This document shows, piece by piece, positions 1 through 34,346 of a DNA stretch of 34,346 bases. How positions within the stretch are numbered: the stretch's first letter is position 1; each line of letters begins with the position of its first letter. The position numbers were made by a program, and so were the translations under genes. Below the pieces are notes generated by a model. That model saw only the letters and a list, made by a program, of their open reading frames with translations. It ran no database searches and was not told where the DNA came from. This DNA comes from Ruegeria marina (lineage in GTDB: Bacteria > Pseudomonadota > Alphaproteobacteria > Rhodobacterales > Rhodobacteraceae): contig NZ_FMZV01000027.1 of the NCBI RefSeq assembly GCF_900101475.1, forward strand, positions 1 to 34,346. Reading direction: 5' to 3'.

Positions 1-1394
1 CCCTGCAGGTCGTCGTTGCCGTTCACCGCGAACAGGAAGTCATTGCCGGCGTTGCCCACCAGCACGTTGGCCGCGCTGTCGCCGGTGAGCGTGTCGTTGC
101 CCGATCCGCCGGTGATGTTCTCGAAGCCCGAGATCGTGTCGCCCTCGGCCTCGCCGCCGCTCGCGGTGTTGTTCCACAAGCGGACCGCGATCCCGGTGGT
201 GTCGTAGAGGTAGCTGACCGTATCGTTGCCCGCGTCGCCCGACATCTGGTCGCCGCCGGTGCCGCCCAAAAGGATGTCGTCGTCCGCCCCGCCCGACAGC
301 GTGTCGTCATTCGCACCGCCGTAGAGCGAGTCATTGCCGGCGCCGCCCTGCAGGTCGTCGTTGCCGTCGTTGCCGCGAAGCGTGTTGGCGAAATCGTTGC
401 CCGTGACAGAGTCGTTCCCGGACCCCCCCGTGGCATTCTCGATGACCGCACCATTCGCGATGGTGAAGCCGCCGTAGATCCCCGGTACACGGCTGAGCAT
501 GCCGCCCGCCCCCATCCCATCCGCAAGGTCGAGCGTGGCCGAGCGCAGATCGAGGATGGCCCCCGCCGAGCCGTCGTGGCGGATTTCGTCAGTTCCTCCC
601 GCATCCCAAATCGCCGAGAAATAGGTGCCTGTCTGGTTGACCGTGGGCAGCACATAGACGTCGTTGCCTGTCGCTGTGGTCATGTTCGCACCATACAGCA
701 CCTGCAGCATCGCGACGTCGAACGCACCCATGGTTGTGAAGCCATGGTCTCGGGTTGCATCGGTCAGGTTGTTGCTGGTGGTGGGCACGCCATTGGCATC
801 GACCTGATTGATGTCGCTGTAGCTCATCACCGTGTAAACGTTCTGGTTCAGCGCGAAATCGCCGGTGTTTGCTGAGTTGAAATTCACACCCGGAAAGCTG
901 GCAGCACCGTCGAAGGGATGTGACAGTCCCATGTTGTGCAGCAATTCGTGGATCACGGTGATGTAGTCGTAGCCGCCGGGCTCCAGCCCGTTGGACGATC
1001 CCGGACCGGCCGTGGTGACATATCGTTCGTTGAGGAATACCCCGTCGCCGCCGACCCCGTAGGAATAGCCAAGGTAAGCGGTAGTATTGTAGTACCAGTA
1101 GTCGATGTCGGCGCCGTCGGTGCCGTTCACCGTGTCGGGCACCTCGGTGAAGGTGACGTTTGCCACCGCTTCGATGTCCGAATGGGCGCGATAAATCGCA
1201 TCGGTGAGGGCCGTGGTCCAGGTGCCGACTGTGGTCCCGTCCGGATTGTCGTCACCCATGTTCATCGTGAAGGTGAGGGTGTTGCTGTCCCAGACTTCAT
1301 AGCCGGTCAATTCCGTAAACGCCAACCCCAGCAGGAACGAGTTGGCCTGAATCGCGCTCGTCGTCGCGGCGTCTGTCGCGGTAAGATTTGCCAT
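1..1394 (-). CDS. Serralysin-like M10 metalloprotease with RTX repeats (3' end outside window)
   Basis: The frame is open from an ATG at 1394 to the left edge, so the C-terminus is missing. A zinc-binding HExxHxxGxxH motif (HELLHNMGLSHP) sits at residues 149-160, with H149, H153 and H159 as ligands and E150 catalytic. It is followed by the Met-turn VMSYSD around M190, so this is a metzincin of the serralysin/M10 group. From about residue 335 glycine/aspartate-rich nonapeptides such as GGSGNDSVTG and GGAGNDSLYG repeat; these are calcium-binding RTX beta-roll units. There is no N-terminal signal peptide, as expected for a type I secreted protein with a C-terminal signal. GGAG lies before the ATG. 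Inference: a calcium-dependent extracellular protease. No type I transporter genes are present in the window, so its exporter must be elsewhere. Confidence 0.9.
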   Translation of the reverse strand, partial: MANLTATDAATTSAIQANSFLLGLAFTELTGYEVWDSNTLTFTMNMGDDNPDGTTVGTWTTALTDAIYRAHSDIEAVANVTFTEVPDTVNGTDGADIDYWYYNTTAYLGYSYGVGGDGVFLNERYVTTAGPGSSNGLEPGGYDYITVIHELLHNMGLSHPFDGAASFPGVNFNSANTGDFALNQNVYTVMSYSDINQVDANGVPTTSNNLTDATRDHGFTTMGAFDVAMLQVLYGANMTTATGNDVYVLPTVNQTGTYFSAIWDAGGTDEIRHDGSAGAILDLRSATLDLADGMGAGGMLSRVPGIYGGFTIANGAVIENATGGSGNDSVTGNDFANTLRGNDGNDDLQGGAGNDSLYGGANDDTLSGGADDDILLGGTGGDQMSGDAGNDTVSYLYDTTGIAVRLWNNTASGGEAEGDTISGFENITGGSGNDTLTGDSAANVLVGNAGNDFLFAVNGNDDLQ

Positions 1395-1522
1395 TCCAAT
1401 TCTCCGAGTAGCTCTGAGGTTGTAAATCAATCAATTGTTAATGATGCTATCGCCACTCATCAGCCCGGCCAAGGTTTTTTCAGATAGCAACGGATCGAGA
1501 CGGGCAGGGTGGTCTCATGGCC

Positions 1523-1835
1523 TTAGGTCATGACGAAACGCGACCCGTTCAAGACCCGCCACAGCCGCCCGGATGTATCCGCCTTTCGGTCATGATGTGA
1601 TTTTCGCTCTCGTTGCCGAACGTTGAGGTTCTGCTGCACGCTGTCGCCGTTCTGCCAGTTGGTTTTGGCCGTGCAGGTTTCGGCAAGGTCGCGCAGGCCC
1701 TCGATTTCGTTCCGTGACACGGCGGCGCCGTCCGCCTGAGTGTAGGTGGGCAATTCGTAATTGTGCGACAGGCAGAGGGTGGCATTCGCAGAAAACCTGC
1801 CCTGTGCTCGGCGATCAGGGTCGCACAGGGCGGAC
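1523..1835 (-). pseudogene. Unrecognised coding remnant
   Basis: On the minus strand a frame of about 100 codons ends at 1523 and has protein-like composition (for example LSHNYELPTYTQADGAAVSR), but no convincing start or ribosome site. Just upstream a second frame (PAQDFSMRDDGSVGHELTV, about 1830-1885) runs into a stop where the first begins, which suggests a frameshift near 1830. I do not recognise a family. Read as the tail of a decayed gene; it could also be chance open frame. Confidence 0.25.
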
Positions 1836-1936
1836 CGTCAGCTCATGGCCGACGGACCCATCGTCGCGCATGGAGAAATCCTGTGCCGGGATCGCGGCGC
1901 AGGATATGCTTTTGAGTTACCTTCTACGGACGGCTG

Positions 1937-2116
1937 ATGGCGGGGTGCTCGTTGGCCAGGTGGCGCTTCCACTGCGCTTCGGGCAGGTTGCGCCTGACCT
2001 TCATCGTCTGCGACCCATGGAACGTCGCGCGCTTGCAGTAGAAGGCCAAACCGGAGCCTTCCACAAATGTCGGCGCCCGCGCCGATCCTGATGTCGGACA
2101 AGCTTTGAACGCATGG
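1937..2116 (-). pseudogene. Unrecognised coding remnant, C-terminal fragment
   Basis: A minus-strand frame with no start codon ends at the TAG at 1937-1939. Its last 40 or so residues look protein-like (FYCKRATFHGSQTMKVRRNL, then a W/H-rich tail ending HPAISRP). The reading is blocked upstream by a stop near 2117. No family is recognised. Lying next to the remnant at 1523-1835, it makes the 1.4-2.1 kb interval look like a graveyard of small genes. Low certainty. Confidence 0.22.
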
Positions 2117-2159
2117 TCCGAACGTGAAACGGCCGCAAGGGGTTATCGCATGGCCCTCG

Positions 2160-2897
2160 TCAGGAAGTCGGGACAAAAAGGATCGGGCAGCGGGCGTTTT
2201 CAGCAACTTCTTGGGTTGGGGAGATGCCCAGCAGTTTTTCGAACCATGATCGGTCGACGGCACCAAGGACAATCAGGTCGGCTTCGCGTTCGCTTGCGAA
2301 CCTGGTGATCTCTGTTGATGGCTCACCATGGACAACCACGTCGTCCCCCGGCTGATCCTTTCCCAGTCTGTGCCGGATGTCGCTGGCGATCTCTGAACGT
2401 CTGGCGCGCTCCTGATCGAGACGCTGCTGATCCACATGCAGAGCCATATGCGGAATTGCCATCGTGGGAGCCGCCGCTCCCGCTATCAGCCCTCCGGTTG
2501 GTTCGATGACATTGATGACATGTACCTTTACATGGCTGCCTTGTCCCTTGCCGCCGACGGTGGATGCCATATCGAAACCGGCCTGAGCAACCATCTCATC
2601 CATTTCCGTGTCGCCATTCAGAGCCACGACAATCGTCTGAAATCGAGCTTTCTTTGACGAGCTTGTCGACGCGAGCAATTTTTCGCGTGTGGCCTTGATT
2701 TCTTTTAGCGATGGCGGTCGTTCGCCTCCGGTCATTCCTTCTTCGGTCGCTGTCGCCATAAGCTCTGCGTTCAGGGCCATGGAGTCCAGGACGCGTTGTT
2801 TCTCATCGGTCGTCAGTTTGGCATCGTGGGCAACGGCCTCTGCGTCCCGATAGTATTTTTGCGGGTGGACTATTCGTTCTTCTGCGTACTTGGACAT
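2160..2897 (-). CDS. Universal stress protein with an extra N-terminal domain
   Basis: 245 residues from the ATG at 2897, chosen because GGAG lies just upstream; a longer in-frame start at 2978 has no support. Residues ~84-245 form a Usp fold: beta strand FQTIVVALNG, then HVINVI, and the C-terminal EADLIVLGAVDRSWFEKLLG followed by CPILFVP. The usual GxxG nucleotide-binding signature is altered (GAVD), so ATP binding is doubtful. Residues 1-75 are a separate helical segment with a DxxLTxDEKxxxLxxxxxxxELxATATEEGM pattern. It resembles small stand-alone proteobacterial proteins of about 100 residues with no assigned role. I infer a fusion of the two. It is monocistronic, with no partner on the same strand within 380 bp upstream. 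Confidence 0.85.
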   Translation of the reverse strand: MSKYAEERIVHPQKYYRDAEAVAHDAKLTTDEKQRVLDSMALNAELMATATEEGMTGGERPPSLKEIKATREKLLASTSSSKKARFQTIVVALNGDTEMDEMVAQAGFDMASTVGGKGQGSHVKVHVINVIEPTGGLIAGAAAPTMAIPHMALHVDQQRLDQERARRSEIASDIRHRLGKDQPGDDVVVHGEPSTEITRFASEREADLIVLGAVDRSWFEKLLGISPTQEVAENARCPILFVPTS

Positions 2898-3278
2898 ATC
2901 GGTCTCCGGATTTCGTGAGGCGCGGCGCCCGGCACAGGCGCGCGGCGGTCGAGTGCAATGAAGCTGGTGGGGCTGCAAGTGGCCGGCATTTGAACGTCAT
3001 GCGCGCGGAGAGATGATTATCGGACCGATCTCATGTTGTTACTTTACATGAAAACCCGATAAATTACAAGGATTTGCCAGCCAGAGAGTGTTGCCATGGG
3101 CCTACGGAACTCATGCGGGCGATTGTCGACCTCCGCTATACGGGTCAGAACAGGGTAAACGCTTGCTCGTATCCAGCCGGAATTTATCGCGGAAGGATCG
3201 CAGGAATCGAAACACGTCCGGCGGTCCAATGGCATGGGCGCCGTCTGACCCGGATAATGTATCTCCGCCGGGTTCCGG
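2898..3278 (-). other. Intergenic region, no gene seen
   Basis: About 380 bp between two minus-strand genes. Open frames here on both strands are arginine/serine-rich and lack ribosome sites. An AT-richer patch at 3025-3075 could hold the promoter of the Usp gene, but I cannot assign -35/-10 boxes with confidence. No FNR-type TTGAT-N4-ATCAA box was found. Confidence 0.4.
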
Positions 3279-3581
3279 TCAGGAACTCAGGAGCTTCTTT
3301 CGGGACGCATAATCGTCAGCATCGATTTCGCCGCGAGCAAAACGCATGTCGAGCTCTGCAAGTGCGCTCGTGTTTCCACGTTGGGCCGGATGACTGTCGA
3401 AACGACCCACGAGCCAGATCACGCCTGCAACCACGAGACCGAGTACGATCAGCCAGAGAACGGGGCCAAAGATCATTCCGTAACCATGACCGTGGCCCCA
3501 TCCCATCATGTGGCCATATTCTTCAGGATCAGCCATCGCAGGAGTGGCGAGTGTCGCCACCACGAGAGCAAGTCGCTGCAT
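3279..3581 (-). CDS. Small exported/membrane SHOCT-domain protein
   Basis: 100 residues. A signal peptide or first membrane segment (residues 1-18, ending ATPAMA) is followed by a His/Gly/Met-rich stretch (GHMMGWGHGHGYGM, about 23-36). A strong membrane segment follows (about 38-60, WLIVLGLVVAGVIWLVG). The C-terminal 30 residues match the SHOCT pattern (LxELDxRFARGEIDxDDYxxRKKLL). A clear GGAGG precedes the ATG. The His/Met-rich periplasmic stretch would suit metal binding (copper is a common context for such proteins), but this is inference. The gene stands alone, between the Usp gene and the divergent two-component pair. Confidence 0.85.
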   Translation of the reverse strand: MQRLALVVATLATPAMADPEEYGHMMGWGHGHGYGMIFGPVLWLIVLGLVVAGVIWLVGRFDSHPAQRGNTSALAELDMRFARGEIDADDYASRKKLLSS

Positions 3582-3834
3582 GGTAACCTCCGTGTGTTAT
3601 GTGGTCGTCTGAACACTAGACCCCTCGTGGAGGATCGGCATTGACATGGCGCAAGCCGTTCTTTCGCAAAACAAGGTGAACTGCCGCTGGATTTGCGTAC
3701 GCCTTGCGGCCCAACTGTGAGGCGAGGAGGCCGACAGCACTGCCACACGTAGTCAGCAAGGTGACTGGTGATCGTCAACCTCGTCCCGATCGGCCTCTGT
3801 AGTCCTACGGATTTCAATACCCCGACTTTAGCTT
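3582..3834. other. Divergent intergenic region between the SHOCT gene and the two-component system
   Basis: About 250 bp carrying the start signals of both divergent genes. It contains the palindrome at 3797-3810, listed separately. A TTGACA at 3641-3646 on the plus strand could be a -35 box, but no good -10 follows. No RNA gene or ORF is supported here. Confidence 0.4.
3797..3810. promoter_or_regulatory. Candidate operator, CTGTAG-N2-CTACGG
   Basis: Near-palindrome with 6-bp arms (one mismatch), 25 bp before the first possible kinase start. The same motif in perfect form (CCGTAG-TT-CTACGG) occurs at 6039-6052, before the HbpS-like gene. Recurrence at both ends of the kinase/regulator pair suggests the binding site of its FixJ/LuxR-type regulator. 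This is inference from position and symmetry only. Confidence 0.45.
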
Positions 3835-5439
3835 ATGCTCGGAGAGGAATTGGGGCGCGCCCACGAGATCACACGCATCGGAACGGCAAACGTGCAGAGT
3901 AGGACAGATTTGGCCAAAGGAACGAGGCGCTGGACACCGCTCCGCGCAGTCAGATGGTTGCTCGTTGTTGGCCTTGCCTTGACTGCAATTGCGGTTCTGG
4001 AACGCAACGCACGTCTCGCCGACCTGACGGCCGAGAGCGAGCGGCTTCACGCGGTCGCCTCGCAGCGCGTCGACCAGCATGATGCGCACCTGACGGCCCT
4101 GTCGGCGATCGCAGTGGCCGGCGCCGAGCAGCGTCCCGACCTCTTTCACGAGGTCGCTGGCGCAATCATGCGATTCTATCCCCGCATCGTCGGCATATCG
4201 CTTGTGCCGCTCGACGGACAGCACGGCGGGCTTGAGATCGGTATTCGCGAGGCAGAGCTTCGTGATCTCATTCGGGATGCGGCCGGACGTTCGACCGGCG
4301 CCCCGGTTCTGGTGCGATATCCGTCCGACCGCCCGGCCTATCTGATCGTGAAGCGGAGCCCCAACACCGAGTCCGCACGATACGGGCTTGCCCTCGTGAT
4401 CGATGCCGCGGCCCTGCTTGACGGCGATTCCGCGTATTGGACGCGACCGGAGGTGGCGCGGTGGCTGGCGCTGCCCGATGGAACACTGCTTGTCGCTGCG
4501 GTCGGGGACGGGTTCATGCCTCAATTCACCCGCGCGCTCTCGAGTGGAACCCAACCACTCAGGTTGCAAACAGCGATCCGAATGACAGTATCTGACGTAT
4601 TGCCGCCTGGCCGGGTGGCCCTCGTCCTTGCCGCGATCGTGCTTGGTGCCCTGACCTTGCGCGCTATCGGTCGGCAACGCGCCAAGGTGCGCGCAGCAGA
4701 AGCGCGGGCCGAACTGAGCGGTCTCGAAACCCGTCTCAGTCACGCTTCCCGGGTGAATGCACTTGGAGAAATGGCAAGTGGCATGGCGCACGAACTGACC
4801 CAGCCTCTGACGGCAATCCTGGCGCAGGCGCAGGCAGCACGGCGCCTTGCGGCGCGGGGCGAGACAGAGCGCGTCGCGGGCATCCTCGAGGAAGTGGTCG
4901 GACAGACGCGTCGAGCATCCGCGATACTTGAACGCCTGCGGACCTGGACCCGACCCCGGGAACGAGATCCGGAACCTGTAGACCTGCGAGAGTGTATCCA
5001 TGTGGCCCAAACACTGCTTGCGGGACAAGCCGCGGAACTAGACGCCCGCCTCGACGTGACGGTGCCATCGACGCCGCTGTTGGTGGACGGGGATCGTGTG
5101 GAACTCGAGCAGGTTCTCTTCAATCTGATCCGGAACGCCCTCGATGCTGTTGCCGAGAGTGCGGGGGCGCGCGAGGTTGCTGTTGAAGCGTCTCTGGCCG
5201 GAGACTTGGCGGTGATCGATGTCAGCGACACCGGACCCGGCATCCGGCCGGATGTGCGGGACCGGTTGTTCACGCCCTTTGTGACAACCCGGGAAAACGG
5301 GACCGGCCTCGGCCTTGCGCTCAGCCACCGGCTTGTCGAGCGGGCGGGCGGAGATCTTGCGGTGGTCGAAACCCGCGAGGGTGCGCGCTTCAGGATCAGC
5401 CTGCCGCTGGCCCGTGTTGCGCGGGAGGCAGCCGAATGA
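3835..5439 (+). CDS. Membrane sensor histidine kinase
   Basis: About 534 residues from the ATG at 3835. The start is uncertain: no good ribosome site precedes 3835, and in-frame alternatives exist at 3850 (TTG), 3892 (GTG) and 3910-3912 (TTG). Two membrane segments (about 39-55 and 260-278) bracket a ~200-residue extracytoplasmic sensor domain that I do not recognise. The cytoplasmic part has the H-box GEMASGMAHELTQPL (H319), the N-box NLIRNALDA (N434), G1 DTGPGI, F-box LFTPF and G2 GTGLGLAL, a complete HisKA/HATPase core. The HELTQPL form is typical of FixL-like kinases. The gene overlaps its response regulator by 4 bp (ATGA), so they form a cognate pair. The next genes encode exported proteins, one HbpS-like, which could act as an accessory sensor for the external domain. 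Confidence 0.9.
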   Translation: MLGEELGRAHEITRIGTANVQSRTDLAKGTRRWTPLRAVRWLLVVGLALTAIAVLERNARLADLTAESERLHAVASQRVDQHDAHLTALSAIAVAGAEQRPDLFHEVAGAIMRFYPRIVGISLVPLDGQHGGLEIGIREAELRDLIRDAAGRSTGAPVLVRYPSDRPAYLIVKRSPNTESARYGLALVIDAAALLDGDSAYWTRPEVARWLALPDGTLLVAAVGDGFMPQFTRALSSGTQPLRLQTAIRMTVSDVLPPGRVALVLAAIVLGALTLRAIGRQRAKVRAAEARAELSGLETRLSHASRVNALGEMASGMAHELTQPLTAILAQAQAARRLAARGETERVAGILEEVVGQTRRASAILERLRTWTRPRERDPEPVDLRECIHVAQTLLAGQAAELDARLDVTVPSTPLLVDGDRVELEQVLFNLIRNALDAVAESAGAREVAVEASLAGDLAVIDVSDTGPGIRPDVRDRLFTPFVTTRENGTGLGLALSHRLVERAGGDLAVVETREGARFRISLPLARVAREAAE

Positions 5440-6044
5440 GCGCGCCGGTCTATCTCGTCGATGACGATGCGGCGGTCCGCGATGCGCTCTCGCTTCTTCT
5501 CTCGACAGTGGGGATCGATGCCAGGGCCTTCCCCGGCCCCGAGGATTTCCTTTTGGCTCTCCCGAGGCTGGACCCGGGCTGCCTGATCCTCGATATCCGG
5601 ATGCCTGCGATCTCGGGGTTGAAGCTTCAGGAACGCCTGAACGCGCGTGGCCTGACCTGGCCGACAGTGGTGATTTCGGGACATGGCGATATCGAGGCCT
5701 GTCGCAAGGCGTTCCGCAATGGCGCTATCGACTTCCTGTCGAAACCGGTGGACGAACAGGACCTCATCGACGCCATACAGAGGGGACAGGCAGCACTCGA
5801 CCGGGCCGCCGCTGCAGACGCCGCGCGCAGGGAAACCATGGCGCTGATTGGCGGGTTGACGCCGCGCGAGCGCGAAGTGCTGTCGCTCGTGGCGCGCGGG
5901 TTCGCGACCCGGGACATTGCCGGAGCGCTCGACGTCTCGCCACGGACCGTGGAAAGCCATCGCGCGGCGATCGGGGCAAAGCTCGGAACAACCTCGCCGG
6001 CCGAGATGACACGTCTCTGGATCGAAGCCGAGAGCGCTCCGTAG
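5436..6044 (+). CDS. FixJ-family response regulator
   Basis: 202 residues. The N-terminal receiver has the acidic pocket D10/D11, phospho-acceptor D53 (CLILDIRMP) and the switch lysine K103 (LSKPVDE). The C-terminal LuxR-type HTH spans about 138-195 (LTPREREVLSLVARGF, then SPRTVESHRAAIGAKLG). The start overlaps the kinase stop by 4 bp, implying translational coupling. Family knowledge: FixJ-type regulators dimerise on phosphorylation and bind short inverted repeats. The perfect palindrome at 6039-6052 overlaps this gene's own stop codon and lies before the HbpS-like gene, making it a plausible target. Confidence 0.93.
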   Translation: MSAPVYLVDDDAAVRDALSLLLSTVGIDARAFPGPEDFLLALPRLDPGCLILDIRMPAISGLKLQERLNARGLTWPTVVISGHGDIEACRKAFRNGAIDFLSKPVDEQDLIDAIQRGQAALDRAAAADAARRETMALIGGLTPREREVLSLVARGFATRDIAGALDVSPRTVESHRAAIGAKLGTTSPAEMTRLWIEAESAP

Positions 6045-6052
6045 TTCTACGG
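6039..6052. promoter_or_regulatory. Candidate operator, perfect palindrome CCGTAG-TT-CTACGG
   Basis: 6-bp perfect inverted repeat with a 2-bp centre, overlapping the stop codon of the response regulator and 82 bp before the start of the HbpS-like gene. A half-site-like GGTCTACG follows near 6064. It matches 3797-3810 at all but a few positions. Likely the binding site of the regulator encoded at 5436-6044, driving the downstream exported proteins; untested. Confidence 0.5.
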
Positions 6053-6133
6053 AACTGTCGGGCCGGTCTACGAATGGGGCAGGGGGCGGCGATGGCGTAC
6101 ATGTCTTCCTGTGACCAGCAAAGGAGAACCGAC

Positions 6134-6616
6134 ATGCTCAGAACAACTGCTCTTCTCGCCGCCCTTGCCACCCCTGTGGCAGCGGTGGCGCAGGATCTGC
6201 CGACCAGTCCCTATCTGCCACTCGCCATGGCAAGTGACGCCGCTAACGCAGCCCTCGCTGCCTGTGCCGCCGAAGGCCACAACGTCAGCGTCGCGATCGT
6301 CGCCCGCGACGGCAACACCAAGGTGCTTCTGAAAGCCGACAATTCCGGCCCCCACACAGCATCGAGCGCCACGGGCAAGGCGTTCACCTCGGCCGGTCTC
6401 GGCCGGGATACCGCCGGGCTTGCCGAATTCATCTCCGGCAACATGCAGAACGATGGCCTGCGGGACATGGATGAGCGCCTGGTGATCCAGGCCGGCGGCC
6501 TGCCGATCCGGATCGGTGGCGCGCTGGTGGGCGGCATCGGCGTCGGCGGCGCACCGTCTGGTGCGATCGACGCGGATTGCGCCCGTGCCGGTCTAGACGC
6601 GATCGGCGCCGAATAA
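6134..6616 (+). CDS. Exported GlcG/HbpS-family (DUF336) haem-binding-like protein
   Basis: 160 residues from the ATG at 6134, chosen because AAGGAGA lies immediately upstream and a signal peptide begins there (MLRTTALLAALATPVAAVAQ, cleavage after about residue 20). The mature part follows the GlcG/HbpS pattern: LAMASDAANAALAACAAEGH, VAIVARDGNTKVLLKAD, HTASSATGKAFTSA, and the C-terminal glycine-rich GGLPIRIGGALVGGIGVGGAP. Family knowledge: HbpS of Streptomyces is an extracellular haem-binding octamer that modulates the SenS/SenR two-component system. Here the gene directly follows a two-component pair, so an analogous accessory sensor role is possible. A GC-rich hairpin at 6630-6646 separates it from the ankyrin gene. 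Confidence 0.88.
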   Translation: MLRTTALLAALATPVAAVAQDLPTSPYLPLAMASDAANAALAACAAEGHNVSVAIVARDGNTKVLLKADNSGPHTASSATGKAFTSAGLGRDTAGLAEFISGNMQNDGLRDMDERLVIQAGGLPIRIGGALVGGIGVGGAPSGAIDADCARAGLDAIGAE

Positions 6617-6629
6617 GACAAGACGGGGG

Positions 6630-6654
6630 GCGCGCGACGGGCGCGCGGCCTCTT
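6630..6654 (+). terminator. Weak GC-rich hairpin after the HbpS-like gene
   Basis: GCGCGC at 6630-6635 pairs with GCGCGC at 6641-6646 around a GACGG loop, followed by GGCCTCTTT. Only three T residues follow, so at most a weak terminator or a stability element before the ankyrin gene. Confidence 0.25.
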
Positions 6655-6683
6655 TAAACGAACGCCTCAAGAAAGGTAGACCC

Positions 6684-7358
6684 ATGCGCCGCCTTCCTCT
6701 GATTGCCCTTCTCCTCGGACTTGCCGGTCCGGTCTGGGCGCAAACCGCCCCCTCGGCACGCGAAGTCGCGGCCTATGACGGTCTTTTCCGGGCCGCGCAC
6801 GAGGGCGACGTGGCCGAGATCGAGCGACTTGCCGCGGAAGGAGCCGAAATCAATGCACGCGATTCCAAGGGGCGGACACCTCTGCACGTGGCCGCCTTTG
6901 CTTCGCAGGACGACGCGCTCCGCGCGCTGGCCGAGGCCGGTGCGGACATGAACGCACTCGAGCATCGGGCCTATGATGTCGTGACCATCGCCGCGGTAGC
7001 GGACGATCCCGAACTTATGTCCCTCGCCATCGTTCAGGGCAACGATCCCGGTCTCGTGACCAGCCCCTATCTTGGTACAGCGCTGATCGCGGCAGCCCAT
7101 CTTGGTCATGTCGAAGTGGTGCGGCGCCTGATCGAAGCAGGCGCACCGCTCGATCACATCAACAACCTGCACTGGACGGCAGTGATGGAAGCGGTGGTGC
7201 TGGGCGACGGCGGCGCTGATCATCAGGCCGTGCTGGACGCGCTGTTGTCCGCCGGGGCCGACCGATCGATCGCCGACAGGGATGGCGTTACGCCGCTTCG
7301 GCATGCCGAGGCGCGCGGGTTCACCGAGATGGTCCAACGTCTGCAAGCAGAGGACTGA
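6684..7358 (+). CDS. Exported ankyrin-repeat protein
   Basis: 224 residues with a signal peptide (MRRLPLIALLLGLAGPVWAQ). About five ankyrin repeats follow: LFRAAHEGDVAEIERLAAEG, then GRTPLHVAAFASQDDALRAL, a diverged third unit (YDVVTIAAVADDPELMSLAI), GTALIAAAHLGHVEVVRRLI, and a last unit DGVTPLRHAEARGFTEMVQR. Ankyrin repeats mediate protein-protein contacts; a periplasmic location is implied by the signal peptide. AAAGG lies before the ATG. It lies 67 bp downstream of the HbpS-like gene on the same strand, so the two are probably co-expressed. Partner unknown. Confidence 0.9.
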   Translation: MRRLPLIALLLGLAGPVWAQTAPSAREVAAYDGLFRAAHEGDVAEIERLAAEGAEINARDSKGRTPLHVAAFASQDDALRALAEAGADMNALEHRAYDVVTIAAVADDPELMSLAIVQGNDPGLVTSPYLGTALIAAAHLGHVEVVRRLIEAGAPLDHINNLHWTAVMEAVVLGDGGADHQAVLDALLSAGADRSIADRDGVTPLRHAEARGFTEMVQRLQAED

Positions 7359-7442
7359 CCCGGCCGCCTCGGAACGTGCCGCAAGCCTGTTGCACCTTCG
7401 CCATGAATGCACGTCTGTATATCGACTTGCCCGAAGGACGCG

Positions 7443-8395
7443 TCAGGCGGATTGATTCCCGTGGCTTGAGGGGGACTCTTCACTCGGAAGGTCCGGGTCT
7501 GCACTCCATTCGGTCCAGGACCGTCATACAGGCGAACATCCCTGTGACCGAGGTGCGTCAGTGCCAGCACTCCGCAGGCTGCCGCGTAGCCCCTGCCGCA
7601 ATACGCGATCACACGCTCCTTCTGCTTGATCCCGACCCCCCGATAAAGTTCGGAGAGTTCCTCTTTGGACGCCATCGTGAAAGATGTACGCTCCGCGAGA
7701 AGAACGTCCCGTTCCGATGCGGTGGCGGCGGCAAGAGCGGGAGAAATATTCGCCAGATACGGAATGTTGACCGCGCCGGGAATGTGTCCGGGTCGCTGGC
7801 CCCAAAGGTGACGGTCGCCACGGCCCTCGTAGAGTTCGGGGGTAAGGCAATCGAGAATTACCGTATCGCTGCGATCCATGGCGTTTACGACATCATCCTT
7901 TGTGGCGATCCACTCGGATCTCCTTCGTGGAACGAAACTGCGCGGCACGATCTCGGGTTCATCGGTCGAGAGTTGCCGCCCCTCGAGCGTCCACTGGCGC
8001 AACCCACCGTCCAGAACGCGCACCCTGTCGTGTCCGTACAGTTTAAGTGCCCACCAGAGCCGCGCCGACCCCAAGGGAAAGCCCATGTTGTCATAGGCTA
8101 TCACCATGTGCCGATTGTCGATGCCCAGCCGCCCCATCACACTGGCAAACCGCTCCTCAGGCGCGATCATGTCAGGTACCGTATGATCGGGATCCGAGAG
8201 GTCGGCGATCATGGCCGCAAAGACGGCGCCGGGGATATGGCCGGCTCGGTATCCCTCGGGGTCGTCGAGGCTGATCCCACGTCCGTTCTCGTAACGGGAG
8301 CACCAGCGAACATCGACTATTCGGATCCCGGGATCATCAAGGTGATCCGCAAGCCATTGCGTACTGACCAGAGGGGAGGCGGGCGCGTTCGGCAT
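7443..8395 (-). CDS. Two-domain rhodanese-type sulfurtransferase, apparent frameshift near C-terminus
   Basis: Starts at the ATG at 8395. Two rhodanese domains are visible: residues ~8-140 (IVDVRW, YRAGHIPGAV, VLDGGLRQW) and ~160-end (RPGHIPGAVNIPY). The active loop is CGRGYAA with C266, a form seen in SseA-like thiosulfate/3-mercaptopyruvate sulfurtransferases. After YDG (about 292) the frame goes wrong. The written frame runs on to 7223, across the end of the convergent ankyrin gene. A one-base shift at about 7519-7522 restores the expected ending SWTEWSADPDLP and a stop at 7443-7445, which is the end given here. Either a real frameshift or a sequencing error. The catalytic Cys is upstream of the lesion, so activity may survive. 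Confidence 0.8.
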
Positions 8396-8506
8396 CTGGC
8401 CTGACCAGAGAAGATTTCTCTTCGAGTGTGCCAGCTGCAAGGCATTCCCGCAAGCCATGGCTTGGGCCCGGCGGAAGAACAAAGGCCCGGAGACGGCGGC
8501 GGCTGA

Positions 8507-8662
8507 TGTACGGGAATGCGATCAATGGCAGCTCTGCGCGCGGACGTGGACGCGCTGCCGATCTCGGAGGACGCAGGTTTGTCCTGCGGTGCTGAAGAGA
8601 CAAGCTGCATGCATGCCTGAGGCTGCGACGCTCACACGGCGAAAGGCGGCAGGATATGTCGG
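8507..8662 (+). pseudogene. Remnant of an M20-family amidohydrolase
   Basis: From the ATG at 8525 the frame reads MAALRADVDALPISEDAGLS, then MHA, a TGA stop (8618-8620), then GCDAHTA in the same frame. The M20D amidohydrolase (hippurate hydrolase-like) family carries LRADMDALPI...GxMHACGHDGHTA around its metal site. Here the Cys codon has become TGA, the first metal His has become Cys, and similarity fades after HTA. Only ~50 codons remain. It sits in the 525-bp gap before the Usp gene. I consider this a decayed fragment of a larger gene, not a functional peptide. Confidence 0.6.
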
Positions 8663-8921
8663 AGTGGGGTCATGGTGCCAACGCACAATGTCGCAATCTC
8701 CTTCTCAACCGCCGTGCACACGCCTCCTCAACCGCCGTGCGCGGGATAGAGGTTGGCCCAAAAATGGCCGATGGCCGTGTTCAGGACGCAGGACCATCGG
8801 TTTGATGGGGCAAAACCGCCTCGAGATATGCTTCGGGCGTTTGGAGACCACCATCGGACTGGTCAGCGTGCCAGAACTCAGAATGTCGCCTTGAACGGCG
8901 CAAAACAGCGAGGTCTGCAAA

Positions 8922-9335
8922 ATGTTCAAACACATCCTTGTTCCGGTGGATCTAGCCCATGTCGAGCGGCTGACAAAGGCGCTCGGGGTCGCGGCTGAAA
9001 TGGCGCGGTCATGTTCCGCTCCGGTCACCTATATCGCCATCGCCGAGGAAACTCCCGGACCGGTGGGGCACAACCCCAAGGAGTTCCTTGAGAATTTGCA
9101 GGCCTTTGCCCGTGGCGAAGCGGAAAAGCACGGGATCGCGGCAAGGGCGCACATGATCGTCTCGACCGACCCCGCGGCCGAAATCAATCGGTCGATCCGG
9201 CAGGCGGCGAAGGATCTCGAAGCGGACCTCGTCGTCATGGCCTCGCATCCGCCCACGGTGATGAACTGGATCCTGCCTTCGCATGCCGGAAACGTCGCCG
9301 AGCATTCGGACGCTTCTGTTTTCGTGGTGCGCTGA
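8922..9335 (+). CDS. Universal stress protein (Usp) paired with a BCCT transporter
   Basis: 137 residues, a single Usp domain: FKHILVPVDLAHVERL at the N-terminus, VTYIAIAEE, and ADLVVMASHPPTVMNWILPS followed by SDASVFVVR. The nucleotide loop (ASHPPTVMNWILPSHAGNV) keeps the GSxxxxV-like turn only loosely. AGGTC precedes the ATG at about 7 bp. The stop is 41 bp before the BCCT gene. Usp proteins encoded with osmolyte transporters are known: TeaD binds ATP and restrains the TeaABC ectoine transporter in Halomonas. A similar regulatory role toward the downstream transporter is an inference. Confidence 0.9.
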   Translation: MFKHILVPVDLAHVERLTKALGVAAEMARSCSAPVTYIAIAEETPGPVGHNPKEFLENLQAFARGEAEKHGIAARAHMIVSTDPAAEINRSIRQAAKDLEADLVVMASHPPTVMNWILPSHAGNVAEHSDASVFVVR

Positions 9336-9376
9336 ACGCTGCACGAACCCGACCCGAAAAAATGAAAGAAGAAAAC

Positions 9377-11044
9377 ATGACCGAAGATCTGCGGGACCAG
9401 CAGGTAACTCCCGGGGGCTCCCCCGAAATCGAACCCATCCCCGAGCCGGAAGGCCATACCGAGATCATCAAGACCAGCTATGAGATCGGCCAGGACAATA
9501 TCGCTCCGCGCTGGGTGCTCGAATTCGACTTCCACCAGACGGTTTTCACCATCTCGGCGATCGGCGTGGTGGGCTTTACCATTCTCGCGCTCATCTTCCA
9601 GACCGAAGCCGAACCGCTGTTTACCGGGCTGCGCGACTGGCTCACATCGAGCCTCGACTGGTTCTTCCTGCTGGCTGGCAACATCTTCGTGGTCCTGTGT
9701 CTGTTCCTGATCATTTCGCCGCTTGGCAAGATACGCCTCGGCGGACCGGAGGCGACACCCGATTACGGATATGTCGGTTGGTTCGCGATGCTCTTCGCTG
9801 CGGGCATGGGGATCGGCCTCATGTTCTACGGCGTGTCCGAGCCGATGTCGCATTTTTCCTCGTCCTTCCAGGGCATCAGCCTTGGTGAAAACGGCCTCCG
9901 CTCGGATTGGGCGCCATTGAGCGGAGCCGCGGGCGATGCCGCTGAATCGGTCCGCCTGGGCATGGCCGCGACGATCTTCCACTGGGGGCTGCACCCCTGG
10001 GCGATGTATGGCGTGGTCGCGCTGGCCTTGGCGCTGTTTTCCTACAACAAGGGCCTGCCATTGACGCTTCGATCGGCCTTCTATCCGATCTTCGGTGAAA
10101 AGGTTTGGGGCTGGCCGGGGCATATCGTCGATATCCTCGCGATCTTTGCCACGATCTTTGGTTTGGCAACCTCGCTCGGGATCGGGGCAAAGCAGGCGGC
10201 CGCCGGGCTGGATTACCTGTTCGGGTTCGGCAGCGCGAATTCGCAACTGATCTTCCTGATCACCTTCATCACCGCCATTGCCATCGTGTCGGTCGTGCGA
10301 GGCCTCGACGGCGGCGTCAAGGTCCTGTCCGAGATCAACATGGCGTTGGCCGCATTGCTGCTGGTTTTCGTTGTCGCCTATGGTCCGACTGCGGATATCG
10401 CCACCGGGTTCTTTTCCAATCTGGTGGCCTATGGCGAATATCTACCTGCCCTGTCGATGCCCTTCGGCCGCGAGGACGGCAACTTCGCCTCAGGCTGGAC
10501 GGCCTTCTACTGGGCCTGGTGGATCAGCTGGTCCCCCTTTGTCGGCATGTTCATCGCGCGCGTCTCGCGCGGGCGCACGGTGCGCGAATTCCTATTCGCG
10601 GTGCTGATCGTGCCGACGCTTCTGTCGGTGCTCTGGATGACGGCCCTTGGCGGCACAGCGATCAGCCAGGTGCTGAACGACGGCTTCACCGGCGTGCAGG
10701 ACGCGGCGCTCGAACTGAAGCTCTTCGAGATGCTGAGCCAGATGCCGCTGGCCGGGATAAGCTCGCTGGTGGGAATCGTCCTGGTCGTGGTGTTCTTCGT
10801 CACCTCGTCGGACTCGGGCAGTCTTGTGATCGACACGATCGCGGCGGGTGGCAAGGTCAATGCGCCCGTGGTGCAACGTGTGTTCTGGGCCATACTCGAG
10901 GGACTGGTGGCAATCGCCCTGTTGCTGGGCGGCGGTCTGGCGGCACTGCAGGCCATGGCGGTATCCACCGGGCTGCCGTTCACGATCGTTCTGCTGGCTG
11001 CCTGCTATGCGATCGTCCGGGGCCTGATGAACGAGCCGCGCTGA
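9377..11044 (+). CDS. BCCT-family (betaine/choline/carnitine-type) transporter
   Basis: About 555 residues from the ATG at 9377 (AAGAAG upstream); an in-frame ATG at 9362 is a possible alternative. Family signatures are present: GMGIGLMFYGVSEP (about 145-158), HWGLHPWAMY (about 202-211), and the tryptophan-rich FYWAWWISWSPFVGMF segment. About 12 hydrophobic helices are evident, with a cytoplasmic, acidic, proline-rich N-terminus (PGGSPEIEPIPEPEG). BCCT carriers import quaternary ammonium or related osmolytes using Na+ or H+. The exact substrate cannot be read from the sequence. The preceding Usp gene is likely in the same operon, and a strong terminator follows at 11073. Confidence 0.93.
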   Translation: MTEDLRDQQVTPGGSPEIEPIPEPEGHTEIIKTSYEIGQDNIAPRWVLEFDFHQTVFTISAIGVVGFTILALIFQTEAEPLFTGLRDWLTSSLDWFFLLAGNIFVVLCLFLIISPLGKIRLGGPEATPDYGYVGWFAMLFAAGMGIGLMFYGVSEPMSHFSSSFQGISLGENGLRSDWAPLSGAAGDAAESVRLGMAATIFHWGLHPWAMYGVVALALALFSYNKGLPLTLRSAFYPIFGEKVWGWPGHIVDILAIFATIFGLATSLGIGAKQAAAGLDYLFGFGSANSQLIFLITFITAIAIVSVVRGLDGGVKVLSEINMALAALLLVFVVAYGPTADIATGFFSNLVAYGEYLPALSMPFGREDGNFASGWTAFYWAWWISWSPFVGMFIARVSRGRTVREFLFAVLIVPTLLSVLWMTALGGTAISQVLNDGFTGVQDAALELKLFEMLSQMPLAGISSLVGIVLVVVFFVTSSDSGSLVIDTIAAGGKVNAPVVQRVFWAILEGLVAIALLLGGGLAALQAMAVSTGLPFTIVLLAACYAIVRGLMNEPR

Positions 11045-11072
11045 CGCCCTGACTTCTTCCTGTACCAAGCCT

Positions 11073-11102
11073 AAAGCGGACCTTTTCAAAGGTCCGCTTT
11101 TC
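11073..11102 (+). terminator. Rho-independent terminator of the Usp-BCCT operon
   Basis: AAAGCGGACCTTT (11073-11085) pairs with AAAGGTCCGCTTT (11088-11100) around a TC turn, ending in a short T run, 28 bp after the BCCT stop. The A-rich 5' arm means it could also work on the opposite strand. Confidence 0.88.
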
Positions 11103-11739
11103 TGACCGGGCATCCGGACCTGCCATGGTACGATGCCGTTCGGATTGCTCATTCAAGTGGCTTTTCGTTCGAAGACGGGGGGGTGACCAGCCGGGGCCTG
11201 AATGACGCCTGATGCTCGGAGCCGAAGTGGCCATTTCCGCTGTATGATCGAGGCGATCCATCCCGTTTCTCAAGGTGTCGACAGAAGGCAGCGCCACTAG
11301 CGCAATTGGCATGCCTTGCACCTTCAAAGACTGACCACAAGAATAGCCCCGCAGATCAAGAAGACCAGCGGGGCAAAGATGATAAAATACTACTGTGGAA
11401 TTTTTCCAGTCTGGCTCCGAACTTTGAAAAAGGCATGACGGTTCAAAGGTCATTTTGGGGTTTCCGCGGACAATTTCCGGGAAAGCTGGAGTGATGTGCG
11501 AGACCTGGGGTCATCGTCATGTACTACATGTTATTTGCTGAAGGGACGTTGTCAGAGCAAACCGGCTTGAGGCGGACAGGACAGTCTCGCAGGCTTTCAG
11601 GGGGGGCAAATCCAGCCTCGTCGCGTTTTTCGTATCAGCCCGGTAATCAACCCTTGTGAAAAGGAGCCGTCCGTTCATGACCGCTCCCGGATCGGCATGG
11701 AGATCTGGAAAGCCAAGTTGCGGCAACTAGTTTCCGCTC
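11103..11739. other. Gene-poor interval, nothing firmly supported
   Basis: About 640 bp, locally AT-rich at 11370-11415. Minus-strand open frames lack ribosome sites and family resemblance. A short hydrophobic stretch (FIIFAPLVFLICGAILVVSL, minus strand, about 11334-11394) has no start codon and may be a remnant of a membrane protein. A tiny plus-strand ORF (11676-11729, MTAPGSAWRSGKPSCGN) has AAAAGGAG upstream and ends just before the phosphatase gene, but I cannot call it real. Confidence 0.35.
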
Positions 11740-12276
11740 ATGCGCTTGTTCACACTCATACTGCTTGTCCTGCCCACATCGCTCTTGGCCAATGACTGGG
11801 CCGCCCTCGAACAACCCGGAGCGATCGCGATCATGCGGCATGCGCTCGCCCCCGGAACCGGCGATCCCGCCAATTTCGAACTCGGGAATTGCGAAACCCA
11901 GCGGAACCTTGACGAGCGCGGCCGCAATCAGGCGCGTGCGATCGGTTCGGCCTTTCGGGAGCGCGGGATTTCTTTCGACCTTGTGCTGACCAGCCAGTGG
12001 TGCCGGACCCGCGAAACCGCCGAACTCCTGAATCTGGGGCCGGTGCGCGAAGTTCCGGCATTAAACTCGTTTTTCGGCAAATACGAGCGGCGCGATGCTC
12101 AGACCCGCGACACGCTCGCCTTGCTGCGGGAGCAGGAGGGCCGCGTGATGCTTGTCTCGCATCAGGTCAATATCTCGGCGCTCGCCGGGCAGGCGACGCG
12201 TTCGGGTGAAGTGCTGATCATCTGGTTCGAAGGCGGTGATATCGAGGTTCTGGGCAGCATCCTGCTGGAGCCCTGA
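11740..12276 (+). CDS. Exported histidine phosphatase superfamily protein
   Basis: 178 residues with a signal peptide (MRLFTLILLVLPTSLLA). The catalytic RHG motif appears as IMRHALAPGTGDP (R33, phospho-acceptor H34). SQWCRTRETAELL carries the conserved Arg residues, and the second His is in LVSHQVNISAL (H141). This is the compact branch of the superfamily with an RHA form of the motif and a usual length. It should hydrolyse a phosphomonoester in the periplasm; the substrate is unknown. No convincing ribosome site precedes the ATG, but the signal peptide supports the start. It converges with the DUF1194 gene, whose stop lies 14 bp beyond its own. Confidence 0.9.
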   Translation: MRLFTLILLVLPTSLLANDWAALEQPGAIAIMRHALAPGTGDPANFELGNCETQRNLDERGRNQARAIGSAFRERGISFDLVLTSQWCRTRETAELLNLGPVREVPALNSFFGKYERRDAQTRDTLALLREQEGRVMLVSHQVNISALAGQATRSGEVLIIWFEGGDIEVLGSILLEP

Positions 12277-12290
12277 AGGATCCGGTTCGC

Positions 12291-12995
12291 TTACCGGCTT
12301 GCAATGTCGTGGGCCGGCATTTCACCCGATATCTCGAGGATCAGTTTCCGTCGGATGGACTCGGCGAGATCCTTTTCGCTGGTCGCCGTCACGACAAAGG
12401 CGCCAAGACCGCCGATGATCTGGTCCTCATAGATGGCCGCGAGATCCGGATACCGGGCTGGCGTGTCGCAAAACCTGCAAAGTATGGGCAAGCCGTTGAT
12501 GGTGATACCGGCAGCCACGACCTCGTCGCGCGCGGACTGAATGGACGGCCCGGAAAAACTGTTCGGACTGTCGCCCGAAAAATCGATGACCTTTCGCCAT
12601 CCGTCGAACCCGTTTTGTTCGATGAGCCGCTTTCCATCGAGCAGCGCTGCGCCGATCGCATTACGACCATAGGCTTGTCTGGGCGGGCTGATAAGCGCGT
12701 CCGCAAAAGCCTTGGCACTCTCGGGGCCGTCGATCCTGGTCCAGTCAACAACGACCGCCGTGTTTGCGGCCCATTCGACGTAGGTCACCGCTATCGCGCC
12801 GTAAGCCGTGTTGCCGATGGCCGCAAGAACGCGTGGATCGGTCAATGCTTCGGCATACCCCTGCCGCTGAAACCGGATTTCTTCCTCGGAGATCGAGCGG
12901 GAGGCATCGGCCAGCAAGACCAGTTCAAGGTCGACGTCCTGCGCAACGGCTGGGGCTGTGAACAGCATGGTCAACAGAAGGGAAAAGACGCGCAT
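12291..12995 (-). CDS. Exported DUF1194 (VWA-like) protein
   Basis: 234 residues from the ATG at 12995, which begins a signal peptide (MRVFSLLLTMLFTAPAVA). The mature N-terminus carries a MIDAS-like DxSxS motif in VLLADASRSIS (D30, S32, S34). RKVIDFSGDSPNS is the second metal-site strand. The C-terminal half has CRFCDTPARYPDLAAIYEDQ and IGGLGAFVV, both typical of DUF1194. The family is common in Rhodobacterales and its role is unknown; a VWA fold with a divalent metal suggests protein or matrix binding. Convergent with the histidine phosphatase, 14 bp between stops. Confidence 0.9.
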   Translation of the reverse strand: MRVFSLLLTMLFTAPAVAQDVDLELVLLADASRSISEEEIRFQRQGYAEALTDPRVLAAIGNTAYGAIAVTYVEWAANTAVVVDWTRIDGPESAKAFADALISPPRQAYGRNAIGAALLDGKRLIEQNGFDGWRKVIDFSGDSPNSFSGPSIQSARDEVVAAGITINGLPILCRFCDTPARYPDLAAIYEDQIIGGLGAFVVTATSEKDLAESIRRKLILEISGEMPAHDIASR

Positions 12996-13144
12996 GGGAA
13001 AGAGATAGCACAACTTTGAGTCCGAGCCACCGGCCTGTCAGCCGTTACATGCGGGCGCAGGCTCGCGCACGGATCGACCCCGAGGAAACGGACAACATTC
13101 GCGGCATCACAAAACAAGTCCACTGACAAAAAAAGCCACCCAAT

Positions 13145-14155
13145 TTACTGTGAAATCGGCATTTTCTTCAGCACTCGATCATATCCAAACAAGGCAGCGG
13201 CACCGCCCGTGTGCAGAAAAATGATCCGTTCGTCTTTGGTGAAATGCCCGTTTCGGATCAGATCGATCATGCCGGCAGCCCCTTTGGCGGAGTAGACGGG
13301 ATCCAGCAACAGGCCCTCGAGTTCGGCGAACAAGCGGATCGCTTCGATTCCGCCATTGGTTGGGATGCCGTAGCCCGCGCCCACATAATCCGTGTTGGCG
13401 ATGACATCAGCGCGCGCAACGACACCTGCGCACCCGAGTTTCGCCGCAGTTGCGGTGGCCAGTTTGAACACGTTCTCTTCCTGTACGGGCCTGGATGCCC
13501 GCACGCCTATTCCAAGGAGCGGCAGCCTCGCATTGCTGGCTTTCAGCCCGGTGATCAGCCCCGCCTGAGTGCCCGCACTGCCCGTGGCATGAACGAGGTG
13601 ATCGAATACCAGCCCGGTCTCGTTGATCTGGCCCAGCAGTTCGAATGCGCAATTGACGTAGCCCAACGCCCCCGTCGGATTCGAGCCGCCTCCGGGGATC
13701 GTATAGACGATGCGGCCCTCGGTGCGGAACCGCCCGGCCGCGGCCTCGAGTTCGGCATTCATGTCCAGCCCTCCGGGGCGCGCTTCGGTGGTGGCTCCGT
13801 GCAGGTGGTCCAGCAAGACATTGCCATTGCCCGTATAGTTCGGATCGGTGGATCCGGTGCGATCCTCCAGCAAGAGGTGGCAGGCCATGCCCAGTTTGGC
13901 GGCCGCGGCGGCCGTCTGACGGGCATGGTTCGACTGGGTGGCGCCTTGGGTCATGACCATGTCAGCACCTTGTGCAACGGCTTCGGCCATGAGGAATTCC
14001 AGCTTGCGGGTCTTGTTGCCGCCGGTGGACAGCCCCGTGCAATCATCGCGCTTGACCCAGATTTCCGGCCCGCCCAATGCCTCGGTAAGCCGGGGCAGGG
14101 GTTCCAGGGGCGTGGGCAGATGGCCAAGGCGAATGCGCGGGAATCGGGAGAGCAT
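13145..14155 (-). CDS. dcyD: D-cysteine desulfhydrase / L-cysteate sulfo-lyase family PLP enzyme
   Basis: 336 residues from the ATG at 14155; a GTG at 14158 with AAGGA at better spacing is an alternative. It belongs to the ACC deaminase/D-cysteine desulfhydrase group: [20 protein letters not shown] holds the PLP lysine (K48). [21 protein letters not shown], the PLP phosphate-binding [14 protein letters not shown] and the C-terminal [11 protein letters not shown] follow. Known members release sulfide, pyruvate and ammonia from D-cysteine (DcyD), or sulfite from L-cysteate (CuyA in roseobacters). The neighbouring N-acyl-D-amino-acid deacylase favours a D-amino-acid substrate, but the exact one cannot be settled by eye. 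Last gene of the TRAP operon, 25 bp after the deacylase stop. Confidence 0.85.
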
Positions 14156-14180
14156 CACGGGCAGGGTCCTTTTGAAAGTG

Positions 14181-15626
14181 TCAGGAAGATCGGGTCAGCA
14201 CGCGGCCGGGCCGGTTGCCAGTTGCCGCGTGGCCGTTCCATGTCAGGCGGCCATTGCACCAGACCCCATGGAGCCCGGCAGCGGGGCGCTGCGGATCCTC
14301 GAAGCGGGCAGAGTCGTGAATGGCCGCCGGATCGAACAGCACGAGATCGGCGAAGGCCCCTACTTGCAGCACGCCGCGTCCGGCGAGACCAAAACGCTTG
14401 GCTGTGAGGCCCGTCATGCGGTGTACGGCCTCTTCCAGCGGGAACAAACCTTCGTCGCGCGCATAATGGCCGAGCACCCGAGGAAAGGTTCCCCAAGCCC
14501 GCGGATGCGGGTGGGGATCCGCGACCAGCCCGTCCGAACCGATCATCGTGAGAGGATGCGAAAGGATGCGCCGAAGATCGCACTCGTCCATCTGGAAATA
14601 CACGGCCCCCGCGGGCAAAAGCCGCTCTGCGGCTTCGCGCAGAGAGAGGCCAAGTTCAGCGGCGATCTCGGTGAGATCGCGGCCGCTCGTTTCGGGCATG
14701 GCTTTGGACCATGTGACAATCACTCGGGCTGCCTGTTCCACTCGTTCGGGAAATAGGAAGGTGGAGCCGGCGATATAGGGGTAGGCGTCAAGCCCGACAT
14801 CCTGGCCGGCAGCCAACGCCGCATCGATCAGGCCCAGGGTGATCTTTGATTTCCCGTGATTTTGTGGGTTCATGCACTTGTGATGCGAAACAATGGCCGG
14901 AACGCCGGTTTCATGGCCGATCCGCAGCGTCTCCTCGACGGATGCGACCACGCCATCGGCCTCGTTGCGCATATGGGTGACATATAGCGCCTGATAAGCC
15001 TGCAAGACCGCGCCGATCTCGATCACTTCTTCCGTGGGCGCGGCAGAGGCGGGGGGATAATAAAGGCCCGTGGACATGCCCGCCGCACCTTGCGCGAGCG
15101 CCTTGTCGAGCAGGTCTCGCATGGCCTTTATTTCCGCCGGGGTGGCGGCACGGTCGAACCGGTCCATCACCGCGTGGCGCAGGGTCGTGTGGCCGCAGAG
15201 ACAGAGCGAGTTGACACTGGCAGGCTGGTCGGAGAGGCGCTGGAAATAGGCGGCGAAGTCAGGAAACATCAGCGACTGGTCGGGAACCAGAGAGGCCAGC
15301 GGTTGCGGCAGCGGACCGCGGCCCTCTGGATGCGGGGCCAGAGAAAATCCGCAATTGCCGTTCACCACGGTCGTCACGCCCTGGCTGATCTTGGGTTCGA
15401 GCAGTGGGGTTTGCAAAAGGGCGAGATCGTCATGGCAATGGCTGTCGATAAAGCCCGGCGCAAGCGCCAGTCCCAGGGCATCGATCTCCTGCGCCGCGTG
15501 CCAGGTACCGAGATCACCCAAGCCGGTGATACGGTCATCGGTGATCGCCAGATCCCCAGTACAAGAGGCGCTGCCCGTACCGTCGATCAGACGGGCGTTG
15601 CGCAAGATCAGGTCGGCGGTGTTCAT
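14181..15626 (-). CDS. N-acyl-D-amino-acid deacylase (amidohydrolase superfamily)
   Basis: 481 residues. Metal-binding HxH occurs in [16 protein letters not shown] (H63, H65). [10 protein letters not shown] contains C92, the cysteine that ligates zinc in D-aminoacylases. [30 protein letters not shown] and [21 protein letters not shown] supply further metal and substrate residues. The C-terminal [13 protein letters not shown] is the usual small beta domain. It should hydrolyse N-acyl-D-amino acids to the free D-amino acid in the cytoplasm. The start overlaps the DctQ stop by 4 bp, so expression is coupled to the transporter. The product would feed the PLP enzyme encoded next. Confidence 0.92.
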
Positions 15627-16138
15627 GTCAGCAACTCGGATTTCAGGTCGCGCGCATCGCCAGCCCAACGGGCCGCCAGATGCACGAGGATCACGGTGAA
15701 GGCCACGGGAACGGCGGCGGCCACCCAGATCATTGGCAGATCCATCGCGCCCGAGGTCGAGCGTATCGCGCGGCCCAGAAAGCTGCGCGCAAAGGTGCCG
15801 TTCGTACCGATCACGCTGTAGTAGAGAATGGGTGCGGTGAAGATGAGTACGAAGAGGGTTTGTACGGCGCGCAGGGCGATCCGGCCACGACGCCCCGTCT
15901 TTGGGGTGAAGAGGGCTGGATCGAACCGTGCCTTGAAGGACATGGCCGCCCCCATCAACCCGACCCATATCATCGCGTAGCGCGCGGCTTCTTCGGTCCA
16001 GACCGGAGGTGCCGAGAAGCCGTACCGTGCGATGACTTGCAGGCTGACCGCCCCGACGAGCACTGCCAGCATGACGAGGGCCACCAGACGTGTTGCCGCG
16101 TGGAGCGCGTCGGAGAGCGAGATCAGGGCGGCGCGCAT
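15623..16138 (-). CDS. dctQ: TRAP transporter small permease (DctQ)
   Basis: 171 residues with four hydrophobic helices: TRLVALVMLAVLVGAVSLQV, the ARYAMIWVGLMGAAMSF segment, LFVLIFTAPILYYSV, and PMIWVAAAVPVAFTVILVHL. PPVWTEEAARYAMIWVGLMG is the family signature. It bridges the large permease and the solute receptor of a TRAP carrier. The gene begins 2 bp after the dctP stop and overlaps the deacylase start by 4 bp, showing tight operon packing. Confidence 0.92.
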   Translation of the reverse strand: MRAALISLSDALHAATRLVALVMLAVLVGAVSLQVIARYGFSAPPVWTEEAARYAMIWVGLMGAAMSFKARFDPALFTPKTGRRGRIALRAVQTLFVLIFTAPILYYSVIGTNGTFARSFLGRAIRSTSGAMDLPMIWVAAAVPVAFTVILVHLAARWAGDARDLKSELLT

Positions 16139-16140
16139 GC

Positions 16141-17121
16141 TTACTGGCCCCGTATCTGGTTCAGCGCACCCATGACGCGTTCCAGACCTTCTTCGCCCAG
16201 CAGTTGCGCGTGGATCGGCGTAGACATTTCCACAAGCCGGTCGCGTTCACCGGGGGCCAGCTCGGTCACTGTGACGCCTGCCTCGGCAAAGCGCGCATCG
16301 ACCTGAGCCGCCCAGCCCGGAAGCCAGTCGCGGTTGGCTTTGAAGCCGGCGGCCAGCGCGGCGTCGATTGTGGCGCGCGCCTCATCCGAGAGACCGGCAT
16401 ACCAGTCTTCCGACACCATCACCGCGCGGAAGCTGGGGGCCAGCGCCGCAGGAGTGTAGTGGCGCAGGAATTCGGTGTGCCCTGTGCGGAGCGCCGAGTT
16501 CGGCGGGTTCACGTAGCCATCGACCACTCCCGTTTGCAGGGCGTTCGAGACCTCGGACCAATCAACGATGGTGGAACTGACGCCCAGAGCGCCGAAAAAA
16601 GCCACCTGGCCCTTGTTCAACGCGCGCATGCGCAGGCCCTGCAAATCTTCGACCGTGGCGACCGGCGTTTTGGTGTTAAAAAAGCCAGCATCGAGACCGC
16701 GCACGTTGAAGCCTGCGATCCGCACGCCGTTTTCCAGCAACGGGGAGTTCAGGTTCCCGAGCAGCTCGGTCCTGGCCATGACCGCGTCGAACTCTTCGGT
16801 GCTGGCAAAGAGGAAGGGCAGAATCGTCATGCGCAGGAGCGGGCTCATCGAGGCGGGGGCCGTCGCGGCCCCGAGATTGATGTGGATCAGGCCCTGGGTC
16901 GTCTGGCTCAGGCGCTCCTCTTCGTTACCGAGTGCGTTCGAGGGAAACACCTCGACCGTGAATCCGCCCGCCTCGGCGACCGGGCGGAACCCCTCGACGA
17001 AGGCAAATTCGCCGTTGGTCACGATGTCCTCGGCATCGTTCATCGCGATGCGGATGGTTTCGGCCGAAACAGGCAGGGCCAAGGTCGCGGCGATCAATGC
17101 CGACAGTGCAAGGTGTTTCAT
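16141..17121 (-). CDS. dctP: TRAP transporter solute-binding protein (DctP)
   Basis: 326 residues with a signal peptide (MKHLALSALIAATLALPVSA). Family features: FTVEVFPSNALGNEEERLSQ near residue 60, GLRMRALNKGQVAFFGALG with the conserved substrate-carboxylate Arg, and VVDGYVNPPNSAL. GGGAGG precedes the ATG. It binds the substrate in the periplasm and delivers it to DctQM. The neighbouring deacylase suggests the ligand may be an N-acyl-D-amino acid or related carboxylate, which is inference only. It follows dctM with 19 bp between. Confidence 0.93.
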   Translation of the reverse strand: MKHLALSALIAATLALPVSAETIRIAMNDAEDIVTNGEFAFVEGFRPVAEAGGFTVEVFPSNALGNEEERLSQTTQGLIHINLGAATAPASMSPLLRMTILPFLFASTEEFDAVMARTELLGNLNSPLLENGVRIAGFNVRGLDAGFFNTKTPVATVEDLQGLRMRALNKGQVAFFGALGVSSTIVDWSEVSNALQTGVVDGYVNPPNSALRTGHTEFLRHYTPAALAPSFRAVMVSEDWYAGLSDEARATIDAALAAGFKANRDWLPGWAAQVDARFAEAGVTVTELAPGERDRLVEMSTPIHAQLLGEEGLERVMGALNQIRGQ

Positions 17122-17140
17122 TTCATTTCCTCCCGTTGTG

Positions 17141-18424
17141 TTAGAGAAGCCCGAGCGACCGGGGCAGCCAAAGTGTGATTTCGGAAAAAAGCGTCAGGAT
17201 CAGCAGCAGGGCGATCTGGGCGGTCAGGAAAGGGGCGACGGCCCGGACCAGAGACCAGTAATTCACGCTTGTCACTGTCGAGATGATGATGAGGACGCCC
17301 CCGAAGGGCGGGCTGAGGAGTCCGAGCGTGATGTTGAAACAGATCACGATCCCCAGATGAACCGGATCGGCGCCCATTTCGAGGGCGACGGGTACCAGGA
17401 TCGGCGCGAGAAGCGCGACGGCGGCTTTCACGTCCATGACCATGCCGGCGAGCAGGAAGACCACATTTATTGCGATCAGATAGCCGACCGGCCCGAGGCC
17501 CAGCTCGGCCACTTCCTCGCCGAGGCGGCGCGGCAGCTGGTAAAGGGCCGCGAGATAGGAGAAGGCGGCGATTGCGCAGAGGATCACGAACACCGCCCCC
17601 AGCATCACGGCGGTACGCTCGCCAGCCTTGACGATCCCGGCCCAGTCCAGTTCGCCGCGGGCGATCCCGATGCCCATCGCCGCCAGAACTGCCACGGCGG
17701 CGGATTCGGCAGGGGTGGCGAAACCGAACAGGACGCCGCCCAGAATGATCAGCGGCAAGGACAGGGCGGGCAGGGCATGCCAGAGCGCCGGACCGAGTCG
17801 CGGGACAGCGATCCCGGCACCGCCCGGGTGATCGTCGCGGCGCGCGAACCACGCGTTCATCGCCATTAGCACGGCGGCCAGCAAGAGCCCCGGCATCACC
17901 CCGGCCGCGAAGAGCGCGGGAACCGACGCGCCCATGAGCGCGCCGTAAAAGATCAGGATCACGCTGGGCGGGATGATCGGGCCGATGATCGACGAGGCCG
18001 CCGTGACCGCCGCCGCATAGGTTTCGGTGTAGCCGCGCTCGCGCATTGCGGGAACGAGCGTGTTCGACATGGCCGCCGCATCGGCCACTGCCGAGCCCGA
18101 GACACCGGCAAAGAACACGCTTGCCATGATGTTCACATGCCCCAAGCCGCCCTTGAAACGACCAACCAGGGCCATCGCGAGGTCGATCAGCGCCCGGGTG
18201 ACGCCGCCGCGGTTCATGAGATCGCCCGTCAGCACGAAGAGCGGCATCGCCAGGAACGCGAACACGTCGAGCTGGCTGAAGACACGCTGCGGCAGGATCG
18301 CGAGGAAGTCGCTCGATCCGCCGGCGACGAAGCTCAGTACCGAGGCCGCGCCGACCACATAAGCAATCGCGCCGCCTGCCAGCAGGCCGAGAATGCTTAG
18401 TGCCAGGATCAGGAAAAACAGCAT
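17141..18424 (-). CDS. dctM: TRAP transporter large permease (DctM)
   Basis: 427 residues from the ATG at 18424, which begins the first helix (MLFFLILALSILGLLAGGA). About 12 membrane segments; signatures include FLAMPLFVLTGDLMNRGG, SGSAVADAAAMSNTLVPAM, SIIGPIIPPSVILIFYG and VFLLAGMVMDVKAAVALLAP. It is the Na+-coupled membrane component of the TRAP carrier. It is the first gene of the operon, so the order is M-P-Q, not the more usual P-Q-M. Transcription starts divergently from the LysR gene, with 108 bp between them. Confidence 0.93.
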   Translation of the reverse strand: MLFFLILALSILGLLAGGAIAYVVGAASVLSFVAGGSSDFLAILPQRVFSQLDVFAFLAMPLFVLTGDLMNRGGVTRALIDLAMALVGRFKGGLGHVNIMASVFFAGVSGSAVADAAAMSNTLVPAMRERGYTETYAAAVTAASSIIGPIIPPSVILIFYGALMGASVPALFAAGVMPGLLLAAVLMAMNAWFARRDDHPGGAGIAVPRLGPALWHALPALSLPLIILGGVLFGFATPAESAAVAVLAAMGIGIARGELDWAGIVKAGERTAVMLGAVFVILCAIAAFSYLAALYQLPRRLGEEVAELGLGPVGYLIAINVVFLLAGMVMDVKAAVALLAPILVPVALEMGADPVHLGIVICFNITLGLLSPPFGGVLIIISTVTSVNYWSLVRAVAPFLTAQIALLLILTLFSEITLWLPRSLGLL

Positions 18425-18471
18425 GCCACATCCGTGTGAAAATCCACATAGTAAACACAATTCGAATGTAA

Positions 18472-18520
18472 AATCCGCGTCCAATGCTTAATATGCGGAT
18501 TAAAATGCAAGTTTCGCATA
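18472..18520. promoter_or_regulatory. Candidate LysR operator between dctM and the lysR gene
   Basis: In the 108-bp divergent gap, AATCCGC (18472-18478) is repeated inverted as GCGGATT (18495-18501) with a 16-bp spacer. TATGCG (18492-18497) is mirrored by CGCATA (18515-18520). Overlapping dyads in a divergent LysR gap are what an autoregulatory/activation site would look like. No footprint evidence is available. Confidence 0.45.
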
Positions 18521-18532
18521 AAGGGGCGAGGC

Positions 18533-19495
18533 ATGGATATCGGCTGGATCGAAGACCTGATTGCTCTTGAAGAGCATCGGACGCTGGCTCAGGCGGCAGC
18601 GGCGCGCCATGTCACGCAACCAGCCTTTTCGCGCAGGATCGCGGCCATAGAGGAATGGTGCGGGGCGACTCTGGTGGACCGCTCGCGCCGCCCGTTGCGC
18701 CTGCGTCCAGAGGCGCAATCACTTCTGCCCGATCTGCGCAGCGCGGCCTCGAGCCTGAACCAACTGCGCGAGGATTTGCGGCGCTCGCAAGCCGAGGGCG
18801 CGCGGATGATCATCGCGGCGCAGCACAGTCTGGCCATCTCGCTGATGCCATGGCTCTATGCCCAGCTCGATGCATCGCTGCCCTCTGCCATGGTGCGTTT
18901 GCGCTCGCTGAACCGCTCGGATGGGCTCGTGCTGCTGCTTACCGGCGCGGCGGATGTGCTGATCTGTCACGAAACCGACCGTCATCCGCTGGCCCTTGGC
19001 GCGATTGATGTCGAGCGTTTGTGGTTGGAGGAGGACTGGCTGGTGCCCGTCTCTGGGGATCGTGCCCTGGCGGGCCGCGTCAGCGAAGCTGTTGCCAGTG
19101 GTACTGCGCTCGACCTGCCCGCCGTTCTTTATCCGACGGATTCGTTCCTCGGGCGAGTTCTGCGCGACGAATGCTTGCCGATTCTGCCGCAGGGGCTGAC
19201 GGTATCAGCCCGGATCGAGACCGCCCTGACTCCCGCCGTCGCCCGTCTGGTGGCGGGGCGTTCGCTTGCGTGCTGGCTGCCGAAATCCATGATCGAGCAC
19301 GACCTGAAGGCAGGCATCGTTTTTTCGTTGGAGGAAGATCTGGGAACCGTGCCCCTCAGGGCCAATGCGGTCCGGACCTTCGGCCGCACCAGTTCCAGCA
19401 CGGACCGGCTTTGGGATTGCCTGAAAAGAACGGTCCGTCGGGATCCGTCGTTCGGTCAGCCCGGAGAATTGGGACGATCTCCTCGCAATTCTTGA
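18533..19495 (+). CDS. LysR-family transcriptional regulator
   Basis: 320 residues. The winged HTH is at residues 1-60 (WIEDLIALEEHRTLAQAAAA, then HVTQPAFSRRIAAIEEWCG and LVDRS). The C-terminal ligand-binding half has the usual two-lobed periplasmic-protein-like pattern (IIAAQHSLAISLMPWLYAQL, WLVPVSGDRALAG, and TPAVARLVAGRSLACWLPKS). GGGGCGAGG precedes the ATG. Being divergent from the TRAP/deacylase/desulfhydrase operon, it most likely controls that operon in response to its substrate or a product. Confidence 0.92.
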   Translation: MDIGWIEDLIALEEHRTLAQAAAARHVTQPAFSRRIAAIEEWCGATLVDRSRRPLRLRPEAQSLLPDLRSAASSLNQLREDLRRSQAEGARMIIAAQHSLAISLMPWLYAQLDASLPSAMVRLRSLNRSDGLVLLLTGAADVLICHETDRHPLALGAIDVERLWLEEDWLVPVSGDRALAGRVSEAVASGTALDLPAVLYPTDSFLGRVLRDECLPILPQGLTVSARIETALTPAVARLVAGRSLACWLPKSMIEHDLKAGIVFSLEEDLGTVPLRANAVRTFGRTSSSTDRLWDCLKRTVRRDPSFGQPGELGRSPRNS

Positions 19496-19793
19496 CAAGG
19501 CGCTCTGGTCCCTTCCCTGGCGGTCATGCAAGGGGAACCGGCTTGGGCCGGGCAGGGGCTTTCTCGGGTTGCTCGTGGCATGAGGACCCGTTTGATTGGC
19601 AGTGCATGATCGGCCTTTGGACCATCCTGACGACGGTTTCAGAGTTCGGCGGGCGGTCGCCCGCAGTGGTCGCCCTGTGCGAAAATAGCTCTTGATCCCA
19701 CCGATTGATTAATTTTTATGCAAGTGCCTGACGGGAGGGCGCGCGCGGTGCGTCTTGGCTTGCCCTGCCTGCATCTGGCTGTGAAATGGCGCC
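19496..19793 (+). other. Upstream region of nasT, no gene seen
   Basis: About 300 bp between lysR and nasT. No sensible ORF. A TTGATC at 19692-19697 with TTTATG 17 bp later in an AT-rich patch (19700-19720) is a possible sigma-70-like promoter for nasTS. I looked for a sigma-54 GG-N10-GC element and did not find a good one. Confidence 0.35.
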
Positions 19794-20378
19794 ATGCCAG
19801 ACCGCATGACCATCGTCGTTGTCGAAGAGGACCGGGACCGCGCAATCGCCATCGTCGATGCGCTTCATGCCTCGGGGTCCTATGACGTGCATGTCATCGG
19901 CAATCATTCCAGCCTTGCCCGGCGTATCGCCGCCCTTGCTCCGGACGTGGTGCTGATCGACATCGACAACCCCACCCGCGACATGCTTGAGGAACTTACG
20001 CTGGCCTCGGGTCCGCTGGAGCGGCCCGTGGCCATGTTCGTCTCCGGCGCGGCCGGCGGTCTGGCGCGCGAAGCGGTGGAGGCGGGGCTTTCGGCCTATG
20101 TCGTGGACGGGCTGAAACCCGAGCGGCTGAAGCCGGTGCTGGATGCTGCCATTGCGCGGTTCCAGATCGTCCGGCAGATGCGCAGCGAACTGGCCGAAAC
20201 CCGCCGCGCCCTGGAGGAACGCAAGGTCATTGATCGCGCCAAAGGCCTATTGATGAAGGCCCGCGGTCTGCAGGAGGAAGAAGCCTACGCGCTGCTGCGC
20301 AAGGCCGCGATGGATCAGGGCCGGCGCGTGGCCGAGGTGGCCGAGGCGCTGGTCACGGCTTCGGGACTTTTGTCATGA
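19794..20378 (+). CDS. nasT: NasT: ANTAR-domain antitermination regulator of nitrate assimilation
   Basis: 194 residues. An N-terminal receiver-like domain (IVVVEEDRDRA with acidic residues at 11-13, LIDIDNP with D56, FVSG, K113 region) is followed by a coiled segment and a C-terminal ANTAR domain (about 132-190, ERKVIDRAKGLLMKARGL and EEEAYALLRKAAM). ANTAR domains bind RNA with paired hexaloop hairpins and prevent formation of a terminator. NasT is held inactive by NasS when nitrate is absent. The stop overlaps the nasS start by 4 bp. A leader with the expected RNA layout lies at 21661-21773, before nrtA. Confidence 0.93.
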   Translation: MPDRMTIVVVEEDRDRAIAIVDALHASGSYDVHVIGNHSSLARRIAALAPDVVLIDIDNPTRDMLEELTLASGPLERPVAMFVSGAAGGLAREAVEAGLSAYVVDGLKPERLKPVLDAAIARFQIVRQMRSELAETRRALEERKVIDRAKGLLMKARGLQEEEAYALLRKAAMDQGRRVAEVAEALVTASGLLS

Positions 20379-21547
20379 AGACCGTCACCCTTCCTGTCGC
20401 CTATGTGCCGCTGGTGGACGCCGCGCCGCTGATCGTCGCCTGCGAAATGGGCTTCGCCCACGAAGAGGGGATCGAACTGGATCTTGTCGCCGCCCCTTCA
20501 TGGTCCTCGGTGCGCGACATGCTGGCGTTCGGTCGGGTGGATGCAGCGCATCTACTATCGCCGGTGCCCGTTGCCATGGCGCTGGGGCTGGGTGGTGTTG
20601 CACGACCGCTCGCGGCGGTCTCTGTCCTCTCGGTCAACGGCAACGTGATAGGTGTCGGCCCGGCTCTGGAAGCGCGTCTGCGCGGCATCGGCTACACGTT
20701 CGATTTCGCGGATGCTGCCGGTGCGGCAGCGGCGCTGGCCCGCGTGGCGGATCGGCCGCTGGTCTTTGGCGTTCCATTTCCCTTCTCGATGCATGTCGAA
20801 TTGCTGCACTACTGGCTCGAAGCCTCCAACCTGTCGCGCGTGGGGTTCGAGGTGCGCACGGTACCGCCGCCGCTGATGGCGCAGGCACTGGCAGCGGGCG
20901 ACGTCGATGCCTTCTGCGTCGGCGAGCCCTGGGGGTCCGTGGCTGTCGAGAAATGCTCCGGCGCGCTGCTTCTGCCGGGTAAGGCGATCTGGGCGTTCGC
21001 GCCGGAAAAGGTGCTGGCCGTGCGCACGGACTGGGCCGAGACCGAGCCGCACCTGCTGGGCAAGCTGATGCGCGCGGTCTGGCGGGCAGGGCGCTGGCTG
21101 AACGCGCCAGAGCGGCGGACATCGGTGGCCGAGATTCTCTCCAAGAAAGCCTACCTCGACCTTCCCTCAGAGGTGATCGACCGGGCGTTGACCGGGCATT
21201 TCACCGTGTCGGGTCAAGGCGAACAAAGGCAGGTCGAAGGTTTCATCGAGTTTCACGACGGGGTGGCGAACTTTCCCTGGCGCAGCCAGGCGAAGTGGAT
21301 CGCACACCGTCTGGCCACCCGCTACGGGCTCGATCCGGCCACCGCGAGGGCGAAGGCGGGAGAGGTCTTTCGCAGCGACATCTACCGCCGCGAGATGTCG
21401 GCGACGCATGTCGATTTCCCCGGCGCATCGGAAAAGCTTGAAGGCTCGATTCGCCAAGCCACGGCCGTCGCCTCGCAGAAAGGACAGCTCTCGCTGCTGC
21501 CGGATGCCTTCTTCGACGGGCGTATTTTTGATCCAGACAAGGTGTAG
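20375..21547 (+). CDS. nasS: NasS: cytoplasmic nitrate sensor, NrtA/CmpA-like
   Basis: 390 residues related to NrtA-type nitrate-binding proteins ([61 protein letters not shown]) but with no signal peptide, so it is cytoplasmic. Family knowledge: NasS binds NasT without nitrate and releases it when nitrate binds. Translationally coupled to nasT by a 4-bp overlap. It parallels the exported NrtA at 21823 over most of its length; both have the FCVGEPW/YCVGEPW strand. A hairpin begins 7 bp after the stop codon. Confidence 0.93.
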
Positions 21548-21553
21548 TGCCAA

Positions 21554-21576
21554 AAAATGCGGCAGTGCAGCATTTT
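21554..21576 (+). terminator. Hairpin directly after nasS
   Basis: AAAATGC (21554-21560) pairs with GCATTTT (21570-21576) around a 9-nt loop, just past the nasS stop. The T run is part of the stem, so it may be a weak terminator or a 3'-end stabiliser for nasTS. Read-through into the nrt leader would remain possible. Confidence 0.3.
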
Positions 21577-21660
21577 GCCGGGGTTGAATCGGGTTCCGGA
21601 GCCATTCCGCTCGAAAAACCCTTTGATCGAAGCGCGGGTTTGACTGATGAATGGGTAGAA

Positions 21661-21680
21661 GGCGCGCAATGGAGTGCGCC
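21661..21680 (+). promoter_or_regulatory. ANTAR target hairpin P1 in the nrtA leader
   Basis: GGCGCGC (21661-21667) pairs with GTGCGCC (21674-21680), with one G-U wobble, closing the hexaloop AATGGA (21668-21673). A at loop position 1 and G at position 4 match the known ANTAR-protein RNA target. It lies 39 nt before the terminator and 142 nt before the nrtA start. Predicted binding site of NasT together with P2. Confidence 0.72.
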
Positions 21681-21712
21681 TCGCGAAATTCTCCCGCAGA
21701 CTGGGATTATCC

Positions 21713-21726
21713 GAGCAACGCCGCTC
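21713..21726 (+). promoter_or_regulatory. ANTAR target hairpin P2, overlapping the terminator arm
   Basis: GAGC (21713-21716) pairs with GCTC (21723-21726), closing the hexaloop AACGCC (21717-21722), again with A at position 1 and G at position 4. Bases 21720-21725 are also the outer 5' arm of the terminator, so P2 and the full terminator exclude each other. The stem is only 4 bp, as expected for a hairpin that needs NasT to be stabilised. Confidence 0.68.
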
Positions 21727-21773
21727 ACTCTTCGTTCAGACAGAACGAAAAGTGCAGCGGCTTTTTGCGTTTT
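21720..21773 (+). terminator. Leader terminator (attenuator) before nrtA
   Basis: GCCGCT (21720-21725) pairs with AGCGGC (21756-21761), then CACT with AGTG, then TTCGTTC with GAACGAA around an AGACA loop; a run TTTTTGCGTTTT follows. This is a long intrinsic terminator 50-60 nt before nrtA. It should stop transcription of the nitrate operon unless NasT captures hairpins P1 and P2. Confidence 0.85.
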
Positions 21774-21822
21774 GGGGCTTCTCCCTCCCCAGGCGCGCAG
21801 ACGAACAAAAGGAAAGAAGGAC

Positions 21823-23190
21823 ATGAAGTCTATCCTCTTTGGCCTCGCGGCCTCCACCGCTCTCGTCAGCCCGGCCTTCGCCGAGATGCTGGAGCTTGAA
21901 AAGGACGAGCTGACCTTCGGGTTCATCAAGCTTACTGACATGGCCCCGCTCGCCGTGGCCTACGAACGGGGCTATTTCCTCGAAGAGGGCCTGTTCGTGA
22001 CCCTCGAGGCGCAGGCCAACTGGAAGGTGCTGCTGGACGGCGTGATCGGTGGCCAACTGGACGGCGCGCATATGCTGGCCGGTCAGCCGCTGGCCGCCAC
22101 CATCGGTTTCGGCACCGAGGCGCATATCATCACTCCCTTTTCGATGGACCTGAATGGCAACGGCATAACCGTGTCGAACGAGGTTTGGGAGAAGATGCTG
22201 CCGCATATCCCCAAGATGGATGATGGCCGCCCGCAGCACCCGATCAGCGCCTCTGCACTTGCCCCGGTGGTCGAGGAGTTCAAGGCCGAGGGCAAGCCCT
22301 TCAACATGGGCATGGTCTTTCCGGTGTCCACCCATAACTATGAGCTGCGCTACTGGCTGGCGGCCGGTGGTCTGCACCCCGGCTACTACAGCCCTGAAAA
22401 CGTCACCGGGCAGATTGGCGCCGATGTGTTCCTGTCCGTGACCCCACCGCCGCAGATGCCTGCCACCCTCGAGGCCGGCACCATCTCCGGATACTGCGTA
22501 GGCGAGCCCTGGAACCAGCAGGCGGTATTCAAGGGGATCGGCGTCCCGGTCATTACCGATTACCAGTTGTGGAAGAACAACCCCGAGAAGGTCTTCGGCA
22601 TAACCGCGGAGTTTGCCGAGCAGTACCCGAACACCACGTTGGCCGTGACCAAGGCACTGATCCGCGCCGCGATCTGGCTGGACGAGAACGACAACGCCAA
22701 TCGCCCCGAGGCGGTGCAGATCCTGTCGCGGCCCGAGTACGTGGGCGCCGATTACGATGTCATTGCCAACTCGATGACCGGCTTCTTCGAGTTCGAAAAG
22801 GGTGACAAGCGGGACATCCCCGATTTCAACGTCTTCTTTCGCTACAACGCGACTTACCCCTACTACTCGGACGCGGTCTGGTACCTGACCCAGATGCGCC
22901 GCTGGGGCCAGATCTCCGAGGCCAAGCCGGATAGCTGGTACGCCGAGGTCGCCAAGTCGGTCTACCGACCCGACATCTACCTGCAGGCCGCGCGGATGCT
23001 GGTCGATGAGGGGCTGGCCAACGAGGCCGATTTCCCCTGGGAAAGCGACGGCTACAAGGAGCCGACCCCGGCGGCCGACATCATCGACGGCATTCCCTAC
23101 GACGGCCGCACGCCCAACGCCTACCTCGACAGCCTGCCGATCGGCCTGAAGGGCGAGCAGACCGTCGTCGGCACCGAGGTAAAGAGCTGA
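21823..23190 (+). CDS. nrtA: Nitrate/nitrite ABC transporter substrate-binding protein
   Basis: 455 residues from the ATG at 21823 (GGAAAGAAGG upstream). The frame is open further 5' through the leader, but that part is not coding. A signal peptide ([20 protein letters not shown]) is followed by the NrtA/CmpA core: [71 protein letters not shown], and the C-terminal Trp/Tyr-rich [19 protein letters not shown]. It captures nitrate or nitrite in the periplasm for NrtBC. First gene after the ANTAR-controlled terminator. Confidence 0.94.
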
Positions 23191-23197
23191 GCAGGCG

Positions 23198-23241
23198 GCT
23201 GGGCGGGACGGCGCGCGCGCAAGCACGACGCCCCGCCCAGC
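23198..23241 (+). repeat. Strong stem-loop between nrtA and nrtB
   Basis: GCTGGGCGGG (23198-23207) pairs perfectly over 10 bp with CCCGCCCAGC (23232-23241); the loop is rich in GC dinucleotides and no T run follows. A second small hairpin (CGGGG/CCCCG) follows near 23253-23271. Such elements after binding-protein genes commonly stabilise the upstream mRNA so that more binding protein than permease is made; that role is inferred. Confidence 0.65.
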
Positions 23242-23308
23242 GTGCCTGGCTCGGGGCGCTCCCGACCCCGGACGCCCAACACAACTCACCCTTCCGAGGA
23301 TCGCACCC

Positions 23309-24391
23309 ATGACAACCGTCGACCCGAATTTCACAGAGAGCGCCGACCGGGAAGCCCGCCGTGCGCGTCTCTTCACCCGCATCAATGCCGCCGACAAGTG
23401 GTTCCAGGTACTGGGGCTCAGCTGGATAACCCCGGCGATCAAGGCCCTGGCCGGCGACAACCCACGCGCCCAGATGAAGGAACTCTGGCGCCTTCTCGCC
23501 GTGCCGCTGCTGGCCATCGCGGGGTTCCTCGTGCTCTGGGGCACGCTGGCGCCGCAGGTGCAGACCTCGCTGGGCGCCGTGCCCGGGCCGGCCGCCGTTT
23601 GGGAAGAGGCCGTCAACCTGCACGCCGACGCGCTGGCCAAATCCGAGAAGCGCGAGAAATTCGAGGCGATGGTCGCCCAGCGTAACGAAAAGCTGATCGC
23701 GGCCGGCAAGTCGGACGAAGTCAAGGAGGTTGCCTATACCGGCGCTCCGAGCTTCTACGAGCAGATATGGACTTCGATCAAGACCGTCTTCTTCGGCTTC
23801 TTCATCGGCACCGTGATCGCCATCCCGCTGGGCATCATGGCGGGCCTGTCGCCCACCGCCAACGCGGCGCTGAACCCGCTGATCCAGATATTCAAGCCCG
23901 TCTCGCCGCTGGCCTGGCTGCCCATAGTGACCATGGTCGTCTCGGCGGTCTACGTGACCAATGACGGTTTCTTCGCCAAGTCCTTCCTGATCTCGGCCAT
24001 CACCGTGACGCTCTGTTCGATCTGGCCGACGATCATCAACACCGCACTGGGCGTGGCCTCGATCGACAAGGACCTGATCAACGTCTCCAAGGTGTTGAAG
24101 ATGGGCACCTGGACCAAGATCACCAAGCTGGTGCTGCCCTCGGCCCTGCCCTTGATCTTCACGGGTCTGCGTCTCTCGCTGGGCGTGGGCTGGATGGTGC
24201 TGATCGCTGCCGAGATGCTGGCGCAGAACCCCGGCCTGGGCAAGTTCGTCTGGGACGAGTTCCAGAACGGCTCCTCCTCGTCGCTCGCCAAGATCATGGT
24301 CGCGGTCTTCACCATCGGCATCATCGGCTTCCTGCTGGATCGCGTGATGTACGCGCTGCAGTCCCTCTTCACCTTCTCGAACCAACGGTGA
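23309..24391 (+). CDS. nrtB: Nitrate ABC transporter permease
   Basis: 360 residues. A cytoplasmic N-terminal tail leads into a first helix (LAVPLLAIAGFLVLWGTLAP). A ~75-residue charged loop (about 90-155) follows, then the BPD-type permease domain: TVFFGFFIGTVIAIPLGIMA, the LAWLPIVTMVVSAVYV helix, and the ABC-coupling region VLKMGTWTKITKLVLPSALP in place of the classic EAA motif. GAGGATCG precedes the ATG. The stop (24389-24391) overlaps the GTG alternative start of the ATPase gene and lies just before its ATG. Confidence 0.94.
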   Translation: MTTVDPNFTESADREARRARLFTRINAADKWFQVLGLSWITPAIKALAGDNPRAQMKELWRLLAVPLLAIAGFLVLWGTLAPQVQTSLGAVPGPAAVWEEAVNLHADALAKSEKREKFEAMVAQRNEKLIAAGKSDEVKEVAYTGAPSFYEQIWTSIKTVFFGFFIGTVIAIPLGIMAGLSPTANAALNPLIQIFKPVSPLAWLPIVTMVVSAVYVTNDGFFAKSFLISAITVTLCSIWPTIINTALGVASIDKDLINVSKVLKMGTWTKITKLVLPSALPLIFTGLRLSLGVGWMVLIAAEMLAQNPGLGKFVWDEFQNGSSSSLAKIMVAVFTIGIIGFLLDRVMYALQSLFTFSNQR

Positions 24392-24396
24392 TCCAG

Positions 24397-26094
24397 ATGA
24401 CTGTCATTGAAATCAAGAATGTCTCGAAAAACTTCGGCGAAGGCACTCATGCGACACAGGTGCTGAAGGACATCAACCTCTCGATACGGGAAGGCGAGTT
24501 CCTCGTCCTGCTGGGTTTCTCCGGCACGGGAAAGACCACGCTCATCAACCTGATGGCCGGGTTGGAAAAGCCGACCAAGGGCAGCGTGACCTTCAAGGGC
24601 AAACCCATCGAGGGCCCCGGACGCGAACGCGGTGTGATCTTCCAGAACTACTCGTTGATGCCCTGGCTGACGGTCAGCGGCAACGTGCAGCTTGCGGTAG
24701 ACACCGTATTTCCCGAGCTTTCCAAGAACAAACGCGCGGAAAAGGTCGCCCATTATGTGCAGATGGTCGGCCTGAGCCACGCTGCAACGCGCCGCCCGGC
24801 GGAGTTGTCCGGCGGTATGCGCCAGCGGGTGAACGTGGCTCGGGCGCTGGCCATGAGCCCCGAGGTCCTGCTGCTGGACGAGCCGTTGTCCGCGCTGGAT
24901 GCCCTGACCCGCGCCAATCTGGCGGACGAGATCGAGAAGATCTGGGAAGCTGAAAACAAGACCTGCGTGCTTATCACCAATGACGTGGACGAGGCCATCC
25001 TGCTGGCTGACCGCATCATCGCGCTGAACCCGGACGGGACACTGGGCGAGCAGTTCGATGTGGAAATCGCCCGCCCCCGCGAACGCGGCGCCATGAACCA
25101 CGACCCGTATTTCAAGACCCTGCGCGGCAAGGTCACCCAGTACCTGATGGATGTTGGCATCGAGGCCAAGGCCGAGGGGTCCCGGCTGCTGCCCAACGTC
25201 ACCCCGATCCACGGCGTTCCGAAGGCCGTGCAGCAGGCGCAGGAGGGACTGATCGACGAGCGCTTCCTGGACTTCAGCCAATTGCACAAGATCTACCCGA
25301 CACCCAAGGGACCGCTGACCGTTGTGGAGGACTTCAACCTCAAGATGGATCGCGGCGAGTTCATCTCGCTGATCGGCCACTCGGGCTGCGGCAAATCGAC
25401 GGTTCTGACCATGGCTGCCGGTCTGAATGCGATCTCCAAGGGCGCGATCCGCCTTGACGGCTACCACGTGGAAGGCGCCGACCCCGAGCGTGCGGTGGTC
25501 TTCCAGTCGCCCTCGCTCTTCCCTTGGCTGACAGCGCGCGAGAACTGCGCCATAGGTGTCGACAAGGTCTATCCCGGCGCCAGCCGGGCAGAGCGGCAGG
25601 ACGTGGTGGACTACTACCTCGAACGTGTCGGCCTTGCCGATGCGATGGACCGGCCTGCGTCTGACATGTCGAACGGCATGAAGCAGCGGGTGGGCATCGC
25701 GCGGGCTTTCGCGCTCTCGCCCAAGCTGCTGCTGCTGGACGAACCCTTCGGGATGCTGGACAGCCTGACGCGCTGGGAACTGCAGGAAGTGCTGATGGAG
25801 GTCTGGGACCGCACCAAGGTCACCGCCATCTGCGTCACGCATGACGTGGACGAGGCGATCCTGCTGGCCGACCGCGTGGTGATGATGACCAACGGCCCGC
25901 AGGCCACCATCGGCGAGATCATCGACGTCGACCTGCCGCGCCCACGCTCTCGCAAGGCGCTGCTCGAACACCCGGACTATTACACCTACCGCGCCCAGGT
26001 TCTCGATTTCCTCGAGGAATACGAACACGGCAAGCATGGCAAGAGCGAAAGCAAGGCCGGAGCGACGAAATCGCAGAAGCGGAAAGCCGCCTGA
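24397..26094 (+). CDS. Nitrate ABC transporter ATPase, two fused nucleotide-binding domains (NrtC+NrtD-like)
   Basis: 565 residues from the ATG at 24397 (a GTG at 24388 is an alternative). NBD1: Walker A GFSGTGKT (40-47), signature LSGGM (137-141), Walker B VLLLDEP (157-163), but the H-loop reads ITNDVDEA, Asn195 in place of His. NBD2: Walker A GHSGCGKST (327-335), signature degenerate as MSNGM (424-428), Walker B LLLLDEP, and a normal H-loop VTHDVDEA (His482). An ABC site combines the Walker/H-loop of one domain with the signature of the other. So one site (NBD2 Walker + NBD1 signature) looks intact and the other doubly degenerate. The Lys-rich tail (about 545-565) is probably disordered. 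Confidence 0.93.
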   Translation: MTVIEIKNVSKNFGEGTHATQVLKDINLSIREGEFLVLLGFSGTGKTTLINLMAGLEKPTKGSVTFKGKPIEGPGRERGVIFQNYSLMPWLTVSGNVQLAVDTVFPELSKNKRAEKVAHYVQMVGLSHAATRRPAELSGGMRQRVNVARALAMSPEVLLLDEPLSALDALTRANLADEIEKIWEAENKTCVLITNDVDEAILLADRIIALNPDGTLGEQFDVEIARPRERGAMNHDPYFKTLRGKVTQYLMDVGIEAKAEGSRLLPNVTPIHGVPKAVQQAQEGLIDERFLDFSQLHKIYPTPKGPLTVVEDFNLKMDRGEFISLIGHSGCGKSTVLTMAAGLNAISKGAIRLDGYHVEGADPERAVVFQSPSLFPWLTARENCAIGVDKVYPGASRAERQDVVDYYLERVGLADAMDRPASDMSNGMKQRVGIARAFALSPKLLLLDEPFGMLDSLTRWELQEVLMEVWDRTKVTAICVTHDVDEAILLADRVVMMTNGPQATIGEIIDVDLPRPRSRKALLEHPDYYTYRAQVLDFLEEYEHGKHGKSESKAGATKSQKRKAA

Positions 26095-26139
26095 GAGCGG
26101 CCTTCGCCAGGCAACACCGGCAAAAGAAAGGGAAACGAC

Positions 26140-26571
26140 ATGCAGGACACCCAGATCAGCCTCGTTCAGGCCAGTTTTGCCAAGGTCGTGCCGATCGCCG
26201 ACACGGCGGCCGGCCTCTTCTACGCGGACCTTTTCGAGACCGCGCCCGAGGTGAAGCCCTACTTCCGCGGCACCGACATCACCGAGCAGGGCAAGAAGCT
26301 GATGATGACCCTCGGGACGGTGGTAAACGGGCTACACAACCTGGACGCCATCGTGCCTGTCGCCGAGCAGCTTGCCATACGGCACGTCGCCTATGGTGTG
26401 CAGGCAGAAGATTACGCCAAGGTCGGCGCCTCGCGTCTGCGCACGCTGAACAAGGGGCTTGGCGACGCCTTCCCCCCCGAGGTCGAGGCGGCCTGGACCG
26501 CCGCCTACACCACGCTGTCCGGTGTGATGATCGCGGCGGCCTATCCGACAGAAACGCAAACTGCCGACTGA
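26140..26571 (+). CDS. Single-domain globin of the nitrate operon
   Basis: 143 residues with the globin pattern of the flavohaemoglobin/VgB branch: VQASFAKVVPIADTAAGLFY with aromatic B10 (F27/Y28), VKPYFRGTDI with the invariant CD1 Phe (F42), and the proximal haem ligand in LAIRHVAYGVQAEDY (H82). There is no reductase domain, so it would need a partner to re-reduce its iron. Within a nitrate/nitrite reduction operon it probably detoxifies nitric oxide formed by side reactions or delivers electrons; this is inference. GGGAAACG precedes the ATG; the gap to the ATPase gene is 45 bp. Confidence 0.92.
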   Translation: MQDTQISLVQASFAKVVPIADTAAGLFYADLFETAPEVKPYFRGTDITEQGKKLMMTLGTVVNGLHNLDAIVPVAEQLAIRHVAYGVQAEDYAKVGASRLRTLNKGLGDAFPPEVEAAWTAAYTTLSGVMIAAAYPTETQTAD

Positions 26572-26607
26572 CGCGGCCTTTGAACTTCTCCTGAAAGGGA
26601 CCCGGAG

Positions 26608-26916
26608 ATGGAAACGAAATTGGAAGCGGACATCCGGATGCAGACCTTCATCAAGGTCCGCACGGTCCGGGTGCCGGAAGGCGAGGAACCGACGCTCGCC
26701 GATGGCAACTGCTGCGCCTTCGCGGCCTTCGAAGAGGGTTCGCGCGCGACGCGGTTCGCCCAAGGCGAGGGGCTGCCCGGCAAGGCGGTGGCTACCGGCC
26801 ATCCCGTTGTCGAGAGCTGGGCGCCTGGTGGCGTGACCGCGGGATCCGAGACGATGGTCGCCCTGCCGATCCATCACGACCGAGACATCGCGCACATCGT
26901 GGCGTGGAATTGCTGA
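26608..26916 (+). CDS. Small GAF-like domain protein in the nitrate operon
   Basis: 102 residues, no signal peptide or membrane segment. The layout resembles a minimal GAF domain: N-terminal helix, a central FAAFEEGSRATRFAQGEGLP turn (the GxGLxG-type GAF element, here GEGLPGKAVATGHPVVE), then ETMVALPIHHDRDIAHIVAW as the last two strands. Two adjacent cysteines (GNCCAF) and a C-terminal Cys could bind metal or sense redox. GGAG lies close to the ATG, and nirB starts 14 bp after the stop. GAF domains bind small ligands; a role in nitrate, nitrite or NO sensing is a guess from context. Confidence 0.75.
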   Translation: METKLEADIRMQTFIKVRTVRVPEGEEPTLADGNCCAFAAFEEGSRATRFAQGEGLPGKAVATGHPVVESWAPGGVTAGSETMVALPIHHDRDIAHIVAWNC

Positions 26917-26930
26917 GAGGACGAAACGAC

Positions 26931-29363
26931 ATGCAGAAACTGGTCGTCATCGGAGCCGGCATGGCCTCGGGCAGGGTGCTTGAACACCTGCGCGAGACTG
27001 CGCCGGACGCTTACGAAATCACGCTGTTCAACGCCGAACCGCGTGGCAATTACAACCGCATCATGCTCTCGCCTGTGCTCTCGGGAGAAAAATCATACCC
27101 TGAGATCGTCACGCATGACGATGACTGGTACGCCGCCAACAAGGTGACCTGCCGCTTCGGCGAGCATGTCGTCAGGATAGACCGCGAGGCGAAGCAGGTG
27201 CACGGCCAGAAAGGCGCGGTCCCCTATGACAAGCTCCTGATCGCCACCGGCTCGGCCCCGTTCATTATCCCCGTTCCGGGCAAGGATCTGCCGGGCGTCG
27301 TGGCCTATCGCGATCTCGACGACACCAACGCCATGATCGCGGCGACAGGCAAATCCGGCGCGCGGGCCGTCGTGATCGGCGGCGGGCTGCTGGGGCTGGA
27401 AGCGGCGGCAGGCCTGCGGCTGAGGGGCATGGAGGTCACCGTCCTGCACCTGATGGGCCATCTGATGGAGCGTCAGCTGGACGAGGCGGCGGGCTACCTG
27501 CTGAAGAAGGACCTGGAAAGGCGCGGCATCACCGTGCTGACGAACGCCTCGACCAAGGCGATCCTTGGCGAAGACCGGGCCGAGGCGGTACTGCTGGAAG
27601 ACGGCACCGTCCTGGATGCCGATCTGGTGGTGATGGCGGTCGGCATCCGGCCGGAGACCCGGCTTGCCGTCGATGCGCATCTCGAGGTTGGCCGTGGCAT
27701 CGAGGTGAACCCGCAGATGTTGACCTCCGATCCCGACATTCTCGCCGTCGGCGAATGCGTCGAACTGAACGGCCAGCTTTTCGGGCTTGTCGCGCCGCTC
27801 TACGATCAGGCCAAGGTCGCGGCAGCCACACTGACGGCGCAGGCGGCCGAGTTCGTACCCCGCGAACTGTCGACCAAGCTCAAGGTCACCGGTTGCGACC
27901 TGTTCAGCGCCGGCGACTTCGCCGAGGGCGAGGGGCGCGAGGACATCGTCTTTCGCGACCCGGCGCGCGGCGTCTACAGGCGCCTGGTGATCGAAGGCAA
28001 CCGGCTGATCGGTGCGGTGATGTACGGCGACACCGCCGACAGCAACTGGTTCTTCGGCCTGATCAAGGACGGCGCGGACATCGAGGAGATGCGCGAGACG
28101 CTGATCTTTGGCCCCGCCTGCCAGGGAGGTGGTCAAGCGGACCCTCTCTCAGCCGTTGCAGCCTTGCCGCCTGAGGCGGAAATCTGTGGCTGCAACGGCG
28201 TCTGCAAGGGAACTATCGTCAAGGCCATCGAAGGCGGGGCAGGGGACCTTGGCGCGTTGCGCGCCATTACCAAGGCCTCGGGCTCTTGCGGCACCTGCAC
28301 CGGGCTAGTGGAACAGGTTCTCCAGGTCACACTGGGTGACGATTTTCAAAGACCCGCGGCGCAGCCCATGTGCGGCTGCACCGAACTGACCCACGAGGAC
28401 GTTCGTCTGCTGATCAAGACCAAGGAGCTCAAGAGCCAGGAGGCGGTCTGGCAGGAGCTTGGCTGGAAGACGGTCAACGGCTGCCATGCCTGCCGCCCGG
28501 CGGTGAACTACTACCTGCTGGCCGACTGGCCGCTGGAATACAAGGACGACCCGCAAAGCCGCTTCGTCAACGAGCGCAATCACGCCAACATCCAGAAGGA
28601 CGGCACCTATTCCGTCATGCCGCGGATGTGGGGCGGAATGACCACGCCACAGGAGTTGATCGCCATCGCGCAGGCGGCCGAAAAATATGGCGCCACGGTC
28701 AAGGTGACCGGCGGCCAGCGGATCGACCTGCTGGGCGTGCGCAAGGAGGATCTGCCGGGAATCTGGTACGATCTCAACCAGGCCGGAATGGTTTCGGGCC
28801 ACGCCTACACCAAGGGTCTGCGTACGGTGAAGACCTGCGTCGGTTCGGACTGGTGCCGCTTCGGCACGCAGGATTCAACGGGCCTGGGCATCAAGCTGGA
28901 AAAGAAGCTCTGGGGCTCGTGGACGCCGCACAAGGTCAAGCTGGCAGTGTCCGGCTGCCCGCGCAACTGCGCCGAGGCCACCTGCAAGGACGTGGGCATC
29001 ATCTGCGTCGACTCCGGTTACCAGGTCGGAGTGGCAGGGGCTGCGGGCATGGACGTCAAGGAGACCGAGCGTCTTGTCGACGTCCGGACCGAGGAGGAGG
29101 CGATCGAATGGACGACCGCCTTCATCCAGCTCTACCGCGAGAACGCCAAGTACCTCGACCGGCCCTACAAGTGGGTCGCCAAGGTCGGGCTCGACTGGGT
29201 CAAGGAGGTGCTGGGCAATGACGCCGAGCGCACCGCGCTCGTCGAACGCTTCGACGTGTCGCAGAGCGTCTACCAGAAGGATCCCTGGGCCGAGCGGGCC
29301 AGTCCGGAGGCGGCCCGCCGCTTCCAGCCCCTCGCCGATTTTACCAAGGAGGCTGCGGAATGA
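26931..29363 (+). CDS. nirB: Assimilatory nitrite reductase, large subunit
   Basis: 810 residues from the ATG at 26931 (GAGAGG upstream). Order: FAD/NAD(P)H oxidoreductase domain (VVIGAGMASGRVLEHL at the N-terminus, VVIGGGLLGLEAAAGL near 145). Then the first BFD-type [2Fe-2S] segment (CGCNGVCKGTI ... GSCGTCTGLVEQ, about 418-463) and the second (CGCTELTHEDV ... GCHACRPAVNYYL, about 479-525). Last comes the sirohaem/[4Fe-4S] sulfite/nitrite reductase part with CVGSDWCRFG and SGCPRNCAEATC (about 635-686). It reduces nitrite to ammonium with six electrons from NAD(P)H. Sirohaem is required, yet no sirohaem synthase gene is in the window. Overlaps nirD by 4 bp. Confidence 0.96.
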   Translation: MQKLVVIGAGMASGRVLEHLRETAPDAYEITLFNAEPRGNYNRIMLSPVLSGEKSYPEIVTHDDDWYAANKVTCRFGEHVVRIDREAKQVHGQKGAVPYDKLLIATGSAPFIIPVPGKDLPGVVAYRDLDDTNAMIAATGKSGARAVVIGGGLLGLEAAAGLRLRGMEVTVLHLMGHLMERQLDEAAGYLLKKDLERRGITVLTNASTKAILGEDRAEAVLLEDGTVLDADLVVMAVGIRPETRLAVDAHLEVGRGIEVNPQMLTSDPDILAVGECVELNGQLFGLVAPLYDQAKVAAATLTAQAAEFVPRELSTKLKVTGCDLFSAGDFAEGEGREDIVFRDPARGVYRRLVIEGNRLIGAVMYGDTADSNWFFGLIKDGADIEEMRETLIFGPACQGGGQADPLSAVAALPPEAEICGCNGVCKGTIVKAIEGGAGDLGALRAITKASGSCGTCTGLVEQVLQVTLGDDFQRPAAQPMCGCTELTHEDVRLLIKTKELKSQEAVWQELGWKTVNGCHACRPAVNYYLLADWPLEYKDDPQSRFVNERNHANIQKDGTYSVMPRMWGGMTTPQELIAIAQAAEKYGATVKVTGGQRIDLLGVRKEDLPGIWYDLNQAGMVSGHAYTKGLRTVKTCVGSDWCRFGTQDSTGLGIKLEKKLWGSWTPHKVKLAVSGCPRNCAEATCKDVGIICVDSGYQVGVAGAAGMDVKETERLVDVRTEEEAIEWTTAFIQLYRENAKYLDRPYKWVAKVGLDWVKEVLGNDAERTALVERFDVSQSVYQKDPWAERASPEAARRFQPLADFTKEAAE

Positions 29364-29692
29364 ACTGGATCGATATCGGTGCCGTCGAGGATGTCCCACT
29401 GCGCGGGGCGCGGCTGGTCAAGACGCATGAAGGTTGTGTCGCGGTGTTCCGCACCGCCGAGACGGAGGTCTTTGCCGCCTCGGACACCTGCCCGCACAAG
29501 GCCGGCCCCCTGTCTGAGGGGATCGTTCACGGGCAGAAGGTGACCTGCCCGCTGCACAACTGGGTTTTCGATCTGAATACGGGTCTTGCGCAGGGTGCCG
29601 ACGATGGCCGGATCGAGGTCTATCCGGTACAGATCGTGGAGGGCCGCATCCTGCTTGATGTCTCGTTCCTCGCCAAGAGGAGTGCGGCCTGA
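29360..29692 (+). CDS. nirD: Nitrite reductase small subunit with an intact Rieske site
   Basis: 110 residues forming a Rieske fold. The [2Fe-2S] ligands are present: CPHKAGPL (Cys and His) and CPLHNWVF (Cys and His) about 20 residues later. In some enteric NirD proteins these ligands are lost, so here the subunit should carry a cluster and take part in electron transfer to the sirohaem centre of NirB. Start ATG at 29360 overlaps the nirB stop (ATGA). The stop shares one base with the nasA start. Confidence 0.95.
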   Translation: MNWIDIGAVEDVPLRGARLVKTHEGCVAVFRTAETEVFAASDTCPHKAGPLSEGIVHGQKVTCPLHNWVFDLNTGLAQGADDGRIEVYPVQIVEGRILLDVSFLAKRSAA

Positions 29693-32331
29693 TGGATGAC
29701 GGGGGCGCTTGCGAACAGAAGACGGTGCGTTCGACCTGCCCCTATTGCGGGGTGGGCTGCGGCGTGCTGCTGACGCCCGACGGCCAGGGCGGGCTCGACG
29801 TGCGCGGCGATCCCGACCATCCGGCGAACCGCGGGCGACTCTGTTCGAAAGGATCGGCGCTGGGCGAGACCCTCGGCCTTGGTCAGCGCCTCATGGCGCC
29901 GCGCATCCGGGGGCTGGACGTCTCGTGGGAGACGGCGCTGCAGAAGGTGGCTGACACCTTTCGCGAGACCATTGCCGAATACGGCCCCGACAGCATCGCA
30001 TTTTATGTCTCCGGTCAGTTGCTGACCGAGGATTACTATGTCGCCAACAAGCTGATGAAAGGTTTCATCGGCTCGGCCAATATCGATACCAACTCGCGCC
30101 TGTGCATGGCCTCCACCGTTGCCGGGCACAAGCGCGCCTTCGGCACCGACACTGTGCCCGGCACCTACGAGGATCTCGATGAGGCGGACCTGATCGTCCT
30201 CGTGGGCTCCAACCTCGCCTGGTGTCATCCGGTCCTCTACCAGCGCATCCTCGCCGCCCGGAGGGCGCGTGGCACACGGCTTGTCGTCATCGATCCGCGC
30301 CGCACCGCCAGTTGCGATGGTGCCGAGATGCACCTTGCGCTTGAACCGGGCACGGACGTTGCCCTGTTCAACCGCCTGTTCCGCGAAATCTACGCAGCAG
30401 GCGCGGTGGACCAGACCTATCTCCGCCACACCGAGGGCTTCGACGAGGCCCTGCGCACCGCCTGCCGTGAAGATTCTTCCGTCACGGGGCTGTCCGAACA
30501 GCAGGTCAGGGACTTCTGCCGTCTCTGGATCGGCACCGAGAAGGTGGTCACCATCTTCAGCCAGGGTGTGAACCAGTCCAGCTCGGGCTCGGACAAGGTC
30601 AACGCCATCCTCAACTGCCATCTCGCCGCCGGCCGTATCGGCAAGCCGGGCTGTGGCCCCTTCTCGGTCACGGGGCAGCCGAATGCCATGGGCGGGCGCG
30701 AGGTAGGCGGTCTGGCCAACATGCTTGCCTGCCACCTCGACCTGGAAAACGCCGACCACCGCGCCGCCGTGCGCGATTTCTGGTCCGCTCCCGCGGTACC
30801 CGACGCACCGGGGCTGAAGGCCGTCGACATGTTTCGCGCCGCGGGCGACGGGCGCATCAAGGCGCTCTGGATCATCCATACGAACCCCGTCGTCTCGATG
30901 CCCGAGGCCGACGCCGTGCGCGATGCCATCGCCAACTGTCCCTTCACCGTGATCAGCGACATCACCGGCGCCACCGATACCGCCCGCCTCGCCGATATCC
31001 TGCTGCCTGCCACGGCCTGGGCCGAGAAGGACGGCACCGTGACCAATTCCGATCGCACCGTCAGCCGGCAGCGCGCCGCCCTGCCGGCGCCGGGATTGTC
31101 CCGCCCGGACTGGGCCATCCTGGCCGAGGTCGGCCGCCGCATGGGCTGGACCGCCGCCTTCGATTACCAGTCGCCCGCCGAGATCTTCCGCGAATACGCA
31201 GCCCTTTCGGGCATCGCCGAGACCTTCGGGCGCGATTTCGACATCTCTGGCCTCGCAGCCCTCAGCGAAACGGAATACGAGACGCTTGCCCCGACACGCT
31301 GGCCGATCACGACGGGGCGGACCGGCGGCCGTTTCTTCGCCGATGGCCGGTTTTTCCATCCCAACGGCAAGGCCAGGCTCCTCCCGGTCGCCTTCCGTCC
31401 GCCCGCCGCGAGGACCGTGCCGCGCTACCCTTTCCGGCTGAACACCGGGCGCACCCGTGACCAATGGCACACCATGACGCGCACAAGCCTGTCGCCGCGC
31501 CTTGCCGCCCATCTGGCCGAGCCTTTCCTGGAGATCCATCCACAGGACGCGCAGGCGGGAAGCATCGCCGCTGCCGATCTCGTCCGTGTCGAAAGCCCTC
31601 ATGGCAGCGCCATCCTGCGCGCTCGCATCACCGACAGCGTCAAGCCTGGTCAGGTATTTGCCCCGATTCACTGGACCGGCGAGACCGCGCCATCGGCGCG
31701 CATCGACGCGCTGGTCGCCGCGATCACCGATCCCGTCTCGGGCCAGCCGGAAAGCAAGGCCAGCGTCGTCAACGTCACCCGCCTGCAAGCGGCATGGTAC
31801 GGCTTTGCGGTCTCGACTGGCGGCATTATCCCGAACGCCGATTACTGGGCACGCGCGACCACCATGCGGGGCGTCCGCGCGGAACTTGCGGGTTTGACCC
31901 CGGTCGACGACTGGGAACAGGCGGCGCGCGAGCTGTTTGGCCTGCCGGAGGCGGAATTGACCTCCGTTCTCGATCCGGCGCGCGGCAGCGCCCGCATCGC
32001 CCTTCGCAAGGACGGATGCCTGGTGGCGGCGCTTTTCGTTTCGCCACAGCCGGTGGCCGTGATGCGAGACTACCTCGCCGGTCTGCCGGATGTCCCTGAT
32101 CACAGCCTGCTCTCCGGGCGTTCGCCCGCCGACAGGCCCGATCCCGGGCCGATCCTGTGTTCTTGTTTCGGGGTCGGTATCAACCGTATCCTCGCGGCCA
32201 TCGAAACCCAGGGCCTGATGAACGTCGACGCCATCGGGGCGGCGCTGCAGGCGGGCACCAACTGCGGCTCCTGCCGCCCCGAACTGGCCGACCTGCTGGC
32301 AATGGCCAATACGAGGCAAGCCGCCGAATGA
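29692..32331 (+). CDS. nasA: Assimilatory nitrate reductase catalytic subunit
   Basis: 879 residues. The N-terminal [4Fe-4S] ligands are C16, C19, C23 and C51 (STCPYCGVGCGV ... GRLCSKG). The molybdenum ligand is C138 (NSRLCMAS). MGD-binding regions include FSQGVNQSSSGSDKVNAI, the GQPNAMGGREVGGLANML segment and ATAWAEKDGTVTNSDRTVSR. The molydopterin dinucleotide domain follows (LNTGRTRDQWHTMTRT). The C-terminus adds a BFD-like [2Fe-2S] domain (CSCFGVGINRI ... GTNCGSCRPEL, from about 822), which likely accepts electrons. No twin-arginine signal, so cytoplasmic. It starts one base before the nirD stop ends and overlaps a short ORF by 4 bp at its end. Confidence 0.96.
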   Translation: MDDGGACEQKTVRSTCPYCGVGCGVLLTPDGQGGLDVRGDPDHPANRGRLCSKGSALGETLGLGQRLMAPRIRGLDVSWETALQKVADTFRETIAEYGPDSIAFYVSGQLLTEDYYVANKLMKGFIGSANIDTNSRLCMASTVAGHKRAFGTDTVPGTYEDLDEADLIVLVGSNLAWCHPVLYQRILAARRARGTRLVVIDPRRTASCDGAEMHLALEPGTDVALFNRLFREIYAAGAVDQTYLRHTEGFDEALRTACREDSSVTGLSEQQVRDFCRLWIGTEKVVTIFSQGVNQSSSGSDKVNAILNCHLAAGRIGKPGCGPFSVTGQPNAMGGREVGGLANMLACHLDLENADHRAAVRDFWSAPAVPDAPGLKAVDMFRAAGDGRIKALWIIHTNPVVSMPEADAVRDAIANCPFTVISDITGATDTARLADILLPATAWAEKDGTVTNSDRTVSRQRAALPAPGLSRPDWAILAEVGRRMGWTAAFDYQSPAEIFREYAALSGIAETFGRDFDISGLAALSETEYETLAPTRWPITTGRTGGRFFADGRFFHPNGKARLLPVAFRPPAARTVPRYPFRLNTGRTRDQWHTMTRTSLSPRLAAHLAEPFLEIHPQDAQAGSIAAADLVRVESPHGSAILRARITDSVKPGQVFAPIHWTGETAPSARIDALVAAITDPVSGQPESKASVVNVTRLQAAWYGFAVSTGGIIPNADYWARATTMRGVRAELAGLTPVDDWEQAARELFGLPEAELTSVLDPARGSARIALRKDGCLVAALFVSPQPVAVMRDYLAGLPDVPDHSLLSGRSPADRPDPGPILCSCFGVGINRILAAIETQGLMNVDAIGAALQAGTNCGSCRPELADLLAMANTRQAAE

Positions 32332-32408
32332 GCCTGTCAGAGCATGTCCGGGCGCTGGGCCATGCCCCCGACGCTCGCGCTTGCTTGGCGCGGTCTAAGC
32401 GTTTTTGA
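32328..32408 (+). pseudogene. Short truncated ORF at the end of the nas operon, possibly a TrpD2/YbiB-like N-terminus
   Basis: The ATG overlaps the nasA stop by 4 bp in the same ATGA fashion as other genes here, but the frame ends after 26 codons (MSLSEHVRALGHAPDARACL, then ARSKRF). The start MSLSEHVRALG resembles the N-terminus of glycosyltransferase family proteins of the TrpD2/YbiB type, which I recall following nas genes in relatives. I infer that a former last operon gene was cut off at about 32390. It could also be a short chance ORF. Confidence 0.4.
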
Positions 32409-32687
32409 CGGATGGGGTAAGTTTGGGGCCTTGGAGCAGGGCAGTCACGCTGAGTATTCGCCTCAACCATTCCGAAAAGTACGCGCCATGTTGCGCTCCA
32501 GTGACGGATGCCTTCTTTATCGGAAACGCCTCAGTCATCCTGCCGAGAAACATCCGCTTCCGGCATCTCCTTTACATCGGCGATGATCCCTGCGGGGCGC
32601 TGGGAGATTTCTGACCGCCGGCTTTGAAGAAGTGCCCTGGGTTGTCGTGTTCTTCGCATTGGTATCGTCTCGGCGTTACAGCGCCAA
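32409..32687. other. Intergenic, nothing supported
   Basis: About 280 bp between the nas operon end and the stop of the convergent surface protein gene. A plus-strand frame from TTG 32405 to 32614 (…APCCAPVTDAFFIGNASVIL…) is open but has no ribosome site and no family match. No clear intrinsic terminator for either operon was found, which is unusual for a convergent gap and consistent with rearranged DNA. Confidence 0.35.
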
Positions 32688-34346
32688 TCAGGTCGTCGGC
32701 AGTGTTGTGGCGACGACCTCCTCCAGTCCGAGGGACCCATACATGCCGGTGTGGCTGACCGCTTCGAAATCTGGCTGGCTTCCGTTGAAAGCGGACACCA
32801 GCTTGTGCTCCCCGCCATTTGTTCCTTCCAGAACGCTACCTTGTTCGAAAATATCCGGTGTTTCCGATGCCGTATGCAGAAGCTCGGAAAGTTTTAGCTC
32901 CTGAAAATTCGACGAAGAGTCCCCGATAACCGAGGTGGAAAGCTCTTCCTGATGGTAAACCGGCAATAAGTCATTGGACAGCATGAACGTCATTTCGGAC
33001 GGTTCGCTACCTGTTTCGTTCGAAGGTGCAGAGCGTGCGGTTGCGCCGCTTGTAGGCGCGATTTCGATGACCCCGCCAGCGAACAGTTCGATCTGGTCAG
33101 CTGTGGTCGAACTATCGCCGTCGAGGTCGAAAGTGGCCGACGCATAGAACACGTTTATGGAGCCCAGAAGATTTTCGATATTCGGAACGTCTTGGAGCGC
33201 CACGGAATAATTGAGACCGCTGCTCGTCAGCGCGCTGCTGTTCTCGTCGACGACCTCTCCCAGGTCGACACCATCGACGTTCAACGAAAGAGAAAAATCG
33301 ATCAACTGTGCATTGAACAGGGGTGTTTGATCTAATGCGTCGGCAAGTGCGGCAGGCGTGGTGACTGAGGTCGCGGTTCCGTCCGAATCGACAATCTCAA
33401 GATTCGAAAGAGTGACATTGGGCCCTACGGCGAAAGCCTCGATATCAACTGCTACACTGTTGTTGAGATTCAGAAGCGCTCCTTGCCAGTCCTGTTGGGG
33501 CGGCAACGGGTTTCCGTCCGTGATGAAGTAAAGGATATTGGCGTCATCCGGGCTTTGTCCGCTCAAGATGTCGTTGGCCTCGTTGAGCGCGGCTTCCCAG
33601 CTGGTCGATCCGCTCTGGAAGGGCAGATTGTTCAGCTGAGTGATCAATTCGGCATGGTCTTCTACAAGATTGAACGGACCAATCGTATTGGCGGTACCGC
33701 TGTACGAGGTGAGGAATATGTTGACCTCGGTTGCCGAGCCGGCAAATTGATTGGACAGTGTATCGAGTGCCGTAGAGACCGAATTCAGAAGATCGTTCCA
33801 GCCGCTGAGCGTGATGCTGCCTGAACTGTCCATGGCGATAAGCAGATTGATCGCGTTGGACGAAGTCGGGGTCACTTCCAATATGAAAGATCCGGGCGGG
33901 TCTCCTGGTGTTTCCGAATTGAAGGTGATTGAAACCGGCACATCGTCCGGCAGCGTGGTCACGTCTTGTCCGACAATGACAACCGCGGTTGCTGTGTCGC
34001 TGCCGCCCTGGCCGTCGCTGACCGTATAGGTGAAGCTGTCGACACCGAAAAAATCCGCGTTGGGCGTGTAGGTAACCGAAGGTCCGTCGTAGCTGACAGT
34101 GCCGTTGAAAGCGGTGCCGACTGAACTGATCGCAAGGGCGTCGCCGTCGACATCGCTGTCATTTGCGATCACGTCGAATGTAACCGGTACGTTCTGATCT
34201 GTGAATTCATAATCGCTTGCGGCCACCGGCGCGTCGTTGACCGGGGTGACGGTGACGGTGACGGTGGCGGTGGTGCTGCCGCCCTGTCCGTCCGACAGGG
34301 TGTAGGTGAAGCTGTCGGTGCCGTTGAAATCGGCGTCGGGCGTATA
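32688..34346 (-). CDS. Large Ig-like repeat / VWA-domain secreted protein (5' end outside window)
   Basis: The frame is open from the right edge to the TGA at 32688, so only the C-terminal ~552 residues are seen. Two tandem Ig/cadherin-like repeats of about 91 residues are visible (YTPDADFNGTDSFTYTLSDG at the edge, then YTPNADFFGVDSFTYTVSDG), with the linker VTPVNDAPVAASDYEFTDQN between. A von Willebrand A domain follows with a MIDAS: MDSSGSI (about 33815-33835), FQSGSTSW and YFITDGNP. The C-terminal ~150 residues are Ser/Thr/acidic. Such proteins are usually type I secreted adhesins or matrix proteins of very large size. Calcium or magnesium binding at the MIDAS is expected. No RTX repeats are seen in this part. 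Confidence 0.9.
   Translation of the reverse strand, partial: YTPDADFNGTDSFTYTLSDGQGGSTTATVTVTVTPVNDAPVAASDYEFTDQNVPVTFDVIANDSDVDGDALAISSVGTAFNGTVSYDGPSVTYTPNADFFGVDSFTYTVSDGQGGSDTATAVVIVGQDVTTLPDDVPVSITFNSETPGDPPGSFILEVTPTSSNAINLLIAMDSSGSITLSGWNDLLNSVSTALDTLSNQFAGSATEVNIFLTSYSGTANTIGPFNLVEDHAELITQLNNLPFQSGSTSWEAALNEANDILSGQSPDDANILYFITDGNPLPPQQDWQGALLNLNNSVAVDIEAFAVGPNVTLSNLEIVDSDGTATSVTTPAALADALDQTPLFNAQLIDFSLSLNVDGVDLGEVVDENSSALTSSGLNYSVALQDVPNIENLLGSINVFYASATFDLDGDSSTTADQIELFAGGVIEIAPTSGATARSAPSNETGSEPSEMTFMLSNDLLPVYHQEELSTSVIGDSSSNFQELKLSELLHTASETPDIFEQGSVLEGTNGGEHKLVSAFNGSQPDFEAVSHTGMYGSLGLEEVVATTLPTT
34003..34346 (-). repeat. Tandem repeat units in the Ig-like surface protein gene
   Basis: The segment at about 34003-34070 is repeated at about 34278-34346 with high similarity (both encode the YTP-ADF-G-DSFTYT-SDGQGGS block); the period is near 274 bp, one Ig-like unit. 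The array continues beyond the right edge. Confidence 0.75.

Follow-up and report, generated by a model that had tools for sequence, protein, structure and literature searches.

The window analysed here, a stretch of 34,346 nucleotides from Ruegeria marina (contig NZ_FMZV01000027.1, positions 1 to 34,346), encodes on its plus strand two adjoining genes, nasT (19794..20378) and nasS (20375..21547), which overlap by 4 bases and are followed by genes of nitrate assimilation. The first of these, nrtA (21823..23190), is succeeded by nrtB (23309-24391), a fused nrtCD (24388-26094), a globin gene (26140-26571), a gene for a 102-residue protein (26608-26916), nirB (26904-29363), nirD (29360-29692) and a gene for a molybdopterin oxidoreductase (29692-32331) read as the assimilatory nitrate reductase. 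The eight-gene operon proposed in a preliminary description of this DNA thus corresponds to eight same-strand genes downstream of the leader, from nrtA to the molybdopterin oxidoreductase. The fused nrtCD has an NCBIfam match above the cut-off; those of nrtB and the oxidoreductase fall below it and nrtA has none, and these three have been named from Pfam domains and context. The 102-residue protein, encoded between the globin and nirB, matches no family in Pfam (E <=0.001) or NCBIfam (E <=1e-10), and a small sensor or a redox partner would be a candidate function in a nitrate operon. A very strong hairpin (-63.3 kcal/mol including flanks, z -3.3) is predicted for the 118-nt gap between nrtA and nrtB (23191-23308), and perhaps stabilises the mRNA in favour of nrtA.

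NasT comprises a receiver-like domain and an ANTAR RNA-binding domain. The latter matches the Pfam family ANTAR (PF03861) with 75.5-78 bits, and the match to Response_reg, at 25 bits, is below the cut-off of 30.2. NasT is the one ANTAR protein detected by Pfam search in the 4.99-Mb genome. Its relatives in the PDB include 1s8n ('putative antiterminator'), EutV (6wsh/6ww6) and the nitrate regulator 4akk. In an alignment with EutV, equated by hand counting with a two-residue offset to the residues named in the available part of PMC8934654, the equivalents of R142, K143, E160, Y164, R168, M172 and R177 are kept in NasT, so that RNA-contacting positions retain Arg, Lys, Glu, Tyr and Met, and K147, N173 and R175 are replaced by Arg, Asp and Gly respectively. 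NasS is an NrtA-like protein (Pfam NMT1_2, 209 bits) and no signal peptide is recognised by eye at its N-terminus. A nasT of the REC-ANTAR type, its receiver domain scoring below the Pfam cut-off, beside an NrtA-like nasS is the arrangement of a NasS-NasT system, and by analogy with the system described in the accessible text of PMC3795266 NasS would be the nitrate sensor.

Between the end of nasS (21547) and the start of nrtA (21823) lie, in this order and on the plus strand, a hairpin P1, a middle hairpin Pm, a hairpin P2 and an intrinsic terminator. P1 (21660-21681) has 8 pairs, one of them G-U, and a hexaloop AATGGA (21668-21673); P2 (21713-21726) has 4 pairs and a hexaloop AACGCC (21717-21722). 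Both loops carry A at position 1 and G at position 4, referred to below as A1 and G4. The terminator (21720-21766), recognised by folding, consists of a stem at 21720-21761, with -26.1 kcal/mol including flanks (z -4.6 against shuffles), and the U-tract TTTTT at 21762-21766. The outer 5' arm of the terminator is made, in the predicted fold, of P2 loop positions 4-6 (GCC) and the 3' arm of P2, and for this reason P2 and the terminator are mutually exclusive. The preliminary description had placed P1, P2 and a terminator before nrtA, with A1 and G4 in both hexaloops and with a 5' outer terminator arm common to P2, and on all these points it agrees with our analysis. Its further statement that the P2 loop bases CGCC form part of the terminator arm holds for GCC but not for the preceding C (C21719), which is unpaired in the fold. 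Its view of a complete two-hairpin leader had to be given up, as a third hairpin (21692-21706) occupies the 31-nt gap between P1 and P2.

The fold of the window sequence from P1 to P2, taken by itself, is unexceptional (z -0.97 against shuffles); the evidence from comparison with relatives, given below, is strong. A terminator scan of the window did not list the leader terminator, probably because of bulges in the stem. An Rfam scan of the window gave 0 families at threshold, and assignment of the leader to an Rfam family was dropped, there being none at threshold and only tRNAs in the six loci fetched.

The middle hairpin, Pm (21692-21706, plus strand), is predicted to fold as UCCC-GCAGACU-GGGA with its loop G4 at 21699; a G-U closing pair would alternatively give the pentaloop CAGAC. 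In the former fold it has a heptaloop that starts with G and is without A1. Pm begins 10 nt after P1 and ends 6 nt before P2. The folding of the 31-nt linker into Pm is unexceptional for the single sequence (z -0.23 against shuffles).

A promoter-like pair TTGATC - 17 nt - GATGAA (21623..21651, plus strand) has been read from the sequence upstream of P1. Among 116 distinct leaders, 63 have the corresponding TTG 43-46 bases upstream of the P1 loop, and the remaining 4-base bins hold 1-19; these 116 derive from 157 leaders, 127 of which have the P1-P2 pattern and could be aligned on the P1 loop. This conserved -35-like TTG would put the start just before P1, as the inclusion of P1 in the leader by the preliminary description presupposes. 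As the -10 box is weak, we can only infer that the RNA starts near the base of P1, at about 21658-21660, and a consensus promoter scan revealed no plus-strand site before P1. A GC-rich dyad GCNGC-N1-4-GCNGC is also present downstream of the nasS stop and upstream of the promoter-like site, at 21559-21571 of the window (GCGGCAGTGCAGC). Such a dyad precedes P1 in 73 of the 116 distinct leaders (200 mononucleotide shuffles: mean 1.3, max 6) at varying positions, and is perhaps a regulator site.

The conservation of the leader has been analysed in 198 genomes of the host's family, where a search for NasT gave 82 strong matches (E <=2e-25; next 4e-10). Loci were read in 78 of the 82 genomes, with G008, G021, G122 and G166 outside the set; the nrtA leader of G008 was added later as L290. 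An alignment produced with MAFFT, referred to as alignment A1, includes 70 of the 78 leaders. The eight left out are L030, in which the leader is cut off, L038 and L062, in which P2 was not found, and L041, L043, L044, L056 and L059, which belong to another leader type. In alignment A1, loop A1 is present in 68/70 and G4 in 70/70 leaders, for P1 and P2 alike, counts which the alignment may favour, nine P2 anchors (L002, L005, L015, L025, L037, L046, L049, L067 and L078) having been set by hand from A1/G4 scans that are not letter-blind. A letter-blind rule found P2 in 64 of the 78 loci, with A1 in 61/64 and G4 in 64/64, where the 64 include L041, L043 and L037, the last misplaced onto the middle hairpin. 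By the same rule P1 was found in 51 loci, with A1 in 44/51 and G4 in 46/51, several of these picks (such as L029, L034, L042, L055 and L058) lying off the usual place.

Changes on both sides of a pair are seen in 6/7 pairs of P1 and 2/4 pairs of P2 among the 70 leaders. None of 500 shuffles reaches the covariation score of the leader, and 87.6% of the cells of the whole structure are paired, versus a shuffle mean of 72.3% and 26.3-42.5% when the structure is slid along the alignment. Covariation across relatives is strong for P1, and the two hexaloops noted in the preliminary description are conserved among the relatives.

Judged by sequence comparison, Pm is a real conserved hairpin. The gap between P1 and P2 exceeds 14 nt in 70/70 leaders, and in the 66 with Pm it is 20-50 nt (median 33); the remaining 4/70 have no middle hairpin under the hairpin rule. 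RNAalifold on alignment A1 predicts P1 and P2 and leaves out Pm, as middle loops of six and seven bases place its pairs in different columns, and Pm was for this reason examined by alignment-free shuffles, arm shuffles and given structures. A linker hairpin with a score of >=10 occurs within 32 nt before P2 in 55/70 leaders (200 shuffles: mean 23, max 32). The mean number of Pm pairs per row is 3.21 in the 70 leaders, no more than 2.84 being reached when the 3' side is shuffled 1000 times. In the 26 rows without a CCC-ending 5' arm the mean pairing is 2.54, versus a shuffle mean of 1.62 and a top value of 2.58; eight of these rows have >=4 pairs (shuffles <=7) and ten have >=3 (shuffles <=10). 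The outer pair of Pm in 54 leaders is U-A in 22, C-G in 7, A-U in 2 and G-C in 1, with 20 unpaired and 2 gapped. At the core pairs C-G predominates, each of them has one or two double changes, and in fixed columns 11-21 of the 70 rows are unpaired there.

The Pm loop ranges from 5 to 8 bases among the leaders. Its position 4 is G in 64/70 leaders and another base in 6/70, its position 1 is A in 36/70, and it is a full A1/G4 hexaloop in 9/70. The step from P1 to Pm is 9-14 nt in 45/66 leaders with Pm and that from Pm to P2 is 5-7 nt in 42/66. Both steps fall within 5-12 nt in 34/66 and within 3-13 nt in 45/66, so the two-step spacing rule is only a tendency. L039 and L045 have a short P1-P2 gap (20-21 nt) and keep a middle hairpin 1-3 nt after P1. 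Another leader type of the host's family, seen in L041, L043, L044, L056 and L283, has full A1/G4 hexaloops as its middle hairpins, namely AAAGAT, AAAGAT, AAGGGC, AAGGAT and AAGGAC.

A second alignment, A2, comprises 54 of the 70 leaders. The window, L002 and L005 were held out as test rows and 13 poorly aligned leaders (L031, L049, L053, L064, L065, L066, L068, L071, L072, L073, L075, L076 and L077) were dropped, by which a model from A2 is flattered. The model of 54 leaders without the window scores the window with 63.3 bits (E 1.5e-14), the next match there being 10.1. Model R2, used with stricter filters in the search of the 198 genomes, matches 68/82 host-family genomes with NasT and 0/116 without it, an association whose positive half is partly built in because the 54 sequences of R2 come from NasT genomes. 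Out of 501 loci 80 named ones were kept, with NasS in 79 and the P2 pattern in 76. Further NasT targets in the host's own genome were considered among 8 extra matches of model R1 (E <=10) and rejected: the best four, of 20.5 (E 0.06), 17.7, 15.0 and 14.4 bits, lie inside long open frames and show by eye no P2-terminator arrangement.

R2 also matches second or displaced sites in several genomes, eight of which have been read. Four of these copies (L284, L285, L286 and L287) lie about 50-60 nt before genes of the siroheme-synthase type: NCBIfam assigns uroporphyrinogen-III methyltransferase to the gene after L284 and CysG to those after L285 and L286, and the protein start encoded after L287 resembles siroheme-synthase types by eye. 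A NirB-like protein follows L288, and proteins that are nrtA-like by eye follow L290 and L291. P1, a middle hairpin and P2 are all present in 5/8 copies (L284, L286, L287, L288 and L290), among them three of the four that precede siroheme-synthase-type genes of related genomes; in L285 and L291 the hairpin rule finds no unbroken P1. The L289 match was set aside as looking like chance, being located in a transporter-like gene without P1 and without a T-run. The leaders before siroheme-synthase-type genes suggest a small NasT regulon that supplies the cofactor of nitrite reductase.

Outside the host's family, 74 genomes with NasT (E limits 1e-30 for the class and 1e-25 for the phylum) provided 60 loci within ~5 kb, of which 26 have a match to two hexaloops with a terminator. 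The shortest linker is 2-11 nt in 20/26, 25-42 nt in 5/26 and unclear in L169. Three consecutive A1/G4 hexaloops are found in 4/26 of the matches (L182, L183, L186 and L187). An Ensifer leader has two closely spaced hairpins.

Among the closest known systems is the nasA leader of Paracoccus denitrificans (PMC3795266, PMC5424462), also of the host's family and with nasT-nasS directly upstream. Like the window, this leader (L281) has three hairpins; here all three loops are G4 hexaloops (AACGGC, AATGAT and GACGAT), one following the other. It differs from the window in that two hairpins, HI and HII, are named in the available sections of PMC5424462, that the downstream gene is nasA rather than nrtA, and that by eye it has no U-tract terminator of the window's type. 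A base-exact matching of HI and HII failed, the hexaloops being at -155, -130 and -107 from the nasA ATG versus the published -137 and -91 (PMC5424462, as far as accessible).

The eut leaders of Enterococcus faecalis, targets of EutV, resemble the window in their short stems with A1/G4 hexaloops and in a second hairpin that excludes an intrinsic terminator; their linkers, as given in the accessible parts of PMC3369931 and PMC8934654, are of 5-12 nt, whereas P1 and P2 of the window are 31 nt apart with a conserved hairpin inside. The nasF leader of Klebsiella oxytoca, bound by NasR, is likewise a nitrate-controlled ANTAR antitermination system with two hairpins, and SELEX with NasR gave A1/G4 loops closed by C-G, like the loop bases of the window (PMC7496416). 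NasR differs in being a one-component NIT-ANTAR sensor, and the available text of PMC7496416 mentions no third hairpin. Actinobacterial ANTAR RNAs also have dual stem-loops with A1/G4, but the linkers accepted for them are 2-25 nt in the portion of PMC8164766 at hand and the 31 nt of the window lie outside this filter. The Rfam family rli56 (RF01483) gives a weak match to P2 and the terminator (18.3 bits, aligned GAGCAACG..GCUC), which, far below the gathering score of 47 and with an E-value of 2.8, is only a hint. The open-licence literature yielded no report linking rli56 with ANTAR and none of a three-hairpin ANTAR target.

The leader of the window shares with described ANTAR targets two A1/G4 hexaloop stem-loops, a second hairpin (P2) that overlaps and excludes an intrinsic terminator, compensatory change that keeps the stems (6/7 pairs in P1, 2/4 in P2) and an ANTAR protein, NasT, in the same genome. 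Its P1-P2 linker is outside the described range (5-12 nt for eut, 2-25 nt for the actinobacterial filter). As this is a described range and not a definition of the family, the leader is classed as a variant.

On these grounds the leader very probably governs the nitrate assimilation operon by antitermination under NasT control, in a predicted three-hairpin form. That the nrt-nir-nas operon is subject to antitermination by NasT is well supported at the sequence level by the nasT-nasS genes, the sole ANTAR match of the genome, the conserved A1/G4 hexaloops, the covariation of P1 and the mutually exclusive terminator, and also by the published experiments in Paracoccus denitrificans, where nitrate releases NasT from NasS and NasT binds the leader RNA (PMC3795266, in the part available). 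Antitermination by NasS-NasT is itself known biology, established in Paracoccus and other bacteria. The preliminary reading of a NasT switch accordingly stands as regards antitermination, in view of gene order and conservation, but not as regards a plain two-hairpin motif, since P1 and P2 are spaced beyond the range known from measurements on EutV and are separated by a conserved third hairpin.

The RNA would start just before P1, and P1, Pm and P2 are predicted to fold in turn as the chain grows. In folds of the growing chain, computed every 3 bases, the best structure comprises these three hairpins while the 3' end lies between 21726 and 21756, and the terminator once it has reached 21759-21762; NasT must therefore take hold of P2 quickly. 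If NasT is not active, the terminator would, by the folding prediction, displace P2 and transcription would stop before nrtA. Nitrate or nitrite, as shown in Paracoccus, would free NasT from NasS, and NasT may then grip the G4 hexaloops and keep P2 folded, so that RNA polymerase could read the eight genes. The eut linkers recognised by EutV are 5-12 nt long; linkers of 3 or 14 nt both strongly lower induction (PMC3369931), and a linker lengthened by 20 nt abolishes antitermination (PMC8934654), as the accessible text of these papers reports. Pm would split the 31-nt gap into two steps, 10 nt and 6 nt long, neither of which leaves the natural eut range, and its role may thus be that of a stepping site for NasT or that of a folded spacer. 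Since Pm of the window is a heptaloop without A1, a NasT contact there is only a candidate.

The role of Pm can be read in several ways. That it is a folded spacer only, which shortens the distance from P1 to P2 for one NasT dimer and whose loop is left untouched, has in our estimate little short of an even chance. A loop of 7 (or 5) nt in the window and in many close relatives, rather than the hexaloop preferred by ANTAR proteins, agrees with it, as does the CCC/GGG stem being the most constant part of Pm; a 31-nt unpaired linker should moreover fail, because EutV fails with linkers of 14 nt or lengthened by 20 nt. A pure spacer, however, needs no fixed loop base, and loop position 4 is G in 64/70 leaders, with full A1/G4 hexaloops in 9/70 and in L041, L043, L044 and L056. 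These same observations favour Pm as a third ANTAR contact, in which NasT dimers would move from P1 by way of Pm to P2 on the emerging RNA, a reading which is plausible though we hold it tentatively. It agrees with the successive-binding model for EutV and with the tendency of the two steps to 9-14 nt (45/66) and 5-7 nt (42/66), and the three A1/G4 hexaloops in a row of 4/26 out-family matches point in the same direction, though some of these may be chance (~5% per 45 nt by rough reckoning). The variation of the Pm loop from 5 to 8 bases and the presence of A1 in only 36/70 leaders speak against it. For the heptaloop Pm of the window we lean slightly towards the spacer role. The wider proposition that NasT targets of the host's family are three-site ANTAR RNAs spanning ~65 nt, with Pm a true contact, is possible but rather doubtful; a NasT dimer would then step along the three G4 loops or engage them, or a form of about six subunits would do so. 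A NasT form of roughly six subunits has reportedly been seen in Paracoccus.

Pm and P2, which are 6 nt apart in the window, are spaced as P1 and P2 are in 20/26 out-family matches, and might from this be taken as the working pair, with P1 dispensable or serving another purpose. We regard this as improbable, for P1 is the better-conserved and strongly covarying hairpin, and in P. denitrificans the upstream hairpin HI is needed: its change or replacement severely lowers expression and abolishes growth on nitrate (PMC5424462, in its accessible part, HI not being exactly placed on the sequence). A NasT-independent leader, be it an ordinary attenuator of constitutive action or an element of translational control, is most improbable, being opposed by the gene neighbourhood, the conservation of the loops and the co-occurrence with NasT, and by the binding of NasT to the leader published for P. 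denitrificans (PMC3795266, available sections).

While the basic reading of this leader is already known, its three-hairpin, long-span layout is a variant for which no description was found in the open-licence literature. The leader bears on the unsettled issue of whether ANTAR dimers engage their two loops simultaneously or one after the other. The crystal structure of EutV is said to indicate that one dimer is unable to bind both loops of the same RNA, and hairpin spacing was reportedly found to be critical in the work on EutV. With a natural, conserved target whose span is more than double what is tolerated and whose gap contains a conserved hairpin, the spacer and the stepping stone can be told apart in a single experiment. 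The layout may also explain why two-hairpin search models could miss such leaders, and genes of the siroheme-synthase type are added as likely targets of NasT in related genomes. The three-site reading, if true, would extend the two-hairpin model of ANTAR recognition.
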